From NCBI GenBank assembly GCA_902774905.1, contig CACYKF010000001.1, positions 124,001 to 188,000 on the forward strand: 64,000 nucleotides of DNA. Direction: 5' to 3'. Below the pieces are notes generated by a model that was given only the letters and a program-made list of their open reading frames with translations, did not search any database and had not been told where the DNA came from. The DNA is from an uncultured bacterium. GTDB taxonomy: Bacteria; Cyanobacteriota; Vampirovibrionia; Gastranaerophilales; Gastranaerophilaceae. Positions within the stretch are counted from its first letter, which is position 1. Each line of letters starts with the position of its first letter. A program made the position numbers and the translations under genes. Below, piece after piece: positions 1 through 64,000 of the stretch.

Positions 1-369
1 GTCGTTCATGCAATAGAAGCGCATCATGATGATGTTGTTGCAAATACAATAGAAGCGGTTTTAGTAAAAGTAGCCGATGCGATTTCGGCAGGCAGACCCG
101 GAGCAAGACGTGATACTTTGGAAATTTATATCAAGCGTCTGCAAAAAATTGAAGAAATCGTAAACAGTTACGAAGGCATCAAGCAATCATTTGCGGTTCA
201 AGCCGGTCGTGAGGTTCGTATAATTGTTGAAGCAGAAAAATTTGACGATTTAGCCTCGGGTAAACTCGCAAGAGATGTTGCAAAACGAATTGAAGACGAA
301 CTTGATTACCCCGGACAAATCCGCGTAACTGTTGTAAGAGAATTTAGAGCAACAGAAATAGCAAAATAA
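1..369 (+). CDS. rny: Ribonuclease Y, C-terminal part (5' end outside window)
   Basis: The frame is open from base 1, so the gene begins upstream and only the last 122 residues are visible. The reading contains the end of the HD phosphohydrolase domain (HAIEAHHDD, then [14 protein letters not shown]) followed by the conserved RNase Y tail with AGREVRI and a terminal VTVVREFRA stretch. RNase Y is a membrane-anchored endoribonuclease that starts mRNA decay; the membrane segment, coiled coil and KH domain would lie outside the window. The next gene is ymdB, the usual partner of rny in many bacteria, which supports the call. Confidence 0.95.
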
Positions 370-375
370 ATGTCC

Positions 376-405
376 ATACCCTCGCCCCTTGAGGGAGAGG
401 GTAGT
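376..405. repeat. Short GC-rich palindromic repeat
   Basis: CCCTCGCCC and GGGAGAGGG form an imperfect hairpin in the gap between rny and ymdB. The same type of element appears inside the ymdB reading frame (592-630) and in the repeats at 17771-18106. Confidence 0.6.
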
Positions 406-461
406 ATTCCTTAATGTGTAAAAACAAATTAAGAAATTCGGGAGCGGGGTATAACCCGTAA

Positions 462-503
462 GATAGGAGATGCCAAAAACAAGTTCAGCATGACAAAAAT
501 GGA
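462..503 (+). repeat. Dispersed repeat fragment carrying the ymdB start codon
   Basis: TAGGAGATGCC ... TTCAGCATGACAAAA closely resembles the right end of the repeats at 5680-5720 and 5866-5900 (GGAGATTCCGAAAT ... TTCGGAATGACAAAACGG). Both in-frame candidate ATGs of ymdB (490 and 499) lie in or at the edge of this fragment, so the translation start was apparently supplied or overwritten by a repeat. Confidence 0.55.
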
Positions 504-1356
504 TAATAACGTAATCAAAATCATATTTTTCGGAGATATTGTCGGCAAGCCGGGGCGCAGTGCCGTAAGGGATTTTTTGGCTAATAACAAAACCCTCACC
601 CCTACCCCCTCTCCCAAAGGGCGAGGGGAGTGCCATTATGATTTTGTTATTGCTAATATTGAAAATGCATCTCATGGTTTCGGTTTGACCGAAAAGAATT
701 ACAACGAGTTTATTGAGTATGGTATAGATGCAATGACCTGCGGAAATCATATTTGGGATAAAAAGGATATTTATTCATACATTGACAATGCTGATAGGCT
801 TATTCGTCCGATTAATTATCCGCATGGGGTTAAAGGTGTCGGAAGTCGTATTTTTGAAAAGAACGGTATAAAAATAGGTGTCATAAATTCTATCGGCAGA
901 GTATTCATGAACACTGTAGATTCTCAGTGGAAAATTGTTAAAGAAGAAATAGCCAAAATTAAAGAGATAACTCCGATAGTAGTTATGGATTTTCATGCAG
1001 AAGCGACCGCAGAAAAAATTTGTTTTGCAAAATATTGTTCAGAGTTTGGCATGAGTGCATTTTGGGGAACGCATACGCATGTTCAGACGGCTGATGAAAG
1101 TATAATAAACGGTATGGCATACATAACAGATGCCGGTTTTTGCGGAGCAAGTGACGGGGTTATCGGAATGGAATACCAAACATCTCTGTCACGATTTTTG
1201 ACAGGTATTCCGGAAAGATATGAAGTTGCACAAGGTAAAACAACTCAGGTTAACGCCCTTGAGGTTGATATTGATGTTAACAGCGGTTGTGCTTTGGCGG
1301 TAAAAAGAGTTTTTTGTAGTAATAGTAAAGTAGAGGAAAGTGGAGATGAAAACTGA
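490..1356 (+). CDS. ymdB: YmdB-family metallophosphoesterase (2',3'-cyclic nucleotide phosphodiesterase)
   Basis: The protein (288 aa) matches the TIGR00282/YmdB family: KIIFFGDIVGKPGR at the N-terminus, then IANIENASHG, TCGNHIWDKK, DFHAEATAEK and WGTHTHVQTAD, which carry the dimetal ligands. Family members act as phosphodiesterases on 2',3'-cyclic nucleotides and affect mRNA turnover; linkage to rny fits. The family is usually about 260-265 aa. The extra length comes mainly from residues about 35-47 (TLTPTPSPKGRGE), encoded by a GC-rich palindromic repeat inserted without breaking the frame. The start is ATG 490 or ATG 499; neither has a well-placed Shine-Dalgarno. The stop overlaps the PHP gene by 11 nt. 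Confidence 0.92.
   Translation: MTKMDNNVIKIIFFGDIVGKPGRSAVRDFLANNKTLTPTPSPKGRGECHYDFVIANIENASHGFGLTEKNYNEFIEYGIDAMTCGNHIWDKKDIYSYIDNADRLIRPINYPHGVKGVGSRIFEKNGIKIGVINSIGRVFMNTVDSQWKIVKEEIAKIKEITPIVVMDFHAEATAEKICFAKYCSEFGMSAFWGTHTHVQTADESIINGMAYITDAGFCGASDGVIGMEYQTSLSRFLTGIPERYEVAQGKTTQVNALEVDIDVNSGCALAVKRVFCSNSKVEESGDEN
590..631. repeat. Palindromic repeat inserted in frame within ymdB
   Basis: CCCCTCTCCC AAA GGGCGAGGGG forms a strong hairpin inside the ymdB coding sequence and encodes a 13-residue insert rich in Pro, Thr, Ser and Gly between DFLANNK and the YDFVIANIENASHG strand. It belongs to the same class as the intergenic repeats at 376-405 and 17771-18106. Confidence 0.75.
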
Positions 1357-2212
1357 TTTACACATTCACACATATTTCTCTGATGGTGTTTTTACACCGG
1401 AGAAAATTGTGGACACCGCCATTGATGTCGGACTTGGTGCAATTGCAATAACAGACCACGACAATGTTTTGGCTTATGATGTTGCAAATAAGTATATCAA
1501 AGATAATGATTTGAGTGATAAAATTCAGGTCTTGCGCGGTATAGAAGTAAATACTTTGTATAATGATTATGAAGTCCATATTTTAGGATACTTTATGGAT
1601 GTGAATAATTCCGATTTTCAAAGTATGATTAAATCTCAACAACAGGCAAGGGTTAAGCAGACAAAAGAAATTTTGGGTTTGCTTGCTAAAAAAGAAGGAA
1701 TCAGAATAAAGTTTGAAGACATTAAAAAACTTGTAGCCCCAAACGGTAGTATAGGCAGACCTCATATTGCAAGAGCGATTACTTCAGCAGGCGGAACCAC
1801 TAATGTTATGGATGCTTATGCAAAATATATTCACATAAATTCTCCTGTATATGTTCAGAGAAAAACAGTTTCTCCTCATGATGCGGTTGAAATTATTTAT
1901 GATGCGGGAGGTATTCCTGTAATTGCACATCCGCATGATTTGGAAAATATGGCAGAAGGATTAATTAAAGATCTTATGAATTACGGTTTGAGAGGTATTG
2001 AAGCGTATCACAGAAAACATTCTCCCGCTATGGTTGAATATTTTTCATCAATGGCTGAAAATTTAGGGTTGATTGTGACGGGTGGGTCTGATTTTCACGC
2101 TCCGAATATATTGAACGGTCAAATCGTTTTGGGTAAAAATTTTATACCTGAATGGGTTTATGATAAGTTAATTGAGGAAAAGAAGCGTCTTGATATGGCT
2201 GCTGTAAACTAA
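1346..2212 (+). CDS. PHP-domain phosphoesterase (RNase AM/TrpH-like)
   Basis: The product (288 aa) has the four PHP metal-binding motifs: HIHTYFSDG near residue 5, AITDHDN near 33, VIAHPHD near 193 and GGSDFHAP near 245. The whole length and motif order fit the TrpH/YciV (RNase AM) group, which removes 5' nucleotides from short RNAs or 3',5'-bisphosphonucleotides. I chose ATG 1346 over GTG 1340 because AGAGG at 1332-1336 is correctly spaced for it. It overlaps ymdB, so rny, ymdB and this gene form an apparent RNA-turnover operon. The substrate is inferred from the family only. Confidence 0.85.
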   Translation: MKTDLHIHTYFSDGVFTPEKIVDTAIDVGLGAIAITDHDNVLAYDVANKYIKDNDLSDKIQVLRGIEVNTLYNDYEVHILGYFMDVNNSDFQSMIKSQQQARVKQTKEILGLLAKKEGIRIKFEDIKKLVAPNGSIGRPHIARAITSAGGTTNVMDAYAKYIHINSPVYVQRKTVSPHDAVEIIYDAGGIPVIAHPHDLENMAEGLIKDLMNYGLRGIEAYHRKHSPAMVEYFSSMAENLGLIVTGGSDFHAPNILNGQIVLGKNFIPEWVYDKLIEEKKRLDMAAVN

Positions 2213-2215
2213 ATT

Positions 2216-2848
2216 ATGAATAAACGAATTTGGAGAATTGAATATTCACTTACAATATGTGCAATTTTTGCTGCAATATTGTTTTTTATTCCGACTTCTT
2301 TTTCATCAAAGGCGGCGGTTAATATTTCAATGTGGAATTCAGAGTATAACAAAATAGAGTATATGTTTAGTGCAATGGCTGCTCAGGCGGAGTCTGAAAT
2401 TGTTCAAAATATGAAAAATGCAAAATCATATAACGAGCGTGAAAAATATATGATTAAACTTGTAAAACCTTATTTAAGATTGAGCGACAGGTTGACTCCT
2501 AAAAAATATGTTCAGCATTATATGAACGGTAAAGTTGTTTCAAAAAAGGATTTTTATTATTTTGATATGCTATATAATAATCAGGATGATTTGATTGTCG
2601 GAATAAAAGATATAATCGATAAAACTCCTGATAAACCTGTATTTTTGATGATGATAGATACAAACGGCTCTAAAAAACCAAATACTTGGGGCAGAGATAT
2701 TTTTGGATTAAATATTTATGCTGACGGGAATGTCAATCCTATAGGTTATGGTTGGGATGTTGATGAATTGAGGAAAGATTGCTCAAAAAAAGGTACAGGT
2801 TTATCCTGCTCTCAGTTTTATCGTATAGGGGGCGAGTTTATTGAGTAG
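2216..2848 (+). CDS. Minor-pilin-like protein without a prepilin cleavage site
   Basis: This 210 aa protein has one N-terminal hydrophobic segment (about residues 11-25, SLTICAIFAAILFF), but no G/A-FTxxE prepilin peptidase site. Its C-terminal half carries the module of the other pilin-like proteins in this window: IDTNGSKKPNTWGRDIFGL followed by a Cys pair (DCSKKG ... LSC). It may be an exported, membrane-tethered derivative of a minor pilin. It starts 4 nt after the PHP gene and overlaps the LOG gene by 8 nt, so it is co-transcribed with RNA and nucleotide enzymes rather than with pilus assembly genes. The function is unknown. Confidence 0.7.
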   Translation: MNKRIWRIEYSLTICAIFAAILFFIPTSFSSKAAVNISMWNSEYNKIEYMFSAMAAQAESEIVQNMKNAKSYNEREKYMIKLVKPYLRLSDRLTPKKYVQHYMNGKVVSKKDFYYFDMLYNNQDDLIVGIKDIIDKTPDKPVFLMMIDTNGSKKPNTWGRDIFGLNIYADGNVNPIGYGWDVDELRKDCSKKGTGLSCSQFYRIGGEFIE

Positions 2849-3443
2849 GGGCAAATGTATAGAAAATATTTGCGTATTTTGCTCGTCAAGCGATTTTTTG
2901 GATGAAATATATTATAAAGATGCAAAAGAACTCGGTAGATTGATGGGGCAAAACGGCTATAATATCGTTTACGGCGGTTCAACATTGGGTATGATGTGGG
3001 CTTGTGCTTCGGAAGTAAAAAATAACGGCGGTAAAATTTATGGTGTAATGCCCCAAAGATTGGTTGATATGGGTTGCAGAATAGATAATTGTGATGAATT
3101 TTTTTTAGCGCAAGGTATGCGTGACAGAAAACAAAAAATGGACGACATTTCGGATGCTGTAATCGTTCTTGCGGGCGGTTTTGGTACTTTGGAAGAATTT
3201 GCCGAAATGTTTGTGCAAAAACAGTTGGGCTACAATAAAAAGGCGATAGTCTTATTAAATACAAACGGATTTTACGATAAGTTGTTAGAATTTTTTAATG
3301 ATGTTGTTGAACAAAAATTTGCAAATAAGTTTGCAAGAGATTTAATTTATGTTGCATCAACTCCCAAAGAAGCGATAAATTATATCAATAATTATCAGGA
3401 ACCTGAAAAAAGCCCGTCAAAGTTTGAAATTTATTCAAGGTAA
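2841..3443 (+). CDS. LOG family protein (TIGR00730, phosphoribohydrolase-like)
   Basis: The product (200 aa) has a Rossmann-like fold signature: ICVFCSSSDF at the N-terminus, YGGSTLGMMW, and the LOG motif LAGGFGTLEEF near residue 105 (a PGGxGTxxE variant with Ala for Pro). LOG proteins cleave nucleoside 5'-monophosphates such as cytokinin precursors; the physiological substrate in bacteria is usually unknown. The start is TTG 2841, supported by AGGGGGCGAG 7-8 nt upstream. It overlaps the preceding gene. Confidence 0.85.
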   Translation: MSRGKCIENICVFCSSSDFLDEIYYKDAKELGRLMGQNGYNIVYGGSTLGMMWACASEVKNNGGKIYGVMPQRLVDMGCRIDNCDEFFLAQGMRDRKQKMDDISDAVIVLAGGFGTLEEFAEMFVQKQLGYNKKAIVLLNTNGFYDKLLEFFNDVVEQKFANKFARDLIYVASTPKEAINYINNYQEPEKSPSKFEIYSR

Positions 3444-3566
3444 GTAGTGTATTTGAATTTTAGTTTAATACCACAAATTTTAAAAATCTTATATTTTCTT
3501 CCTTCAAATATTGTGTTGTAAACTGAAAACATATTGTTAAAAAATGTTTTTATAAAAATTTTCCTT
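3431..3566 (-). other. Out-of-frame C-terminal tail of the glycosyltransferase (probable frameshift)
   Basis: Immediately beyond the stop of the neighbouring glycosyltransferase, another minus-strand frame continues with NMFSVYNTIFEGRKYKIFK and then ICGIKLKFK. A short tail of this kind (SVYN ... GIKxKFK) commonly ends GT2 proteins of bacterial glycan clusters. The two frames differ by one base. A run of T (about 3621-3630) and other A/T runs nearby are plausible slippage points. Confidence 0.45.
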
Positions 3567-4439
3567 TTAAATTCGCAAAATTGTGTTTTTGGCAAAAATA
3601 ATTGCACTTCTTTTAAAAATATTTTTTTTTGCATTCCTGTCAAGTTCTCTAAAAGTATCATAATAACAATTAATAACCCAAGAATAAAAATCAGACTTAA
3701 TTTGTTCAAATATATTATGTTGTATAAGAATATCTTTAAATATTTCGTAAAATTCAGTATAATTTTGGGGAACTAATCTGTCATTTGGGCTAATGGCATA
3801 TTTATCTTTTATTCTGTAATGATAATCAGCATTATTTATATATATAATATTGTTTGCCAGTGCTCTGCTTAGTACAGTAAATATAATATCTTCTCCTCGT
3901 GAACAATGCATAAATTTTATATTATTTTGTTTTATAAATTCAGTTTTGTATAATTTATTCCAAACAGCAAGTTTTGCACTAAATATGTAATTTTCTATGC
4001 TCTGACTGTTAAAATTTTTTTTCTCGGGCAAATTTAATTTATTTTTTTGTACTTTTATATATTTTCTCGGTTCGTTATGTATTACAAAAGATTCTTCTAC
4101 CATGTCACAATTATATTTTTTCGCAGTATTATAAAGTGTTTCAAACATATTTTTGTTAATCCAGTCATCAGGATCTACAAAACCAATATATTCTCCTTGC
4201 GCAGATTGTATTGCAATATTTCTTGCTATTCCCTGTCCTACATTTGACTGATTTATTATTTTTATTCTGCTGTCGCACTTTGCAAAATTTTCCAAAATTT
4301 CAAACGATTTATCAGTTGAACCGTCATTTATGCATATTATTTCTATGTTCTGCAGGGTTTGATTTATGACACTATTAAGACAATTAGCCAAATATTCCTC
4401 AACATTATATATGGGAATGATAATGCTTACTTTTACCAT
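3567..4439 (-). CDS. Glycosyltransferase family 2
   Basis: The 290 aa product starts VSIIIPIYNVEEYL and has INDGSTDKS, VGQGIARN and the DxD-type FVDPDDW motif, followed by a region with WNKLYK and RGEDIIF typical of GT-A family 2 enzymes. It would add a sugar from a nucleotide donor to a surface glycan. It stands alone, is more AT-rich than its neighbours and points against the flanking genes, which suggests recent acquisition. The C-terminus appears cut short: a family-like tail is encoded in another frame at 3431-3566. The start at 4439 is the natural family start; a clear Shine-Dalgarno is not evident. Confidence 0.85.
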   Translation of the reverse strand: MVKVSIIIPIYNVEEYLANCLNSVINQTLQNIEIICINDGSTDKSFEILENFAKCDSRIKIINQSNVGQGIARNIAIQSAQGEYIGFVDPDDWINKNMFETLYNTAKKYNCDMVEESFVIHNEPRKYIKVQKNKLNLPEKKNFNSQSIENYIFSAKLAVWNKLYKTEFIKQNNIKFMHCSRGEDIIFTVLSRALANNIIYINNADYHYRIKDKYAISPNDRLVPQNYTEFYEIFKDILIQHNIFEQIKSDFYSWVINCYYDTFRELDRNAKKNIFKRSAIIFAKNTILRI

Positions 4440-4476
4440 TTATTTGTAACCTTTCTTTAAACTATTCTCGTGAATA

Positions 4477-4506
4477 AGGATTATTCTCACTCATGAGAAT
4501 AATCCT
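4477..4506. promoter_or_regulatory. Perfect 12-bp inverted repeat between divergent genes
   Basis: AGGATTATTCTC, a 6-nt spacer ACTCAT, then GAGAATAATCCT: both arms match perfectly. It sits between the divergent glycosyltransferase and small HTH gene, so it cannot be a terminator for either. It ends 8 nt before the -35 of the HTH gene. An operator, perhaps for the adjacent HTH protein, is likely. Confidence 0.6.
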
Positions 4507-4513
4507 ATATTAA

Positions 4514-4542
4514 TAGACAAACATTGTCAAATAAAATACAAT
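4514..4542 (+). promoter_or_regulatory. Promoter of the small HTH gene, predicted leaderless
   Basis: TAGACA, a 17-nt spacer and TACAAT are followed by 6 nt and then the ATG at 4549. Transcription would start at or next to the start codon. No Shine-Dalgarno is present. Confidence 0.6.
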
Positions 4543-4548
4543 TCAATA

Positions 4549-4758
4549 ATGGACAATAAAAGTTATATCAAGTCTTTGTTAGTATTAAACAATATGCCTA
4601 TATCGAAACTTGCCTCAATAATGACTGAAAAGTCTGGAAAAATTTATACTATTGGTTCGTTATATGGAAAATTATCAAGAGATACTTTGACTTTAAAAGA
4701 GTGTCAATTAATCGCTTCTGCCATAGGGTATCATATAGAGTTTTTGCGTAATAATTAA
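4549..4758 (+). CDS. Small helix-turn-helix-like protein
   Basis: This 69 aa protein consists of a single predicted helical DNA-binding domain, with ISKLASIMTEKSG as a possible first helix pair and LTLKECQLIASAIGYHIEFL at the end, a form seen in small phage-type or XRE-like regulators of gut bacteria. No further domain is present. It lies directly behind a perfect inverted repeat and a promoter whose -10 hexamer is 6 nt from the ATG, so it may control itself and the divergent glycosyltransferase. The specific regulatory role is inferred. Confidence 0.6.
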   Translation: MDNKSYIKSLLVLNNMPISKLASIMTEKSGKIYTIGSLYGKLSRDTLTLKECQLIASAIGYHIEFLRNN

Positions 4759-4838
4759 TATTTAAGTCAGAAAAAGTATTTATTCAAGGTAATTTGATTT
4801 GATGTAAAATTTTTGTTATTATACATTTGAGGTGAAAT

Positions 4839-5255
4839 ATGAGTTCAATAAATACCGAATATTTGCAAAGATGTATTGATACTTTGGAAAAGTCCTATGA
4901 GATGATAAAAACTTCAAAAGAAAACAGTATCGAATACGAAATGTATCGCAATTCTTTGGTCAAAGGTTTTGAAATGACATTAGAGCAAAGCGGTAAGTTG
5001 TTAAAAAAGAAATTAGAACCTTATTTTGCATCAAAAAAAATTGCAGACACCCTTGTTTTTAAGGATATTTTTCGTCACGCGCTAAAACATTCACTTCTTA
5101 ATGAAGATGCGGTTAATCGTTGGTTTAAATACAGAGATAATCGCAATAATACGGCTCATGATTACGGTGTTGCGTTTGCACAGGAAACACTTACTTTGAT
5201 TGATAATTTTTTACTTGATGCTAAAAATTTGAAAAAGGTTATTGATAATGAGTAG
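4839..5255 (+). CDS. HEPN-domain protein (HepT/HI0074-like toxin candidate)
   Basis: The 138 aa protein is an all-helical HI0074-type nucleotidyltransferase-associated protein. Near the C-terminus it has RNNTAHDYG, which fits the RX4HXY motif of HepT RNases. It is followed, with an 8-nt overlap, by a minimal nucleotidyltransferase. In characterised HepT-MntA pairs the HEPN protein is an RNase toxin that is AMPylated and silenced by MntA. The start ATG 4839 has GAGGTG 6 nt upstream. A stand-alone housekeeping role of the HI0074/HI0073 type cannot be excluded. Confidence 0.8.
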   Translation: MSSINTEYLQRCIDTLEKSYEMIKTSKENSIEYEMYRNSLVKGFEMTLEQSGKLLKKKLEPYFASKKIADTLVFKDIFRHALKHSLLNEDAVNRWFKYRDNRNNTAHDYGVAFAQETLTLIDNFLLDAKNLKKVIDNE

Positions 5256-5556
5256 GCTATTTATTGAACAGGAATATTTGCAAAATCTTGTTTCGATATT
5301 TGATAATTATTGCCCAAATGCGACCATTTATGCTTACGGAAGCCGTTTAAACGGTGATGCGCATAGTGGCAGCGATTTAGATTTAGCGGTAAAAGATTTT
5401 GGAGATGATAATTGTAGTTTGGCTGAATTGAAAGAAATTTTATCGCAGAGTAATATTCCTTTTTTGGTTGATATATCTGAATTTAATTTATTGCCGGAAT
5501 CTTTTCGGGAAGAAATTTTAAAAGGTAATGAAATAATTTATCCTGTTAATAAGTAA
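5248..5556 (+). CDS. MNT-domain nucleotidyltransferase (MntA/HI0073-like antitoxin candidate)
   Basis: The protein (about 102 aa from ATG 5248) contains YGSRLNGDAHSGSDLDLAV, an exact GSX10DXD motif of minimal nucleotidyltransferases, and a third acidic position in LVDISEF. It overlaps the HEPN gene by 8 nt, which implies translational coupling. In the MntA-HepT system this enzyme adds AMP to the HEPN RNase. A TTG six bases upstream is an alternative start but ATG is preferred. The stop is directly followed by the palindromic repeat block. Confidence 0.82.
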   Translation: MSRLFIEQEYLQNLVSIFDNYCPNATIYAYGSRLNGDAHSGSDLDLAVKDFGDDNCSLAELKEILSQSNIPFLVDISEFNLLPESFREEILKGNEIIYPVNK

Positions 5557-5967
5557 GTTGGGGTTTCTACCCCAACATTTTATTTGTTGGGCTGAAAGCC
5601 CAACTTACATATTATTCTGAACTGCTTGTCATGCTGAACTCGTTTCAGCATCTCCCTGTTAATCAAAAAGAGTGTTCAGTAGGAGATTCCGAAATAAATT
5701 CGGAATGACAAAACGGATAAAATTGTGTTAATAAGTAAGTTGGGGTTTCTACCCCAACATCGGATTGTTAGTCCGAAAGTCCAAATTACATATTATTCTG
5801 AACTGCTTGTCATGCTGAACTCGTTTCAGCATCTCCTTGTTAATCAAATTTAAGAATGTTCGGCAGGAGATTCCGAAATAAATTCGGAATGACAAAACGG
5901 ATAAAATAAGTAAGTTGGGGTTTCTACCCCAACGCTATATTTGTTGGGCTGAAAGCCCAACTTACAT
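5551..5967. repeat. Tandem composite palindromic repeats (A-B-A-B-A)
   Basis: Unit A (about 60 bp; 5551-5610, 5733-5792, 5908-5967) opens with AAGTAAGTTGGGG and, in copies 1 and 3, ends CCCAACTTACAT; it contains two nested hairpins (GTTGGGG/CCCCAAC and GTTGGGC/GCCCAAC). Copy 2 is degenerate in the second hairpin. Unit B (about 110 bp; 5612-5722 and 5793-5907) holds CATGCTGAACTCGTTTCAGCATCTCC and GGAGATTCCGAAATAAATTC arms and ends ATGACAAAACGGATAAAAT. The A-B unit of about 180 bp is tandemly duplicated. There is no coding frame and no unique spacers, so it is not a CRISPR array. Confidence 0.85.
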
Positions 5968-6300
5968 ATTGCCTGACACTAAAAAAGCGAGAATTTTGTT
6001 TATATTATATTTTAACCTTCACCCGAATTTCTAAATTCGCCTCTGCTCATTAAGAAATTCTACCCTCTGCTTCACTTCGTTACGCATACAGGCTCACACA
6101 ACTCGTTCCTCGTTGGTTCGCTTTGTATCCCAAAGGTAGAGGGGTAAGGCTTTATTTACCCTCTTAGAATTGTAGGTTGGGCATACTTGCCCGACACGGG
6201 GTTTTCGTTGTTGATTATAATAACATGTTTTTTGCGTTATGTGGCGTAACTATATTTTTTACTTTCTTAAAAACTGTAAAGAACTTGTTGGGTTTGTTTT
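5968..6300. repeat. Gene-free region with further palindromic repeats
   Basis: No gene is visible. TACCCTCT at 6061 and AGAGGGGTA at 6138-6146 bound a repeat-like segment, and GTTGGGCATACTTGCCCGAC at about 6176-6195 forms a short hairpin related in style to unit A of the upstream block. The rest leads into the gatB promoter. Confidence 0.5.
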
Positions 6301-6317
6301 TATCATTCTTTCCTTTG

Positions 6318-6326
6318 TGCTAAAAT
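6318..6326 (+). promoter_or_regulatory. gatB promoter, extended -10
   Basis: TGCTAAAAT is an extended -10 element 28 nt before the ATG. AAGGAGAG lies 7 nt before the start. Confidence 0.5.
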
Positions 6327-6353
6327 TAAATCAATAGACAAGGAGAGATTAAA

Positions 6354-7808
6354 ATGGTTGAACAAGAGTTAAGAGATAAATATGAAGTTGTTATAGGTCT
6401 TGAAGTTCACGCACAATTAAAGACTAAAACAAAGATTTTTGCGCCGGATAAAAACGAATTCGGTCAGGAACCTAACAGTTTGACAAGTCCGATTACTTTA
6501 GGTATGCCGGGGGTATTACCTGTTTTGAATAAAGAAGTTGTTAATATGGGAATTTTGGCAGGTTTGGCGTTGAATTGCGAAATCCCTGCAAGATGCAAAT
6601 TTGACAGAAAACAGTATTTTTATCCGGATTTGCCAAAAGGTTATCAGATTTCTCAATATGACGAGCCGATTTGTGTAAACGGTCATATTGATATCAACGG
6701 CAAAAGAATCGGTATTACAAGGGCGCATTTGGAAGAAGATGCAGGTAAACTTGTCCACGCAGGAGCAAACGGTCTTGCAGGTTCAATTTATTCATTAGTA
6801 GATTTGAACAGAGCAGGCACTCCGCTTTTAGAAATTGTATCAGAACCTGATATGCGCAGTCCGCAGGAAGCAAGAGCATATATGGAAGAACTTCGTGACA
6901 TTGTTCGCTATGCAGGGGTTTGTGACGGTAACTTAGAAGAAGGTTCAATGAGATGTGACGCTAATATCTCTATTATGCCAAAAGGTTCAAAAGAATTTGG
7001 AACAAGAGCGGAAATCAAGAACATTAACTCTTTTTCAGCATTAGAAAGAGCGTTGGAATACGAAATTGACCGCCAGATAGAACTTGTCGAAGATGGCGGT
7101 GAAGTTGTTCAGGAAACAAGACTTTGGAATGACGATACAAGAGAAACAAAATCAATGAGAAGTAAGGAAGATGCAAACGATTACCGTTATTTCCCTGAAC
7201 CTGATTTGATGCCGTTAGAAATTTCCCGAGAATGGGTTGAAGAAATCAGAGCAAAAATGCCCGAACTTCCAAAACAAAAACGAGAAAGATATCAAAGTTT
7301 AGGTTTGAGTGAGTATGATGCAAATGTTGTTGTCTCGCAAATGGAACTTGCAAAATTCTTTGATAAAGTTCTTGAACTCGGTGCAAATCCAAAAACTGCA
7401 GTAAATTTCTTAACCGGTGAAATTGCAGCATATTTAAAAGAAAATCATGTTGAAATCAATGAAACAAAATTGACTCCTGAAAATTTGGCAGAACTTATCG
7501 CCTTAATTGAAAAGGGAACAATATCAAATAATATCGGTAAGCAAATACTTGTTGAAGATATGATTACTAAAGGTGAAAAAGCAGCGGATATTGTAGAAAA
7601 GAAAGGTTTGAGCCAAATTAATGATGAGGGTGCAATTAAGGATATGGTTAAAAATATTGTTGAATCTCACCCGAAAGAAGTTGAAGCATACAAAAACGGA
7701 AGAACTAATCTTTTGGGATTCTTTGTCGGTCAGGTTATGAAAGAAACAAAAGGCAGAGCAAATCCGCAAACGGTTAATAAGTTTGTAAGAGAGTTTTTGG
7801 AAGGTTAG
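6354..7808 (+). CDS. gatB: Aspartyl/glutamyl-tRNA(Asn/Gln) amidotransferase subunit B
   Basis: The 484 aa product is full length for GatB. It begins YEVVIGLEVHAQLKTKTKIF and contains the signature DLPKGYQISQYDEPI and LNRAGTPLLEIVSEPD, followed by the C-terminal GatB/YqeY tRNA-binding domain ending in GRANPQTVNKFVREFL. GatB is the kinase/tRNA-binding subunit of GatCAB, which converts Glu-tRNA(Gln) and Asp-tRNA(Asn) to the correctly charged forms. A strong Shine-Dalgarno (AAGGAGAG) precedes ATG 6354. GatA and GatC are not in the window. A repeat directly follows the stop. Confidence 0.97.
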   Translation: MVEQELRDKYEVVIGLEVHAQLKTKTKIFAPDKNEFGQEPNSLTSPITLGMPGVLPVLNKEVVNMGILAGLALNCEIPARCKFDRKQYFYPDLPKGYQISQYDEPICVNGHIDINGKRIGITRAHLEEDAGKLVHAGANGLAGSIYSLVDLNRAGTPLLEIVSEPDMRSPQEARAYMEELRDIVRYAGVCDGNLEEGSMRCDANISIMPKGSKEFGTRAEIKNINSFSALERALEYEIDRQIELVEDGGEVVQETRLWNDDTRETKSMRSKEDANDYRYFPEPDLMPLEISREWVEEIRAKMPELPKQKRERYQSLGLSEYDANVVVSQMELAKFFDKVLELGANPKTAVNFLTGEIAAYLKENHVEINETKLTPENLAELIALIEKGTISNNIGKQILVEDMITKGEKAADIVEKKGLSQINDEGAIKDMVKNIVESHPKEVEAYKNGRTNLLGFFVGQVMKETKGRANPQTVNKFVREFLEG

Positions 7809-7814
7809 TTTACA

Positions 7815-7884
7815 GTCATTCTGAGGTGTTAGGTGTGAGATTCTTCGCATTGCTCAGAATTGACAAATAAGCCGAAGAATCTCA
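7815..7884. repeat. Palindromic dispersed repeat
   Basis: GAGATTCTTCG (7837-7847) and CGAAGAATCTC (7873-7883) are perfect 11-bp inverted arms, with an inner TTCTGAG/CTCAGAA pair. The style matches the B units at 5612-5907. It lies just before the SIS gene and could act as a transcript stabiliser or weak terminator for gatB. Confidence 0.65.
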
Positions 7885-7904
7885 TTTAAGCAAAGAGTTA
7901 TAGT

Positions 7905-8963
7905 ATGCCATTAATCAAACGAAAAAAATCTTCAATGGAAACTGAAATATTTGCGCAAAGTAAAATTTGTGAGCAAATTATAAGTGATTACATAAAAGAC
8001 GGGCAGATAAATATTGATGTTCCGCAAAATGTAAACCGTGTATTTCTTGTTGCAAGCGGTTCTTCTTATCATTGTGCAAGGTATTGCGCAAGTCTTTTAG
8101 GTTCGGTTGCTAATATTGAAGCAAGAGCAATTTATTCAAGCGAATTTTTGCTTCAGCCAAAAATTGCCGAAGGTGAAGATATTTTGTATATTTTCATTAC
8201 TCAGTCAGGTGAAACAACTGATACAAATTCGGCACTTTTAAGGGCAAAAGAACATGGTGTAAAAACTCTGTGTATAACAAACAAAGAAAATTCTTCAATC
8301 TGGAATGCAACACAATATCATGTAGCCTGCCATGCAGGGGAAGAAAAAAGCATTGCTGCAACTAAATCATTTACATCACAACTGCTTTGCGGTGCAATGC
8401 TTGTATTTAAACTTGCTCAAACCAAAGGAATTGATGTTACCGATTTGGTTCGAGATTTGAACGATATTCCGGATGTAATTAATAGCGCATACAAGGTTCA
8501 TTCTAAAATTAAGCAGGCAGCAAGATTTTTGGCTCGTTACAAAAGTATTGTTATGAGCGCTGATGGTGAGATGTATGCTTTTGCAAAAGAAGCATCTTTA
8601 AAGATTAAAGAAACATCTTATATCAACACTTGTTCTTATATTTTAGGCGAATTTATGCATGGTCATGTTGCGGTGTTGAATAATGCAAAAAGCGCAATGA
8701 TTTATATTGCAAATGATGATTTGAATTATACTGCGGTAAAAAATCTCAATAACATAAAAGAAAATTATAAACCTCCGATTTGTATAATCGGAAACCGGAC
8801 AAATCAGATTAAATCTACTTATAATCTTAATGTAGATTGTTCAAAACCGATTATAAAAACATTCGGAATTTTGGTTATAATTCAACTTCTTGCGCTTGAA
8901 ATTGCCCTAAAACTTCATCGTGATGTCGATAAACCCCATGGATTAAATAAAGTTGTAAAATAA
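7905..8963 (+). CDS. Double SIS-domain protein (GlmS isomerase-like, no glutaminase domain)
   Basis: The 352 aa protein has two SIS sugar-phosphate domains: LVASGSSYHCARY near residue 45 and ITQSGETTDTNSA near 95, then a second SIS with AKEASLKIKETSYI and LGEFMHGHVAVL. The C-terminal RDVDKPHGLNKVVK resembles the GlmS end. The N-terminal class II glutaminase domain of true GlmS is absent. It could isomerise or deaminate an amino-sugar phosphate, or use free ammonia or a partner. The start ATG 7905 follows a weak AAAGAG; ATG 7935 (ETEIF) is an alternative closer to the canonical family start. It is monocistronic and flanked by repeats. Confidence 0.85.
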   Translation: MPLIKRKKSSMETEIFAQSKICEQIISDYIKDGQINIDVPQNVNRVFLVASGSSYHCARYCASLLGSVANIEARAIYSSEFLLQPKIAEGEDILYIFITQSGETTDTNSALLRAKEHGVKTLCITNKENSSIWNATQYHVACHAGEEKSIAATKSFTSQLLCGAMLVFKLAQTKGIDVTDLVRDLNDIPDVINSAYKVHSKIKQAARFLARYKSIVMSADGEMYAFAKEASLKIKETSYINTCSYILGEFMHGHVAVLNNAKSAMIYIANDDLNYTAVKNLNNIKENYKPPICIIGNRTNQIKSTYNLNVDCSKPIIKTFGILVIIQLLALEIALKLHRDVDKPHGLNKVVK

Positions 8964-9001
8964 CGATTTTAACCTGCGCAAAAATTTTTTTTACAGGTTT
9001 T

Positions 9002-9016
9002 ACTGATATTATCAGT
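9002..9016. promoter_or_regulatory. Perfect 7-bp palindrome upstream of the 9034 gene
   Basis: ACTGATA T TATCAGT lies just upstream of the ribosome-binding site of the 9034 gene. It could be an operator or a small leader hairpin. AACCTG/CAGGTT arms around a T-run just before it may end the SIS transcript. Confidence 0.35.
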
Positions 9017-9033
9017 AGCGAAAAGGAGTAACC

Positions 9034-9837
9034 ATGTTTAAAATTAATTCAGTTCCAAAAGAACCTGTAAGACGACTGTTTACCGGTGGCTTTTCTCAAA
9101 TGGGTGTAGTAAAAAGAGATATTGACCGTCGAACATATAATGTATTACAAGATAATATAGATTATTATGCGGATAAAATTCCTGAAGTAAAACAGTTTGC
9201 AAAAGAATTAAAAACTCTGAATCCAAAAGATTTGGGCACAATTTGTGATACTTTGGAATTGAACAGTTATCACGCATTATTAACTAAAGTTGAAGCAAAT
9301 GTAGATAAAGCATATTCCAAAACTCTCAGAGAAAAACTTATCCCACAAATGGTAAAGGCATCAAAAGAAAATCCTGAAGGTATGGATTTAATAAATGCAA
9401 TTATAAATAATACGGATTCAACGACTTCAAAATACGCATTACATGTAATGTCCGGCGGAGTTTTGAATGATAAATCTCTTGCTCATCAAATGGCTGCAAC
9501 TACAAAAGTTGTCCCTGATATTGCAAAAGAAACTCTAAGTGGCGGATATACAATGGACTTGTCAAAGCAAGAGTCCTTTATGAGTTTAATAAAATCAATG
9601 GTAAATAAAGATACTAAATCAGACAAAATTACATCTTTATTCAGAGATGTTGTACCTTTTACTGAAAAAAGACCTGAGACTTTTGAAATAGATGTTTTGG
9701 GTTATCTGACTTCTAAAGCAGATGTAGAAGATGTCAGAGCAAGATTGAAAATGCTTCCAAAGGTTCTTGAAGGTATCGGAGATAAATTTAAAGATTTTGA
9801 TTTGGTAAAATATTTAACAAAATCGGATAAAGTATGA
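9034..9837 (+). CDS. Uncharacterised lineage-specific protein (MFKINS N-terminus)
   Basis: I do not recognise a family for this 267 aa protein. It is mostly helical and charged, has no signal peptide or membrane segment, and begins MFKINSVPKE, a start shared with the unrelated protein at 26160. The N-terminal 20 residues also include FTGGFSQMG. AAAGGAG stands 7 nt before ATG 9034. The next small gene starts 13 nt after its stop and has its own Shine-Dalgarno, so the two are probably an operon. The function is unknown; a cytoplasmic structural or scaffold role is only a guess. Confidence 0.7.
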   Translation: MFKINSVPKEPVRRLFTGGFSQMGVVKRDIDRRTYNVLQDNIDYYADKIPEVKQFAKELKTLNPKDLGTICDTLELNSYHALLTKVEANVDKAYSKTLREKLIPQMVKASKENPEGMDLINAIINNTDSTTSKYALHVMSGGVLNDKSLAHQMAATTKVVPDIAKETLSGGYTMDLSKQESFMSLIKSMVNKDTKSDKITSLFRDVVPFTEKRPETFEIDVLGYLTSKADVEDVRARLKMLPKVLEGIGDKFKDFDLVKYLTKSDKV

Positions 9838-9850
9838 GGAAAGGCAAAAT

Positions 9851-10132
9851 ATGAATATACAATCAGTTTCATTGGCACAATCAAATTTTACTTCTAATAG
9901 TTCACGCAGAAATAATGCTGACCGAGTGGCGACTTTGCAGGATTTATACGAAATGGAAGACCGTATTATTGCAAATCAGTCAGAACTTATAAAAAATCAA
10001 AATGAAATGTTAGGTAAAACTCTGCAATCAATGATAAAACACATTAATGGTGTGGGTGCTTATTTGTCCGTACCGGAATATAATGAAGCAATGGATAATG
10101 CCTCATTATTGAAACTGAATGTAAATGCATAA
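9851..10132 (+). CDS. Small uncharacterised coiled-coil protein
   Basis: This 93 aa protein has a disordered N-terminus with Ser and Asn (SNFTSNSSRRNNA) and a central helical stretch (LQDLYEMEDRIIANQSELIK) likely to form a coiled coil. GAGGAAAGG precedes ATG 9851. It follows the 9034 gene closely and ends before a bidirectional terminator. I recognise no homologue. Confidence 0.65.
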   Translation: MNIQSVSLAQSNFTSNSSRRNNADRVATLQDLYEMEDRIIANQSELIKNQNEMLGKTLQSMIKHINGVGAYLSVPEYNEAMDNASLLKLNVNA

Positions 10133-10158
10133 ATTAAAAACATTTAAGTTTTAGAAAT

Positions 10159-10195
10159 AAAAAACGGACATATCATAAGATATGCCCGTTTTTTG
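10159..10195. terminator. Bidirectional terminator between convergent genes
   Basis: AAAACGGACATATC and GATATGCCCGTTTT form a stem with one mismatch around ATAA, flanked by A and T runs. It serves the 9034-9851 operon (+) and gap (-). Confidence 0.85.
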
Positions 10196-10220
10196 TAAAT
10201 TGGGGTTTTACCCCTACACA

Positions 10221-11225
10221 TTATAATTTAGAAGCAACCATGTAAGTTGTTTCAGCAAGTCTTGTTGAATAACCCATTTCGTTATCGTACCAAGAAATGA
10301 TTTTAACCTGATTACCACCCATTACACGAGTTAATAATCCGTCAACTGTTGAAGATTGTGAAGTACCAACATAATCTGAAGATACTAACGGTTCTTCTGT
10401 ATAGCAAAGAACATGACCGTCAGCGCCTGCTTTTAATGCTGCGTTAACTTCTTCAACTGTAACATCTTTTGAAAGTTCGAATACAACATCAACTAATGAA
10501 ACATCAGGAGTAGGAACTCTCATAGCGAAACCGTCCAATTTACCTTTCAATTGAGGTAAAACCAAAGCAACTGCTTTTGCAGCACCTGTTTTTGTAGGAC
10601 AAATGTTAAGAGCACCTGCTCTTGCTCTACGAGGATCTTTATGACCTGCGTCTAATATTCTTTGGTCGCCTGTGTAAGAGTGAACAGTTGTCATCAAACC
10701 TTTAACGATACCAAATTTTTCATCAATAACTTTAGCAACAGGAGCCAAGCAGTTAGTTGTGCAAGATGCCATTGAAATTACATTGTGTTTAGTTGTATCG
10801 TATTCTTTGTCGTTTACACCTAAAACGATTGTAATATCTTCGTTAGTTGCAGGAGCAGAAATGATAACTTTCTTAGCACCTGCATCAATGTGAGCATGCG
10901 CTTTTGTTGCATCTGTGAAGAAACCTGTTGATTCAACAACAACTTCTACACCCAAATCTTTCCAAGGAAGTTGAGCGGGGTCTTTTTCTGCGAAGAATTT
11001 GATTTTTTTACCGTTAACGATAATACCTTCATCGTATGCTTCAACTGTTCCGTCAAATTTACCCATAACAGAGTCATATTTGAAAATTCTTGCAGCATCT
11101 TCCGGCTTCAAACCAGGGTCATTGATTGCTACATAATTGATTTTGTCAAAAATACCTTCTCTGATTGCGGCTCTTAAAGTATTTCTACCGATTCTGCCGA
11201 ATCCGTTAATTGCTACGTTTACCAT
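10221..11225 (-). CDS. gap: Glyceraldehyde-3-phosphate dehydrogenase, type I
   Basis: The 334 aa product begins VNVAINGFGRIGRNTLRA and carries the catalytic SMASCTTNCLAP (active-site Cys), TTVHSYTGDQ, RRARAGALNICPT and ISWYDNEMGYS. It catalyses the phosphorylating oxidation of glyceraldehyde 3-phosphate in glycolysis. The Rossmann end of strand 2 reads AINDP, which is typical of NAD-dependent enzymes. AAGGAGT lies 7-8 nt before ATG 11225. It is a single gene with its own promoter and a shared terminator. tpiA is in the window at 28971, pgk is not. Confidence 0.98.
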   Translation of the reverse strand: MVNVAINGFGRIGRNTLRAAIREGIFDKINYVAINDPGLKPEDAARIFKYDSVMGKFDGTVEAYDEGIIVNGKKIKFFAEKDPAQLPWKDLGVEVVVESTGFFTDATKAHAHIDAGAKKVIISAPATNEDITIVLGVNDKEYDTTKHNVISMASCTTNCLAPVAKVIDEKFGIVKGLMTTVHSYTGDQRILDAGHKDPRRARAGALNICPTKTGAAKAVALVLPQLKGKLDGFAMRVPTPDVSLVDVVFELSKDVTVEEVNAALKAGADGHVLCYTEEPLVSSDYVGTSQSSTVDGLLTRVMGGNQVKIISWYDNEMGYSTRLAETTYMVASKL

Positions 11226-11261
11226 AATTTTTACTCCTTCTTATGTGTAACATATTCTACT

Positions 11262-11289
11262 ACTATAACATGTTTGATATTATCATCAA
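11262..11289 (-). promoter_or_regulatory. gap promoter
   Basis: On the minus strand, TTGATG (plus 11284-11289), a 16-nt spacer and TATAGT (plus 11262-11267) preceded by TG give an extended -10 promoter. The leader is about 30 nt and contains the Shine-Dalgarno. Confidence 0.5.
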
Positions 11290-11351
11290 CATATTTTGTA
11301 ATCAAGTAAAATTACGGTTTGAATAATTAAGATATTGTTAATATTTTATGT

Positions 11352-11357
11352 TAATAT
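11352..11357 (+). promoter_or_regulatory. -10 element of rsmI, predicted leaderless
   Basis: TAATAT is followed by 6 nt (ACCTAT) and the ATG at 11364. No Shine-Dalgarno precedes the start and no clear -35 is seen. Confidence 0.4.
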
Positions 11358-11363
11358 ACCTAT

Positions 11364-12176
11364 ATGAAAGAATATGATTTTTATATTGTTCCGACTCCAA
11401 TCGGAAATTTGGGCGATATTACTTTAAGAGCGATTGAAGTTTTGAAGTCGGTTGATTTAATTGCATGCGAAGATTCACGGGTTACTCAAAAACTCCTCAA
11501 TCATTTTGATATAAGAACAAAATGCCTTTCTTATCACAAGTACAATGAAAAAGAGAGGGTTGAACAAATTATAAAAACTCTTGAATCGGGGCAAAAAATG
11601 GCTCTTGTATCAGATGCCGGAACTCCGTTGATTTGCGATCCGGGAAGTGTAATTGTAAAGGAATTAAGAAATCGTGGGTTTAGTGTTACATCTTTACCCG
11701 GCGCCAACGCAATAGCAACTTTCCTTTCACAGATTTCAAGAGAAGATGAATGTTTTAGTTTTGTTGGTTTTTTACCCAAAACAGAACAAAAAATTCAAAA
11801 ACTTGTAACGGATTATGAAGACAAAGATTTTATTTTTTATGAATCCCCAAACAGAATTTTGCAAACATTGAATATTATAAAATCAGTTCGTGCAGATGCA
11901 CAAATCGCAATAGGCAGAGAACTGACAAAAATGTTTGAAGAAGTTTTGGTGGGTAATATCGATAATATCATTGGACATTTTGTTAAAAATCAGCCAAAAG
12001 GTGAGTTTGTTGTGATGGTGTTCAGAAAAGATAATATTTCTGATGAAAATGAAATACAAAAGAGAGTAAAAGTCTTAAAAGACAAAGGTTTTAGCCCAAA
12101 AGATATTTCGGTAATTTTATCAGAATTATACGAATATAATAAAAATAGTGTGTATAAAATTTCTATTGGTAAATAA
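11364..12176 (+). CDS. rsmI: 16S rRNA (cytidine1402-2'-O)-methyltransferase
   Basis: The 270 aa product has the tetrapyrrole methylase fold of RsmI: YIVPTPIGNLGDITLRA at the N-terminus, CEDSRVTQKLL, ALVSDAGTPLICDPG, LPGANAIATFLS, VGFLPK and FYESPNRI. RsmI uses SAM to methylate the ribose of C1402 in the ribosomal decoding centre, together with RsmH. The C-terminal region after about residue 225 (KDKGFSPKDISVILSELY) matches the family's HTH-like end. The start ATG 11364 has no Shine-Dalgarno but sits 6 nt after a -10-like hexamer. Confidence 0.95.
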   Translation: MKEYDFYIVPTPIGNLGDITLRAIEVLKSVDLIACEDSRVTQKLLNHFDIRTKCLSYHKYNEKERVEQIIKTLESGQKMALVSDAGTPLICDPGSVIVKELRNRGFSVTSLPGANAIATFLSQISREDECFSFVGFLPKTEQKIQKLVTDYEDKDFIFYESPNRILQTLNIIKSVRADAQIAIGRELTKMFEEVLVGNIDNIIGHFVKNQPKGEFVVMVFRKDNISDENEIQKRVKVLKDKGFSPKDISVILSELYEYNKNSVYKISIGK

Positions 12177-12208
12177 GTTGTAAAATATTTTACTTTTTTC
12201 GTAAATTT

Positions 12209-12218
12209 ATGCTAAAAT
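12209..12218 (+). promoter_or_regulatory. bamA promoter, extended -10
   Basis: TGCTAAAAT gives an extended -10 about 40 nt upstream of the TTG start, with TTTACT about 18 nt further up as a possible -35. Confidence 0.45.
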
Positions 12219-12257
12219 TTTAGTGGAGAGAAGTGATAGTTTTAAGGGAATGTATTT

Positions 12258-14249
12258 TTGAATTTTAGTTCGCTGAAAAAGATTTTATTAGCAATATTGC
12301 TGGTTTCACTCACGCAGACCTGTGCATATTCAATTGATGATGTATGGGGCTCAAGCATGGGTATAACTGAAGATGCTATAAAACAGAATACGACTACAAA
12401 TACTATCTTTGATGCTTCAGATGTTCCGAGTTTAAGAACAGAAACTTCTGCTCCCGAAGTTAACCCCGATGTTTTACCAACCCCTGTTATTTCTCAAGAA
12501 AAAACTATCAAAAGCATTGAATTTATGGGCTTGAACTCTCTTAGTCAGGAAGAAATTTTATCCCAAATGAAAATGAAGGTTGGTGAACCGTATAATCGTT
12601 CAGATATGCAGGATGATTTAAAAACTATCTATGAAACGGGTTATTTTTCGGAAAGGATGAAGGCTATTCCGACAAATAATGATGACGGTACGATTACTAT
12701 TAAAATTATTGTAGAAGAAAATATTTCTGTTAAAGATTTTACAATAGACGGCAATACAGTAATTTCTACCGAAGATATTCTTTCAAAACTTGAAGAAATG
12801 AAGGGAAAACCCCAGAATATTGCGAAAATAAATGAGGCCATTACAAAGATTCAGGATTTATACATGCAGAAAGGTTACATTCTCTCCCGAATTGCCTCAG
12901 TAACTGATGACCCCGATGGTACAATTAATATTGTTATCAAAGAAGGTGTCATTGATAAAATCATGATTGAAGGCAACGAAAAGACAAAAGATTATGTCGT
13001 TGCCAGAAACATTTTAACAGAGCCGGGCATGGTTTATAACGAAAACATGATTAAAGAAGATCTTGTCCGTTTGTATGCTACTCAGGCATTTAAAGATGTA
13101 ACAAGAGAGATTGAACCCAGTGCAGATGTTGAAGATGCTTATGATATAACAATAAAAATTAAAGAACAAAGAACGGCAAGTGTGTCTGTAGGTGGTGGTC
13201 TTGATACGGCAACCGGTCTTTTCGGTTCTTTGGGGATAAGTGAAAATAATTTCCGCGGCAGAGCCGAAAGAATTTCTTTGACAGGCTTGGCTGGTACCGG
13301 TGTTATTATGAACGATAATTCTGTCGTAAATCACATGAATATTCAGGCAGAATTGAGTTATTTCAAACCTTATTTCTTTAACTCTGATACTTCGCTTAAT
13401 ACCAGATTGTTCTTTAGAGATTTTGGTTCTTATCAGGTCCCGATGGCTATTGAACAGAGATTTGGCGGAGAATTTACAGTTGCGCATAAATTCAAAAGAA
13501 ATCGTCATACAACGGCAACTTTTGGCTTGGGTGTGGAAAATATCAATGTTAAAGAGGGTGACAGAAAGAAAATCACAAGTTTGTATGAAAAATATAATGT
13601 TCCTTTATCGGAACGTGCAAAACAACTTGAAGGTGGTTTGTTCCTGTCTTTGAGTCCTGCATTATTGTATGATACAAGGGATTCTGCAACAATTACCCGT
13701 CATGGTACGATGGCAAGTTTAAGATTTGATGAAAATATTGGGCTGAACGGTTTGAATAAAACAAACGGCAAATTGACCGGTATGATAAAACAATATATTC
13801 CGATTGCAAAGAAATCTTCTTTCTCTTTGACTGTAAAAGGTGGCGGTGCAATTCATGGAAATATTCCTGAAGTTATGGCGTATCGTTTAGGTGGTCCGTA
13901 TTCTATCAGAGGTTTCAAAATGAGCGGTGTTGGTACGGGTAATGCATTCATAATGGGTTCTGCCGAATTTGCAACTCCAATTCCGTTTATGGACAGAACA
14001 AGAATTGCATTCCTGAACAACCTGAGATTTACAATGTGGGTTGATGCAGGTAAAGTGTTTAATTCTACTGTTTCGGATAAAATTTATGACAGACCTATGT
14101 ACGCTATATCAGCAGGTGTTGGTTTGAAGGTATTTATTCCGGGCATGGGGCCGTTATCAATTGACTATGGTATTCCGCTCACAAATCCGGGGCGTAACGG
14201 TTCTAAAAGCGGTTACTTTACCTTTGGTGTAGGCGATTTGATGTACTAA
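12258..14249 (+). CDS. bamA: Outer-membrane assembly factor BamA (Omp85)
   Basis: The 663 aa product has a signal peptide (residues 1-25, ending TCAYS), about three POTRA domains in residues 90-330 (IKSIEFMGLNSLSQEEIL, VKDFTIDGNTVISTEDIL, IDKIMIEGNEKTKDYV) and a C-terminal 16-strand barrel. The barrel has the Omp85 loop motif PYSIRGF near residue 548. BamA folds and inserts outer-membrane proteins, so the cell is diderm. The number of POTRAs fits cyanobacterial Omp85 rather than the five of proteobacteria. The start is TTG 12258 with TAAGGGA 8 nt upstream. The Skp-like gene follows with its own promoter, as in many diderms. Confidence 0.95.
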   Translation: MNFSSLKKILLAILLVSLTQTCAYSIDDVWGSSMGITEDAIKQNTTTNTIFDASDVPSLRTETSAPEVNPDVLPTPVISQEKTIKSIEFMGLNSLSQEEILSQMKMKVGEPYNRSDMQDDLKTIYETGYFSERMKAIPTNNDDGTITIKIIVEENISVKDFTIDGNTVISTEDILSKLEEMKGKPQNIAKINEAITKIQDLYMQKGYILSRIASVTDDPDGTINIVIKEGVIDKIMIEGNEKTKDYVVARNILTEPGMVYNENMIKEDLVRLYATQAFKDVTREIEPSADVEDAYDITIKIKEQRTASVSVGGGLDTATGLFGSLGISENNFRGRAERISLTGLAGTGVIMNDNSVVNHMNIQAELSYFKPYFFNSDTSLNTRLFFRDFGSYQVPMAIEQRFGGEFTVAHKFKRNRHTTATFGLGVENINVKEGDRKKITSLYEKYNVPLSERAKQLEGGLFLSLSPALLYDTRDSATITRHGTMASLRFDENIGLNGLNKTNGKLTGMIKQYIPIAKKSSFSLTVKGGGAIHGNIPEVMAYRLGGPYSIRGFKMSGVGTGNAFIMGSAEFATPIPFMDRTRIAFLNNLRFTMWVDAGKVFNSTVSDKIYDRPMYAISAGVGLKVFIPGMGPLSIDYGIPLTNPGRNGSKSGYFTFGVGDLMY

Positions 14250-14252
14250 TAC

Positions 14253-14280
14253 TTGAAAATTTTGAACAAATTATTATAAT
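14253..14280 (+). promoter_or_regulatory. Promoter of the skp/ompH-like gene
   Basis: TTGAAA, a 16-nt spacer and TATAAT lie just after the bamA stop. Confidence 0.6.
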
Positions 14281-14307
14281 AAATGAATATAAAATAGTGG
14301 AGGTTGT

Positions 14308-14757
14308 ATGAAAAATTTAAAATTAATGGCTTTATTAGCGGTTGCAGGTGTTGCATTGACCTGCTCAAATGCTGCAAATGCGGAAGTAGGTTACATTGAT
14401 TATCAAAGAGTTTTGGAAAGTTATCCTGCTGCGCAGTCTGCAGTAAAAGAAATTGATGCAAAAACTCTTGAACTTCAGCAATATATGCTTGAACAGGAAA
14501 AACAGTATAAGAATTTGTCAACTCCTTTGCAGAAACAAAATTTTGAAAATCAGGCTGCTAATACTTTAAAATCAAAACAAGAAGCATTGATGAAACTGCA
14601 AAGAGATAAAGAAAACCAAATTATGACTCAGATTCAGGGCGCAGCAAAACAGGTTATGGTTGCACAAAGGCTTGATGCAATTCTGTCTGATCAGGTTGTA
14701 TTTGTCGGCGGAGTTGATGTAACTGATCAGGTTATTTCAAAATTAAAAGGACAATAA
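14308..14757 (+). CDS. OmpH/Skp-family periplasmic chaperone
   Basis: The 149 aa product has a signal peptide (MKNLKLMALLAVAGVALTC, cleavage about AANA-EVG) followed by VGYIDYQRVLESYP, the characteristic start of mature OmpH proteins, and then a long Gln/Lys-rich coiled coil (residues about 45-115). Skp-like trimers carry unfolded outer-membrane proteins to BamA. The position directly after bamA supports this. GTGGAGG lies 5 nt before ATG 14308. The udp start codon directly follows its stop. Confidence 0.88.
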   Translation: MKNLKLMALLAVAGVALTCSNAANAEVGYIDYQRVLESYPAAQSAVKEIDAKTLELQQYMLEQEKQYKNLSTPLQKQNFENQAANTLKSKQEALMKLQRDKENQIMTQIQGAAKQVMVAQRLDAILSDQVVFVGGVDVTDQVISKLKGQ

Positions 14758-15516
14758 ATGAATTATACCGAAGACGGCAGACAGTATCATATAGGGTTAA
14801 AGGAAGGGGAAGTAGGAAAGTATGTTATACTCCCCGGAGACCCAAAAAGATGCGAGAAAATAGCGCAATTTTTTGAAAACCCTGTAAAAGTTGCGGACAG
14901 TCGTGAATATGTCACTTATACCGGTTATGTTGACGGGGAAAAAGTCAGTGTAACTTCAACGGGTATTGGTGGTCCGTCTGCAGCGATTGCACTTGAAGAA
15001 CTTGTGAAATGCGGAGCACAAACTTTTATCCGTGTCGGTACTTGTGGTGGAATTGATACAAATGTAAAAGGCGGAGATATCGTCATTGCAACAGGTGCAA
15101 TTCGTGCCGAAGGTACAAGCAGAGAATATGCACCGATTGAATTTCCTGCCGTTGCTAATCTTGATGTTGTAAATTCGCTTGTAGAAAGTGCAAAGAAATT
15201 AGGCTTTGATTATCATACGGGAGTCGTTCAGTGCAAAGATTCTTTTTATGGGCAGCATTGTCCTGACAGAATGCCTGTTTCAAACGAATTGATAAATCGT
15301 TGGGAAGCATGGAAGCGTATGGGGTGCCTTGCTTCGGAAATGGAATCTGCGGCATTATTTATTGTTGCGAGTTATTTAAGAGTAAAAATCGGTTCGGTTT
15401 TTCTTGTTGTTGCTAATCAGGAGCGTGAGAAAGAGGGGTTGGAAAATCCTGTTGTTCATGACACTGAAAAGGCTATTAAAACAGCGATAGAGGCTATAAA
15501 AATTTTAAAAGGGTAA
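14758..15516 (+). CDS. udp: Uridine phosphorylase
   Basis: The 252 aa product is a nucleoside phosphorylase-I family member: [14 protein letters not shown] (phosphate-binding GD), [33 protein letters not shown] and [12 protein letters not shown] (ribose-binding Glu-Met-Glu). The combination of FYGQ and the length is typical of uridine phosphorylase, which splits uridine into uracil and ribose 1-phosphate for salvage. ATG 14758 is adjacent to the skp stop, so the two are translationally linked. Specificity for uridine over other nucleosides is inferred. Confidence 0.93.
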
Positions 15517-15521
15517 AAATT

Positions 15522-17000
15522 ATGTTTGGTAAAAGCAGAATGGAATATGTTATCAAAACATGTTCGGCGCAAAATGCACAAGAATTACAAAATCTTTTAA
15601 ATGAAATGTCTATGAAAGGCTGGGAATTATACAGCATGACAGAAGTTGGTTCTGATGATGATGAAAGTGCGCAATTAAACTGTATTTTTATGCGTGAAGC
15701 AAAATCTGCCGAATCTTCAGGCGATATAATAAGCATTTCTGATTTTAAAAGCCAAATGGAAAAAATGCTTTCCCCTAAAATGACCGAATACGAAAAGTGT
15801 ATTGAAATTCAGAGTAAAATTAAACAAAAGAGAGATGAAATAAATCAGGTTAAAGCGCAACTTGACGGTGAAGCACCTGTTTCAAGAAAAAAATTGAACG
15901 ATAAAATTTCAACAGGTTTAAAGGCGCTTGATGATTTGAAAGGGGAGTTAAACAAGGCAACCTCTCCTGATTTGATGTATTCAAAACTCCATGAAGAAAA
16001 ACTTGCAATATATTTAAGTGAAGAACTTTTGGGTTTTGTAGATTTTGAACGCTCTGATTTCGGGGAAGAACAACTTGTTGCCCAAACCGTAAAAGCAAGG
16101 CTTGAATTGACTGAAAAAAGCGGATACATTATTCCAAAAGTGGTGTTTAAAGATGACGAAAATCTAAATTCCGGAGAATTTAGTATAAGAATAAGAGGAA
16201 TGGAAGTTTTCAGAGCCGTTGTTTATCCGGGATATAAAATGTTTTACGCAGATGATTTGCATCTTGAACATAAGATTAAAAATTCCGTTACAACTGAAGA
16301 TGAACTTTCAGGTAAAAAGGTTATCTGGGTTGAAAAAGAAAAGGCTAAAGATTTTTGGCAGAGCGGTTTGACTTCATCAGAATATATAGCTAAAGCACTT
16401 GAACATATTGCGGTAAAACATGTTGAAGATTTGCTTGATTATGAAGATATTGAAAAATATCTTGATGTAGTTGAAAAAGAAAATCCGTATCTTATTGAAA
16501 ATATTGTTCCCGATATTATGACTTATGCCGATATAAAATATGTTATGGTAAGTCTTATCAAAGAGCATGTATCTATCAAAAACATCACTTATATTTTTGA
16601 AAAGATAAATGATTTTGCTGATGATGGTTCAAAGGTTGATATTATAAATAAGATACGAATTGCACTTTCCCGTCAGATTTGTTCAAAATATACAAATGAC
16701 GACGGAGAAACAATAAGTTTGTTTGATTTGTCTGACAAAACCTATTCAGAATTGATGCTTGGCTGTGATGATTCTGATGCATCTATTATAAAAATAGATG
16801 CCGATTTTGCAGAAAAAATTGCAGGAAAAATCAAGCGAAAGGCAAAGAAATTGGGTATTTATGAACCAAAAGTTATGGTACCTATTGAATACCGTCAAAT
16901 TTTATTCACATTGCTCAGTTTGTATATAAATAATATCGTTGTTCTTGCTCAGGAAGAAATCGGAGCATCTTTCAAAACAGATATTATAGGTGAAATTTAA
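15522..17000 (+). CDS. DUF4177 domain fused to a soluble FlhA/FHIPEP-type cytoplasmic domain
   Basis: The 492 aa protein has no signal peptide and no membrane segment. Residues 1-60 (MEYVIKTCSAQNAQELQ, GWELYSMTEVG) look like DUF4177. Residues about 75-155 form a charged coiled coil. From about residue 165 the sequence follows the cytoplasmic domain of FlhA/FHIPEP export-gate proteins in order: a LLGFVD strand, GYIIPKVVFKDDENL, FSIRIRGMEVF, KVIWVEKEKAKDFWQSGLT, HVEDLLDYEDIEKYLDVV, ENIVPDIMTYADIKYVM, KEHVSIKNITYIFEKI, IRIALSRQICSKY and a final Rossmann-like subdomain. In known export systems this domain forms a nonameric ring that docks chaperone-substrate complexes. The eight-helix membrane part is missing and no export apparatus gene is nearby. 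It lies 5 nt after udp and 28 nt before the strong pilin Shine-Dalgarno. Confidence 0.85.
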   Translation: MFGKSRMEYVIKTCSAQNAQELQNLLNEMSMKGWELYSMTEVGSDDDESAQLNCIFMREAKSAESSGDIISISDFKSQMEKMLSPKMTEYEKCIEIQSKIKQKRDEINQVKAQLDGEAPVSRKKLNDKISTGLKALDDLKGELNKATSPDLMYSKLHEEKLAIYLSEELLGFVDFERSDFGEEQLVAQTVKARLELTEKSGYIIPKVVFKDDENLNSGEFSIRIRGMEVFRAVVYPGYKMFYADDLHLEHKIKNSVTTEDELSGKKVIWVEKEKAKDFWQSGLTSSEYIAKALEHIAVKHVEDLLDYEDIEKYLDVVEKENPYLIENIVPDIMTYADIKYVMVSLIKEHVSIKNITYIFEKINDFADDGSKVDIINKIRIALSRQICSKYTNDDGETISLFDLSDKTYSELMLGCDDSDASIIKIDADFAEKIAGKIKRKAKKLGIYEPKVMVPIEYRQILFTLLSLYINNIVVLAQEEIGASFKTDIIGEI

Positions 17001-17041
17001 CAGTTTTAAGCAAATAAGGAGGTTGAATATGCTAAAACGCA

Positions 17042-17758
17042 GTGATATCAATACTTTTAAGGGGGGGGCAATCGCTAAAACCTCCTTATAGAGCGGCTTT
17101 TACTCTTACAGAACTTTTAATGGCGCTGACAATAGTTGGTGTACTTGCGGTTTTGACCGTACCGATTTTGATAAACAACTTTCAAAACAGATTGTTTGCG
17201 ACACAGATAAAGAATTTTTCCGCCGAAATTGAACAGTTTGCACAAGACCAACTGATTACTCACAAAACCCGTGATTTGTTCGATACAGATTTTGGCGAGC
17301 CGTCAAAACTTTTAACCGACGGTCATTTCAGTATTGTAAAAATTTGTACCAAAGAAGATTCTCTCAAAGATTGTTGGAAAACCGAGGCAGATGAGAAATA
17401 TAAGGTGAAATATAAGTATCTTTATAACAGAGTTGCAGGTGTTGGTTCAGGGTTGACGATTATATTAAAAAATGGTTTGATGTTTCGATATTCGACAAGT
17501 ACTATTGATGGGAAAAAATATGCCCGTATTTTAGTTGATGTAAATGGAAATGATAAACCAAATATTGCCGGTCGAGATTTATTTGGTTTTTATATGGATT
17601 CAAAAGGGCATATTGTTGAGATTCCGATAGGTGCACCTTATGAATATTCTGTATTGCTCAAAAGTTGCAAAACATCCGCTAATATGGTTTCTAATTATAA
17701 CGGAGCATATTATTGCTACAGCGCATTAGTAAATAATAATTGGAAGATGGATTATTAA
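17042..17758 (+). CDS. Type IV minor pilin-like protein, probably phase-variable
   Basis: The open frame encodes an N-methylation site RAAFTLTELLMALTIVGVL (cleavage after Ala), a globular domain and the DVNGNDKPNIAGRDLF motif shared by the other pilins here. The strong Shine-Dalgarno AAGGAGG (17016-17022) serves ATG 17029, but that frame hits a stop (TAG, 17089-17091) because of a run of eight G at 17061-17068. Losing one G would fuse ATG 17029 to the pilin with a short leader (MLKRSDINTFKGGQ...). As sequenced, only GTG 17042, without a well-spaced Shine-Dalgarno, reads through. Hence expression appears OFF or weak with G8 and ON with G7. Calling 17042 as start is a compromise. Confidence 0.8.
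   Translation: MISILLRGGQSLKPPYRAAFTLTELLMALTIVGVLAVLTVPILINNFQNRLFATQIKNFSAEIEQFAQDQLITHKTRDLFDTDFGEPSKLLTDGHFSIVKICTKEDSLKDCWKTEADEKYKVKYKYLYNRVAGVGSGLTIILKNGLMFRYSTSTIDGKKYARILVDVNGNDKPNIAGRDLFGFYMDSKGHIVEIPIGAPYEYSVLLKSCKTSANMVSNYNGAYYCYSALVNNNWKMDY
17061..17068 (+). repeat. Homopolymer G8 tract at the pilin 5' end
   Basis: Eight consecutive G, unusual in such AT-rich DNA, lie between the best start codon and the prepilin cleavage site. Length changes by slippage would switch the frame. Confidence 0.75.
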
Positions 17759-17770
17759 TAACTATATGTA

Positions 17771-18106
17771 GATAGGATTTCTACCTCTCCTTTGGAGAGG
17801 ATGTCAACGAAGTTGACAGGAGAGGGTAAAATAATAAACCCTCTCTTGAATTTCTAATGCTCAACTTCGTTTCGCATTGAAATTCTTTTCTCCCCGTTGG
17901 GGAGATAGTGCGCAAAATTCCCTCTCCGTAGGGGAGATAGGATTTCTACCTCTCCTATGGAGAGGATGTCAACGAAGTTGACAGGAGAGGGTAAAATAAT
18001 AAACCCTCTCTTGAATTTCAAATGCTCAACTTCGTCTCGCATTGAAATTCTTTTCTCCCCCCAAGGGAGATAGGGTGTAAAATTCCCTCTCCGTAGGAGA
18101 GATAGG
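17771..18106. repeat. Two tandem repeat units of about 165 bp
   Basis: Units at 17771-17935 and 17936-18106 are near-identical. Each contains CCTCTCC/GGAGAGG hairpins, GTCAACGAAGTTGAC (a perfect palindrome with a one-base centre), a TCAACTTCGTxTCGCATTGA segment and CTCCCC/GGGGAG hairpins. The whole gap between the pilin and the convergent TPR gene (17759-18148) is filled by these units plus a small TCAGGTAATCGCCTGA hairpin at about 18113. No gene is supported. Confidence 0.8.
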
Positions 18107-18148
18107 TGTAGGTCAGGTAATCGCCTGACGATATAAGGGTAAAAAATT

Positions 18149-19549
18149 TTATTTCCCAAAAATCTTCATAATCTTATCAAGCAATCCTTCGGAATTTTCT
18201 TCTGCTCCGCCGTTTTGGAGTTTTTCAATTTTGTCTTTGATAATTTTATAATCCGCAGGATTTTTTACTATTTCAATGTAGTGTTGATAAAGTTCCAAAG
18301 CCTTTGCGTTTGCTCTTGTTTTTTCATAGGCTCTGCCCAAACTTTTGAGGGCATCAAGGTCATTTTTATCTGTTTCAATAATTTTTTCAAGATAATTAAC
18401 CTGCCCCTGATAGTCGCCAATGCTTTCTCTGTATGATGCAAGTCTTTTCAGTGCCTCTTTGTTTGTCGGGTCTTTTTTTACGATTTTTACATAATATTCG
18501 CTTGCGTGGTCAACTTCTTTGTTGCTTTCTAATAATGCCGCAAGTTCAAAGAGTAATTCGATATCGTTGTCATTAAGTTGAACGGCATTAAGGTATTCGT
18601 TGATTGCAATATCGTAATTCCCTCTTACAATATTATATCTGCCCCAATTTACATGAGCATTGTATTCATCACCTTTTTCGTCATATACAAGCGCACGCAT
18701 TTGATATGTAAGCGGTGAATTTGGTGCCAATTTATTATATTCGTCAATACATTCAAGCGCCTGGTCAAATTTTTTGGCAGAATAAAAATATTGCGCTTTT
18801 AATGTGAAATATCTCGGAACCTGTTTAAGTTCATCGCTTAAACCATTCAATTTAGCGTATGCTTCTTCAACCTGACCGATTTCAAGCATACATTGAATCT
18901 TTAGGAGTTCATCATTTGTAAACTCAATTGCTTTTTGTGCATCTCCGCTTTTTAAATATACAGCGGCAAGTCCTTCGTTAATTTTGGGGGTATCAAACCC
19001 TCTTTGTTTTGCTCTCATTAGCGTATCTATTGCAGACGAATATGCTTCATCTTTCATATACATATCGGCAAGTTGCAAAAACATTTCTTCGTGAACATCA
19101 CTTCCTTCAAGCAAAATATTAAATTGATCAATTGCTTTCATATCCTGTCCTGCTTGTTTGTATAGATTTGCAAGAGTAAAGCGTGTCATTGCAGCCTGTG
19201 CGCCGTCAGAACATAACCCCAGTGCTTTTTTGAAATCGTTTATCGCAAAATCCAATTTGCCTTCAATAGAGTTTTTGTTTCCTCTGTAAACATAGTATTT
19301 ATAGGCATCAGTGTCTTCATAAATGGACATCAGCTGTTCATAAGCAAGCGGATTTGTAACATCACGCTTTAATATTTCGTGGTAATAACCTGCTGCTTCT
19401 TCTGTTTTATCAAGAATTAAAGATAAATGACCAAGACGCTCTAATATTCCCATATTATCGGGGTTTGATTCATATTCTTTTTTATATTCACGATATGCTT
19501 CTTCGTATTGCTCATTTGCTTCAAATTGTTCAGCGAGTTGCAAACTCAT
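18149..19549 (-). CDS. Tetratricopeptide repeat protein
   Basis: The 466 aa protein is built of about ten or more TPR units over nearly its whole length (for example EEAAGYYHEILKRDVTNPLA, GNYDIAINEYLNAVQLN, KALELYQHYIEI). It ends with a short amphipathic tail (GLLDKIMKIFGK). There is no signal peptide or membrane segment, so it is probably a cytoplasmic scaffold. AAGGAGT stands 9 nt before ATG 19549. It is followed upstream by pth on the same strand, probably independently transcribed. The partner is unknown. Confidence 0.88.
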   Translation of the reverse strand: MSLQLAEQFEANEQYEEAYREYKKEYESNPDNMGILERLGHLSLILDKTEEAAGYYHEILKRDVTNPLAYEQLMSIYEDTDAYKYYVYRGNKNSIEGKLDFAINDFKKALGLCSDGAQAAMTRFTLANLYKQAGQDMKAIDQFNILLEGSDVHEEMFLQLADMYMKDEAYSSAIDTLMRAKQRGFDTPKINEGLAAVYLKSGDAQKAIEFTNDELLKIQCMLEIGQVEEAYAKLNGLSDELKQVPRYFTLKAQYFYSAKKFDQALECIDEYNKLAPNSPLTYQMRALVYDEKGDEYNAHVNWGRYNIVRGNYDIAINEYLNAVQLNDNDIELLFELAALLESNKEVDHASEYYVKIVKKDPTNKEALKRLASYRESIGDYQGQVNYLEKIIETDKNDLDALKSLGRAYEKTRANAKALELYQHYIEIVKNPADYKIIKDKIEKLQNGGAEENSEGLLDKIMKIFGK

Positions 19550-19630
19550 TTATTCCGACTCCTTATTTAAAATATATCCGCTATCTAATTATAACATCAA
19601 AAGGGAATTTGTAAAATAGTTAATATGTTC

Positions 19631-20188
19631 CTAATTATAGAAGTTTTGTGTTTTTTCCATTCCTTCATCGAGGTAAAATTCGATTCCTTCTACTGCAGTT
19701 TTTAATACAGGTTTCAATTTGTCAAGTTGATATTTATAAAAGTTCTGCAAAACAAATTCCTCCGCAGGTATCGGAGGTTGAGGTCCTATGCCTATTTTTA
19801 GTCTTGCAAAATCCTGTGTTCCTAAACTCTTTATTATTGATTTAATCCCGTTATGTCCTCCGTCAGAACCATTCGGACGAAATCTTATTTTATCAAGTTC
19901 AATAGAAATATCATCATAAATTACAAGCAAATCTTCTATATCAATTTTGTAGTAATTCATAACTGCAGATATAGCGTTGCCTGACAAGTTCATATAAGTT
20001 GTCGGCTTAATAAGAATAATATCGTGAAGTCCTTTGTGGAATTTTGCTATATAGCATTGAAGTTTTTTGTTTTCTTTAAACTGAACATTATTTTGTATTG
20101 CCCATTTATCAGCCACCATAAAACCGGTATTATGTCTTGTCCAGGTATATTTTTCGCCTATATTCCCAAGTCCTGCAACTAATTTCAT
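19631..20188 (-). CDS. pth: Peptidyl-tRNA hydrolase
   Basis: The 185 aa product contains the Pth signature residues: LVAGLGNIGEKYTWTRHNTGF (split over residues 3-23, with catalytic His), KPTTYMNLSG, VIYDDISIELDKIR and GGHNGIKSII. It hydrolyses peptidyl-tRNAs released by ribosome drop-off. GAGGATAAA precedes ATG 20188. The length is normal for the family. Confidence 0.96.
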   Translation of the reverse strand: MKLVAGLGNIGEKYTWTRHNTGFMVADKWAIQNNVQFKENKKLQCYIAKFHKGLHDIILIKPTTYMNLSGNAISAVMNYYKIDIEDLLVIYDDISIELDKIRFRPNGSDGGHNGIKSIIKSLGTQDFARLKIGIGPQPPIPAEEFVLQNFYKYQLDKLKPVLKTAVEGIEFYLDEGMEKTQNFYN

Positions 20189-20311
20189 TTTATCCTCGTT
20201 TTTGTAATCTTAATCTAAATAAATATTACCACAATGATATAGAAAGTTTAAGGTTAAAAAAATAATAATTTGAAAATAAATTGAAAGAAATTAAAATTTA
20301 AGGAGATTTAT

Positions 20312-20869
20312 ATGAAAAATAAAATTACAAAAGAAAAAAGTTCACAAAAAGTGATTGATTTTTTGGAGAAAAATTCTCTGCACAAAAAAGATTTTGCCGA
20401 AATGATAGGGGTTACATTGTCTTATGTTTATAATCTTATTGATGAAACAATTCCGTTTTCAACCCGTTCAACTACATTAGAGCGTATTGCAACCGTCATG
20501 GATATTGAGCCCGAAGAATTTGAAGAATATAAAATCCCCCAAGAACCGATTTTGAAAGATGATTCTGTTGAATTTATAAAAAGTGTTCTAAAGCAAAAGA
20601 AAATGAGTATGGTTAATTTTCTCAAATCATTCCCTCGTAAGAAACGTGTTCATATAGTTGATATGCTTCGCGGGGCATATCCTTTGCCAATCGATTTTAA
20701 AGAACTTTTAATGATAGGTGAAACGCTTGATTTAGACAGAACGGATATTTATAATCTTTGGGAAGAACGAATCAAGCAGGTATTGGAAATAAACGGAATG
20801 AATCTGAGTTCTAATTCGGCATTAGTCAATTCTATGCTTGAATGTGCAAGAAAATATGTTGAAATATAA
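20312..20869 (+). CDS. XRE-type helix-turn-helix regulator
   Basis: The 185 aa protein has a lambda-repressor-like HTH at residues about 15-65 (HKKDFAEMIGVTLSYVYNLI, then LERIATVMDIEPEEF) and a second, similar helical module in residues 85-150 (MSMVNFLKSF, LLMIGETLDLDRTDIYNLW), so it may carry two HTH-like domains in tandem. AAGGAGAT precedes ATG 20312. It is monocistronic with a strong terminator. The regulated genes are unknown. Confidence 0.75.
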   Translation: MKNKITKEKSSQKVIDFLEKNSLHKKDFAEMIGVTLSYVYNLIDETIPFSTRSTTLERIATVMDIEPEEFEEYKIPQEPILKDDSVEFIKSVLKQKKMSMVNFLKSFPRKKRVHIVDMLRGAYPLPIDFKELLMIGETLDLDRTDIYNLWEERIKQVLEINGMNLSSNSALVNSMLECARKYVEI

Positions 20870-20871
20870 AT

Positions 20872-20903
20872 AAAAAAGATGTGATTTTTCACATCTTTTT
20901 TTT
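20872..20903. terminator. Strong bidirectional terminator
   Basis: AAAAAAGATGTGA TTTT TCACATCTTTTTT is a perfect 13-bp stem with flanking A and T runs between convergent genes. Confidence 0.92.
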
Positions 20904-20908
20904 GATAA

Positions 20909-21391
20909 TTAGTTCCAAATTCTTGTAATTGTGTTTGGTCTGACAGGGTTTGGCTGATTATGTTTTACCGGATTTTTTGCTTTTGGTGTACTGCCAACCT
21001 GAAACATTGGCGGATTGTATTTTATCCCTTCCTGTTTACACATATTTTTAATCTCACCCTCTGAATATCCGATTGTCCTCAGTCCGTCACAATAATCTAA
21101 ATGACTTTTGCCATAATTCATCTGAACTTTCGCAGTAAAAACAGAACCTTCATTGTATTCTTCGGTGTGCATTCCTTGAGGAACCGGTTTTCCTTCCTGA
21201 TGTGCTCTTGTAATTTTATCAAATTCTCCTGATGACTTAAAATCAAAATAATTGTCAAAGCCATACATTTGAGCAAGCCTGTTTCGGCATTTTGCAAGTT
21301 CCATTGATGCTTTTGCTGCATCTGCCGGGGCTCCGTATTCACTCTCAAGTTCTAAATCTTCAATTTTGTCTAATAATTGTTGAACATCCAT
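20909..21391 (-). CDS. Uncharacterised cytoplasmic protein
   Basis: The 160 aa product is not recognised. It has an N-terminal helical part (VQQLLDKIEDLELESEYG), a middle with a YGFDNYFDFK segment, and a Pro/Asn-rich tail (KNPVKHNQPNPVRPNTI). No signal or membrane segment is visible. I set the start at ATG 21391 because AAGGAG lies 8 nt upstream; the GTG 9 nt earlier would be too close to the Shine-Dalgarno. Confidence 0.6.
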   Translation of the reverse strand: MDVQQLLDKIEDLELESEYGAPADAAKASMELAKCRNRLAQMYGFDNYFDFKSSGEFDKITRAHQEGKPVPQGMHTEEYNEGSVFTAKVQMNYGKSHLDYCDGLRTIGYSEGEIKNMCKQEGIKYNPPMFQVGSTPKAKNPVKHNQPNPVRPNTITRIWN

Positions 21392-21541
21392 CGCGCGCAC
21401 TCCTTATTTTATATTTTATATATATATAAAGTATATATGTATCTAAAAATTGCTTTTTTGTAAATGTATGTAAACAAAAATAGAAGCAAAAATATTAAAT
21501 CTACCGAGTGCGAATTGCGTTCAAATCTTTGCTAAACATAT

Positions 21542-21577
21542 AAAATAAAAGATAGGATAAAACCTATCTTTTATTTT
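21542..21577. terminator. Terminator downstream of tRNA-Lys
   Basis: AAAATAAAAGATAGG and CCTATCTTTTATTTT form a perfect 15-bp stem around ATAAAA, directly after the tRNA 3' end on the minus strand. Confidence 0.85.
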
Positions 21578-21578
21578 A

Positions 21579-21651
21579 TGCGCTTGGCGCGATTCGAACG
21601 CGCGACCTATCCCTTAAAAGGGGAGTGCTCTACCTGCTGAGCTACAAGCGC
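21579..21651 (-). tRNA. tRNA-Lys (anticodon TTT)
   Basis: On the minus strand the acceptor GCGCTTG pairs with CAAGCGC, the D arm is GCTCAGCAGGTAGAGC, the anticodon loop CTTTTAA reads TTT, and the T arm has GCGCGTTCGAATCGCGC. The 3' CCA is not encoded. Confidence 0.95.
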
Positions 21652-21730
21652 TTATGTGCTATTCAATAACCTCGGCTAAACCGTGTATAATTATCCTAAC
21701 AAGAACAAATTTTAATGTCAAGAATATTTT

Positions 21731-22438
21731 TTAAATACTTGCTCCGCCATCTTGAGAAATTTTTTCGCTAACCTTTTTTGATACCTCATTTTCTTTTTCA
21801 TAATTTAGTACAAAATCAGTCGCCTCACTATCCCTTGCGATTGCTTCCTGCAACCCTGCAATATCTTCAAGCGGCAAATTATCCACATTTGCCTTGTTTA
21901 TGTTTTTCATAAGTTTATTATATTTTTTTTGTATCTCATACTCAAATCCGCCCAATCCTGCTTTCATTGAATACCATTTGTAAAAATTATATAAAATGAG
22001 ATATCTTTCGGGATTTTTTTTGCCAAATACAAACATCGGTTCTGTTTTTAATTTTAGTCCGCTCATTGTTATAAATGATAAATACAATGCATCAAACCCT
22101 TTTTGTTCAGATATAAATCCTTCTTCTGCTGAAATGTTTTTTAGGAGTTTTTCTGCATTGATAACGGTGTAAATCTTTGTTCCGGATGCTTTTACATACC
22201 CCAAAAGTTTTTCTCCGTCACAATTTGTCTGTTTTACTATGTCATTTACATTGTTGTATACTTCCTGCGATATACTTTTGGATTTTGAATTGAGAGTTAC
22301 ATTCGCACCCTCAGAAATTATTGTTTTTGAAATATCGTTCCCCGCACTTGTTTTATGGTAATGTTTTAATATCCGTTTTAAGCGCCTTTTTTTTGCAAAC
22401 AATGCACAAATTCTGATAATTCTTTTAAATATTTTCAT
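21731..22438 (-). CDS. Uncharacterised protein with basic N-terminus
   Basis: The 235 aa product starts with a very basic stretch (KIFKRIIRICALFAKKRRLK) that could bind membrane or nucleic acid, followed by a mixed alpha/beta domain and a charged C-terminal region. I do not recognise a family. There is no Shine-Dalgarno; a perfect TATAAT ends 6 nt before the ATG, predicting a leaderless message. The gene lies beside the sensor kinase 22492-24279, which has the same start architecture. Confidence 0.6.
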   Translation of the reverse strand: MKIFKRIIRICALFAKKRRLKRILKHYHKTSAGNDISKTIISEGANVTLNSKSKSISQEVYNNVNDIVKQTNCDGEKLLGYVKASGTKIYTVINAEKLLKNISAEEGFISEQKGFDALYLSFITMSGLKLKTEPMFVFGKKNPERYLILYNFYKWYSMKAGLGGFEYEIQKKYNKLMKNINKANVDNLPLEDIAGLQEAIARDSEATDFVLNYEKENEVSKKVSEKISQDGGASI

Positions 22439-22444
22439 AAAAAA

Positions 22445-22450
22445 ATTATA
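22445..22450 (-). promoter_or_regulatory. -10 element of the 21731-22438 gene, predicted leaderless
   Basis: TATAAT on the minus strand is followed by six T and the ATG at 22438. There is no clear -35. Confidence 0.5.
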
Positions 22451-22491
22451 GCGAATTTAACAGGCTTTTTCTTCATATATATAAATGAAAA

Positions 22492-24279
22492 TTACATTAA
22501 ATCTTCATTTTCTCCGATATCTTCAATCGGCAGAGTAAATCCGAATGTCGAACCATGATCGGGGACTGAATTTACAAATACATGTCCGTGGTGGTGTTTT
22601 TCAATAGTGGTTTTTACAAGATGCAGACCTAAACCTGTGCCTTTGACACTGTGAGTTTTATTTTCAACTCTGTAGAATCTTTCAAATACTTTTTTCTGAA
22701 ATTCCGGTGCTATTCCGATGCCTTCATCTCTGACAGTCAGAACAATATCATTATTATCTCGGTATAATCTTACTTTGATTGACGAATCGTTTGGTGCATA
22801 TTTAATTGCATTAGAAAGATAATTTGTCAATGCTCTTGCAATAGAATCGTAATTGCAGTTTACCAACGGCAGATTATCTTCTTTCTCAACTTCTATTTTT
22901 AAATTATGTTCTTTTAATAATGTCTGAACTTCATTGACGCAATAATCAACTAATTGAGACAAATCATTTTCGCTTTTCTCAATTTTGGCATTGGAATCAA
23001 GTCTTGAGAAATCAAGAATATCGTTTACCATGTTTTGAAGTCTGACAATCTCTGTGTGAAGTGTTGTGATAAATTCTTTCTGTTCTTCGTAACTGAAATC
23101 ACTCCCCATATCGTACAAAGTATCTATATAACTTCTCAAAACTGTAACAGGTGTACGAAGTTCATGAGAAACATTTGAAATAAAATGAGATTTCATCAAA
23201 TCTGTTTCCGCTTCTTTTGTTACATCAATCATGACTATTATGTATCCGACATAATCATGATTTTGGGTAAACATTGGCGAAATAATTGATTTTAATGTTT
23301 TATCATCGAGTTTAACATTGAATATAACGGGTTTTGATGCTCTTTCTTCAAGTGATAATTGTTTGTATTCGTCAATTTTTTCGCTGAAACAGAAATTGCC
23401 GTCAGAATCTACATAATTTTTTATATTTGTATTCAGTAATTGGTCTCCCTGCAATTCCAACAATTCTTTTGCGTGGTCGTTAAGCAGGGTTACTTTGTCG
23501 TTGTTATCACAAACTATAACTCCGTTTGCAATACTCATCAATACTGCCTGCAATTTATTTCTTTCAAGCGTTAATTGTTCAACATTTGATTCTTCGTATA
23601 GATGTAGTTTGTTTGACATATCGTTAAAAGCATTAAAAAGTTCTCGAACTTCCTGACTGACTTCCTCGCTTTCGATTTTTACTCCAAATTCTTTTGATGA
23701 TATGCGTTTTACCCCATCTCGAAATATTTTTAATTCTCTTGTGATAAGAAAATTATTTATTAATATAACAAATGCAAAAACTAACCATACAATAATAAAA
23801 ACAAATAATATTGAGGCTTTGGTGGTTGAGGATAAATTCCCTATAGCATTCCCCGATAATCCGATTGATACAGAACCAATATTTTCTCCGGTTTTAAAAT
23901 CTTTGATTTGTGAGGATACCGAAATATCGGATTTTTCTTTGTCAACTTCTTTATTTACTGTTTTGTAGATATTCTTTCCGCTTTGGTCGTTAAATTCGAC
24001 AAAAATAATGTCTTTGTTTGATTTTAGCAGTAATTCCGAATGATTTTTCAGTTTTTCTGTTTTTCCTGTAAGTATTGTTTCTTTTATCAAATCAGCACTT
24101 TCAATCGCTATGGTTTTAGAAATGATTTGCCCGAATGCGTGATGACTCATATTCAGTTTTTTCTGAATATTTGCGTTTGTCAGCACTGCTATAACCATTA
24201 CAAGAATGGTGCTGAATACAAGCCCGAAAATTATTAAACGATTTTGGGTTGTCGAATTTTGTTTTTCTTCATTAACCAT
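22492..24279 (-). CDS. Membrane sensor histidine kinase with HAMP and PAS domains
   Basis: The 595 aa protein has TM1 at residues about 15-35, an extracytoplasmic sensor region, TM2 at about 160-185, a HAMP linker, a PAS-like domain near 245-345, the phosphoacceptor motif SNVSHELRTPVT (His about 370) and a HATPase domain with NYLSNAIKYAP, DEGIGIAPEFQKKVFERFYR and GTGLGLHLVK. The layout resembles PhoR/WalK kinases. No response regulator is adjacent, so its partner is unknown. It lacks a Shine-Dalgarno and has an extended -10 exactly 6 nt before the ATG. Confidence 0.93.
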   Translation of the reverse strand: MVNEEKQNSTTQNRLIIFGLVFSTILVMVIAVLTNANIQKKLNMSHHAFGQIISKTIAIESADLIKETILTGKTEKLKNHSELLLKSNKDIIFVEFNDQSGKNIYKTVNKEVDKEKSDISVSSQIKDFKTGENIGSVSIGLSGNAIGNLSSTTKASILFVFIIVWLVFAFVILINNFLITRELKIFRDGVKRISSKEFGVKIESEEVSQEVRELFNAFNDMSNKLHLYEESNVEQLTLERNKLQAVLMSIANGVIVCDNNDKVTLLNDHAKELLELQGDQLLNTNIKNYVDSDGNFCFSEKIDEYKQLSLEERASKPVIFNVKLDDKTLKSIISPMFTQNHDYVGYIIVMIDVTKEAETDLMKSHFISNVSHELRTPVTVLRSYIDTLYDMGSDFSYEEQKEFITTLHTEIVRLQNMVNDILDFSRLDSNAKIEKSENDLSQLVDYCVNEVQTLLKEHNLKIEVEKEDNLPLVNCNYDSIARALTNYLSNAIKYAPNDSSIKVRLYRDNNDIVLTVRDEGIGIAPEFQKKVFERFYRVENKTHSVKGTGLGLHLVKTTIEKHHHGHVFVNSVPDHGSTFGFTLPIEDIGENEDLM

Positions 24280-24285
24280 AACGCA

Positions 24286-24294
24286 ATTATACCA
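24286..24294 (-). promoter_or_regulatory. Extended -10 of the histidine kinase, predicted leaderless
   Basis: TGGTATAAT on the minus strand is followed by TGCGTT and the ATG at 24279. Confidence 0.6.
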
Positions 24295-24367
24295 TAATAA
24301 ATAAAAATGAGTTGATTAATTTGTATTTAAAAGGTAATATTTAATTGTCAATGAGGGAGAAAATATA

Positions 24368-25594
24368 ATGGAAGATAACAAAAAACATTTTTGGAAAACT
24401 TTAATAATTGCCGTTCTTGTGTTGATAGGAATAGGTGTTACTATTGATTTGGCATACATTTACTATCAGGCAAATTTCAATGAACATGCATTGCCGAGTT
24501 TTTGTTCGGTAAACGATTTTATCGACTGTGACGGGGTTGCAAGAACAGTAGAATCACAGTTTTTGGGTGTGCCTTTGGCATATTGGGGTTTGTTCCTGTA
24601 TGTATTTATGGGCATAATGTTAATGGTTGACGGACTTAAAAAAATACCGTTTTTAAAATTTCTTGAGGTGTTTAAAAACAAATTCCACTATATTGCGGCA
24701 TTGGGGTTAATTTCGTTTTTAATTTCAATGACATTATTTGGTATAAGTTATTTTGAAATTAAAAAATTGTGTGTAATGTGTCTTGTTACATATTTACTCA
24801 ATTTTTTAATCGGTCTTGTTGCTGCTGCGGGTTTGCAGGGACATTTTATCGGGGCAGTCAGACAAAGTTGGGTTGATTTTGTAGATGCGCTGAAACCGTT
24901 ACCATACAGAATAGCATTTATTCTTGTTATGGCTTTCGCATGCGGATTTTTCTCTTGGACTTTCTCAAGTGCAAAATTTTCTCCTGCATTAAAAGGTTAC
25001 AGAGCGTTTGGTGAATTTTTGAAACTTAAATCAAATATTTATGCAGTAAAAGGTAATGTTTTGGGCTCTCCTGATAAGGATGCGGTAGTTTTGGAAGTTT
25101 ATTCCGATTATATGTGTCCGATTTGTTATACATGCAACATTATGGTGCATAAAGTTGTAACGGAATTTAAAAATGTTCGTGTTGAGCATCATAATATGCC
25201 TTTGGATAAGGCTTGTAATAAATATATGAGAGAAGATTTCCATATCGGTTCATGTGTTAGTGCAAAATACGGTTTGGCGGCAGAAAAACAGGGGAAATTC
25301 TGGGAAGTTGAATCCTTATTGTTTGATAAACCTGCAACAACTGAAGAAGAAGTTATTAAAAATTTGAAAGAATCAGGTATAAAACTTGACTTTGATAAAC
25401 TTAAAAAAGATGCAAATTCTAAAGAAATTGCAGATGCTATTAATAAAGATATAGATTATGCCTTTTCAAAAGGTATGGTCGGTACTCCGTCAATGAAAGT
25501 CGGTGATAAGTTTGATATGGGCGTAAAACCGTATCCTGAATTAAAAAAATGGTTAATTGAAAATGGTGCAAAACCAAAATATAAATTCTTCTAA
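24368..25594 (+). CDS. VKOR-family protein fused to a thioredoxin-like (DsbA-type) domain
   Basis: The 408 aa protein has an N-terminal vitamin K epoxide reductase domain with about five TM helices, the loop cysteines CSVNDFIDCDG (residues 41-51), GVPLAYWG and the active CVMC near residue 135. A final TM is followed by a periplasmic thioredoxin-fold domain with YSDYMCPICYTC near residue 240 and a cis-Pro region VGTPSMKV. Such fusions, known from cyanobacteria, reoxidise the thioredoxin partner with quinone and so form disulfide bonds in exported proteins. The Cys-rich pilins here are plausible clients. GAGGGAG precedes ATG 24368. Confidence 0.93.
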   Translation: MEDNKKHFWKTLIIAVLVLIGIGVTIDLAYIYYQANFNEHALPSFCSVNDFIDCDGVARTVESQFLGVPLAYWGLFLYVFMGIMLMVDGLKKIPFLKFLEVFKNKFHYIAALGLISFLISMTLFGISYFEIKKLCVMCLVTYLLNFLIGLVAAAGLQGHFIGAVRQSWVDFVDALKPLPYRIAFILVMAFACGFFSWTFSSAKFSPALKGYRAFGEFLKLKSNIYAVKGNVLGSPDKDAVVLEVYSDYMCPICYTCNIMVHKVVTEFKNVRVEHHNMPLDKACNKYMREDFHIGSCVSAKYGLAAEKQGKFWEVESLLFDKPATTEEEVIKNLKESGIKLDFDKLKKDANSKEIADAINKDIDYAFSKGMVGTPSMKVGDKFDMGVKPYPELKKWLIENGAKPKYKFF

Positions 25595-26123
25595 AAAGGT
25601 TTTACTGCACGCATGTTGTGGTATATGTTCGGGTTATCCTATATCTTTATTGCAAGATATGGGATATTCTGTTGTTGTATATTTTTATAACCCTAATATT
25701 TCCCCGGATGAAGAATATCAAAGAAGGCTTGAGGCGGAAAAAACTTTGTGTGCTCACTATGGATGCGAAATTATTGTCGGGGATTATGAAACGGATGTTT
25801 ATTATGACTTTGTAAAAGGTCTTGAAAATGAACCGGAAAAAGGTGCAAGATGTGATAAATGTTTTGAACTACGCTTAAATAAATCCGCACAAAAAGCAAA
25901 TGAACTCGGGATAGAAGAATTTACAACATCTATGGTAATCAGTCCGCATAAAAATTATGAAAAATTATCTCAAATCGGGACACAAATTGCGCAAAAATAT
26001 AATTTAAAATACTTGCCAATAAACTTTAGAAAAAACGATGGTTTTTTAAAGACAAATAAAATTTCAAAGGAATTAAATTTATACCGCCAAAATTATTGCG
26101 GATGTAAATTTGCGATGCGATAG
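25563..26123 (+). CDS. queH: Epoxyqueuosine reductase QueH
   Basis: The product (about 186 aa) begins KKVLLHACCGICSGYP, with the paired Cys of the DUF208/QueH family, and continues with FYNPNISPDEEYQRR, RCDKCFELRL and NYCGCKF, the remaining Cys ligands for the Fe-S and metal centres. QueH catalyses the last step of queuosine synthesis in tRNA, replacing QueG. It overlaps the VKOR gene by about 32 nt. ATG 25563 is the likeliest start; TTG 25557 and GTG 25566 are alternatives and no Shine-Dalgarno decides. Confidence 0.92.
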   Translation: MVQNQNINSSKKVLLHACCGICSGYPISLLQDMGYSVVVYFYNPNISPDEEYQRRLEAEKTLCAHYGCEIIVGDYETDVYYDFVKGLENEPEKGARCDKCFELRLNKSAQKANELGIEEFTTSMVISPHKNYEKLSQIGTQIAQKYNLKYLPINFRKNDGFLKTNKISKELNLYRQNYCGCKFAMR

Positions 26124-26159
26124 GGCGCAAAAAAAATCTTTAGGTGTTTTATTTATACC

Positions 26160-27581
26160 ATGTTTAAAATAAATTCTTTTGATAAATCATTAAAATATAA
26201 TGGAAATATTTTGTTAAAGAGCGCTAAAAGGTATTCCGGTACATTTTTTACAAAGACAGAAAGCGGAAGTCAGTTGTGTTTGAGTTATAAAAACGGTTTG
26301 CTTCGTTCTGCATCAAAGACGAAAGATAATATCTTAAATCAGCACATATATGAGTATGATTCAGGAGAGAATCTTATAAATGTTAAAAAGAATGGAAAAG
26401 ATGTATTTGTAAAAGACATTAAGCATAATATCGGGTTAGATTATACTCGTCAGGAAACAATTAATGGTGTTATAGGCAGAACATTTAATCAGGCAGGAAA
26501 ACTTATACGATATGCCATATCGCCAAAACTTCTTTTTGGCTTTATAAAATATACAGATGATATGAGTATTGAAACGAGATATTTTTTGAATCAGGCAGAA
26601 TATTTGGGTAAAGGTCGTATTCAACTAAAAAATTTGCAGGGTGATTTTATTTTGAATAACGGGGTTGTTGATAAAACTATTGTTCGTAATTCAAAAAACG
26701 GTGCAATTTCCGTTATAAGTACTGACGGCAATAATTATACCGGTACATTTAAAGGTGCAAACGGAAATTTTTGTGCAAGCATGAATTATATTGTTGATAA
26801 AAAAGGTCATCCGATTTGGGTGCAGGCAAGTGACAGTGCAAATAAATGGAGTTACGATAAAAAAGTTTTTTATGATGATTTTGAGCATAAGTTAAGAGAA
26901 ATATCAAGCGAATGCAACGGTAAATGGTTTGTAGAAAATACTTTTGACGGACATGGGAATGTAATACTTTCAAGAAAGTTGAATAAGTCAGGGAAGGTAA
27001 TTCAGACAACAAAAAGTAAATTTAATGACGATAATCTGTTGGTTAAAGAATCTGTTTATAACCAAAATAATAAACTTATTGAAAAAACAATTAATAAATA
27101 TTATCAGGATAAATCAATTAAATCGTGTGAAATAACCTATTATGATTCTCTCGGCTCATATAAAAATCTGTTTGAATATGATGAAAATAATCATCTGTTC
27201 AAGTTTACGGAAATTTATGATGATTTTAAAACTGAGACTTTTTATGATGAGAATGACTGCATAATTAAATTTGTAGAAAAAGATGCAAGTAATAATATAA
27301 AGTCCTCAAAACAGCATATAAATAAAGATGGGGAATGTATAAAAACAATTGTAAAAGACGGTTTGGGGCATGAACGCTATCACATTGAGCATTTGAGAAA
27401 AAATAAGGGGGATGTATTTAAGAATATCAACATCTTTCTCGCCCCTGATAACAAGTTAATAGGTAAAGAAACCATTATTCACAATAACGAAAGTGGTTTT
27501 ACCAAGTTTATTTATACAAATCAAAACGGTAAAAGAATAAAATATGAGGTTCTTTCAGATTTGATTGGAGATGATGTTTAG
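26160..27581 (+). CDS. Uncharacterised repeat-containing protein (MFKINS N-terminus)
   Basis: The 473 aa protein starts MFKINSFDKS, like the protein at 9034, and has no signal peptide. Its body holds many short beta-rich repeats with Tyr/Asp and Gly/Asn turns (YDEN, YEYDSGENL, FEYDENNHLFKF, FYDENDCIIKF), which resemble YD/MORN-like repeats. I do not recognise a family. A clear Shine-Dalgarno is missing; TGTTTTATT ends 6 nt before the ATG, so it may be leaderless, less clearly than others. The stop overlaps the convergent pilin gene by 4 bp. Confidence 0.65.
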   Translation: MFKINSFDKSLKYNGNILLKSAKRYSGTFFTKTESGSQLCLSYKNGLLRSASKTKDNILNQHIYEYDSGENLINVKKNGKDVFVKDIKHNIGLDYTRQETINGVIGRTFNQAGKLIRYAISPKLLFGFIKYTDDMSIETRYFLNQAEYLGKGRIQLKNLQGDFILNNGVVDKTIVRNSKNGAISVISTDGNNYTGTFKGANGNFCASMNYIVDKKGHPIWVQASDSANKWSYDKKVFYDDFEHKLREISSECNGKWFVENTFDGHGNVILSRKLNKSGKVIQTTKSKFNDDNLLVKESVYNQNNKLIEKTINKYYQDKSIKSCEITYYDSLGSYKNLFEYDENNHLFKFTEIYDDFKTETFYDENDCIIKFVEKDASNNIKSSKQHINKDGECIKTIVKDGLGHERYHIEHLRKNKGDVFKNINIFLAPDNKLIGKETIIHNNESGFTKFIYTNQNGKRIKYEVLSDLIGDDV

Positions 27582-28276
27582 TCTTTTGGCATGACCCAGC
27601 CGTTAGCAACGACTTTTGTGAAACATCCTGCTGCATAATTAATCACAGAATCCCCTGTTGTTCTGTCAGCATTGCAGTTTTTTTCATCATCATCCAAATC
27701 CTTAAGGTTCCCATCATTTGTTATATACATTACAAATGTGTCAGAACCGCTGATATTAGGCTTTTCTGCCCCGTTTACATCTACTATAACTTTTGTAACT
27801 TTATCGGTTTCGTCATATTTCATGCATATTGTAGCAGAATTAACAGTTTTAATGCAGTAAAAATCAGATGGTATTTTCCCGAGGTCTTTTTTTTCTGGAG
27901 TCCTGTATTTTGCTCCTACGCAATCGTCTGTGCCGCCTGAACCGCAATTAACTTTTGAATGCCGAAAATATTTATTGAGAAAATATTGTGCCCCTTGAGT
28001 TGCGTTTGAGGTTTTTACTCCCGCAGTTGTGTAATAAAATCCCCGTTCAGTGTCGCTGTCAAGTTCTTCGGTGTCCAGTGTCATCGTGTCATCGGCTCTT
28101 TCATCGGTCATAACTTCTTTTGTCGCAAGTGTTATCTGGGCACAGACCTTCTTGAGTTGGGTTCCCATAACTTTGTGCCCGTATGTATTATAAAATATAG
28201 GGATAACCATTGCACTGATCAGACCGACAATCATGAGTCCAAACATAACTTCGAGAAATGTAAATGCTTTTTTCAT
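27578..28276 (-). CDS. Type IV minor pilin-like protein
   Basis: The 232 aa protein has a short leader MKKA, then FTFLEVMFGLMIVGLISAM, a canonical prepilin N-terminus with Glu at +5. Its C-terminal domain has four or more Cys and VDVNGAEKPNISGSDTF, the motif shared by the window's other pilins. It would be processed by prepilin peptidase and join a type IV pilus-like fibre. AAGGTT precedes ATG 28276, and it lies 11 nt after another pilin gene, forming an operon. Confidence 0.88.
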   Translation of the reverse strand: MKKAFTFLEVMFGLMIVGLISAMVIPIFYNTYGHKVMGTQLKKVCAQITLATKEVMTDERADDTMTLDTEELDSDTERGFYYTTAGVKTSNATQGAQYFLNKYFRHSKVNCGSGGTDDCVGAKYRTPEKKDLGKIPSDFYCIKTVNSATICMKYDETDKVTKVIVDVNGAEKPNISGSDTFVMYITNDGNLKDLDDDEKNCNADRTTGDSVINYAAGCFTKVVANGWVMPKD

Positions 28277-28287
28277 ACTTTTGAACC

Positions 28288-28830
28288 TTAATTAGGAATT
28301 TTCCAATCATTTTCAACAACATTTTTAAATGCGGTAGCGGCATCAGATGCCCCTTCGCCAATATTGCTGTCGTATGCACAGTTTTGGTCAAGTCTGAATT
28401 CAAATTCATCACGACCAACAGTATTGGGGCGCGTTTCTGTTCCGTTTACATCCGTATAGAAGGTAAAGCCGTTATCTGTTGCGTTAAGATACAAAATTCC
28501 GCCGTCAGGAAGCAGTATAGAAAAACCTTTACCAGCTACCTGTTCTCCGTCTTTCATTAGTTTAAAATATGTTCTCAAATTATCGTTTGTAACTTCTCCG
28601 TATACTGCGGTTTCGTTTACTCTTGATACATTTTCTTCAATAAGCATACGCTCGCAGGCATTTGTTGCTATTGAATATATTTTCTTTAATTTTGATTCCC
28701 ATACTTGTTTTTGGTAGTTCATCATCAATGTAGGAATTGTCATAGCGGCAACTGTACCGATAATACCCAATGTAATTAGGACTTCCGCTAATGTAAAACC
28801 TGATTTTTTATAACCTGTATAACCAAACAT
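28288..28830 (-). CDS. Type IV minor pilin-like protein
   Basis: The 180 aa protein has the leader MFGYTGYKKSG and mature start FTLAEVLITLGIIGTVAAM with Glu +5. The C-terminal part carries TDVNGTETRPNTVGRDEF, a variant of the shared motif, and ends NVVENDWKIPN, similar to the end of the partner at 27578 (VVANGWVMPKD). The two probably arose by duplication. GGAGGT lies 8-9 nt before ATG 28830. It is the first gene of a two-pilin operon. Confidence 0.88.
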   Translation of the reverse strand: MFGYTGYKKSGFTLAEVLITLGIIGTVAAMTIPTLMMNYQKQVWESKLKKIYSIATNACERMLIEENVSRVNETAVYGEVTNDNLRTYFKLMKDGEQVAGKGFSILLPDGGILYLNATDNGFTFYTDVNGTETRPNTVGRDEFEFRLDQNCAYDSNIGEGASDAATAFKNVVENDWKIPN

Positions 28831-28970
28831 ATTTTTTATACCTCCAATTTATATTTAAAATTATACAATATTTTAAAGTCTTATGCAATAAGGCATATTG
28901 TTGTTGTATTAAATTTTTGTTTAATATAAAATCAATGTGCATGTATCAGATAAGAAAAGGAGATTTTATT

Positions 28971-29765
28971 ATGTCAAGAAAACCAATTATTGCAGGAAAC
29001 TGGAAAATGAATTTACTTCAGAGTGACGCAAGAGCATTATATGAAGGTATAAGTTCATTTGTTTCAAATTATAGTGCAGTTCAATTACCTTCAGTTGTAA
29101 TTGCACCTGTATTTACTTGTTTAAATCAGGTTAAAGAAATTCCTTGTGATTGTGGTTGTAACGGTACAAAATTAGCCGTTGCCGCTCAAAATTGTCACTG
29201 GGAATCATCAGGGGCATATACAGGCGAAATTTCTGTTGAAATGGCAAAAGATGCAGGTTGTTCATATATCATTATCGGGCACTCTGAAAGAAGACAATAT
29301 TTTTCAGAAACAGATGAAATGATTAACAAAAAAGCAAAAGCAATTTTGGCAGGCGGTTTAATTCCTATTATTTGCTGTGGTGAATCTTTGGAACAAAGAG
29401 AATCAGGCATTACTGACAGTTGGATTGCTTCTCAAATCAGAGCCGCTTTAGACGGAATTTCATCAGAAGATGTTGCAAAGTCAGTTATTGCATACGAACC
29501 TATTTGGGCAATTGGCACAGGCAAATCTTGTGATGCAACTGAAGCAAACAGAGTTATCAAAATGATTCGTGGAGTTGTGGCAGAAGTTGCAGGTCAAAGT
29601 GCGGCTGATTCAATCAGAATTCTTTACGGTGGTTCTGTCAAACCTTCTACGATTGAAGAACAAATGGCTCAATCTGATATTGACGGTGCTTTAATCGGTG
29701 GTGCTTCATTAAAAGCGGACAGTTTCAACGAAATCATTGAAAAAACAATGAAAGTTGCTGTATAA
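28971..29765 (+). CDS. tpiA: Triosephosphate isomerase
   Basis: The 264 aa product begins RKPIIAGNWKMN (catalytic Asn/Lys) and has IIIGHSERRQYF (catalytic His), AYEPIWAIGTGKSC (catalytic Glu) and LYGGSVKPSTIEEQ (phosphate loop). It interconverts dihydroxyacetone phosphate and glyceraldehyde 3-phosphate in glycolysis. AAAGGAG 11 nt upstream supports ATG 28971; the longer upstream reading is not homologous to the family. Confidence 0.97.
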   Translation: MSRKPIIAGNWKMNLLQSDARALYEGISSFVSNYSAVQLPSVVIAPVFTCLNQVKEIPCDCGCNGTKLAVAAQNCHWESSGAYTGEISVEMAKDAGCSYIIIGHSERRQYFSETDEMINKKAKAILAGGLIPIICCGESLEQRESGITDSWIASQIRAALDGISSEDVAKSVIAYEPIWAIGTGKSCDATEANRVIKMIRGVVAEVAGQSAADSIRILYGGSVKPSTIEEQMAQSDIDGALIGGASLKADSFNEIIEKTMKVAV

Positions 29766-29787
29766 TTCTGACTTAATAAAAATTATG

Positions 29788-29824
29788 AAAATGGCATACT
29801 GCTGTAAAGTAGTATGCTATTTTC
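29788..29824 (+). terminator. Terminator of tpiA
   Basis: AAAATGGCATACTGC and GTAGTATGCTATTTT form a 15-bp stem with two G-U wobble pairs around TGTAAA, ending in a short T run. Confidence 0.7.
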
Positions 29825-29942
29825 GTAATTTAAGCAATAATTTACTTTTTTTTATTTGAACTTGAAAAAAATTTTTTTACACATTAAGATAGTTTCAGTA
29901 AGGTATTTTTATTTTGGTTCAGAGATGAACAGTTATTATCGG

Positions 29943-29965
29943 AATTAAGTAGAATTGACTTAATT
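29943..29965. promoter_or_regulatory. Inverted repeat upstream of the MFS exporter
   Basis: AATTAAGT AGAATTG ACTTAATT is a perfect 8-bp inverted repeat 22 nt before the GTG start. GTTCAGAGATGAAC at about 29917 is a second small palindrome. An operator for a TetR/MarR-type repressor is plausible. Confidence 0.45.
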
Positions 29966-29986
29966 TCCCTTACAGGAAGGATTTTT

Positions 29987-31543
29987 GTGGATAGTGTAAT
30001 AGCGGAAGAAAGGCAGGTGCCTTCTGTTAATCCGTGGCTTGTCACAATTCCTCTTGTCACGGCGGCATTTCTGTTTGCGCTTAATGAAACTATTGCAAAT
30101 GTTGCTCTCCCCTATATTGCCGGGACAATTTCTATAAGCAGAAACGAATCAACATGGATTGTTACAAGTTATCTTGTCGCAAGTTCGGTTATTATTCCTG
30201 CAATCGGGTATTTTTGCAAAGTATTCGGAAGAAAAAAATATTTTATATTCAGTATAATTTTATTTACGGTTGCATCAATGTTGTGCGGGCTTTCCCGTTC
30301 TATGCCTATGATTATTGTTTCAAGGTTTTTGCAGGGAATAGGCGGAGGTGCAATATTACCGCTGGTTCAGGCGATTATGATGGAAATTTTCCCTCAAAAA
30401 GAGTGGGGTAAAGCAATGTCATTGTACGGCTTTGCTTTTGTAATTGCCCCGATAATCGGGCCTGTAATCGGTGGGTGGCTGACTGAAAATTGGTCATGGC
30501 CGTGGATATTTTTGATAAATTGTCCGATTGGTCTTGTTTGCGCAATATCATTGGTGAAATTAATTAAAGACCCGCCTTATGCAAAAAAACAAAAAGATGC
30601 AAAAATGGACTTTTTGGCATTTGGATTGCTTGTTGTTTGGATATTATTATTGCAGGTAGTATTAGACAAAGGCAACGATGCAGGATGGTTTGATGCTGCT
30701 TGGGTTTGTTGGTTAATGGGCATTTCAACAACCTCCGGTATTTTGTTTTTCTACATACAATTTAAGAATAAAAAAGACCCGCTGCTCAATTTAAGATTGC
30801 TAAAAGACCTGAACTTTTTGTTCGGAACATTGATTCAAATGGTGTTGCTGTTTGTTTTAATTGCTTCTGCAATGCTTTTACCGTCAATGTTGCAAGGATT
30901 GCTCGGATACAGCGCATTTTTAGGCGGAGTATCAATGTTACCAAGAGGTTTGGGTAGTTTAGCGGGACTTTTTATACTTGTAATAACAACAGGCAGGGTG
31001 CCTGAGAAAGTTTCATGCTTTATCGGCTTAGTTCTTATCGGTGTTGGCGGTCTGTTGTTTGGATTATTAAATATGCAAATATCACTTGCGAATGTATTTT
31101 TACCAAACTTTTTATACGGAACAGGTATGGTTATGTCAATGACTCCTGTTATAAATCTTTCCTGTGCAACTTTGAGAAAAGAAGATTTGACGATGGGAAG
31201 TTCTTTGCAAAATCTGATGAAAAATTTGGGGGCATCATTTGGAACATCTATTGCTACAACCTGTTTATCAAGATTTTCGCAAATGCACCAAAATATGATG
31301 GTGGGGTACTTAAATGACCTAAACCCTGTTTTTGTGCAGAGAGTTCATGAGGCGACTATGAACATGGCTCAATATGTTGATATCGGAACAGCAAATTATA
31401 TGGCATTAAAACAGATGCACTTTGCTCTTTTAGAACAATCTACCCTTTGGGCTTTTATTGATACATTCAGAATTTTTGCCCTTGCAAGTTTTGTTATAAT
31501 ACCATTACTATTACTGATGAAGGAAAAATTCTGTACTAAATAA
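29987..31543 (+). CDS. DHA2-family MFS drug exporter (EmrB/QacA type)
   Basis: The 518 aa protein has about 14 TM helices. It starts VNPWLVTIPLVTAAF and has the DHA2 motifs LNETIANVALPYIAG, the motif A-like GKVFGRKK equivalent (CKVFGRKKYF), GIGGGAILPLVQAI and motif C-like GPVIGGWLTENWSWPWIF. Proton-driven export of toxic compounds across the inner membrane is expected. No EmrA or outer-membrane partner is adjacent. The start GTG 29987 has AGGAAGGA about 6 nt upstream. The stop overlaps the convergent csaB gene by 8 bp. Inverted repeats upstream suggest repression. Confidence 0.92.
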   Translation: MDSVIAEERQVPSVNPWLVTIPLVTAAFLFALNETIANVALPYIAGTISISRNESTWIVTSYLVASSVIIPAIGYFCKVFGRKKYFIFSIILFTVASMLCGLSRSMPMIIVSRFLQGIGGGAILPLVQAIMMEIFPQKEWGKAMSLYGFAFVIAPIIGPVIGGWLTENWSWPWIFLINCPIGLVCAISLVKLIKDPPYAKKQKDAKMDFLAFGLLVVWILLLQVVLDKGNDAGWFDAAWVCWLMGISTTSGILFFYIQFKNKKDPLLNLRLLKDLNFLFGTLIQMVLLFVLIASAMLLPSMLQGLLGYSAFLGGVSMLPRGLGSLAGLFILVITTGRVPEKVSCFIGLVLIGVGGLLFGLLNMQISLANVFLPNFLYGTGMVMSMTPVINLSCATLRKEDLTMGSSLQNLMKNLGASFGTSIATTCLSRFSQMHQNMMVGYLNDLNPVFVQRVHEATMNMAQYVDIGTANYMALKQMHFALLEQSTLWAFIDTFRIFALASFVIIPLLLLMKEKFCTK

Positions 31544-32549
31544 CAGTATTCTCAAAACCTGTCCAATCAAAATTTATCTGCGAAATTTTATCTCTAATTA
31601 ATCCCAAATCCTGTGATTTTAACAGTTCAAAGTTGTTGCCAAAATCGTTTTTTAAATCAATAAGCGGAAGATTAAACTCTTTTGCGAGTTTTTCAACTTT
31701 AATATCATAGTTTATTCCAAGTGTTTTAACTCCTGCAAGCAGTCCTATTATTATCGCATGAAATCTCATTGATATAAGATATTCTGATTTTGAAAGACTT
31801 TCTATAATTTCATTGTTACTCATTTCTGACAAAACTGTTGTTTTGATTTCGGGGTTTAGCATATTAATATTTTGTTCAAAAGTTTTGCATATATCAAGGT
31901 CGATAGAATCCTGAAAAGAATATATTTCTATATTAAAATCGCTGAAATTTCTGCTAACGGAATCTGCAAGTCTGTCTAAAAAATCATTACTCATCCCTTT
32001 GCAATTTCTCAGTTGTATTGCAACGGTTTTGTTTTTTGAATTATCAGGAACATTAAGCGAAAAAATCGGGTCGCAAAGCAAATCGGAGTTTATTCCCCAT
32101 TGTTGCATAAGTTCGTGACTTTTTTTATCTCTTACGCTGATATATGTGCAGTTTTTTAATAGTACTTTTGTGAAAAACTCTCCGAAGCGGGAATTTATCG
32201 GCCCAATCCCCTGCGCAAAAATTATTACTTTTTTTCTGAAAAATAGAGCAATAAATATAATTAGAAGATAATATATTAAACTTTTAAGACTCGTAACATC
32301 CTGCAAAAGACTTCCCCCTCCGGAAATAAGAATATCAGATTTATAAATTGCAGGAATAATATTGTTAAAATCAAATGTTTTTATTGCTCTTATGTGTTTG
32401 TATAAAGATTTTGTATAATCAGGATTAGATGAAATAACTGTCACTGAGTCTTTATTTTGCTGTAATTTATTGACCAAAACAGACAAAATCGCTTCGTCGC
32501 CGAAGTTCTTAAAACCGTAATATCCTGATAAAACAAATCTTTTTTTCAT
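31536..32549 (-). CDS. csaB: CsaB-type polysaccharide pyruvyl transferase
   Basis: The 337 aa product starts FVLSGYYGFKNFGDEAIL and has ILISGGGSLLQDVTS, IFAQGIGPINSRF, SVRDKKSHELM, CDPIF and SMRFHAIIIGLLAG, all conserved in CsaB. CsaB adds ketal pyruvate to a secondary cell-wall polysaccharide, which anchors SLH-domain proteins in Bacillus and, in cyanobacteria, related outer-envelope proteins. No SLH protein lies in the window. Its ATG overlaps the stop of the eda gene, giving an eda-csaB operon. Confidence 0.92.
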   Translation of the reverse strand: MKKRFVLSGYYGFKNFGDEAILSVLVNKLQQNKDSVTVISSNPDYTKSLYKHIRAIKTFDFNNIIPAIYKSDILISGGGSLLQDVTSLKSLIYYLLIIFIALFFRKKVIIFAQGIGPINSRFGEFFTKVLLKNCTYISVRDKKSHELMQQWGINSDLLCDPIFSLNVPDNSKNKTVAIQLRNCKGMSNDFLDRLADSVSRNFSDFNIEIYSFQDSIDLDICKTFEQNINMLNPEIKTTVLSEMSNNEIIESLSKSEYLISMRFHAIIIGLLAGVKTLGINYDIKVEKLAKEFNLPLIDLKNDFGNNFELLKSQDLGLIRDKISQINFDWTGFENTVI

Positions 32550-33154
32550 TATTTAAGACTGCCCAAAAGTTGTTTAGTTCGCTGAGTTATTTCTTCACAA
32601 CTAAAACCTGCTGTCAGATTTCTGCCGATACCGACAGCAACTGCACCTGCATTGATGTATGCTTTAACTTCATTTAATTTTACATCACCCTGCGCAATAA
32701 TATTCAAAAACGGCATAGGTCTTAAAATGTTTTCTATGTATTCAACACCGCCTAATGCGGTTGCAGGGAAGATTTTCACAACCGGTATTCTTGCCTGCCA
32801 AGCCCTGTATGCTTCATTTGCAGTAGAGGTTCCTGCAATAAACGGGATATGTCTGTCTTTTGAAATTTTTACCAAACTTGTTGAAAATACGGGAGAAGAA
32901 ATTATTTTTGCTCCGCAATCTATCGCAACTTGCGCCTGAAGTGAGGTTATTATTCCGCCGGCGCAAATTATGGCATCTTTTGATAACTCTTCTATTGCAT
33001 TATAAACTTTTGAATCTCCTACATTAATTTCAATGATATCAAGTCCGCCTTCAATTATTGCCCTTGATGTTTTTATAATTTGCTCCGGATTTTTGCTTCG
33101 TATAATCGGGAAAACTTTATTCTCTTTCAATTTATCAAGTAAATTTATGTTCAT
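32549..33154 (-). CDS. eda: 2-keto-3-deoxy-6-phosphogluconate aldolase family protein
   Basis: The 201 aa protein is a class I aldolase TIM barrel of KDPG/KHG type: FPIIRSKNPEQI, GLDIIEINVGDSK (catalytic Glu), GGIITSLQAQVAIDCGA, VVKIFPATALGG (Schiff-base Lys) and AVGIGRNL. It would split KDPG to pyruvate and glyceraldehyde 3-phosphate, or act on a related keto acid. The partner gene edd is not in the window. AAAGGAT stands 8 nt before ATG 33154. It is coupled to csaB, so the pyruvate product link is tempting but unproven. Confidence 0.88.
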   Translation of the reverse strand: MNINLLDKLKENKVFPIIRSKNPEQIIKTSRAIIEGGLDIIEINVGDSKVYNAIEELSKDAIICAGGIITSLQAQVAIDCGAKIISSPVFSTSLVKISKDRHIPFIAGTSTANEAYRAWQARIPVVKIFPATALGGVEYIENILRPMPFLNIIAQGDVKLNEVKAYINAGAVAVGIGRNLTAGFSCEEITQRTKQLLGSLK

Positions 33155-33213
33155 AATCTATCCTTTTTTCGCAATTTATTATATCATAAAATTATTAAGA
33201 GGTGCTTTTAAGT

Positions 33214-35217
33214 ATGGAAAAGTTAAAAAATAAGTTATTTTATCTGTATTCATTTTTATTTTATCTGCTTTTAATACTGATTTTTATATTAATTTCAGAT
33301 AAATTTATCAAGCCTCACGCAAACAGTTTGTTACTGTCTAAAATCACTTCAAACGGTATTTTTGCAAACAATGACATTATAGAAGTTGTTTTTGATGATA
33401 ATACACACCAAAAATATAATTGGCGAAACGATTCGGAAAAACTCATAATAACTGATTTGCTTGATTATTTTTATACCTACGCTAAGCCAAAAATTGTAGG
33501 TTTGGATATTACATATATCTCTGTTCGTGATGACGAAAAAAATAGCGCACCTAAATTTGTAAAACAGGTGTCTAAAATGGATAAACTTGTATCGGGATTT
33601 GTGCCTGAAGAAGACTTTGACAGGTTGGATACAAGATTTATAGAATCCTTTAAAAAAAATCATGCTTTGTCTGTAACAAGTGATGCCCGTAAAAACTCAA
33701 AAACCAAACTAAACGGGGTTCTTGATTATTCGGATAATCTGATAAAAAGCACAAAACATTTCGGCTCAGTTAAAATTCAAAAAGACAAAACATCTGATTT
33801 TGTCTTTGACACCATAAATATTGTAAAAATAAAAGATGCATATTACCCGTCACTGTCTTTCAAAATGTATCTTATGTCAAATGACACAAATGAAGTCGTT
33901 ATAGAAAACGATTATATCTATGTCCCGAAAACAGGGCTAAAAATTCCTTACTCATACGAAAACGGTATATTTTCAAGCCCGATAAGATACTATAAATTTA
34001 TGTGGTACGGTGACACAAAATTGGATTATTCTCACAATTCCGTTTCTGCTTTCAGGCTGTTAGATACATATAAGGCTCTAAAAAAAGGACTTACTCCGAC
34101 AACTGCTCCTGAATTGTATAGTTCAGAAAGGGCAGATGCACTTATAGATCCTGCATTATTTGAAAATAAAATAATATTTATCGGAGAAAATATATCAGGT
34201 CCGGGAGCGGATGTTTTGCGTTCTCCAATGTATACAAGACACCCGGGAGTAGATATTCAGGCTACTGTTTATGATAATCTTGAATCTCAGTTTATGCTGA
34301 AAGATGCAAGTCTGTTTGTGAATATTTTACTGTTTTTTCTGTTGTGTATTCCTGCATTTGTTATAATCCTTCGGGCAAGATTTATAAAAGGTCTTATTCT
34401 GCTCGTTTTAATGGATTTTGTATATATTATTGCGATTGCAATTTTAGGGCTTAACGGCTACATAACCGCATACGCAACTCCGCTTGTATGTCAGTTTGTA
34501 ACCTCCGTTTTTGCTTACACATTCAAGTTCCTCAATGAAAGCAGAAACAAAGAACAAATTAAAAATGCAATGGGTAAATATCTTTCTCAGGATGTTATGC
34601 AAAATGTTGTAAAGGATATTGAGAATCTTGGTTTAGGCGGTAAAAGAGCGGTTGTAACAGTTCTTTTTTCTGATATCAGAGGATTTACAAGCATGAGTGA
34701 AAAAATGCCTGCCGATGAAGTATCAAAAATTCTAAACGAATATTTTGCCGAAATGGAACCTATTATTCGTAAATATAACGGCGTTATCAATAAATTTATC
34801 GGTGATGCTATTATGGTAATTTTTGGCGAACCGATACAAGATATAAATCATCCGAAAAATGCCGTAAAATGCGCTTATGAAATGCTCAAAAAAGTAAATT
34901 ATTTGCGAGAAAAATGGCTTGAGCAGGGCAGACCGCGTTTTGAAATAGGTGTCGGAATTAACACAGGAGAAGTGTTTATAGGTAATATCGGAACAGAAAA
35001 CAGAATGGAGTACACAGCAATCGGTGACAGCGTAAACCTTGCAAGCAGAATTGAAGGCTATAACAAAGTTTATAAAACAAATCTTTTGGTAAGTTCTACA
35101 ACATATAATTATATTGCAGACTGCGCAGATGTTATAAAAATAAAAGAAGTGCAAATCAGAGGGAAGTCTAAAAAAATGGATATATATGAAGTTTTGAGAA
35201 TAGATTTGGAAAAATAA
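33214..35217 (+). CDS. CHASE2-domain class III nucleotide cyclase
   Basis: The 667 aa protein has an N-terminal TM (residues about 8-28), an extracytoplasmic CHASE2 domain (to about 365), three TM helices (about 370-450) and a class III cyclase domain. The cyclase shows VTVLFSDIRGFTSMSE and KFIGDAIMVIFG with both metal Asp residues, and YTAIGDSVNLASRIE with the catalytic Asn and Arg. Residue choice suggests adenylate cyclase. The CHASE2-cyclase layout is common in cyanobacteria. AAGAGG precedes ATG 33214; GTG 33202 is less likely. Confidence 0.93.
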   Translation: MEKLKNKLFYLYSFLFYLLLILIFILISDKFIKPHANSLLLSKITSNGIFANNDIIEVVFDDNTHQKYNWRNDSEKLIITDLLDYFYTYAKPKIVGLDITYISVRDDEKNSAPKFVKQVSKMDKLVSGFVPEEDFDRLDTRFIESFKKNHALSVTSDARKNSKTKLNGVLDYSDNLIKSTKHFGSVKIQKDKTSDFVFDTINIVKIKDAYYPSLSFKMYLMSNDTNEVVIENDYIYVPKTGLKIPYSYENGIFSSPIRYYKFMWYGDTKLDYSHNSVSAFRLLDTYKALKKGLTPTTAPELYSSERADALIDPALFENKIIFIGENISGPGADVLRSPMYTRHPGVDIQATVYDNLESQFMLKDASLFVNILLFFLLCIPAFVIILRARFIKGLILLVLMDFVYIIAIAILGLNGYITAYATPLVCQFVTSVFAYTFKFLNESRNKEQIKNAMGKYLSQDVMQNVVKDIENLGLGGKRAVVTVLFSDIRGFTSMSEKMPADEVSKILNEYFAEMEPIIRKYNGVINKFIGDAIMVIFGEPIQDINHPKNAVKCAYEMLKKVNYLREKWLEQGRPRFEIGVGINTGEVFIGNIGTENRMEYTAIGDSVNLASRIEGYNKVYKTNLLVSSTTYNYIADCADVIKIKEVQIRGKSKKMDIYEVLRIDLEK

Positions 35218-35241
35218 AAACGGGGCTAAAACCCCGTTTTA
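35217..35241. terminator. Bidirectional terminator
   Basis: AAAACGGGG CTAAAA CCCCGTTTT lies between the cyclase (+) and glgA (-). Confidence 0.9.
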
Positions 35242-35243
35242 TT

Positions 35244-36692
35244 TTAATTAAGTCCTGTGATTTCACGATACATATCCAGATATTGTTTTGCGCTTCGTTT
35301 CCAGGAAAAATCTGCTTCCATTGCGGATTTTCGCATTGCATTAAATACATATTTATCTTTATAAACCCAAAGCGCACATTTAATTGCATTAAGCATATCC
35401 CACCCGTTATATGCCCAGAACTTGAATCCGTTTGAGTTGTCTAAAGGATAACCTGTTATTGTATCTTCAAGTCCTCCTGTCGCCCTTACTATCGGCAAAG
35501 AGCCGTAGCGCATTGCAATAAGTTGGCTCAAGCCGCAAGGTTCAAATTTTGACGGCATTAAGAAAAAGTCGCTTCCTGCATAAATAAGATTTGCAAGTTT
35601 TCCGTCGTATCCGACATAAGTTCGTATGTTTGCAGTGTTATTTGAAAGCCAAATGAATAAGTTTTCATAAGCATTATCACCGCTACCCAAAAATACAAAA
35701 TCAGCATCTAAATTTTGCAGTTCATACTGCATATCTCTGATTAAATCAATACCCTTTTGCCCGACAAGACGAGAAATCAAAGCAATAAGCGGGCGGTTAG
35801 GATTATATTTCAAACCGAAATATTCACAAACTGCTTTTTTATTTTCTTCTTTTAATTCCATTGATTTTACATCATAATTTTTAACTAATGCCTTATCAGT
35901 TTTCGGATTAAACGCACTATAATCAATGCCGTTTAAAATTCCTCTCAATTTACCCTGCGACATTCTCAGGGTGTAATCAAGTCCTTCTCCGTATTCTTCT
36001 CCTAAAATTTCTCTTGAATATGTCGGAGAAACCGCAACAACTCTTTCGGAATAATTTATTGCACCTTTCATCCAATTGACCATTCCATAGTGCTCACACC
36101 CCCATTGGTTATAAACAATATCTTTTCTCATATTTGCATAATCAATTACATCTTCAAACCAAACTCCCTGATAAGCAAGGTTGTGAATTTCAAACACGCA
36201 TTTTGTATTTGACCAAAACGGATCAAATTTGTAATTTGAGTGTAAATACATTGGCATCATAGCGGTATGCCAATCATTTGCATGAATTACATCTGCTCTG
36301 AAATTAAGTTGTTTTGCATATTCCATAACCGCAAGGCAAAATGAAATATATCTTTCGTGTTCATAACGAGGGTCTAAGTATTTTGGATAAACTTCCTTAA
36401 ACGGTGAAAAATACCAATCGTTTTTGACAAAAAATACATTAATATCTGTTCCCGGAAGTTTTGTCATATAGAGATTAAATTTTTGAGGTTGAGAACCCAT
36501 TGTGAGCCACATTTGCGAATTTTCAAGTTCTTTAATTCCCCATTTTTCTTTATCTATAAGCCCATGCAAAGGTGTAAAAATCGCAATCTGCGCATCTTTT
36601 TCAAGTTCTTTCGGTAAACTGCCGACAACATCTGCCAAACCGCCCGCTTTTGAAAACGGAGCAACCTCGGCTGCTGCAAATAAAATTTTCAT
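35244..36692 (-). CDS. glgA: Glycogen synthase (ADP-glucose type, GT5)
   Basis: The 482 aa product starts MKILFAAAEVAPFSKAGG (ADP-glucose-binding KAGGL), followed by VFEIHNLAYQG, LISRLVGQKGIDLI, FLGSGDNAYENLF and the C-terminal PSKFEPCGLSQLIAMRYG with the catalytic Glu. It elongates alpha-1,4 glucan from ADP-glucose. The start at 36692 is set by the family start and GAGAGG just upstream; an in-frame extension reaches further but is not homologous. It lies downstream of the large zinc-ribbon gene on the same strand. Confidence 0.95.
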   Translation of the reverse strand: MKILFAAAEVAPFSKAGGLADVVGSLPKELEKDAQIAIFTPLHGLIDKEKWGIKELENSQMWLTMGSQPQKFNLYMTKLPGTDINVFFVKNDWYFSPFKEVYPKYLDPRYEHERYISFCLAVMEYAKQLNFRADVIHANDWHTAMMPMYLHSNYKFDPFWSNTKCVFEIHNLAYQGVWFEDVIDYANMRKDIVYNQWGCEHYGMVNWMKGAINYSERVVAVSPTYSREILGEEYGEGLDYTLRMSQGKLRGILNGIDYSAFNPKTDKALVKNYDVKSMELKEENKKAVCEYFGLKYNPNRPLIALISRLVGQKGIDLIRDMQYELQNLDADFVFLGSGDNAYENLFIWLSNNTANIRTYVGYDGKLANLIYAGSDFFLMPSKFEPCGLSQLIAMRYGSLPIVRATGGLEDTITGYPLDNSNGFKFWAYNGWDMLNAIKCALWVYKDKYVFNAMRKSAMEADFSWKRSAKQYLDMYREITGLN

Positions 36693-36741
36693 TTTTCCTC
36701 TCTTTCCTTTGAACACTTTATTATAAACGGATATAATCTTA

Positions 36742-39700
36742 TTATTGGTCGATGTCTTGTACATCGGATTGCACTGCATCAGAGTCTTTTGTTTCAGGCA
36801 AATCCGATAAATCTATATTATTATCTGCAAGAAATTTATCAATATCAACATCTGTACTGAAATTTAACCCGTATTTTTTAACAATATATTTTGCCTGTGC
36901 AAGGCATATATCGGCTTTATCTGTAATCTTCAGGCATTTCATAAGTTTAAACATATTAAATTTGATAAGAAGCATCAGATAATCACTGACTCCGCCAAGT
37001 TTTTCCATTTGAATTGAGGAGTTATTCAACATTCCGTAAGCAATATCAAATCTTCCCTGCTTCATATTCATAATACTTAAAATATACCACGCCATAAATG
37101 TTATAGCATTAAGACCTTTATCTTTTGAGGTTTTAACGACCTCATAAAGAATTGATGATGCTTTATAATATGATTTTAATTCAGCATAAGAATATCCGAT
37201 AACCAAATCCGCAAAGAGTTCAAACGGATAAACAAAACTTTCCTTTGCTACAAGTTTTGTCTTATAAATTTCTTTTGCCATTTCGGTAGGGTTATCTCTA
37301 TGCTGAGTAAAGGTTTTTATTATATGGTAAACAATTTCGGTAAACGGATTTTTACCTTTATCGCTATCTGATACCGAAACTTCATTGCCTTTTATTAAAT
37401 CCTGCAATTTGACAAATATAGCGTATTCTTTCGGAACAAAGTCATAGAGTTTATTTACAATCGTGAGGAGTTCATTTACATCTTCTCTCAAAGTCAATAT
37501 ATCAGATAGTGCGACATAGGCAATCGCTTCTGATATAAGGTATTTTAAATCCTCTTTTGAAATAAGTGTGTACTCAATAGAATCGAGTTTTGACGATTCC
37601 AAAGCATTGAAAACATTATAACCGATATCAATACAATCATTAAAAGCACCAATGCCAAACAATATCTTGATATGCACAATAGACATCAGTAAAAATTTTA
37701 AATCAAAATTCTTTGCTGACGGGTCAATTGAAGCATCATTCATAGCCGTCAAAATCTTATGAGTCAAGCCCAAAGCATAAAGATATTCGCCGTGGTTTAA
37801 TGCTCCTTGAATCATTTTTGTACACAAATCGGTAAAATTGTCTTTGTCTTGTGATTTTTGCAAATCTTCAAGTGTTTTATCCGCAATTTCTCTTGTCTGT
37901 TCAGGGTCATATTCAAACATATTGTTTGCAATATTTTCATAGATTGTAGATTTATAAGACGCAAGTTCTTCTTTAGACCAATCTTGTGCATTTTTATCAA
38001 GCGCCTTGATAAGTTGCCCCGAGCAATTCAGATACGCAGAAAAATCCCCCATGGATAAATCAAGATTTGCAAGATTTTCCCACTCGGATATAACTTTTTG
38101 ATTTTCATCTAAAACGGAATACATAGAAGCCTTTTCAGGAGCAGGCATTTGTTCTGTAAAGACTTTTTCAAAAAGTTCTGAAGCCAATTCTTTAATTTTA
38201 TCGTCATCATAAATTTCAAGTATATTTTCACGTAAAATATTGTAATTCGGAAAATATATACTGTCATTGTAAAAATATAAGAAACCTCTCTTTGAAAGTT
38301 CGTCTGCCAAAGTTTTCCAATCTTCAATCCCCAAAGATTCCGCAGTTTTTGAATCAACTCTTGCCCCCAACAAAGCGCACATTGAAAGAAGTTTGAGAGA
38401 ATTTTCTTCATCTTTCATAAGATTTAATCTTCTCTGCATCATAAGTTTCAGACTTGACGGAATCATTGTTGTTTTAGCATTCAGAAGTTCTATTTTTTCA
38501 TTTTCAAAAGCATAAACTTCAGACTCGATAAGATATTGAATTGCATAATCTATAAACAATGTACTTCCTGCAGCATATTTTGAAATACGCTTGAAGAAGA
38601 AATCGTTTTTAATATTTGAGTAATAATCCCCGCCTGCTTCGACAATGTTTTCAAAAGTAGTCGGAATAAGGGTAATTTCCGTATAATAAGGTCTTGATAA
38701 TAAGAAATGATTGTATTTGTGAAGTGAAAACTCTTTGTCATAAGACAAAATACAACTGATTTTCATTTCTTCAAAATGGTCAAACAACAAGCCCAAAACA
38801 AACATTGAACTTGAATCAATTTTCTCAAAATTTTCAACATATATTAATGTTTCAGGAATAGATTGCAATAACGACAAAAATACCTCAAAATACTTTTGTC
38901 TTGTATCCTCAAGGTTATCCATCCCCCTCTGTTTGAGATTAATCAAATCTTTAAGCAAATTATCGGAATCAAATGCAGAGAACGATGAAAAATCATTTGT
39001 ATTAAACAATTTTTGAGAAACAGTAAAATCAAATATTGCTGAAACCAATTCCCTAAAGAATGAATATGGTGAATATTTCATATTATCGTGGCAGGTAATC
39101 GGAATAATATTTTGGTATAAACCTAACTGACTGACATTTGCAAGAACACTGATTGTATAAGGCTGGTACATGCTTGAACCTTTTATGCCAATAATGCCTT
39201 TAGGAACCTCCTGCAATACTTCGGTAATATTATCCAAAACTTTTACATTCTCTGTTGTATAAAACGCACAGTTTATTTCGTCAAAATTGATTAATTCAAC
39301 GCTGTATAAATCTTCTCCTGCAATTTCATTAACTTCTTCTATTGTTCTTTCAACAATTTTATCCTGAGCAAGCATACCTTCATTTACAAAATTCGGGACT
39401 TCAGGATTTGCTTCTTCTTCCTCCGCCATTGCTTCTTTTACATAATCGTCAATTGGAATAAATTCTTTAATATCAATTTCAAAGAATCGTTTCATTTTAC
39501 CGTTTACTAATGCAGAATCTAAAGACTCCATCTTGTAAGTTTTAGAATAAAATTCTTCAAAATCATCATCAGTTGTAACTTGGCAGGATTCTAACGCTTT
39601 GGCAGACTTGTCATTGCTTTGATTAAGCATATTTGCCTGAAACCCTGTTTCTATATCATAAGGGTCTTTATCCGCATCACGCTTCATTATTGTAAAATTA

Positions 39701-40251
39701 GCCTTTAAAAATATATTTTTCTTATTAATGAGTTTTACATTAAGGCGTGTAATCTGTTTAGCAAGTTCTATAACCCCTTCTATTGCGGAATTTGCAGAAG
39801 ATGACATTGTATATGCTTTATTAAAACGCAAAAGATAAATTCCGTTTTTGACGATTTGTCTTCTAATACTATGGCTTAATGCAAAGCCGTTAATCATTTT
39901 GTCAATGTTTGCTTTAAATTTTGTAAACAGTTGGTTTGAACCCAATGCGGTTTTAATGACATCATAATTTGGGAAATCAATTTTAACCACAGCAAAAGTA
40001 TCCGCATTAGACTCAGCCTGTACGGCACTAATCTCTGTTGAGTGACCGCACTTTATACACTTTTGGTTCTTCATCATGTTGATTTTGCCGCAGTTTGAGC
40101 ATTTAACAACAAGAATTTCTCCGCACTTCTTACATATATTTTTTTCATTAACGGTTCTGCAGACAGGGCAAACGATTTTTAGCACCTTTTTACAGTTAGG
40201 GCAAACCATTGCGCTTTTATCAATTTCCGCACCGCATTTTGGACATTCCAT
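36742..40251 (-). CDS. Very large zinc-ribbon protein with degenerate ATPase and TPR-like region
   Basis: The 1169 aa protein opens with three zinc ribbons (Cys pairs at residues 3/6, 17/20, 28/31, 40/43, 51/54, 65/68). Residues about 80-230 form an alpha/beta domain that may be a decayed nucleotide cyclase. Residues about 340-600 resemble an AAA_16/STAND ATPase: the expected P-loop reads GIKGSSMYQ without a GK[ST], while a Walker B-like strand LIYVENFEKIDSSS remains. The rest is helical, MalT/TPR-like. The layout recalls cyanobacterial cyclase-ATPase-TPR signalling proteins whose catalytic parts are lost. It ends 49 nt before the start of glgA and may be co-transcribed. There is no Shine-Dalgarno; a TATAAT sits 6 nt before the ATG. 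Confidence 0.75.
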   Translation of the reverse strand: MECPKCGAEIDKSAMVCPNCKKVLKIVCPVCRTVNEKNICKKCGEILVVKCSNCGKINMMKNQKCIKCGHSTEISAVQAESNADTFAVVKIDFPNYDVIKTALGSNQLFTKFKANIDKMINGFALSHSIRRQIVKNGIYLLRFNKAYTMSSSANSAIEGVIELAKQITRLNVKLINKKNIFLKANFTIMKRDADKDPYDIETGFQANMLNQSNDKSAKALESCQVTTDDDFEEFYSKTYKMESLDSALVNGKMKRFFEIDIKEFIPIDDYVKEAMAEEEEANPEVPNFVNEGMLAQDKIVERTIEEVNEIAGEDLYSVELINFDEINCAFYTTENVKVLDNITEVLQEVPKGIIGIKGSSMYQPYTISVLANVSQLGLYQNIIPITCHDNMKYSPYSFFRELVSAIFDFTVSQKLFNTNDFSSFSAFDSDNLLKDLINLKQRGMDNLEDTRQKYFEVFLSLLQSIPETLIYVENFEKIDSSSMFVLGLLFDHFEEMKISCILSYDKEFSLHKYNHFLLSRPYYTEITLIPTTFENIVEAGGDYYSNIKNDFFFKRISKYAAGSTLFIDYAIQYLIESEVYAFENEKIELLNAKTTMIPSSLKLMMQRRLNLMKDEENSLKLLSMCALLGARVDSKTAESLGIEDWKTLADELSKRGFLYFYNDSIYFPNYNILRENILEIYDDDKIKELASELFEKVFTEQMPAPEKASMYSVLDENQKVISEWENLANLDLSMGDFSAYLNCSGQLIKALDKNAQDWSKEELASYKSTIYENIANNMFEYDPEQTREIADKTLEDLQKSQDKDNFTDLCTKMIQGALNHGEYLYALGLTHKILTAMNDASIDPSAKNFDLKFLLMSIVHIKILFGIGAFNDCIDIGYNVFNALESSKLDSIEYTLISKEDLKYLISEAIAYVALSDILTLREDVNELLTIVNKLYDFVPKEYAIFVKLQDLIKGNEVSVSDSDKGKNPFTEIVYHIIKTFTQHRDNPTEMAKEIYKTKLVAKESFVYPFELFADLVIGYSYAELKSYYKASSILYEVVKTSKDKGLNAITFMAWYILSIMNMKQGRFDIAYGMLNNSSIQMEKLGGVSDYLMLLIKFNMFKLMKCLKITDKADICLAQAKYIVKKYGLNFSTDVDIDKFLADNNIDLSDLPETKDSDAVQSDVQDIDQ

Positions 40252-40257
40252 AACGAA

Positions 40258-40286
40258 ATTATAGCATATTATAAAAAATTAGTAAA
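40258..40286 (-). promoter_or_regulatory. Promoter of the zinc-ribbon gene, predicted leaderless
   Basis: On the minus strand TTTACT (plus 40281-40286), a 17-nt spacer containing TGC and TATAAT (plus 40258-40263) are followed by TTCGTT and the ATG at 40251. Confidence 0.7.
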
Positions 40287-40391
40287 TGATTATTCCCTTA
40301 TTTTGACTATTTTTTCTTAACCCCCTTAACCTATTTGCATTATTTTAAAAAAAACATTATAATATTTCTATAATTAGGGATTCGTGTATAT

Positions 40392-40694
40392 ATGCTAAAA
40401 AAAATTGTAGGACAACTGAATTTAAAAAGTTTGCACAAATATGATGGTTTTGCGACTTCGCCATTGGAAGAAGGCAAACAAACAGAACGCAAAAATCTGT
40501 TAAAAACTCTGTCTGAACGCGCACTGAATTTGTATCAAAAAAGAACCGATATTAAAAATTTTACAAAACTTACCCTGTCAAATCCGGAAGATTTAAGTCA
40601 TAACGAACTTGTAAAAGAAAAAGAACTTGACGAATATGATTTACTTTTTGATTTAACAAATAACGAAGAATTTTTAAAAGATTTGGGACTATAA
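40392..40694 (+). CDS. Small uncharacterised charged protein
   Basis: The 100 aa protein is Lys/Glu/Leu-rich and helical (LLKTLSERALNLYQKR, LTNNEEFLKDLGL). No family is recognised. TATAAT at 40369-40374 predicts a leader of only about 10 nt without a good Shine-Dalgarno. It lies between the divergent zinc-ribbon gene and clpC, which has its own promoter. Confidence 0.55.
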   Translation: MLKKIVGQLNLKSLHKYDGFATSPLEEGKQTERKNLLKTLSERALNLYQKRTDIKNFTKLTLSNPEDLSHNELVKEKELDEYDLLFDLTNNEEFLKDLGL

Positions 40695-40733
40695 ACAAAA
40701 ATCATATTAAGTATCTAAATTATATAATTTTTA

Positions 40734-40762
40734 TTGAAACTTTTATTCTTTTCGTGTATAAT
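40734..40762 (+). promoter_or_regulatory. clpC promoter
   Basis: TTGAAA, a 17-nt spacer ending in TG and TATAAT form a near-consensus promoter. AGGAG precedes the ATG. Confidence 0.75.
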
Positions 40763-40791
40763 TTTTTCATAAGAAGAGATAGGAGTGCAAA

Positions 40792-43344
40792 ATGTTTGAA
40801 CGTTTTACGGAAAAAGCAATAAAAGTCATAATGCTTGCACAGGAAGAAGCCCGCAGATTGGGTCACAACTTCGTTGGTACAGAACAGGTTTTGTTAGGCT
40901 TAATCGGTGAAGGAACGGGTGTAGCCGCAAAAACTCTTAAATCAATGGGGGTAAACCTTAAAGATGCAAGAACCGAAGTAGAAAAAATAATTGGCAGAGG
41001 CTCAGGCTTTGTAGCGGTTGAAATTCCCTTCACTCCAAGGGCAAAAAGAGTTTTGGAATTATCCTGGGATGAAGCAAGACAATTAGGACACAATTATATA
41101 GGTACAGAACACCTTTTACTCGGGCTTGTCAGAGAGGGTGAAGGAGTTGCGGCAAGAGTTCTTGAAGAACTCGGAGTTGATCTTAACAAGGTAAGAAGTA
41201 ATGTCATAAAGATGCTTGGCGAATCTAAACCGACAGCATCTTCAGGGGCATCATCTTCATCGTCATCATCTTCATCAAGTTCATCAAGCAAAGCAAAAAC
41301 CCCAAGTCTTGACGAATTTGGCAGAGATTTGACGCTTGCGGCGCAGGAACTCCGTTTGGATCCTGTTGTAGGCAGAGAAAAAGAAATTGAAAGAGTTATT
41401 CAAATTCTTGCAAGAAGAACAAAAAACAATCCCGTTTTACTTGGTGAACCGGGGGTTGGTAAAACTGCGGTAGCAGAAGGTCTTGCAATTAGAATAGTTA
41501 ATTCTGAAGTCCCTGATATTTTAGACGGCAAAAAAATCATTCAGTTAGATATGGGTTTACTTGTTGCCGGTACAAAATACCGTGGTGAATTTGAAGAACG
41601 ATTAAAGAAAATTATGGACGAAATCCGTCAGGCTGGAAATGTTATTCTTGTAATTGACGAAATGCACACCTTGATTGGCGCAGGTGCTGCAGAAGGTGCA
41701 ATTGATGCCGCAAATATTTTAAAACCTGCACTTTCAAGAGGCGAAATTCAGGTTATTGGTGCAACAACATCAGATGAGTACAGAAAATATATCGAAAAAG
41801 ATTCTGCACTTGAAAGAAGATTCCAACCTGTTCAGATTGACGAACCGTCTATTGAAGAATCAATTGAAATTATCAGAGGTTTGAAACCGAAATACGAAGA
41901 ACACCATCAGTTGAATATTTCTGATGATGCAATTATTGCGGCCGTAAAACTTTCAAGCAAATATGTTAATGACAGATTTTTGCCTGATAAAGCAATTGAT
42001 GTTATAGATGAAGCAAGTTCTAAAGTCAGATTGAAGGCATCAAAAATGTGTCCGGAAGCAAAAGAACTTGAAAAACAATTAAAAGACCTGATTAAGCAAA
42101 AAGAAGAAGCCATAAGAAATCAGGAATTTGAAGAAGCATCTCAACTTCGTGAAGATGAGGCGAATTTAAAAGACCATATCAGAGAAGTAACCGATAAATG
42201 GAAATCTGAAAATGAAGTTAATAAAGCAACAGTTTATGCTGAGGATGTTGCTCAGGTTATTGCAATGATGACCGGTGTACCTGTTACCAAATTAACAGAA
42301 GGCGAAAGTGAAAGACTAATGCACCTTGAAGATACATTGCACGAAAGAGTAATCGGTCAGCATGATGCAATTGTTGCAATTTCAAAAGCAATAAGACGCG
42401 CAAGAGTCGGTTTGAAAGCACCCAACAGACCAATAGGAAGTTTCATCTTTTGCGGTCCGACAGGTGTAGGTAAAACAGAACTTGCAAAAGCACTTGCAGA
42501 AGCAATGTTTGGCTCTGAAGACAACATGATAAGAGTTGATATGTCAGAATTTATGGAAAAACATTCAACTGCAAAACTTATCGGTTCTCCTCCGGGGTAT
42601 GTCGGATATGATGACGGCGGTAATATGGCAGAACTTGTCAGAAAGAAACCTTATTCTGTTGTCTTGTTTGACGAAATAGAAAAAGCACATCCGGATGTAT
42701 TCAATGTCATGTTACAAATTCTTGATGACGGTCGTCTGACAGATTCAAAAGGTCGCCATATCAGTTTCAAAAATACTGTAATTATCATGACATCAAATGT
42801 CGGGGCAAGTATGATTGCAAACAAATCAAAACTCGGATTCTCAACGGCAGAAGATGATTCAAAAGATAAGTACGAACATTTGAAAGATACGGTATCAGAA
42901 GAAATGAAAAAGGCATTTAGACCGGAATTTCTCAACCGTATTGATGAAACAATCGTATTTGCACATCTTTCTAAACCTGAAATCAGACAAATTGTTGATT
43001 TGATGATGAAAGATTTGAGAAAGCGTCTTGCTGAAAAAGAACTCAATATTGATGTAACAGATGAAGTAAAAGACCATTTGGCTGATAACGGATATTCTGA
43101 GGCTTATGGTGCAAGACCATTAAGACGATTAATTCAGCGTAAAGTTGAAGATAGCCTTGCGGAAGAAATTCTTTCGGGTAAATATGCCCCTGGAGATACC
43201 ATAAGACTTACTTTGACTGACGGCAAAATAACTTTTGAAAAAGCACCTAAAAGACGCGCTGCAAAGAAAGAAAAAGCCGCAGAAGAAAAACCGATTGAAA
43301 TTGTTGAAGAAACGATGGATGATTATATCACTAAGGGCGAGTAA
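40792..43344 (+). CDS. clpC: ATP-dependent Clp protease ATP-binding subunit ClpC
   Basis: The 850 aa product has two Clp-N repeats (residues 1-145), a serine-only linker (about residues 150-166), AAA module 1 with GEPGVGKT, a UVR motif in the middle domain ([20 protein letters not shown]) and AAA module 2 with GPTGVGKTE, ending in a charged tail. It unfolds substrates for the ClpP protease. ClpC with UVR is typical of Firmicutes and cyanobacteria. The serine tract lengthens the linker between the N-domain and the ATPase ring. There is no clpP or mcsA/B nearby. Confidence 0.97.
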
Positions 43345-43357
43345 TTCGCCCTTTTTA
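43333..43357 (+). terminator. clpC terminator overlapping the stop codon
   Basis: AAGGGCGA GTAAT TCGCCCTT followed by T. The stem starts inside the last codons of clpC and the loop contains the TAA stop. Confidence 0.85.
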
Positions 43358-43450
43358 TATTAATATTTCTTAATGTTTTCTGCTTTAAGTAGCAAATTTT
43401 TGTTTTAAGTTTTTTGTAATAATAACGGTTCCGAAACAAGGGGTGCATAT

Positions 43451-46003
43451 ATGCAAATTTATTCGATTAACGGGTACAATTCAGAGCTCAAAGGCACTGC
43501 ATTTACTTCAAGTGCAAAAAGTGCGAAACCAATTCAAACAAAGAGTAATGTTTATCAGATTAGTTTTGGACACCGCAATATTCATCAGATAGCGGAATTT
43601 ACTCCTGAATGTACCGGAACCGGACTACCTGAAATGGCTCAGGGTGGAGAAGGTGTAGTAGGTTTTGAACTTGGAGAGAGTCTTAACAAATATGAAAAAG
43701 TAGGCGGGAAACCTGTTGATGACCGTAAATTTTTCCCTATATGGAACCACTCAAACCCAAAAGGCGGGCATAAATTCCTTATTCATAAAGGAATAAAAAC
43801 TGAAGATTTACCTGACACTATGCCTGCTAAATCATTTGTATCAGGAGAAATCGGACAGACAAAAGAAGATATCGCCCGTATTTTAAAGATAGACCCCGAA
43901 TATATAGACTATGTTGTTCAAAGTAAGCCAAACGGAAACTCCCCCGAAGCATTATCAAAATATAATATTATAGAACCGACAGGTGCAAAGGGTATTATTG
44001 AATTTCCGTCATCAGTTACGCTTGGGAAAATGGAACAAGTGCCTTATCAGATTATGAAAGTTTCCGAGCATAATCCGTCCTATGTAAAATTTGGCAAAAA
44101 AGAACATAATTACTTTATTTATACCCCTGAATGGGCAAAAACCGCAAAGCCGTATTCTTATGACTGCTGGGGAAATTCCTCTTTTGATGCGGAAATTGTT
44201 AATTCAAACGGAATGAGAGCGCTTGCAAAAACTCTTGCAACCCAAATGGATACAGATGAATTCGGATATTATAAGCCTGCAAGTTTTGTTGCACACGACA
44301 GACCGGCAACAACTTTTATGGTACATCTTGCCAATATGTCAGCAAACGGCAATAAAGAAGTTAACGGAATGAAAGCGCACAAAGTCGAACATAACCCGAG
44401 TTTTGACTATCAGGGCAGGACATATAATCCGTTCCAAATGATTTCTGTTGTCGGAAACGAAAAGGATATTGAGGCATTAAAAAAACATCCGCAATATTCT
44501 GTCGTTGCCAAGGCATACTACAATGGCGGACTTGACTCTCCTGCCCTTTCCGATATTGAAAAACAAATTGCAAAATCTGTTATTGAACCCTATGTAGAGC
44601 CGTTCAGAGATTATTTCGGCGGATACAATATTACGAAAGTCGGCATTGTAGGTGCAAAAAGAAATCCTAAAAACTTCTCTTTAGGTTCTGTTTCGTGGCA
44701 TTTTGATGCTGAAATGAAAAGTATGGAAACTCCGGATGCTGCAAAAGGCTTGACAGGTGATTACGCAAGTGTCCCGACTAAACCTGTTGCGAACGGTGTA
44801 ACCATTGCAAATTTACGCTTTGATGAACGCGATGCTCAATTTGGGCGTGGAGATAACGGATTATCAAAACCTGAAAGCACAAAAGGGTTCACTCCGTTTA
44901 AATATGACGGAACAAATGTTGAAGAAGTTTTAAAAGCAAAAGAGAAAAATGCTCGCTGGCTTACAAAACTTATGTGGAAAGCAGGACAAAAGGGACAGGA
45001 TTCATTAAACAAACTGTTTTTTAATAAAGCCCAAATTGAATCGGGGCAAAAAGTTATGGGATATTTATCACCTTTAAAGGATGGTGAAATAATAATCTTT
45101 GGTCTTGGACGACCGGATACACAAAAAGGCTTCCCTATTTCAACGGGTTCAGCATTACACTTTTTTAAACGCACAGATATTCCTCAGGAAATGAAACTGA
45201 AGGTAAAATTCCTTTTCGGCGCAGGGAAATGGGGTGAAGGACATCCGCACTATCAGGCAATTGAAAGAGATTGGAAAGAAATCTGTGAACTTGATGGTGG
45301 TATTTATAAACACAATTTTGCATATATAGACGGCTTTACACCTAACAGACTCAATGCCTGCACGCATTTTGGCAGTTACACTTCCGAATATGAAATGTTC
45401 GGGATAACACCTATTGAAGCAAAAGCAGCAGGTTCACCATCAAGTGTAACGGCAACAGGCGGTTTCTTAGACTATACAAAAGACGGAATAAACGGGTTCA
45501 CAACAAAAGATGTTGTAATGGGCAAACCTGAAAAATACGGATTATCCTATGCAGATTCGCCTGAAAAACTTGAGAAAGCAAGAATTGAGCATCAGATTCC
45601 GCAGGTCAGCGATAATTATAAACGAATGATTGAACTCTATACAAATGACTACGAAGGCTATGTTGAAATGTGCCGTAAAAACCTTGAAGAAAAGGTAGAT
45701 TGGCATAACAATAGTGCTTATAACAATGGTAAGAGCGCAAACAGACGCTACCTTGATGCAATTTTTGAATCTGACAAAGGTTGGAAAGGCAGATTCAAGG
45801 GTAAAATGCACAAACTTGTTGGTTCATGGGGCGAAATGAAAGATAATCTTGAATCCGCTGTCAAAAATACCAAATCAAGACCTGCAAGAGTTGTACTTGG
45901 TTTTGCACTTGCAATGTTTGCCATCGGTTCGGGAATTTATATGTATATACTTAATGACGAATATAAAGCCAAAAAAGCCGATAATATCAACAAAGTTGCT
46001 TAA
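43451..46003 (+). CDS. GT5-like glycosyltransferase with C-terminal membrane anchor
   Basis: The 850 aa protein has an N-terminal low-complexity region ending YQISFGHRN, then HQIAEFTPECTGTGLPEMAQ GG, which recalls the KxGGL region of starch synthases with a different core. Residues about 530-720 form a GT-B C-terminal half: IIIFGLGRPDTQKGFP, and YEMFGITPIEAKAAGSPSS, similar to the PCGLTPIEAM motif. A hydrophobic segment near residues 815-835 (VVLGFALAMFAIGSGIYMYI) is a likely tail anchor. It may make a cell-bound glucan. A canonical glgA exists elsewhere, so this is a second, divergent enzyme. There is no obvious Shine-Dalgarno before ATG 43451 other than AAGGGG about 8 nt upstream. Confidence 0.7.
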   Translation: MQIYSINGYNSELKGTAFTSSAKSAKPIQTKSNVYQISFGHRNIHQIAEFTPECTGTGLPEMAQGGEGVVGFELGESLNKYEKVGGKPVDDRKFFPIWNHSNPKGGHKFLIHKGIKTEDLPDTMPAKSFVSGEIGQTKEDIARILKIDPEYIDYVVQSKPNGNSPEALSKYNIIEPTGAKGIIEFPSSVTLGKMEQVPYQIMKVSEHNPSYVKFGKKEHNYFIYTPEWAKTAKPYSYDCWGNSSFDAEIVNSNGMRALAKTLATQMDTDEFGYYKPASFVAHDRPATTFMVHLANMSANGNKEVNGMKAHKVEHNPSFDYQGRTYNPFQMISVVGNEKDIEALKKHPQYSVVAKAYYNGGLDSPALSDIEKQIAKSVIEPYVEPFRDYFGGYNITKVGIVGAKRNPKNFSLGSVSWHFDAEMKSMETPDAAKGLTGDYASVPTKPVANGVTIANLRFDERDAQFGRGDNGLSKPESTKGFTPFKYDGTNVEEVLKAKEKNARWLTKLMWKAGQKGQDSLNKLFFNKAQIESGQKVMGYLSPLKDGEIIIFGLGRPDTQKGFPISTGSALHFFKRTDIPQEMKLKVKFLFGAGKWGEGHPHYQAIERDWKEICELDGGIYKHNFAYIDGFTPNRLNACTHFGSYTSEYEMFGITPIEAKAAGSPSSVTATGGFLDYTKDGINGFTTKDVVMGKPEKYGLSYADSPEKLEKARIEHQIPQVSDNYKRMIELYTNDYEGYVEMCRKNLEEKVDWHNNSAYNNGKSANRRYLDAIFESDKGWKGRFKGKMHKLVGSWGEMKDNLESAVKNTKSRPARVVLGFALAMFAIGSGIYMYILNDEYKAKKADNINKVA

Positions 46004-46785
46004 ATCCACTCATTGATATCTTTTTTAGTGGGTTCCCAGGTGCATGGTTTAAATTCTCTTGTCTTACAATATCTGCAAAATGGTACAGGTTTTACCATAG
46101 TTTTAAGAACCGCCTCATGATTTCTTGCTCTGTATATATCAAGATAATCAAATTCGCTGACTTCAAGATTTGTTCCGAAATACTTATTAAAATGTTCAAT
46201 ATGGGCAATTGTAGGGCAGGTATATAATTTCCCTTTTTTTAGTGTTACACAGTTTTTTATCTGGCAGTAAGAAAATGAATCAGCCCAAAACTGTTTACCT
46301 TCCAAATCGAGTTTCCAATTGCCCCAATCCTTTTTATTTTCTTCATTTGTCTTTGTTCCTGTATAACCGCAGAAAACTCCAAATTGTTTTGCTCTCGCAT
46401 CAATTGTTGCATAGTCAATTTTTAATCTGTAAAGCGAGACCCAAATTCTTATATCACTTTTTTTACACGCTTCCCAAAAACTATCAGGCTGGTCAGGTAA
46501 GAGTATTCCATTGGTTATAATGATTATTTGAGTATTTGGGAAAAGTTCTCTTGCAATTGGGAAAAATTCTGTCAAATGCGGATGTAAAAGCGGTTCACCG
46601 CCTAATAAGAACATCTGTCCCAACTGCGCACCTGTTAATGCCGCAAGTCTTGCCAAATCTGCTCGAAAATTGACGGGATTCAGATAAAATTCTTCCGCTA
46701 AAGGGGAGAAATGCGTACATCCCTTACAATTCAGATTACAATGATCCGTAATATGTATATCAATTTTTTCAAGCATATTTGCCAT
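46000..46785 (-). CDS. Radical SAM protein with C-terminal Cys cluster
   Basis: The 261 aa protein has HITDHCNLNCKGCTHFSPLA near residue 12, a radical SAM CxxxCxxC motif, LLGGEPLLHP and IITNG, and a C-terminal set of cysteines (CQIKNC, CPTIAH, CRYCKTREFKPC) that may bind an auxiliary cluster, SPASM-like. Related proteins sit near glycan genes, but the reaction is unknown. It overlaps the convergent GT5-like gene by 4 bp and follows adk with a short gap. Confidence 0.85.
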   Translation of the reverse strand: MANMLEKIDIHITDHCNLNCKGCTHFSPLAEEFYLNPVNFRADLARLAALTGAQLGQMFLLGGEPLLHPHLTEFFPIARELFPNTQIIIITNGILLPDQPDSFWEACKKSDIRIWVSLYRLKIDYATIDARAKQFGVFCGYTGTKTNEENKKDWGNWKLDLEGKQFWADSFSYCQIKNCVTLKKGKLYTCPTIAHIEHFNKYFGTNLEVSEFDYLDIYRARNHEAVLKTMVKPVPFCRYCKTREFKPCTWEPTKKDINEWI

Positions 46786-46791
46786 AATGTA

Positions 46792-47451
46792 TTAATCCTT
46801 TACTACTTCTAAAAGTCTTTTCCACACTTCATCAATTGTTCCCTGCGCATCAATACTTCTTAAAGCATTTTTGTTTTTATAATATTCAATTAATGGAGCA
46901 GTTTCACTGAAGTAAGTTTCAAATCTTGCTTTTGCGGTTTGCTCATTGTCATCTTTTCTTTGAGTTAACTCGCATCCGCAATTATCACAAATATTTTCAT
47001 TTTTAGGCGGTTTGAACATTAAATTATAAATTTCACCACATTTTGGACAAGAACGGCGATTAACAATTCTTGAAATCAAAATATCCGTATCCGTATCAAA
47101 ATATATCGCTCTGAAATCAGAAGGATTTGCTCCGTCAATTTCTTCATTAATTTTAGTCAAAAGGTCTGCCTGTTCGACACTTCTCGGGTACCCGTCAAGA
47201 ATATAACCGTTTTTACAGTCATCCTGTGATAGTCTGTTTTTAATTATTGACCCCACAAGTTCAACAGGAACAAGATGCCCTTTATCTATAAATGACTTTG
47301 CTATTTTACCGTTTTCGGTTTCAGCAGCAATTTCTGCTCTCAATAATGACCCCGTATCAATATGCGGAAAACCAAAGTGCTTTGCAAGTCTTGATGTCTG
47401 AGTGCCTTTACCGCACGCAGGTGGTCCTAAAAATATCAGTTCTTTTTTCAT
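46792..47451 (-). CDS. adk: Adenylate kinase (zinc-lid type)
   Basis: The 219 aa product has the P-loop LGPPACGKGTQ (Ala-Cys instead of the usual Gly-Ala), DTGSLLRAEI, ILDGYPRSVEQA and a long LID with four Cys (CPKCG ... CDNCGC) that binds zinc. It keeps ATP, ADP and AMP in balance. The Cys LID is found in many Gram-positives and some other phyla. AGAGGAT precedes ATG 47451. Confidence 0.95.
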   Translation of the reverse strand: MKKELIFLGPPACGKGTQTSRLAKHFGFPHIDTGSLLRAEIAAETENGKIAKSFIDKGHLVPVELVGSIIKNRLSQDDCKNGYILDGYPRSVEQADLLTKINEEIDGANPSDFRAIYFDTDTDILISRIVNRRSCPKCGEIYNLMFKPPKNENICDNCGCELTQRKDDNEQTAKARFETYFSETAPLIEYYKNKNALRSIDAQGTIDEVWKRLLEVVKD

Positions 47452-47652
47452 TTATATAATCCTCTTACTATAAACTCATTTTAGTACAATTCAATCTTAT
47501 TTTAAATACTTTAAATGAATGTAATTTTAAGATTGAATACATTTTGTTAATTTATGTAACAATATATAAATTATATAAAATTTATATATTTTATAATTTT
47601 TTAAATATATATATAAGAGTGCTTAAAGTAAAACAAGAAAGGAGACAAATCA

Positions 47653-48915
47653 ATGGTTCATATAACTAATGTTATGTTTCCTCATGTTTCAAACGCACTG
47701 CAAAAATTTGGAGCAAGGGTTAAGGGTATAGTACCAAAGAAACCAATTGATAACGGCAATAATAAAAACAAAAATTCATCAAACCCGAATGAAGTTGAAC
47801 ATTCTGATATACAGCCTCAAACACCACAAGAAAAGACAGATGGAGCGGTGAAAAAATTTAATGCTTCTAATGAACAAAGAATAATTGCTGCAACAAATTC
47901 ATTTGCGGAAATAGATAACGATTGCATGCTGTTGCAGGAATATTGTGCATACAGAAATGCGGATTTTAAAAATACAACTTTTACTCCTGTTTCTGAGTAT
48001 ACAATATCAGGGAAATATCGTGGTAAAGATGTTGAAATAAAATTAACAGACAATAATAACGGAACACAAACTCAGGAAATAAATTTTGAAGATGGCTCAA
48101 AAATCAGTTACCTTATATATTCAGAAAACGGAAAAATGGATATTAACGGCGAAGAATTTGAAATGCCTGCGGGAACTATTGTAGAAACAAAAACTGCACA
48201 AGGTAAAGTTTTTAGCAAACTTATTCAAACTCCTGATATGGCAAGAACTGTTGTTGAATTACCAATAATGCCTGACAGTGTTCAAGAAATTCTTGACTCA
48301 TACAATTCTGCCAAAGGAAAACCTCCTGTTATGCCGACTCCTGAATATATGCAGAATTTACTCGGAAGCATGAAAGGCGGATTTAAACCGTTGTCATATT
48401 TGTCAGGTGAAACAATCACCCAACCTCAAAGAACACCTGAAAATGAAGTTGCATATCTTGAAAAAAGCATTGCAGAAGGCACACTCCCTAAAGGTACAAC
48501 TATTACAGGAGTAAAAGAAGACGGAGGTAAAATCCTTTCTATCCCCGGAGAAAATTGCACATACGAAGTTTGCGGCTCGGAAATGCGTGTACTTGATAAT
48601 AACGGCGAAGTAAAAATGCTCGCAAAATATGACAGTTCAAGAACTTCATTAGGTTTATGGATTGTATCTTATGATAAAGGGAAGCCTGTTAGCGGTGTAC
48701 GATATAGCGCAGGTAATCCTGAACCTACATATAAAGTTAATTATACTTATCATGACAATGGCACAATCAGTGCAGTTTCAAGTGAGGGAACAAAAACTTT
48801 AAAAATCCCGTCTGACGGTGTATATCTTAATATTGACGGCGGTTTGAAATTTGTTTCCAAAGAGCAAACTCATCTTGGCGCAAGATTTGAGAATCAGACA
48901 CCTTTTAATTCATAA
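47653..48915 (+). CDS. Uncharacterised lineage-specific protein
   Basis: The 420 aa protein has no signal peptide or TM. The N-terminal region (residues 30-75) is Asn/Lys/Pro-rich and probably disordered; the rest is beta-rich with repeated turns (KYRGKDVEIKLTDNNNG, SENGKMDINGEEFEM, GTTITGVKEDGGK, YTYHDNGTISAVSSEG). I cannot assign a family. AAAGGAGA lies 8 nt before ATG 47653, behind an extremely AT-rich upstream region (47500-47620). Confidence 0.65.
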   Translation: MVHITNVMFPHVSNALQKFGARVKGIVPKKPIDNGNNKNKNSSNPNEVEHSDIQPQTPQEKTDGAVKKFNASNEQRIIAATNSFAEIDNDCMLLQEYCAYRNADFKNTTFTPVSEYTISGKYRGKDVEIKLTDNNNGTQTQEINFEDGSKISYLIYSENGKMDINGEEFEMPAGTIVETKTAQGKVFSKLIQTPDMARTVVELPIMPDSVQEILDSYNSAKGKPPVMPTPEYMQNLLGSMKGGFKPLSYLSGETITQPQRTPENEVAYLEKSIAEGTLPKGTTITGVKEDGGKILSIPGENCTYEVCGSEMRVLDNNGEVKMLAKYDSSRTSLGLWIVSYDKGKPVSGVRYSAGNPEPTYKVNYTYHDNGTISAVSSEGTKTLKIPSDGVYLNIDGGLKFVSKEQTHLGARFENQTPFNS

Positions 48916-48930
48916 TAAAGAATTTATCTG

Positions 48931-50076
48931 CTAATCATCATCTTCGTGCGTAAATAATTGCATTGTCGGGCATTTGCCGAAACTTTTAAGTATTGCTTTA
49001 TCAAGTTCTTCTGTAACAACTACCTTGCCGTTTACCAAATTAACGCTTTCTGTTGTCACTGTCCCTTTTTCTTTATCTTTTTTGGTTTCTTTTGTTTTTG
49101 AGTCAGTTTTTATGTGTTCGGCAGTTTTATTTTTTTCTTCGTTTAGAAAAGTTTTCAGTTGTTTGCGATATTCCTCGTTGCCATACATTGTGCGCATAAT
49201 ATCGTTCATAACTATTGCAACGTATTGTTGTTGCGCACTGTTTTCATTGAGCGCAGAAACAAGAGTTGCCGCTTTTTCTATTTCTTCATAAGATTCTTCA
49301 AAGTATCTAAGTCGCCTTAAAAGCACTGCAAGATTGTAGTGCGCTTCATAACTCATAGGCTGAACTTCTATTGCTTTACAATATTGTATTCCCGCATCAT
49401 CATATCTTCCGGCTATATGATACGCAATACCCAAATTGTATAGCGTATCGTAACTTTTCGGTGCAATTTTTAAGGACTTTTTATAATTTTCAATGGCTTT
49501 TGCAAGATATTTTCTTTGTTTTTCCCAATCTTCATTTTCATAAAGTGATTTTAATCTGTATGTAACACCAATATTATAATATGCAATAGCCCTGTTTGCT
49601 TTTGTACTGACCCTGTTATTAAATATATAAGGAATAGACAATAATTTGCGTTTAGTTTTTACGATTTTGTTAAACTGATCAATTGCAATATCAAAATTCC
49701 CGAGTTTTTGGGTAGCAACAATACCATAATTCATTCTTGCGACCATCATTTTGGGATTATGTTTAAAGGCCTGAGAGTACGAATAAAGTGCAGAATAATA
49801 ATCCTCATAGGAAACATAAATATTCCCAAGATTATACCAGGCTGTATAGTGCCCCGGGAAAAGTTTCAAACCTTTGTTGTAAAACTTTATCGCCTTATTT
49901 GTTTTCATTTTGCGATATGCTTCATCTCCTTTGTGAACATAATACATACCTTTTGCACGGTTTATAATATGAGTTTTTATAAATCCCTGATTAAAATATA
50001 TTGCTGCCGCTATCCCTGCAATTACAAGCAGAGAAAATATTGCGGAAATAAATCTTCTGAAACAGCCTTTTTTCAT
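48931..50076 (-). CDS. Membrane-anchored TPR protein
   Basis: The 381 aa protein has an N-terminal signal anchor (FISAIFSLLVIAGIAAAIYF, about residues 9-28) and TPR units from about residue 45 to 270 (KAIKFYNKGLKLFPGHYTAW, SALYSYSQAFKHNPKM, DDAGIQYCKAIEVQPMSYEA). The C-terminal third is charged. The TPR part probably faces the periplasm. I chose ATG 50076 because AGGA is 8 nt upstream; ATG 50094 is an alternative. The function is unknown. Confidence 0.82.
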   Translation of the reverse strand: MKKGCFRRFISAIFSLLVIAGIAAAIYFNQGFIKTHIINRAKGMYYVHKGDEAYRKMKTNKAIKFYNKGLKLFPGHYTAWYNLGNIYVSYEDYYSALYSYSQAFKHNPKMMVARMNYGIVATQKLGNFDIAIDQFNKIVKTKRKLLSIPYIFNNRVSTKANRAIAYYNIGVTYRLKSLYENEDWEKQRKYLAKAIENYKKSLKIAPKSYDTLYNLGIAYHIAGRYDDAGIQYCKAIEVQPMSYEAHYNLAVLLRRLRYFEESYEEIEKAATLVSALNENSAQQQYVAIVMNDIMRTMYGNEEYRKQLKTFLNEEKNKTAEHIKTDSKTKETKKDKEKGTVTTESVNLVNGKVVVTEELDKAILKSFGKCPTMQLFTHEDDD

Positions 50077-50138
50077 TAATATAGTCCTATACATTTTTAT
50101 ATTAACTGATATGGCTTAATTTCACATCAACCAAATAA

Positions 50139-50156
50139 TGTAACAAAAATGTTACA
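50139..50156. promoter_or_regulatory. Inverted repeat TGTAAC-N6-GTTACA
   Basis: A perfect 6-bp inverted repeat lies between the divergent TPR and 50245 genes. A TGTAAC half-site also occurs at about 47554 before the 47653 gene. Confidence 0.4.
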
Positions 50157-50244
50157 AAAAAAACTAAAAAAGCAATTATTACAAAACAAAATTTTTTATA
50201 TAGGTAAGGTAGGTAAAAAAGGTTAATTTATTTTGGAGGTAGTT

Positions 50245-51090
50245 ATGGACAATGTCAGTTCAATACAACCGCTGAACCTTGGCACATTTCAATATATGCC
50301 TATGAGTTCTCCGTTTTCTTGCGACTTAGACAAAATAGATATGACATCTATGGGCTCTTATACAGGCGCAATGGGAATGAGCGGAAGTATATTTAATCCT
50401 ATGGGAATGGGGTTTGGCGCACCGGCATTTGGTATGGGAATGGGTGCAATGGATAGTTCTTATTTTGATAATATGAAAAATTATCAGCAAAATTGGAACA
50501 ATTATTATGTTGATTCTCAAAAGATGCAAAGAAACAACGATATAAAACTTAACGGCGCAATGGAAGCCGTACAGGAAACTGCGGCAAATCTAAAAGACAA
50601 GATTTTGCAAAATGAGCAAGACCAAGTTCCCGAAGCATATCAAAAATACTTAAATGCAGTAAAAAATGCATACGGAGAAGCAAGCGCAGAAGAAATAAAC
50701 AGCCGTGCATTATCCTTATATACTCAGATGAACGGCAAAACTTTAGTTCAAGATTTGCGTGAAAACGGTCACAGTTCATTCCTTCAGGGCTTGATACAGT
50801 CTGTTACACTGAATACATACAGCAGGCGCTCGGCAGAAGATAACATTGCAGATATCACGCATCAATCAGTACCGACAGGTGAAAAAACAGAGCAAAATAT
50901 CGGCAGAATAGCAGGTATTGGTGTTGTTGGCGCAGCAACTTGCGCTGCAGTAAAAATGCTTGCAGGTCACGGCGGAAGCATCTTGAAAGGCGCAGCAAAA
51001 TTCCTGTCAACAAAAGCCGGATTTATCGGTGCGGCAGTTGCCGGACTCGTTGCCTTAGGTTCTGTCTTAACAAGCAAAATTTCAACCTAA
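50245..51090 (+). CDS. Uncharacterised protein with Met/Gly-rich N-terminus and hydrophobic C-terminus
   Basis: The 281 aa protein has a Met/Gly-rich region (about residues 40-75, MGMSGSIFNPMGMGFG), a charged helical middle and a C-terminal pair of small-residue hydrophobic helices (GIGVVGAATCAAVKMLAG and AGFIGAAVAGLVALGSVL) like membrane-inserting helices of pore-formers or effectors. No signal peptide is present. TTGGAGGT lies 4-5 nt before ATG 50245. No family is recognised. Confidence 0.65.
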   Translation: MDNVSSIQPLNLGTFQYMPMSSPFSCDLDKIDMTSMGSYTGAMGMSGSIFNPMGMGFGAPAFGMGMGAMDSSYFDNMKNYQQNWNNYYVDSQKMQRNNDIKLNGAMEAVQETAANLKDKILQNEQDQVPEAYQKYLNAVKNAYGEASAEEINSRALSLYTQMNGKTLVQDLRENGHSSFLQGLIQSVTLNTYSRRSAEDNIADITHQSVPTGEKTEQNIGRIAGIGVVGAATCAAVKMLAGHGGSILKGAAKFLSTKAGFIGAAVAGLVALGSVLTSKIST

Positions 51091-51138
51091 ACAAAAATTA
51101 AAGTGTGAAGTAAAATATAATTAGTGTGTAGTGTGTAA

Positions 51139-51172
51139 AAAGACCGAAAATTTAAATATTTTCGGTCTTTTA
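51139..51172. terminator. Bidirectional terminator
   Basis: AAAGACCGAAAAT and ATTTTCGGTCTTT form a long stem between the 50245 gene (+) and the WYL operon (-). Confidence 0.88.
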
Positions 51173-52114
51173 TTTATCTTCATACAATTCCAGAGTTTCA
51201 TTTATAAGATTAACCATATCATTTCTTATAAATTTCGGGGTAATAATTTCGCATAAATTTGTATATCTCATTAGCCGTGAAAACAACTTATCCAACGGTT
51301 CCCCCGAGTTACTTATAATTATTTCGCCGTCTTTTTTATCCTGAAGTTTCTCCCCGTCTTTGAGTTTGTATGTTTTAGCAAGTCTGCCTTTTAATTTATA
51401 AACAACAGTTGTAGTGCTTTCGTAACCTGAACTTCTGTTTGGAAGAATCTTAATTGATAAAATATTTGGCAGCGCAATTTCAATATTTTCTTTTTTTACG
51501 GTGTCATAAGCATTTAAGTAAGCCGTTTTTACATCATAAGTAACTTCTTTGGGTTTGCATTTTGAATGTATATCTTTATTTCTTTTTAAGTAGGTAATAT
51601 CTAAAATCACATTATCATTGCAATAATTTTTGCATTGCTCTATTTGGTCTTTTAAATCCGTATAGAAAAATGAAAAATCTTTTTTGGTACTTAAAAAATT
51701 AAATGTATTTTTATTGGAATTACACATCCTCAAAAACAGATTTGCCTTCAGTTTTTCAATATTTCCCGCAATATTTGCATCGGGGAGATTTTTACTTGCT
51801 CCGACAATAAGGCTCAATGCTTTTATATCACTTGCGCTATATTCAACAGAATAAAGGCTGCTTTCAAGTTTATATTTGTGCTTTTCTTTTCTGATTTTTA
51901 CTCCAAAAACCTTCAAGGCATTAATGTATTTGTTTATTACTACCTGAATCAGATTATTCAGTTTCTTTTCATCATAAACTTTACCGTCTTCAATAATGTC
52001 TGTTTTGAAAATATTATAAACGGCATTATAATCTGCTTCATCATTATACAAAAGCATAAGGAATCTGAAGATATTAATACATCCGTTATTAATTTTTAAA
52101 TTATTATTCTTCAA
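51170..52114 (-). CDS. WYL-domain regulator (second of pair)
   Basis: The 314 aa protein starts with a winged-helix-like region (INIFRFLMLLYNDEADYNAV) and contains a WYL-type domain in residues about 150-290 (VILDITYLKRN, YDVKTAYLNAYD, LPNILSIKILPN), although the WYL tripeptide itself is not kept. WYL proteins sense ligands or nucleic acids and control transcription, often of defence or stress genes. It overlaps the other WYL gene by 11 nt; the two may form a heteromeric regulator. Confidence 0.7.
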   Translation of the reverse strand: MKNNNLKINNGCINIFRFLMLLYNDEADYNAVYNIFKTDIIEDGKVYDEKKLNNLIQVVINKYINALKVFGVKIRKEKHKYKLESSLYSVEYSASDIKALSLIVGASKNLPDANIAGNIEKLKANLFLRMCNSNKNTFNFLSTKKDFSFFYTDLKDQIEQCKNYCNDNVILDITYLKRNKDIHSKCKPKEVTYDVKTAYLNAYDTVKKENIEIALPNILSIKILPNRSSGYESTTTVVYKLKGRLAKTYKLKDGEKLQDKKDGEIIISNSGEPLDKLFSRLMRYTNLCEIITPKFIRNDMVNLINETLELYEDK

Positions 52115-53048
52115 TGTATCCTTCTTTCATATTCTTTAGAATTGCGATAATTTCCTGCCTGTAATTTTCGGGAGAGAGTACTCTGCATTTGTTTGAATGA
52201 GATAAAATTCTTTGCATAATTGCAAATTTGTTGCGTGATTTTATTTCAACAATTACATGATTTTCTGTTTCTTCTGTAATTGTTTCTTCGTCATTTGGCT
52301 CAAACACAGTATTATCGTCTTTTAAATACTCATATTGTATAATGTATTCGGGAGATTCCAATTTTGGCGACTGCATATTTACGCTGACAATCTTAATAAT
52401 ATTAGAGACTAAAAATTCTCCATAGTTTTTGTATTCCGAATTATATCCGGTCAAATAAAGTTTCCCGTTTATAATACTCACTTTGTCTGTAATGATATCT
52501 ATTTCTTTTCTTTTGCCTGAATTTTTTGCATTATATAAAATTGTAATTTCTGTATTACTCTTTGCATATTTCATCAAATCCGATATTAAATCGTAATCAA
52601 TGTTATTTATCGGAGATAATTTTTTTAATTTTAACTTTAAATCTTCATTTGAAATATATGGAGAAATTTTATCAAAAAATGCATTAAGTTCGAGAAAATC
52701 AGATATTTCAATTGATTTTGAAATGGCTTTATATACTTTTATGATACTTTTCACTTGAGAATCGGATATTTTCAGGGTGAAGGGATGTGAATCAATGTAA
52801 TATTTAACGATTCTGCCTTCATTGATTCTTTTTATTTGGCAGCCTGCTTGTTTTAGAGAATTCATATAAATTCTTATTGTGTCTGTCGATACGGTTTCTT
52901 TTAAATACTCATTATTTTCAATTTCTTTTTTTATTTCAGCATAAGTTTTTGGACTATTTACAAGCAGGGAAAAAATGAGCATGGCTTTAAACCCGCTAAA
53001 TGACATGAGGTTATGAGTGATTGTATTTGTTTCCATGAATCGTTTCAT
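52104..53048 (-). CDS. WYL-domain regulator (first of pair)
   Basis: The 314 aa protein has an N-terminal winged HTH (LMSFSGFKAMLIFSLLVNSP, then TDTIRIYMNSLKQAGCQIKR) and a WYL-like domain in the second half (ITILYNAKNSGKRKEID, KLYLTGYNSEYKNYGEFLVS), again with a divergent core motif. ATG 53048 is preferred over TTG 53066 and ATG 53036; TTTTAGGT is upstream. The divergent region contains an apparent non-coding RNA that it could regulate. Confidence 0.72.
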   Translation of the reverse strand: MKRFMETNTITHNLMSFSGFKAMLIFSLLVNSPKTYAEIKKEIENNEYLKETVSTDTIRIYMNSLKQAGCQIKRINEGRIVKYYIDSHPFTLKISDSQVKSIIKVYKAISKSIEISDFLELNAFFDKISPYISNEDLKLKLKKLSPINNIDYDLISDLMKYAKSNTEITILYNAKNSGKRKEIDIITDKVSIINGKLYLTGYNSEYKNYGEFLVSNIIKIVSVNMQSPKLESPEYIIQYEYLKDDNTVFEPNDEETITEETENHVIVEIKSRNKFAIMQRILSHSNKCRVLSPENYRQEIIAILKNMKEGYIEE

Positions 53049-53245
53049 AAAATACCTAAAATTCAATATATTTATGGAAAAAGCATGCTAATCCCTTCAC
53101 ACTAATTTTATATTGTCAAATAAAATTTCGCAAAATATTTACAAGATTTCATTAAATTTTCTTCATTAAGATTTTATAACACGAATTTTGTTTTACTCTA
53201 TCAAAGGGCATGGTCTATTGTAAAAAAATAATAATTTTTTTTTAC

Positions 53246-53274
53246 TTGTAATCATGGAAAATTAGGTCTAAATT
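53246..53274 (+). promoter_or_regulatory. Candidate promoter of the intergenic RNA
   Basis: TTGTAA, a 17-nt spacer and TAAATT, each 4 of 6 to consensus, place a start near 53281. Confidence 0.35.
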
Positions 53275-53280
53275 TAAAGA

Positions 53281-53622
53281 CATAGAAAGCAAGCCAATAA
53301 GAAAAAGGCTGCCGGATAGTTTAGGGGGGTGACCTTTGGGATAGGTCATTTTATAAGGTAAGTAACAAAAATAGTGAGTATGAAGAAAGAACAGAGGTGA
53401 TGGCTAAGTAGTTTGGAAAGGGAAAGAGATAATTGAACGAGATTTTGGAAGATAAGAGATTTAGGGATAAGTTTTAACAAAATAAATAATTATAAAAGAT
53501 AAATAAAGTTTCATTTTATATATCTGGTTTATTAGGGAGTAAAGTAAAAAACTTTAAGAAGAGAGTAAATAGGATAGTTGTAAACTTCAATATAGTCTGT
53601 ACCGAAAGTACAGACTTTTTAT
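53281..53622 (+). ncRNA. Candidate structured, purine-rich non-coding RNA
   Basis: No reading frame of useful length exists here. The plus strand is strongly purine-rich, especially 53370-53475, has hairpins AGCC/GGCT (about 53292-53310), TGACCT/AGGTCA (53330-53348) and AAAGT/ACTTT (about 53540-53554), and ends with a clear intrinsic terminator. A candidate promoter lies just upstream. I find none of the signatures of tmRNA, SRP RNA or RNase P. It fills most of the gap between the WYL operon and rbfA. Confidence 0.4.
53594..53621 (+). terminator. Intrinsic terminator upstream of rbfA
   Basis: AGTCTGTAC CGAAA GTACAGACT followed by five T. No protein gene lies on the plus strand immediately before it, so it implies an upstream non-coding transcript. 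Confidence 0.88.
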
Positions 53623-53644
53623 TTAATAAAAATATGTATTTTCA

Positions 53645-53653
53645 TGCTATAAT
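53645..53653 (+). promoter_or_regulatory. rbfA operon promoter, extended -10
   Basis: TGCTATAAT lies 24 nt before the rbfA ATG and after the terminator. Confidence 0.6.
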
Positions 53654-53676
53654 GTATTTGTCTAAGGAGAAAAATT

Positions 53677-54024
53677 ATGACATTGAGAAACGAAAGAGTC
53701 AGAAAAGAACTAATGCGTGATATCTCTGATATTTTGAGAAAAGAAATCAGAGGTTTAAAAGGAGTTGTATCTATTGTTGATGTTGAAGTTTCTCATGATA
53801 ATTCATTTGCAAGAGTAATATACAGTGTTTTGGGTTCAACAGAAGATATTGAAACGACAAAAGAAGTTATAGAAAAATCCACTCCAAAAATTCGTTATAA
53901 TGTCGGGAAACAACTTCGCCTGCGCCTTACTCCGGAACTCAAATTTGTTTATACGGACGGTCTTGAACAATCATCAAGAGTTGTTGATTTGTTAAACAAA
54001 ATTTCAAAAGGGGAAATTAAGTAA
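53677..54024 (+). CDS. rbfA: 30S ribosome-binding factor A
   Basis: The 115 aa product has the RbfA KH-like fold: RNERVRKELMRDISDILRKE, then VSIVDVEVSHDNSFARVIYS and a C-terminal RLTPELKFVYTDGLEQSSRV. It helps late 16S rRNA 5'-end maturation and cold adaptation. AAGGAG precedes ATG 53677. truB follows directly, the common order in bacteria. Confidence 0.95.
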   Translation: MTLRNERVRKELMRDISDILRKEIRGLKGVVSIVDVEVSHDNSFARVIYSVLGSTEDIETTKEVIEKSTPKIRYNVGKQLRLRLTPELKFVYTDGLEQSSRVVDLLNKISKGEIK

Positions 54025-54903
54025 TTGTTTGGCTTTATCAACATATATAAGCCTGAAAAGATGACATCTTTTGATGTTATTGCGATTTTGCGCAAAATTA
54101 CTCACATAAAACAAATCGGACACAGTGGTACATTAGACCCTTTCGCAACCGGAGTATTGCCTGTTTGTATAGGTAAATCCACAAGACTAATAGAATATCT
54201 TGATGATGACAAAGAATATATTGCAACAGTCAAATTCGGTGCAGATACTGATACTTACGATTTAGAAGGACAAATTCTAAAAACTTATGAAACAAAAATT
54301 TCAAAATCTCAACTTGAAATGGTTTTAGATGATTTTAAAGGTGAAATTGAGCAGTATCCGCCAAAATATTCCGCAATAAAAGTAAACGGGAAAAAACTAT
54401 ATGAATACGCACGAAAAGGACAAGAGGTTGAAATAAAACCGAGAAAAGTTTATATTTCAAAAATTGAACTTCTTGAGTTTGATGAACAAAACCAAATTGC
54501 AAAAATCATTGTCGGATGTTCAAAAGGAACATATATCCGTTCTATTGCCTATGATGTTGGACAAAAACTCAATTGCGGCGGGCATTTGATTGCACTTGAA
54601 CGGACTAAGGCAGGAAAATTTACGATTGAAAACGCAATAAAACTTGATGATATAAAAAATGAGAATGATATAAATGCACATCTTATCAATCCTATTGATG
54701 TGCTTTCAGGCAAAAAATACATTCTTAATGAAAATGAAAAAATAAAAGTAATGCACGGAATAGCGTTAAATCTCAAAGAACAAAAGCAAATTACAGAGTT
54801 TTGCGATTCTATTGTATTTCTTGTTTATGGTGGTAAAATAATTGCAGTCGGACAAATTAATGATAAAGAGATAAAAATTAAGAAAGTTTTTGAGGTGTTA
54901 TGA
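54025..54903 (+). CDS. truB: tRNA pseudouridine(55) synthase
   Basis: The 292 aa product contains FINIYKPEKMTSFDV, GHSGTLDPFATGVLPVCIG (catalytic Asp), a YPPKYSAIKVNGKKLYEYAR stretch (across residues 111-130) and KGTYIRSIAYDVG. It makes pseudouridine 55 in the tRNA T-loop. The start is TTG 54025, adjacent to the rbfA stop, with AAAGGGG upstream. The ATGA overlap with the next gene indicates coupling. Confidence 0.95.
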   Translation: MFGFINIYKPEKMTSFDVIAILRKITHIKQIGHSGTLDPFATGVLPVCIGKSTRLIEYLDDDKEYIATVKFGADTDTYDLEGQILKTYETKISKSQLEMVLDDFKGEIEQYPPKYSAIKVNGKKLYEYARKGQEVEIKPRKVYISKIELLEFDEQNQIAKIIVGCSKGTYIRSIAYDVGQKLNCGGHLIALERTKAGKFTIENAIKLDDIKNENDINAHLINPIDVLSGKKYILNENEKIKVMHGIALNLKEQKQITEFCDSIVFLVYGGKIIAVGQINDKEIKIKKVFEVL

Positions 54904-55742
54904 AAAAGTTAATTATAGTTTTGGGATTATTAATTGGGTGTTCATTAAACGCATTTGGGGCAGAGTGTAAATATACATGCGTCGAACCGTATAATATGAA
55001 CAACAAATTTTCATCATTTTTCAGTAGTATTTTCGGTCTGAATTATACAAAATCGAAAATATCGGAAGCCGTACTTGAAAAATCTATTAACAAAAATGTA
55101 AAAGGTAACAAGTTGAATGTTACTATTAACTCATATAGTGCAAAAGATTTATCAAACGGAATATTCAAATCTGCCAATGTTTCAGGAAAAAATTTAAGTA
55201 TTGACGGCATTTATTTATCCTCTGTTGAATTGCAGACTTTGTGCGAATTTAACTATATTGAATACGATAAAAAGGGAAATTTAAAATTTAAAGAAGATTT
55301 CCCGATGTCATTTAATATCCAGATGTCTAATGATGACTTAAATAAAACTATGCAGTCAGAAAAATATAAAAATCTTATCAATAACTTTAACAAAAAGTCA
55401 TTTGCAGGAATCAGGGTTTCATCAACAGAAGCATCAATAAGAGGGAACAAATTTTATTATACAATCGGTATAAGCATACCTTTTATGAAAGTTCAAAAAC
55501 TTGCTTTGAGTGCTGATTTAAGTGTTAAAGACGGACAAATTAATTTTGAAAATACAAGACTAACATCAAATTCTTTCAACTTTGATTTGAGAAAAGTTAA
55601 TTCTATCATGCAATATCTAAATCCTCTTGATTTTTCCGTAAATATTCTTGATAATAAGAATGCAAGAATTTTTATAAGAAATGTCGCAATTAAAAATAAT
55701 GTAATCAATGCAGAAGGTGTAGTCATTATTCCTAAAGATTAA
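54900..55742 (+). CDS. DUF2993 (LmeA-like) exported lipid-binding protein
   Basis: The 280 aa protein has a signal peptide (residues 1-20, ending AFGA) and then a domain with repeated strands typical of DUF2993: ISEAVLEKSINKNVKGNKLNV, a GIFKSANVSGKNLSIDGIYL stretch, and FNIQMSNDDLNKTMQS. This family, common in cyanobacteria and actinobacteria, binds phospholipids in the envelope. It overlaps truB by 4 nt (ATGA) and is followed 12 nt later by a GerMN gene. Confidence 0.78.
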   Translation: MKKLIIVLGLLIGCSLNAFGAECKYTCVEPYNMNNKFSSFFSSIFGLNYTKSKISEAVLEKSINKNVKGNKLNVTINSYSAKDLSNGIFKSANVSGKNLSIDGIYLSSVELQTLCEFNYIEYDKKGNLKFKEDFPMSFNIQMSNDDLNKTMQSEKYKNLINNFNKKSFAGIRVSSTEASIRGNKFYYTIGISIPFMKVQKLALSADLSVKDGQINFENTRLTSNSFNFDLRKVNSIMQYLNPLDFSVNILDNKNARIFIRNVAIKNNVINAEGVVIIPKD

Positions 55743-55754
55743 AGGGTGTTTAAA

Positions 55755-56360
55755 ATGGATAAAAATCAAAAAATTCTTTTAATATTTATCGGGCTTTGCA
55801 TGATTTTGGTTTTGGGTGTAGTTGCCTTTAATGTATTTATGCCAAAACCGGAAATTAAACCTGATGATGTCGAAGTTTCAAAACGCAGTACTGTTGAACA
55901 GGAACTACCTTCAGATAAACCCGAACTCAAAACAAAAGAATATGTAAATATCTATTTTATAGGCAAAAACGAGCATAATGAAGAAGTTTATAAAGCAGTA
56001 AAACGACAGTACAGTGCAGATGTTGACGGCTCAAAACTGAAGTTTTCTGTATATGCTTTAGTAAACGGTCCAAAACCTGAAGAAAAACAAAAAGGGGTTT
56101 ACAGTGAAATTCCTAATTCTGCACAGGTTATAAATATTTCGGAACAACATGACAGAGTTATCGTAAACCTTAATTCTTCATTTGTAAATGGAGGCGGCGC
56201 AGACAGTTTATATAAGAGATTATATCAATTAATCAAAACCGTAAAATTAAACTCAGATTTGCCTGTTTATTTGTATATTGACGGCCAAAAAGCAGATGTT
56301 GTAGGCGGAGAGGGAATAATTATCAATCAGCCTTTGAGTAATTCATCTTTGGAAAATTAA
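55755..56360 (+). CDS. GerMN-domain membrane protein
   Basis: The 201 aa protein has an N-terminal TM (ILLIFIGLCMILVLGVVAF) and a C-terminal extracytoplasmic GerMN (SpoIIIAG/GerM-like) domain: NIYFIGKNEHNEEVYKAVKR, YALVNGPKPEEKQKGVYSEI, VIVNLNSSFVNGGGADSLY. Such domains occur in cell-envelope proteins that act on or bind the cell wall. ATG 55755 is preferred over GTG 55746 because AAAGGG is correctly spaced. It is in the rbfA-truB-DUF2993 operon. Confidence 0.82.
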   Translation: MDKNQKILLIFIGLCMILVLGVVAFNVFMPKPEIKPDDVEVSKRSTVEQELPSDKPELKTKEYVNIYFIGKNEHNEEVYKAVKRQYSADVDGSKLKFSVYALVNGPKPEEKQKGVYSEIPNSAQVINISEQHDRVIVNLNSSFVNGGGADSLYKRLYQLIKTVKLNSDLPVYLYIDGQKADVVGGEGIIINQPLSNSSLEN

Positions 56361-56365
56361 ACAAA

Positions 56366-56641
56366 ATGGAAGAACAAAAAAAAGATTTAGAATACTATTT
56401 GAACTTGAATTGGACATTAATAGAGGGACAGGATTTGGATTTTGAGGGAAATCCTTATTGGTATATTGAAATAAAAGAGATTCCAAGTTTTACATTTTGC
56501 GCAAAAACACTTGCAAGGGCAAGAGAAAATTATAAAAGACAATTGAAATTATCATTAATGGTCATGTTAGAGAATAATGAACACATTGTTGAACCGGGTG
56601 AACAAGACGAAGAACCTGATTGGGAAAGTTTGTGTCCTTAA
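56366..56641 (+). CDS. HicB-like small protein
   Basis: The 91 aa protein is acidic and contains GNPYWYIEIKEIPSFTFCAK followed by LARARENYKRQLKLSLMVML and a short acidic tail, which fits the partial RNase H-like fold of HicB antitoxins. There is no HicA toxin gene beside it and no C-terminal DNA-binding domain, so it may be an orphan immunity-like or housekeeping relative. It starts 6 nt after the GerMN stop. Confidence 0.55.
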   Translation: MEEQKKDLEYYLNLNWTLIEGQDLDFEGNPYWYIEIKEIPSFTFCAKTLARARENYKRQLKLSLMVMLENNEHIVEPGEQDEEPDWESLCP

Positions 56642-56671
56642 TACAAAAAATGAGGTACAAAAATAAAATCT

Positions 56672-58531
56672 ATGAATAATAAAATGATAGATTTGGATAA
56701 TTTTTGCCGTATGCTTTCCGTATCAGTTGCAACTGGAAAAAATTGGCTTAAACTTGGCAAAATCATTCCTTCAAAAATTGAGGGACGAAAGGTTTATTTT
56801 AATGAAGAATATTGTCAAAAACTCCTAAATAGCCTTAATGACAATGAAAATAGCAACCTCAAAAGCCGCCGCAATAAGAAATTTAAATCAGGCTTTAATT
56901 TGTATAAATCATATATTTCAAAAGATTCAAAGAATTTATCAGGAATTGAAAACCTCATACAATATTTTGAAAAAAATAATATTGTATTGAAACCAAACGA
57001 AATATCCGAACTTGTTGCATATTATTCCAAAATTCTGGTAAAATCAGCATTCGGCAAAGAATATAACAAATACAAATATCTCTGTGAAGAAATTTCAAAC
57101 ACGGACAAAACAATATTAAAATACCCTGCCATAAAAGGTTTTAAACCTGTTTATGAACAGAATGAGGATATATTGGGGCTTTTATATATGTCTTTGAATA
57201 ATATATTAAGCCGAAAGTCGCACGGTGCATACTTTACGCCGACTGATATAGTAGAAAAACTTATTAAAAATACATTCGAAAATTATAGCGGCGGTACAAT
57301 ATCTGACCCCTGCTGCGGAAGCGGAAATTTTATTCTGCATTTGCCGCAAAATATTTGTGTTGAAGATATTTTTGGCGCTGATATTGACGAATTGAGCGTA
57401 AAAATAGCACGAATAAATTTTGCACTAAAATACAAAATTTACGATGAAAATTTTATTTATGAACATATAAAAATCCAAAATTTTCTGACCTGTTCAAACA
57501 AACAAAAATTTGATTATATAATCGGAAATCCCCCTTGGGCGTATGAGTTTAATGAAGAAGAAAGAAAAATTCTCAAAAACAATTTTAAAACAGCACAAAC
57601 TTCAGCCATTGAATCTTATGATGTAATAATTGAAAAAGCACTTCAAAAATTGAATAATAACGCAACATTATCTTTTGTATTGCCGGAAGCGGTTCTTAAT
57701 GTAAAAAGCCATAAAACTTTGCGTGAAATAGTTGCCCAAAAAACTTCGGTTAAATATATCGAATATTTAGGAGAAACCTTTGACGGAGTACAATGTCCAA
57801 GCGTAATTTTGCGGATTTTATATAACAATAAAACATTTAATTCAAAAGGATTGCAGGTTAAAACAAAGAATAAAACATTTACCATAAATACAAATAGAAA
57901 AATTACACCTGAAATTTTTGATTTTAACTGTGATGATGCAGAATATGAACTTCTGCAAAAAATAGAAAATATACCAAATAAAGTAACATTGAAAGACAAT
58001 GCTGTTTTTGCGCTTGGAATTGTTACAGGAAACAATGAAAAATATCTTTCAAAGACAAAAAATTTAAATAATGAAGCCATAATAAAAGGAACCGATATTG
58101 AAAAATTTGGGATAAAAACACCTGAAAATTATATAGTATTTAAACCTGACAGTTTTCAACAATGCGCTCCGCAAAGTGTGTTTCGTGCAAAAGAAAAACT
58201 TATTTATAAATTTATTTCAAAAAAACTTGTCTTTGCTTATGACGATAAACAAACGCTAACCCTGAACAGTTGCAATATTCTCATTCCTAATATTAAAGGA
58301 CTTGATATAAAATACATTTTGGCAATTTTAAATTCTGATATTGCACAATTCTATTTTGAAAAGAAATTTAATTCCGTAAAAGTTTTGCGCTCACACCTTG
58401 AGCAAATTCCGATACCGTATGTTGATAATCAATTACAAAAACCGATTATTGACTTGGTAAACAAGATTATGTCACAAAACAACAACAATTTTATTACAGA
58501 ATTAAATTTAAAAATAAGGGATTTGTATTAA
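56672..58531 (+). CDS. Solitary N6-adenine DNA methyltransferase (TaqI/Eco57I-like)
   Basis: The 619 aa protein has an N-terminal excisionase/MerR-like HTH (DNFCRMLSVSVATGKNWLKL), a methylase core with motif I ISDPCCGSGNFILHL, motif IV IIGNPPWAYEF, and a C-terminal target recognition part (LAILNSDIAQFYFEKKF, VLRSHLEQIPIP) like TaqI/type IIG enzymes. No nuclease motif or separate endonuclease gene is visible. It may be an orphan epigenetic regulator or a remnant of a defence system. A GAGGT is 15 nt upstream of ATG 56672, a long spacing. Confidence 0.85.
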   Translation: MNNKMIDLDNFCRMLSVSVATGKNWLKLGKIIPSKIEGRKVYFNEEYCQKLLNSLNDNENSNLKSRRNKKFKSGFNLYKSYISKDSKNLSGIENLIQYFEKNNIVLKPNEISELVAYYSKILVKSAFGKEYNKYKYLCEEISNTDKTILKYPAIKGFKPVYEQNEDILGLLYMSLNNILSRKSHGAYFTPTDIVEKLIKNTFENYSGGTISDPCCGSGNFILHLPQNICVEDIFGADIDELSVKIARINFALKYKIYDENFIYEHIKIQNFLTCSNKQKFDYIIGNPPWAYEFNEEERKILKNNFKTAQTSAIESYDVIIEKALQKLNNNATLSFVLPEAVLNVKSHKTLREIVAQKTSVKYIEYLGETFDGVQCPSVILRILYNNKTFNSKGLQVKTKNKTFTINTNRKITPEIFDFNCDDAEYELLQKIENIPNKVTLKDNAVFALGIVTGNNEKYLSKTKNLNNEAIIKGTDIEKFGIKTPENYIVFKPDSFQQCAPQSVFRAKEKLIYKFISKKLVFAYDDKQTLTLNSCNILIPNIKGLDIKYILAILNSDIAQFYFEKKFNSVKVLRSHLEQIPIPYVDNQLQKPIIDLVNKIMSQNNNNFITELNLKIRDLY

Positions 58532-58569
58532 TTTTTTTTGTGTTATTATGTTTATGAACCCAAATACAT

Positions 58570-58644
58570 GCGGGTGTAGTTCAGTGGTAGAATGTCTGCT
58601 TCCCAAGCAGAAGATCGCCGGTTCGAGCCCGGTCACCCGCTCCA
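58570..58644 (+). tRNA. tRNA-Gly (anticodon CCC), CCA encoded
   Basis: Acceptor GCGGGTG/CACCCGC, D arm GTTCAGTGGTAGAAT, anticodon loop TTCCCAA, T arm CCGGTTCGAGCCCGG. The 3' CCA is in the DNA, unlike the two other tRNAs in the window. Confidence 0.93.
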
Positions 58645-58664
58645 CTGAATTGAAAATTAAATAA

Positions 58665-58735
58665 TCCCGGATCGTCTAGTGGCAGGACGAAAGATTCTGG
58701 CTCTTTTAACGGTGGTTCGAATCCATCTCCGGGAG
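58665..58735 (+). tRNA. tRNA-Gln (anticodon CTG)
   Basis: Acceptor TCCCGGA/TCCGGGA, D arm GTCTAGTGGCAGGAC, anticodon stem AAAGA/TCTTT with loop TTCTGGC, T arm GGTGGTTCGAATCCATC. No CCA is encoded. The last part of its sequence is repeated 196 bp downstream. Confidence 0.9.
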
Positions 58736-58949
58736 AATAAAAAACAGATACCATCAAGGCATCTGTTTTTTATTTATGGAAAGTCTTCTCACCATGCAAG
58801 AATCTTGCAGTGATTCTTACGCCCTCGCATTAAACGGCAACGCCTCCAATTAGCAAGAATATTCATTCTTGCATAATTGTTGGTCTGATACTGCGTATCT
58901 GCCTCTGCTCGGGCTTATCCATCTCCGGGAGAATAAAAAACAGATACCA
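58721..58949. repeat. 33-bp direct repeat of the tRNA-Gln 3' end (copies 58721-58753 and 58917-58949)
   Basis: The end of tRNA-Gln (ATCCATCTCCGGGAG) plus the following 18 bases recurs identically 196 bp downstream. The second copy is again followed by a terminator (about 58935-58968). The intervening 160 bp holds no gene but has AAGAATCTTGCAG/CAAGAAT-type short inverted repeats. The layout resembles attL/attR flanks of an element that integrated at the tRNA and was lost, or a local duplication. Confidence 0.7.
58739..58772 (+). terminator. tRNA terminator
   Basis: AACAGATACC and GGCATCTGTT form a stem followed by a T run, directly after tRNA-Gln. Confidence 0.8.
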
Positions 58950-58995
58950 TAATGGCATCTGTTTTTATTAGTTTTAGCAAAAAAATATATTTTTA

Positions 58996-59004
58996 TGATT
59001 TAAT
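58996..59004 (+). promoter_or_regulatory. Extended -10 of the phosphatase-like gene, predicted leaderless
   Basis: TGATTTAAT is followed by 6 nt (TTTCTT) and ATG 59011. No Shine-Dalgarno is present. Confidence 0.5.
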
Positions 59005-59010
59005 TTTCTT

Positions 59011-59808
59011 ATGAAAATTTTACCTGTAAATTTGTATAAATTACCACATTTTAAAGGAAACAATGATGAGGACATCATTGCCTATGATGATGCGGAGTCA
59101 AAAGCCAGACGAGAATATATCCGTAATCATATAGAAGATGAAAAAATGCCCTATTACAGTATTTATGTAAAAGAACCCCGTCTTGAAGAATATGAACTTA
59201 ACAAAATGCTCACTTTTTTTGTGAACAGACCAAAGAAGATTGACGGGGATATTATGTCAGAACTTCCGCTTTCAAATTTGCACAATATCTCAAATTCCTC
59301 AAGATATAAACCAAACATCTGGCGAGGGTCAACTCTGTACGAAGCACCCGATTGGGTACTTGAGAAACTGAAAGAAGCAGGTATAAAAACTATTATAGAC
59401 CTTGAAGGTTTTGGAAAACATTATAAAAAAAGAATTCAAGATGCAGGTTTTGAGTATGTCGGATTCAGTATAAGTTCAATGAAATATGGAAATGTGCCCG
59501 AATTTAAAAAAGAAGAACTTTTGAAATTTATCAAAACAATGCAAAAAGAATATATCTATATGGGTTGTGAGTGTGGTACATACAAAACAGATGCGGCAAT
59601 AAGACTTAACAATCTGTTTAACCCGAAAGTAAAAGGATATTGCAAGATATATTCACCTGAAATGATTGAATATATTCCACAGGTTGCCGATGAAATATAT
59701 TTAACAATGACACCCGACGATAAAAAATCTATCGGTTGGACACCGGAATTTGAAGAGCAATTCAATGAAAAAATTGCAAGTATGCTTGGATGGGATAAAA
59801 ATTATTAA
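59011..59808 (+). CDS. Dual-specificity/tyrosine phosphatase-like protein with altered active site
   Basis: The 265 aa protein begins MKILPVNLYKLPHFKGNND, with the HFKG-type tag seen in other proteins here. Residues about 120-205 resemble a small cysteine-phosphatase fold (IWRGSTLYEAPDWVLEKLKE, then IKTIIDLEGF), with the expected P-loop at YMGCECGTYKTDAA. There the CX5R arginine is replaced by lysine (CECGTYK) and the His before Cys is Gly, so it may be inactive or have a changed substrate. No signal peptide is seen. Confidence 0.65.
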   Translation: MKILPVNLYKLPHFKGNNDEDIIAYDDAESKARREYIRNHIEDEKMPYYSIYVKEPRLEEYELNKMLTFFVNRPKKIDGDIMSELPLSNLHNISNSSRYKPNIWRGSTLYEAPDWVLEKLKEAGIKTIIDLEGFGKHYKKRIQDAGFEYVGFSISSMKYGNVPEFKKEELLKFIKTMQKEYIYMGCECGTYKTDAAIRLNNLFNPKVKGYCKIYSPEMIEYIPQVADEIYLTMTPDDKKSIGWTPEFEEQFNEKIASMLGWDKNY

Positions 59809-60174
59809 CTATTTTCTGTTATCTTTAAAGGGATTAGAAACTCTCTGAACTCGAATCATTTCGTCTAAATCACGCTCAATCTTTTCTTCCTGTTCTTCTA
59901 TTGCAGGTTTACGCTTATTTGAATTTATGATATTTGCAACATTCATCATTGCAAGAGAGTTTAGAGATGCTCTCAAAACAGCACTTTGATCCATATAACG
60001 AGGTTCTTGAGCGTTAGCATTTTCATCTTCTTCTGCTTTTTGTTGCGCAAAATACTCTCCGCCCTGCCCCATCTTATCATCTGATAATTTTGCGGCAGTT
60101 CCTGATATATCTCCGCTTTTAAAATTAAATGCCCCGCCTATACCGAAAAATCCGGCAGACCTGTTATCGACCAT
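59809..60174 (-). CDS. Small uncharacterised acidic protein
   Basis: The 121 aa product has a Gly/Phe-rich N-terminus (AGFFGIGGAFNFKSGDISG), an acidic middle and a Lys/Glu-rich helical end. No family is recognised. AAAGGT stands 8 nt before ATG 60174. It is convergent with the phosphatase-like gene with no gap. Confidence 0.6.
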   Translation of the reverse strand: MVDNRSAGFFGIGGAFNFKSGDISGTAAKLSDDKMGQGGEYFAQQKAEEDENANAQEPRYMDQSAVLRASLNSLAMMNVANIINSNKRKPAIEEQEEKIERDLDEMIRVQRVSNPFKDNRK

Positions 60175-60386
60175 AGATTTACCTTTTGTTTAGTCATTCA
60201 TGAACTCCGCAACCGATTTGCATCAGCAACTTATTCAGAATATCCGTGTTTATACTTTCTCTTCATGTATTTTAAAATACATGACAAGATATTAACTCAT
60301 ATAAATATATTATTTTGCTACTTTGTTAATAAAAGTTTACATATCTTATCAGATGTATTTTCCAAACGATATTATATCATTTTGTA

Positions 60387-60415
60387 TTGAAAAAAACAAT
60401 GTCACATTGTATAAT
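60387..60415 (+). promoter_or_regulatory. Pilin promoter with palindromic operator
   Basis: TTGAAA, a 17-nt spacer and TATAAT form a near-consensus promoter. The spacer is occupied by ACAATGT C ACATTGT (60396-60410), a perfect 7-bp palindrome that reaches the first base of the -10, an ideal repressor site. Confidence 0.75.
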
Positions 60416-60445
60416 GGCAAAGGATATAGAGAAAGGAATATAAAT

Positions 60446-61135
60446 ATGAAAATAAAAGCGTTTACATTGACCGAATTACTTATTGCTTTGGCAGTAATAG
60501 GTATACTTATTGCAATATTAATGCCCGTAATATTTAATATTATGCCGGATCAAAACGCATTGATGGCAAAGCGTGCATATTATGCGGTGCAAACAGTGAC
60601 AGGGCAACTTATAAATGATGAGGCTTGTTATCCTAACAAAACACAGGCTGTGGCTGCAGATGTAAGAGAAGGTTTTGATGATGGTTACGGATACGCAGAT
60701 TGTATAATGTGGGGCGGAAAATTTAATGAAAATTACATTGACAATGAAGATGCAAACTCAAAATTCCTTACGCTTTTTGTAAATAAACTTGACTTAAAAA
60801 ACAATAAAACCGACAATTCTGTTAATTTAGACGGAGATTCTACTTACGAATTTCAAACAAAAGACAGTATGGTTTGGACTGCACAAAATATGAATCTTGA
60901 ACATTCCAACTCAAATCCGTCAATAGAATTCATGATAGATGTAAACGGGCCGGACAAACCGAATTGCAAAAGCCCTACGGATACAGACGGTACAAACTGC
61001 GACAAGAAAAAAGATTTTGACAGATTTACCACAAAAATATATGCTGACGGAAAAATTGATATTCTTGAAGAATGGGCTCAAAAAGCAGTCGGTATAGATT
61101 ATGATATCACAGGCTCCGAAAAAGACAGTGAATAA
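60446..61135 (+). CDS. Type IV minor pilin-like protein
   Basis: The 229 aa protein has a five-residue leader MKIKA and mature FTLTELLIALAVIGILIAI with Glu +5. The C-terminal domain contains FMIDVNGPDKPNCKSPTD, the shared motif, with an inserted Cys-bounded Asp-rich loop that could bind calcium. GAAAGGAAT precedes ATG 60446, and the promoter at 60387-60415 is strong and probably repressible. An upstream in-frame extension is not supported. RNase P RNA follows. Confidence 0.88.
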   Translation: MKIKAFTLTELLIALAVIGILIAILMPVIFNIMPDQNALMAKRAYYAVQTVTGQLINDEACYPNKTQAVAADVREGFDDGYGYADCIMWGGKFNENYIDNEDANSKFLTLFVNKLDLKNNKTDNSVNLDGDSTYEFQTKDSMVWTAQNMNLEHSNSNPSIEFMIDVNGPDKPNCKSPTDTDGTNCDKKKDFDRFTTKIYADGKIDILEEWAQKAVGIDYDITGSEKDSE

Positions 61136-61155
61136 TTTGATAATTTTGACAATTG

Positions 61156-61505
61156 AATAAAGCAGTCGGATAATCGCGCTTGGTCTTACCAAGTGAGGAA
61201 AGTCCGTGCATCCAAGAACAGGCATCCGGAGAAACTCCGGGCGGTGAGAACCGGCGGATAGTGCCACAGAAATGATGACTGCCGATGGATTTTATATCAC
61301 AGGCGATGGTGCAACGGTGAGGTAAGAGCGTCACCAACAAAGCCGGAAGGCTTTGGTTAGGTAAACCCATGTCGGATGCAAGGTTGAGTTCGGGGCTATA
61401 AAGGTTGTTCGCCAACCCGAGAAAGAACCGCTTGAGCCTGAGAGCAATCTCAGGACCAGACAGATGATTATCTAAAACAGAACACGGCTTACGGACTGCT
61501 TTATT
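61156..61505 (+). ncRNA. rnpB: RNase P RNA, bacterial type A
   Basis: The ends AATAAAGCAGTC and GACTGCTTTATT pair as helix P1. Conserved elements include GAGGAAAGTCCGTGC near the 5' side, the GGTAAACCC region and ACAGAACACGGCTTAC near the 3' end. A T run follows P1, so P1 may double as the terminator stem. It processes tRNA 5' ends. Ends are approximate to a few bases. Confidence 0.95.
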
Positions 61506-61554
61506 TTTTTTATTTCAATTTTGTAAACAATTTGTCTGAAACTGCTTAATAATA

Positions 61555-61560
61555 TATGAT
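61555..61560 (+). promoter_or_regulatory. -10 element of the 61567 kinase, predicted leaderless
   Basis: TATGAT is followed by ATTGTT and ATG 61567, with TTGTCT 17 nt upstream as a weak -35. Confidence 0.5.
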
Positions 61561-61566
61561 ATTGTT

Positions 61567-63138
61567 ATGAGTTTAGGGAAAATATTATATGTCGATGATG
61601 ACAAGTTGTTAACTTCGACCTTTTCAACCTTAATGAAGGTTGAAGGGTTTAGCGATGTTGTCATATATAATAATCCTGTGGAAGCATTGGAATATCTGAA
61701 ACTTGAATCACCCGATTTGATTATTTCAGATTTTTTGATGCCGGAGATGAATGGGCTTGAATTTTTAAGAGAAGCAAAAAAACTATACCCGGAAACAAGT
61801 ATGATTTTGCTCACGGCTTATGCCGATAAAGAAAACGCAATTGCCACTATAAACGAAATCGGGGTGTATAAATATATTGAAAAGCCGTGGGATAATGATG
61901 ATTTGATAATGAATATCAAAAACGGTATTGAAAGAAGTCATTTGCTTGCAGATTTGCGAGATAAAATTGAAAAACTTGAAATTGCACAAAAAGAACTTCA
62001 AAAATATTCCCAAAAACTTGAAGAACTCGTTGAAGAACGAACAAAAGAACTTGTAGTTGCCAATGACAAATTGTCAGGCATTATAAACTACTGCGCTGAC
62101 GGAATTATTATTATTGATAAGCAGGGTAATATTGAACAGGTTAATCCTGCTTGCGAAAATCTTACAGGTTTATCCAAAGATACTCTATGCTCAATGACAA
62201 TTCAACAAATTGCTTATACAGATAACCCTGCATTAAATAAAGTTCCGAAATCGGAAGTGCAAACATCTATTCTTGGTTTGGCAGAAGAACAGGCAGAGTT
62301 TTTGCTCAGGGATTTGTACATAAGAAATTCCTTGAGCGGAGAGTATATTCCTGCAGAAATCAATTTTGCATCTTTATCTGACGGAGAAAGATTTGTCGGA
62401 GTTATAAGGAACTTTACGGCACAAAAAGAAACCGAACGATTAAGAGATGATTTTATTGCAACCTTAACTCACGATTTGAGAACACCTTTGACTGCATCAA
62501 TTAAAACACTCAACTTCTTTCTTGACGGGTCATTGGGCGAAATTAACGAACAGCAGAAAGTTATGCTTACTACAATGATGAAAAGCAATGAGGATTTGCT
62601 CGGACTTGTTAATGCATTGCTTGAAGTTTACAGATTTGAAAGCGGTAAACTTAATTTGTATAAAACGGTTTTTGATATAAATTCACTTTTAAGACAGTGT
62701 TATGAAGAACTTTCACCTATTGCAAAGAGTAAAAATATTGCGTTGAATGTCCATAGCGATTTTAATGAAGAAATGCTCATTGACGCCGACAGAGCGGAAA
62801 TTAAGCGTGTAATAATGAATTTATGCGGTAATGCCCTGAATTATACAAATAAAAACGGACAGATAGATGTATATATAAAACTTCAAAACGGGGATTTGAT
62901 ATTCTCTGTTGCGGATAATGGTAATGGTATTCCAAAAGAGGACATTCCTAATTTGTTTAAAAGATTTTCGCAAGGAACAAGTAAAAAGCGTTCAACAGGA
63001 ACAGGTTTGGGATTATATTTATCAAGGCAGATTATTGAAGCACATGGCGGAAAAATCTGGGTGGAAAGCAAAGTTAATAAAGGCAGTGAGTTTTCGTTCT
63101 TATTAACAAATGTCGCTGCGGTATCAAGGGTGGTTTAG
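61567..63138 (+). CDS. Hybrid sensor kinase: receiver-PAS-HisKA-HATPase
   Basis: The 523 aa soluble protein starts with a receiver domain (KILYVDDDKLL, phospho-Asp in IISDFLMPEMNG, LLTAYADK, KYIEKPW), a coiled coil (about 130-170), a PAS domain (NYCADGIIIIDKQGNIEQ), and a kinase core with ATLTHDLRTPLTA, NLCGNALNYTNK, VADNGNGIP and GTGLGLYLSRQI. The input receiver suggests control by another kinase. It lies 2 nt before a NarL-type response regulator, its likely partner. No Shine-Dalgarno is present and the -10 is 6 nt before ATG. Confidence 0.93.
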   Translation: MSLGKILYVDDDKLLTSTFSTLMKVEGFSDVVIYNNPVEALEYLKLESPDLIISDFLMPEMNGLEFLREAKKLYPETSMILLTAYADKENAIATINEIGVYKYIEKPWDNDDLIMNIKNGIERSHLLADLRDKIEKLEIAQKELQKYSQKLEELVEERTKELVVANDKLSGIINYCADGIIIIDKQGNIEQVNPACENLTGLSKDTLCSMTIQQIAYTDNPALNKVPKSEVQTSILGLAEEQAEFLLRDLYIRNSLSGEYIPAEINFASLSDGERFVGVIRNFTAQKETERLRDDFIATLTHDLRTPLTASIKTLNFFLDGSLGEINEQQKVMLTTMMKSNEDLLGLVNALLEVYRFESGKLNLYKTVFDINSLLRQCYEELSPIAKSKNIALNVHSDFNEEMLIDADRAEIKRVIMNLCGNALNYTNKNGQIDVYIKLQNGDLIFSVADNGNGIPKEDIPNLFKRFSQGTSKKRSTGTGLGLYLSRQIIEAHGGKIWVESKVNKGSEFSFLLTNVAAVSRVV

Positions 63139-63140
63139 TT

Positions 63141-63815
63141 ATGGAAAAAAACATAAAAGTTACAATAGTTGAAGACCATGATATGACAAGGATGGGTTTA
63201 TCCTTCGCACTGTCAAACAGCGGAATAATAGATGTTGTCGGTACAAGCGCAGACGGTCAGGAAGGCGTTGAGCAGGCACTTAAATTAAGACCTGATTTGG
63301 TTGTAATGGACATCGGAGTTCCGACAATCGACGGAATTGAGGCAACAAGAAAAATTAAAAACGCCGTACCTGAAATAAAAGTTTTGATGAATACTTCGAG
63401 AGATGATGAAAACGATATTCTTGATTCTTTCGCCGCAGGTGCTGACGGTTACATTACAAAAGGTGCGACATCAGAACAAACAATTACGGCAATACAGGCG
63501 GTAAGTGAAGGTGTTGGCTGGCTTGACCCTGCAATTGCAAGAGTTGTTCTGTCTAATATTCGTAAATCAACGGAAACAGAAGAAGCAAACGGTTCTATTA
63601 ATTATAAAAAAGGTAAAAACCTATACGGACTAACAGAAAGAGAAATGCAGGTACTTGCGCTTTTGGTTGAGGGGTTAAATAATCCGCAAATTTCCCAAAA
63701 ACTTGTTATTACGATTGCAACCACAAAAACGCACGTTCACAATATTTTACAAAAACTTTATGTAAAAACAAGAGCAAAAGCCGTTGCAACGGCGATGAAA
63801 GACGGTTTGGTGTGA
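63141..63815 (+). CDS. NarL/FixJ-family response regulator
   Basis: The 224 aa protein has a receiver domain (VTIVEDHDMTRMGL, phospho-Asp in LVVMDIGVPTIDG, MNTSRDDEN, YITKGAT) and a C-terminal LuxR-type HTH (LTEREMQVLALLVEGLNNPQ, then IATTKTHVHNILQKLYVKTR). It should be phosphorylated by the preceding kinase and regulate transcription. AAGGGTGG lies upstream of ATG 63141 at the end of the kinase gene. Note KxxTSR replaces the usual T/S at the switch. Confidence 0.93.
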   Translation: MEKNIKVTIVEDHDMTRMGLSFALSNSGIIDVVGTSADGQEGVEQALKLRPDLVVMDIGVPTIDGIEATRKIKNAVPEIKVLMNTSRDDENDILDSFAAGADGYITKGATSEQTITAIQAVSEGVGWLDPAIARVVLSNIRKSTETEEANGSINYKKGKNLYGLTEREMQVLALLVEGLNNPQISQKLVITIATTKTHVHNILQKLYVKTRAKAVATAMKDGLV

Positions 63816-63826
63816 TATTAGTGAGT

Positions 63827-63927
63827 AGTAAATAGTGAACAGTGAATAGACTTTTACAAATTTATAATTAATAATATGTGCAAAGCACCGTAAACAACAA
63901 TTCACAATTCACTATTCACTATTTACT
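63827..63927. repeat. Long inverted repeat (arms 63827-63847 and 63907-63927)
   Basis: AGTAAATAGTGAACAGTGAAT pairs with ATTCACTATTCACTATTTACT at 20 of 21 positions around a 59-nt AT-rich loop. It sits after the response regulator and before the next gene, possibly a dispersed element rather than a terminator since there is no T run. Confidence 0.7.
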
Positions 63928-63944
63928 TCGCAAAGGTAAATATT

Positions 63945-64000
63945 ATGAAAAAAATTTTAACCACATTACTAATATTATCATTCGGACTTGGGGTATTTGC
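63945..64000 (+). CDS. Start of an exported protein (3' end outside window)
   Basis: AAAGGTAAAT precedes ATG 63945. The visible 18 residues, KKILTTLLILSFGLGVF after Met, form a typical signal peptide. Nothing more can be said. Confidence 0.6.
   Translation, partial: MKKILTTLLILSFGLGVF

What the first reader, a model, noticed from the sequence alone, without database searches (positions are those of the whole stretch)
15522..17000. Soluble FlhA/FHIPEP cytoplasmic domain fused to DUF4177, without the membrane gate
Directly visible: no membrane segment, and an ordered series of FlhA-C-type motifs (GYIIPKVVFKDDENL, FSIRIRGMEV, VIWVEKEKAKDF, ENIVPDIMTYADIKYVM, KEHVSIKNITYIFE, IRIALSRQICSKY). Known: FlhA-C forms the export-gate ring that docks chaperone-cargo complexes in flagellar and type III secretion. 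Inference: a gate ring separated from its channel and given a DUF4177 plus coiled-coil head could be a docking or assembly platform used for something else. The next gene is a pilin, so a link to pilus or surface assembly is possible. I know of no described function for such a protein.
Basis: partly seen in the sequence, partly recalled or inferred. Interest (0 to 1): 0.85.

Follow-up and report, generated by a model that had tools for sequence, protein, structure and literature searches.

The report
Soluble partner of a secretion gate
Gut bacteria related to cyanobacteria carry, next to the normal membrane-bound gate protein FlhA, a second water-soluble copy of its inner half with a new head; almost every species of their order keeps it, even those that lost flagella, so it is probably an unrecognised part of a second protein-export machine.

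Summary
Window 15522-17000 encodes an intact 492-aa protein without membrane segments whose residues 145-483 are the FlhA cytoplasmic domain (Pfam FHIPEP 1.5e-47; AlphaFold model matches solved FlhA-C). A small DUF4177-like head (sub-threshold match) and a helical hairpin replace the membrane half. It is not a broken copy: 282 of 286 genomes of the order (Candidatus Gastranaerophilales) encode it, dN/dS is about 0.02-0.12, and none was seen in other sampled orders of the class.

The same genome has a full-length FlhA with FlhB, FliP, FliQ, FliR, FliO, FliF, FliE, FliH, FliI and rod proteins, but no flagellin, FliM or P-ring FlgI. Flagellated relatives carry two such sets, aflagellate ones one; the soluble protein accompanies the retained set. 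Phylogeny puts it with that set's FlhA, apart from flagellar FlhA. It keeps that FlhA's linker signature at the position that plugs neighbouring ring subunits together, while its chaperone pocket has become polar.

Best explanation: an accessory soluble export-gate subunit that joins or stacks on the FlhA ring and presents a different docking surface. Interaction and cargo are inferred. The pilus link is not supported.

The parts
15522..17000 (+). gene for the soluble FlhA-C paralogue, 492 aa, called 'sol' in this report
15522..15698 (+). residues 1-59: DUF4177-like head, predicted strand-helix-strand-strand, with family-invariant W34, I55, F56
15735..15959 (+). residues 72-146: predicted helix and two-helix hairpin
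15948..15995 (+). residues 143-158: linker with the motif SPxxMYxK; P149 and M152 sit at FlhA positions E351 and W354, the ring-forming plug
   Evidence: PMC8213127, PMC8166844
15996..16997 (+). residues 159-492: FlhA cytoplasmic domains D1-D4; pocket positions changed at residues 263, 265 and 291 (FlhA F459, L461, T490), D260 (D456) kept
   Evidence: PMC5932034
14758..15516 (+). udp, uridine phosphorylase; stop 5 bp before sol; conserved upstream neighbour in 56 of 66 related loci, typical gap 4 bp (probable co-transcription, not a functional part)
14308..14757 (+). skp/ompH-like gene, upstream in the same array (context)
12258..14249 (+). bamA/Omp85 gene, upstream in the same array (context)

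Best explanation
Sol is an accessory, soluble subunit of the export gate of a second, non-motility type III export machine ('system 1') that Gastranaerophilales keep after losing flagella. Shown: it is a FlhA cytoplasmic domain by sequence and predicted fold; it belongs phylogenetically with the FlhA of system 1, not with flagellar FlhA; it is conserved almost throughout the order; it keeps the system-1 version of the linker that locks FlhA ring subunits together; its chaperone pocket is altered; a DUF4177-like head and helical hairpin replace the membrane half. Inferred: it uses the linker to enter or stack on the FlhA1 cytoplasmic ring, and uses the rebuilt pocket plus head to dock a different set of chaperones or substrates, or to occlude the ring until they arrive. 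Cargo and partner are unknown.
For: Homology and fold. Present in 282/286 order genomes, 162 of them without flagellin. Copy-number rule: the 12 flagellated genomes examined have 2 FliF, 2 FlhB (G002 1), 2 FliI, FliM and FlgI; the aflagellate ones have 1 FliF (G121 0), 1 FlhB, 1 FliI, no FliM, no FlgI. Tree: sol inside the system-1 FlhA clade with support 100, apart from the flagellar clade. P149, M152 and other residues shared with FlhA1 but not flagellar FlhA; F459 to T/S, L461 to K/R/Q, T490 to K/R/N. dN/dS about 0.02-0.12 where dS can be estimated. In one genus (G007, G013) sol lies directly upstream of flagellar fliJ-fliK-flgD-flgE.
Against: In the window and most relatives sol is not beside any type III gene; its steady neighbour is udp. 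Three fairly complete genomes have system 1 but no detected sol (G134 98%, G229 93%, G223 91% complete), so it may not be strictly required. Sol evolves several times faster than FlhA1. No interaction or multimer was modelled or measured.
Confidence: 0.55

Rival explanations
1. Sol is a free cytosolic carrier or reservoir: it forms its own ring or stays monomeric, binds chaperone-substrate pairs away from the membrane, and hands them over to or withholds them from FlhA1.
For: No membrane anchor, own head domain, altered pocket; precedent in kind is the soluble FlhB C-domain homologue HP1575 of H. pylori, reported as a 'spare part' (title in the reference list of PMC2923134).
Against: Retention of the ring-plug linker motif suggests subunit-subunit contact rather than a monomeric carrier.
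Confidence: 0.2
2. Sol was repurposed for something outside type III secretion, for example with the adjacent udp, skp and bamA genes or a surface pilus.
For: Tight linkage to udp in 56/66 loci; three genomes seem to keep system 1 without sol.
Against: That array is not kept in the other families of the order, where sol has other neighbours; downstream pilin not conserved; every genome with sol that was tested also has FlhB.
Confidence: 0.15
3. Sol serves the flagellum, and its survival in aflagellate species reflects a leftover flagellar basal body.
For: Adjacent to flagellar fliJ-fliK-flgD-flgE in genus g41; a 2013 paper read a gut genome without filament genes as ongoing flagellar loss (PMC3787301).
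Against: System 1 coexists with a complete separate flagellar set in flagellated members, so it is not a remnant of that flagellum; sol groups with system-1 FlhA.
Confidence: 0.07
4. Sol is a broken or decaying copy of flhA.
For: It lacks the membrane half, and a full-length FlhA exists in the genome.
Against: Order-wide orthologs of nearly constant length (about 480-510 aa), low dN/dS including the head.
Confidence: 0.02

Closest known systems
FlhA/SctV cytoplasmic domain (Pfam FHIPEP, PF00771)
   Same: domains D1-D4, fold, linker, and most family-invariant residues (L185, R193, G201, P205, W269, E360, R379)
   Different: no membrane domain; extra DUF4177-like head and helical hairpin; GYXLI motif replaced (G368 to S); chaperone-pocket residues changed
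FlhX / HP1575, soluble FlhB C-domain homologue of Campylobacterota
   Same: works like it in kind: a soluble paralogue of the cytoplasmic half of an export-gate protein, coexisting with the full-length one
   Different: derived from FlhB, not FlhA; as recalled, it lacks an added head domain of this sort (from memory, not tested)
Non-flagellar type III secretion systems (Abby and Rocha 2012, PMC3459982), in particular the secretin-less Myxococcales form
   Same: type III core without rotor and filament (compared with system 1 of the host genome)
   Different: system 1 keeps FliE, FlgB, FlgC and FlgF/G-like rod proteins, which that work uses as flagellum-specific markers (flgB, flgC, fliE) and which Myxococcales systems lack
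Chlamydia pneumoniae FlhA/FliF/FliI (PMC2830194)
   Same: flagellar export genes in a non-flagellated bacterium
   Different: at least three flagellar orthologs are described there; here a full export set plus rod genes and an added soluble FlhA-C

Membership tests
FHIPEP (FlhA/SctV) superfamily | significant match to the FHIPEP cytoplasmic region | tested here: met
   E 1.5e-47, positions 317-655 of 657; fold match 4.1e-23
FHIPEP (FlhA/SctV) superfamily | N-terminal membrane domain | tested here: not met
   no strongly hydrophobic segment, profile positions 1-316 unmatched
Functional FlhA (export-gate protein) | NCBIfam FlhA equivalog cut-off 772 bits | tested here: not met
   149.9 bits
FlhA-C ring-forming domain | linker residue plugging the neighbouring subunit | tested here: inconclusive
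   system-1 equivalents P149 (32/32) and M152 (29/32) kept, in sol and FlhA1 alike; ring formation itself not testable here
FlhA-C chaperone-docking domain | hydrophobic dimple D456, F459, L461, T490 | tested here: not met
   D kept 30/32; F459 to T/S, L461 to K/R/Q, T490 to K/R/N/S
DUF4177 (PF13783) | score above gathering cut-off 25 bits | tested here: not met
   16.3 bits, E 0.012; best E in the family 3.2e-4
Flagellum (for system 1 of the host genome) | flagellin, rotor FliM, P-ring FlgI | tested here: not met
   none in G000
Non-flagellar T3SS as defined in PMC3459982 (for system 1) | secretin present and no flgB, flgC, fliE | tested here: not met
   FliE, FlgB, FlgC present; secretin not searched

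The most novel reading that the evidence does not exclude
Gastranaerophilales possess an undescribed, flagellum-derived type III export machine with rod but no rotor, filament or P ring, whose gate is built from two FlhA-type proteins: a membrane-anchored ring and a soluble, headed paralogue that adds a second docking tier with its own substrate specificity.
Probability: 0.4. Interest if true: 0.85.

Novelty: new variant of a known kind. Interest (0 to 1): 0.66.

Why it matters
If right, a whole order of common gut bacteria, many without flagella, keeps a protein-export machine that has been read as flagellar debris, and it uses a gate with an extra soluble FlhA-like part. It would give a natural experiment on how the FlhA ring selects cargo, and a flagellum-derived secretion system kept outside the described injectisome lineages. 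It also raises the question of what these gut commensals export.

Tried and rejected
Broken flhA copy: rejected by order-wide conservation and dN/dS. Ring without a channel: rejected, complete gate in the genome. Pilus link: rejected, downstream gene not conserved. Idea that the helical hairpin replaces a missing FliJ: dropped, because system 1 has its own FliJ-like gene (weak match, 0.0011) next to FliK-like and hook-like genes in G007, with the same arrangement in G031; whether G000 has it is not known. The FliG-position protein X (L083 4078-5100) as ordinary FliG: no significant profile match in Pfam or PDB and no fold match at E <= 0.001, so its role stays open. Literature searches for a type III system or soluble FlhA in this group found nothing; most subscription journals are not held. 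Long-branch attraction may pull sol to the base of the system-1 clade, so whether it arose before or within the order is not settled.

Full report
The gene. Window 15522-17000 (+) is an uninterrupted 492-codon ORF. Residues 145-483 match the cytoplasmic half of FHIPEP (PF00771, E 1.5e-47), the family profile matches B. subtilis FlhA-C at 1.6e-50, and an AlphaFold model from 31 orthologs (pLDDT 81) matches solved FlhA-C structures (6ch2_C, E 4.1e-23, TM 0.83 on the target). No membrane helix is evident. Residues 1-59 form a predicted strand-helix-strand-strand head resembling DUF4177 at sub-threshold scores (0.012 here, best 3.2e-4 among 31 members); residues 72-146 are helical, mostly a two-helix hairpin. 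I call the protein sol.

Where it occurs. The genome (G000, 1.99 Mb, 99.8% complete) is a gut Candidatus Gastranaerophilales; the closest named records are rumen MAGs at 98-99% identity. In 286 genomes of the order, 282 have a match far better than any full-length FlhA gives (E <= 1e-79 against about 1e-38), covering the whole protein in most; the four without are G134, G223, G229 and the 83%-complete G028. In other families of the class only full-length FlhA proteins of about 700 aa were found among the matches listed, so sol appears specific to this order among the genomes sampled. NG86 estimates within the genus give dN/dS of about 0.02-0.12 (dS is high in the more distant pairs), and the head is as constrained as the rest. 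It is a functional gene, not debris.

The gate it was thought to lack. G000 encodes one full-length FlhA (C31, 701 aa), FlhB (C19), FliP, FliQ, FliR, FliO and a 424-aa protein ending in a FliN domain (C32), FliF, FliE, FliH (C31), FliI (C14), FlgB, FlgC and two FlgF/G-like rod proteins (C10). It has no flagellin, no FliM and no FlgI. In twelve flagellated relatives these parts come in two sets (FliF 2, FliI 2, FlhB 2 with one exception) with FliM and FlgI; in aflagellate ones in one set. The flagellar set has its own FlgB-FlgC-FliE-FliF-FliG-FliH-FliI cluster (L179, read from the ORFs) and its own FliPQR-FlhB-FlhA cluster (L066), seen in G007 beside the other set (L065). So the set kept by aflagellate species is a distinct machine, here 'system 1', not a remnant of that flagellum. 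Within genus g17 two genomes (G088, G094) lack FliM, the second FliF and FlgI yet keep system 1 and sol, while other g17 genomes have several flagellins and three FHIPEP proteins.

Relation of sol to system 1. A tree of FlhA cytoplasmic domains places sol with the system-1 FlhAs of this order and other families of the class (support 100), apart from flagellar FlhA and E. coli FlhA. Sol and FlhA1 share residues absent from flagellar FlhA, notably P149 and M152 at FlhA positions E351 and W354. In solved FlhA and SctV rings the residue at the W354 position plugs a groove of the neighbouring subunit and stabilises the nonamer (PMC8213127; PMC8166844). By contrast, of the pocket that binds chaperone-substrate complexes (D456, F459, L461, T490; PMC5932034, and PMC8166844), sol keeps only the aspartate; the others have become polar or charged (L461 is already changed in FlhA1). 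D3 and D1 are the best-kept domains in sol, D4 the least.

Interpretation. The simplest reading is an accessory gate subunit that can still pack against FlhA-type neighbours but docks something other than the usual chaperones, perhaps through its head. That is inference: no complex was modelled or measured, sol is usually not encoded beside type III genes, and three fairly complete genomes seem to have system 1 without it. In genus g41 it does sit directly upstream of flagellar fliJ-fliK-flgD-flgE, which supports a type III role but not exclusively system 1.

Prior knowledge. Di Rienzi et al. 2013 (PMC3787301) list two flhA genes among 13 flagellar genes shared by four genomes of this group, including one that lacks filament and outer rings, and read the latter as genome reduction. 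The second flhA may be sol (inference from the gene tags). I found no paper treating either the second machine or a soluble FlhA in this group, with the caveat that many journals are not held. By the markers of Abby and Rocha (PMC3459982) system 1 fits neither flagellum nor non-flagellar T3SS: it keeps flgB, flgC and fliE but lacks rotor, filament and P ring. A secretin was not searched.

Verdict. Observation confirmed with a weaker DUF4177 claim; interpretation partly supported; a new variant of a known kind, with a possible larger finding in system 1.

Noticed in passing
L083:4078-5100 (G000 C31); L067, L070, L071, L079, L065, L177: System-1 operon carries, at the place of fliG between fliF and fliH, an all-helical protein (about 340 aa) with no significant Pfam, PDB-sequence or PDB-fold match; relatives occur in other families of the class.
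   Followed up: partly
L068:9042-10823 (G041 C9): A 593-aa protein in genus g10 fuses the N-terminal domain of that helical protein, a membrane segment and a FlhA1-like cytoplasmic domain; it lies beside two-component regulators.
   Followed up: partly
L019:636-1313, L198:11121-11792, L200:13831-14511, L203:13054-13737, L199:12366-13052: In several same-genus genomes a paralogue (about 225 aa) of the helical protein's N-domain lies 0.2-4.5 kb from sol; not in this window.
   Followed up: partly
L339:3400-5568, L332:1193-3292: System 1 has FliJ-like, FliK-like and short hook-like genes in a row, suggesting it builds a short external or periplasmic structure.
   Followed up: partly
17770-18099: Two tandem copies of a 165-bp repeat, 93% identical, downstream of the pilin gene; the ORF 17854-18159 (-) lies in it and is probably not a gene.
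   Followed up: no
36742-40251 (-): 1169-aa protein with an N-terminal double zinc ribbon and no other Pfam match.
   Followed up: no
G094: One flagellin gene remains in a genome without FliM, FlgI or a second FliF: a likely remnant of recent flagellar loss.
   Followed up: no

What the first reader, a model, noticed from the sequence alone, without database searches (positions are those of the whole stretch)
53246..53622. Orphan purine-rich transcript candidate next to a WYL regulator pair
Directly visible: about 340 bp without a coding frame, strong strand bias toward purines, local hairpins, a candidate promoter and an isolated intrinsic terminator that no protein gene needs. It is divergent from two overlapping WYL regulators. 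It lacks signatures of tmRNA, SRP RNA and RNase P. Inference: a new structured or sponge-like RNA, possibly controlled by or controlling the WYL proteins.
Basis: partly seen in the sequence, partly recalled or inferred. Interest (0 to 1): 0.6.

Follow-up and report, generated by a model that had tools for sequence, protein, structure and literature searches.

The report
Orphan RNA conserved across a lineage
A stretch that looked like an unexplained transcript beside two regulator genes belongs to an uncatalogued RNA gene found once per genome across most of a family of gut and rumen bacteria, with an unusually conserved switch region and a core that could pair with the ribosome.

Summary
The stretch is an unannotated RNA gene (control region 53145-53274, RNA about 53281-53624, + strand) with no Rfam match. 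Its 3' motif is in 40 of 46 genomes of the genus. A 130-bp control region ending at its promoter is in 231 of 286 genomes sampled from the order, nearly always once; every match listed lies in one family. All 20 loci read far from WYL genes carry the same core. The order WYL pair / RNA / anmK is clade-specific, so the RNA is not a WYL accessory. Length varies from about 95 to 350 nt. The core GAGGUGAUGG is exact in 91 of 93 close relatives. A stem closing the core's loop covaries between genera, but not in the window's own clade. All core variants can pair with the 16S anti-Shine-Dalgarno tail (tail recalled). 6S and tmRNA are elsewhere in the genome, RNase P elsewhere in the window; CsrA is absent from the genus. 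I read it as a new trans-acting RNA family, possibly ribosome-contacting. The mechanism is inferred; transcription is not shown.

The parts
53145..53274 (+). Control region of the RNA gene: direct repeat TTCATTAA (53149 and 53163), GGGCATGGTCNATTGTAAA box (53206-53224), AT palindrome GTAAAAAAAT..ATTTTTTTTTAC (53220-53245), promoter
   Evidence: Alignment A5: 32 loci from 12 genera, all 129-131 bp, mean column identity 83%; model R1 hits own genome at C1:177146-177274 = window 53146-53274; coordinates
53246..53274 (+). Promoter: -35 TTGTAA (53246-53251), 17-nt spacer, -10 TAAATT (53269-53274)
   Evidence: TTGN3-17-TAN3T in 93 of 93 loci; not found by the consensus scan
53281..53624 (+). The RNA (5' end inferred about 7 nt after the -10; not mapped)
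   Evidence: Homologues in 31 same-genus genomes aligned and in sister genera; no reading frame
53307..53313 (+). GGCTGCC, proposed 5' strand pairing with GGU-gau-GGC of the core (helix H2)
   Evidence: RNAalifold on A1, every pair kept in 31 of 31 but only by one-sided changes; motif upstream of the core in 83 of 91 against 7.9 in shuffles
53312..53317 (+). CCGGAT, possible 5' partner of AGTTTGG (53410-53416) in the window's own clade
   Evidence: RNAalifold on 9 own-clade sequences; competes with H2
53394..53404 (+). Core motif GAGGTGATGGC, complementary to the 16S anti-Shine-Dalgarno tail
   Evidence: GAGGTGATGG exact in 91 of 93 near loci; variants in 20 of 20 far loci; duplex energies
53461..53468 (+). 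Conserved block TTAGGGAT
   Evidence: Invariant or nearly so in A1; pattern with the core in 47 of 286 order genomes, no hit for the reversed control
53534..53555 (+). Conserved GGGAGT followed by AAAGT..ACTTT hairpin
   Evidence: A1, A2
53572..53587 (+). Most conserved 3' motif GGATAGTTGTAAACTT
   Evidence: 40 of 46 genus genomes, 34 of 34 of the good-quality ones
53594..53624 (+). Intrinsic terminator of the RNA
   Evidence: compensatory changes in the stem; hairpin plus T run in 71 of 93 loci by the script's rule
52104..53066 (-). wylA, WYL/WCX regulator, divergent neighbour (clade-specific neighbour, probably not part of the RNA unit)
   Evidence: Pfam WCX in 14 of 18, WYL in 8 of 18 family members; Foldseek best hits DriD and PafBC
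51170..52114 (-). wylB, second WYL-type regulator overlapping wylA
   Evidence: WCX in 14 of 20 members; Foldseek best hits DriD, PafBC

Best explanation
It is a free-standing gene for a regulated, trans-acting noncoding RNA of a family not in Rfam, carried once per genome by most genera of one bacterial family. Shown by comparison: a 130-bp control region of fixed geometry, a sigma-70-type promoter, a variable purine-rich body with a few invariant blocks, and an intrinsic terminator in most genera. Supported outside the window's own clade: the invariant core GAGGUGAUGGC sits in the loop of a covarying stem; an upstream GGCU[AG]CC can pair with the same core and would form a pseudoknot with that stem. 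Inferred: when induced, the RNA exposes the core, which pairs with the anti-Shine-Dalgarno tail of 16S rRNA (or engages a protein that reads that motif) and so touches the 30S subunit, while the upstream strand masks the core in the resting state. The WYL pair may regulate it in this clade but is not a constant partner.
For: Conservation and copy number; fixed 129-131 bp control region; promoter 93 of 93; stem covariation: stem score 11.09 against 8.88 when 3' flanks are swapped between genera, 0 of 500 swaps as good, 91 sequences; consensus fold better than all 100 column shuffles in two clades with the terminator removed; core duplex with the tail averages -13.2 kcal/mol against -8.9 for the best other site in the same RNA and -7.6 for shuffled cores, core best in 108 of 111; a ribosome-linked precedent exists: OLE RNA carries a mimic of the SD/anti-SD duplex and binds bS21 (PMC12054373, passages read).
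Against: No expression data. The 16S tail was typed from recall; no 16S gene was found in this MAG. Among random substitutions of the core, 9-27% pair as well as each of the 8 observed variants, so retention of pairing is only weakly significant. The stem in the tested place is not supported in the window's own clade (13 sequences, 425 of 500 swaps as good) nor in genus g22 (11 sequences). H2 shows only one-sided changes and 8 of 91 lack the upstream motif. One locus (G205) has the control region but no core, another (G265) is cut by the contig end.
Confidence: 0.4

Rival explanations
1. A trans-acting RNA whose conserved blocks are read by an unknown RNA-binding protein or by mRNA targets, with no ribosome role; the likeness to a Shine-Dalgarno sequence is chance in a purine-rich RNA.
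For: Other blocks (TTAGGGAT, GGATAGTTGTAAAC) are as conserved as the core and do not pair with the tail; the pairing-retention test is weak.
Against: The core beats every other 14-mer of the same RNA in 108 of 111 and each sequence class keeps a similar energy.
Confidence: 0.3
2. A cis-acting leader or attenuator of the downstream gene, usually anmK.
For: anmK-like gene follows in most near genera and in 9 of 20 far loci; no terminator by rule in 9 of 10 g20, 6 of 6 g21 and 4 of 4 g26 loci; in g19 the RNA runs into anmK.
Against: Downstream gene is rbfA in the window, secD in g34/g38, deoB-like in g36/g41, others elsewhere; a terminator closes the RNA in 71 of 93; by eye, anmK has its own promoter (TTGCAT-17-TATTAT, ATG a few bases on) overlapping the terminator.
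Confidence: 0.12
3. A minigene: the core is a start region (SD, AUG or GUG, Ala/Val codon) for a 2- to 5-codon ORF that acts by being translated.
For: Frame-0 ORF of 4 codons or fewer in 55 of 111 against 23 and 25 in the other frames, shuffles 31.7 +/- 4.7; AUG to GUG changes in g34, g35, g36.
Against: Length ranges from 2 to 36 codons with no conserved peptide; spacing from SD to AUG is only 2 nt; one locus has ACG; the count is not corrected for relatedness.
Confidence: 0.1
4. An RNA that works with the WYL pair (as its ligand, or as its only target).
For: Divergent from wylA in 32 of 33 same-genus loci checked and in the sister genera read; the direct-repeat element has no second match in 8 of 9 same-genus genomes, the ninth (G002) having the locus twice or not at all by genome; both proteins resemble the nucleic-acid-sensing activators DriD and PafBC; genus g33 lacks close matches to both wylA and, nearly always, the control region.
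Against: In 20 of 20 far loci the control region and core are not beside wylA; families f2-f7 have wylA-like genes but no listed control region.
Confidence: 0.12
5. A diverged housekeeping RNA (6S, tmRNA, SRP RNA, RNase P).
For: None beyond length.
Against: RNase P in the window, 6S and tmRNA elsewhere in the genome; SRP RNA found as a separate gene upstream of this RNA's control region in one genus (L205); no Rfam match in 20 representatives.
Confidence: 0.01

Closest known systems
OLE RNA (with bS21)
   Same: A structured orphan RNA carrying a Shine-Dalgarno-like strand that can pair inside the RNA with a partner strand, proposed link to the 30S subunit (PMC12054373, passages read).
   Different: OLE RNAs are about 600 nt and mostly in Bacillota (same paper's abstract); no Rfam hit here; binding of bS21 not tested.
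CsrB/RsmZ-type sponge RNAs
   Same: Purine-rich RNA with several GGA sites and a terminator.
   Different: CsrA absent from 25 of 25 same-genus genomes searched; conserved blocks are few and unlike each other.
6S RNA
   Same: Stand-alone, single-copy RNA of some hundred nt.
   Different: A separate 6S candidate exists in 37 of 40 genomes, own included (own match below gathering score).
PafBC and DriD (for the neighbouring WYL pair)
   Same: HTH-WYL-WCX type fold by Foldseek, adjacent pair as for PafB/PafC.
   Different: Sequence identity 8-15%, no test of ssDNA binding; the RNA is not a constant neighbour.

Membership tests
Any Rfam 15 family | Match at or above gathering score | tested here: not met
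   Window, 641-nt stretch with permissive filters, 20 representatives of other genera
tmRNA, 6S, RNase P | Would be the genome's only copy | tested here: not met
   Other loci carry them
CsrA sponge | CsrA present in the host | tested here: not met
   0 of 25 same-genus genomes; 12 of 15 other-family genomes have it
Riboswitch or leader | Constant downstream gene in the same transcript | tested here: not met
   Downstream gene varies; terminator in 71 of 93
Small protein mRNA | Conserved reading frame | tested here: not met
   Frame-0 ORF 2-36 codons, no conserved peptide
Structured noncoding RNA | Covarying base pairs beyond chance | tested here: met
   Stem around the core, 0 of 500 cross-genus swaps as good; not met in own clade and g22 at that position; column-shuffle test met in own clade
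OLE-like ribosome-linked RNA | Binding to 30S or bS21 | not testable with these tools
   Only complementarity computed
WYL-controlled RNA | WYL protein binds its control region | not testable with these tools
   Synteny only

The most novel reading that the evidence does not exclude
A lineage-wide, tightly regulated RNA that silences or tunes the ribosome: its core clamps the anti-Shine-Dalgarno tail of 16S rRNA in 30S subunits, and a pseudoknot masks the core until a signal or the ribosome itself opens it. This would be an RNA counterpart of a hibernation factor.
Probability: 0.2. Interest if true: 0.85.

Novelty: new variant of a known kind. Interest (0 to 1): 0.57.

Why it matters
It adds a single-copy RNA gene, kept across most genera of one family, to a group of gut bacteria with little described RNA biology: two full-text searches that paired the order's name with 'small RNA' or 'noncoding RNA' found only two papers each, none of them on its regulatory RNAs by title or abstract. 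The 130-bp control region is kept at fixed length while the RNA itself varies threefold, which is unusual and makes a dedicated signal-response RNA likely. If the core does pair with the 16S tail, it would be a testable case of an RNA that controls translation initiation directly.

Tried and rejected
CsrA sponge: rejected, CsrA absent. Known housekeeping RNAs: rejected. Cis leader of anmK: demoted, the downstream gene varies. RNAalifold on all 31 genus sequences found only H2 and the terminator; on 25 main-clade sequences it found one 4-bp helix, though still better than all column shuffles. Unrestricted stem search was weaker than the position-restricted one (own 12.88, swaps 11.95, highest swap 12.75). 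A regulon for the control region: second R1 hits in 13 genomes were weak; those read in G000, G015, G030, G033, G063 and G078 look like coding sequence and show no core, while the hits of G261 and G290 that were read are the RNA locus itself. K-mer multiplicity: GATAGTT-like repeats exist in some g18 RNAs but are mostly single in the genus. Naming the organism: records found are unnamed rumen or gut MAGs, RUG13741 is not in the taxonomy; that this is Gastranaerophilales is my inference from recall, no call names it. Literature for an RNA that pairs with the anti-SD tail: listings only, plus passages of two papers. A literature search on Melainabacteria with riboswitch or Rfam gave nothing on the lineage.

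Rows dropped before counts: of 95 loci, 2 (G151, G289) lacked the anchor box and left 93; G016 (contig end), the second G002 copy and duplicate loci were left out of the 31. The far-core variants were defined after reading the 20 loci, so 20 of 20 is not blind.

Full report
WHAT IS THERE. On the + strand between the divergent WYL genes and rbfA lies a promoter (TTGTAA-17-TAAATT, 53246-53274), a purine-rich non-coding body and an intrinsic terminator (53594-53624). Rfam has no match, neither at gathering score nor meaningfully with permissive filters. The window is C1:124001-188000 of a 1.99-Mb MAG.

CONSERVATION IN THE GENUS. The DNA of 53240-53630 found matches in 37 of 59 relatives. The 3' motif GGATAGTTGTAAACTT, with up to one mismatch, is in 40 of 46 genus genomes and in 34 of 34 of those at least 90% complete and at most 5% contaminated. 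In 31 aligned homologues 52 columns are invariant, clustered in AGAGGTGATGG, TAGGGAT, AGAG.G and GGATAGTTGTAAAC.T. wylA is next to it in 32 of 33 loci checked, whereas rbfA is next to it only in the window's genome and three near relatives. The downstream neighbour is therefore not the constant.

BEYOND THE GENUS. Upstream regions of wylA in sister genera (g18, g20-g28) show the same unit, with an RNA of about 95 to 350 nt. In 93 loci, TTGN3-17-TAN3T is present in all (TTGTCA 53, TACATT 57) and a terminator by rule in 71; the 22 misses are 9 of 10 g20, 6 of 6 g21, 4 of 4 g26, plus G031, G109 and the contig-cut G265. The core GAGGTGATGG is exact in 91 of 93; G205 lacks it and G265 is truncated.

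THE CONTROL REGION. The stretch from the TTCATTAA direct repeat to the -10 box is 129-131 bp in 32 of 32 loci aligned, with 83% mean column identity. A sequence-only model of it (R1) finds 231 of 286 genomes of the order and 34 of 50 genera; no genome of families f2-f7 is among the matches listed. Second matches in 13 genomes re-searched are weak, and those read lie in what looks like coding sequence. The direct repeat alone hits this locus only, in 8 of 9 same-genus genomes searched.

NOT A WYL ACCESSORY. Twenty R1 loci from thirteen other genera were fetched. In all 20 the promoter is followed by a core of the form RGTGRYGGY: GAGGTGATGG, GGAGTGATGG, GGGGTGGTGG, GGAGTGGTGG, GGAGTGACGG or GGGGTGATGG. 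The variants were defined after reading them. None has wylA as its neighbour; neighbours include anmK, secD, deoB-like and other genes. wylA-like genes exist in 276 of 286 order genomes, also where the RNA is not found. The two WYL proteins themselves are ordinary members of the DriD/PafBC fold; PafBC and DriD are ssDNA-triggered activators (PMC11804915 and PMC12340889, abstract starts in the search listing).

STRUCTURE. Around the core a stem recurs at fixed distances (9-15 nt before, 4-9 nt after): UUGGAC/GUCCAA, CGGAC/GUCCG, AGGAC/GUCCU, AUCGGA/UCCGAU, UAAGA/UCUUA and others. Own stems score 11.09, cross-genus swaps 8.88 +/- 0.30, 0 of 500 as good (91 sequences). Main genus clade (27) and other genera without g22 (40) are each 0 of 500. 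The window's own clade (13) gives 425 of 500 and g22 (11) gives 254 of 500, so there the stem is not supported at that place. In the own clade RNAalifold pairs CCGGAU with AGUUUGG instead; with the terminator removed, its consensus fold is better than all 100 column shuffles (-7.4 against -1.2 +/- 1.4; main clade -4.3 against -0.5 +/- 0.8). An upstream GGCU[AG]CC can pair with GGU-gau-GGC of the core (31 of 31 pairs kept, one-sided changes only) and the motif occurs upstream in 83 of 91 against 7.9 in shuffles. With the stem this would be a pseudoknot; that is inference.

THE CORE. The invariant GAGGUGAU is the complement of the bacterial 16S 3' tail (tail recalled; no 16S gene found in this MAG). 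The core-tail duplex averages -13.2 kcal/mol over 111 RNAs, the best other 14-mer of the same RNA -8.9, shuffled cores -7.6; the core is best in 108 of 111. Distant variants keep -10.6 to -14.1. Against this, random substitutions of the core reach each observed energy in 9-27% of trials, so retention alone is weak evidence. The core also reads as SD-AUG-Ala with an early stop (55 of 111 within 4 codons; other frames 23 and 25), but the spacing is 2 nt and the peptide is not conserved.

PRECEDENT. OLE RNA carries a mimic of the SD/anti-SD duplex in P6, binds bS21 there, and needs it for stress phenotypes (PMC12054373, passages read). That makes a ribosome-linked orphan RNA reasonable, not proven here.

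VERDICT. A real, new, lineage-wide RNA gene (I would put about 0.9 on that alone); mechanism open, with a ribosome-contacting RNA as the leading guess. The link to the WYL pair is local to one clade.

Noticed in passing
L205:1763-2021 (genus g29): Bacterial large SRP RNA (RF01854) ends about 40 nt before this RNA's control region, so the two are separate neighbouring genes there.
   Followed up: partly
window 56672-58531: Adenine-specific DNA methyltransferase-like protein (TIGR02987, below cut-off; also weak PglX-like) upstream of two tRNAs and RNase P.
   Followed up: no
L035, L161 and other loci with anmK downstream: anmK appears to be leaderless or nearly so, with a promoter (TTGCAT-17-TATTAT) whose -35 lies in the arm of the RNA's terminator (read by eye).
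   Followed up: no
same-genus genomes: CsrA is missing from 25 of 25 same-genus genomes but present in 12 of 15 genomes of other families of the order.
   Followed up: no
G002 C22 and C52 (L022, L003): The locus occurs twice, nearly identical, in a genome with 8% contamination; probably a duplicate contig.
   Followed up: no
L190: Record titled Muribaculaceae bacterium carries this lineage's wylA and RNA contig; probably mislabelled or mis-binned.
   Followed up: no
L125 (G205, genus g45): Control region intact but the RNA core is absent, a possible decayed or strongly diverged copy.
   Followed up: no
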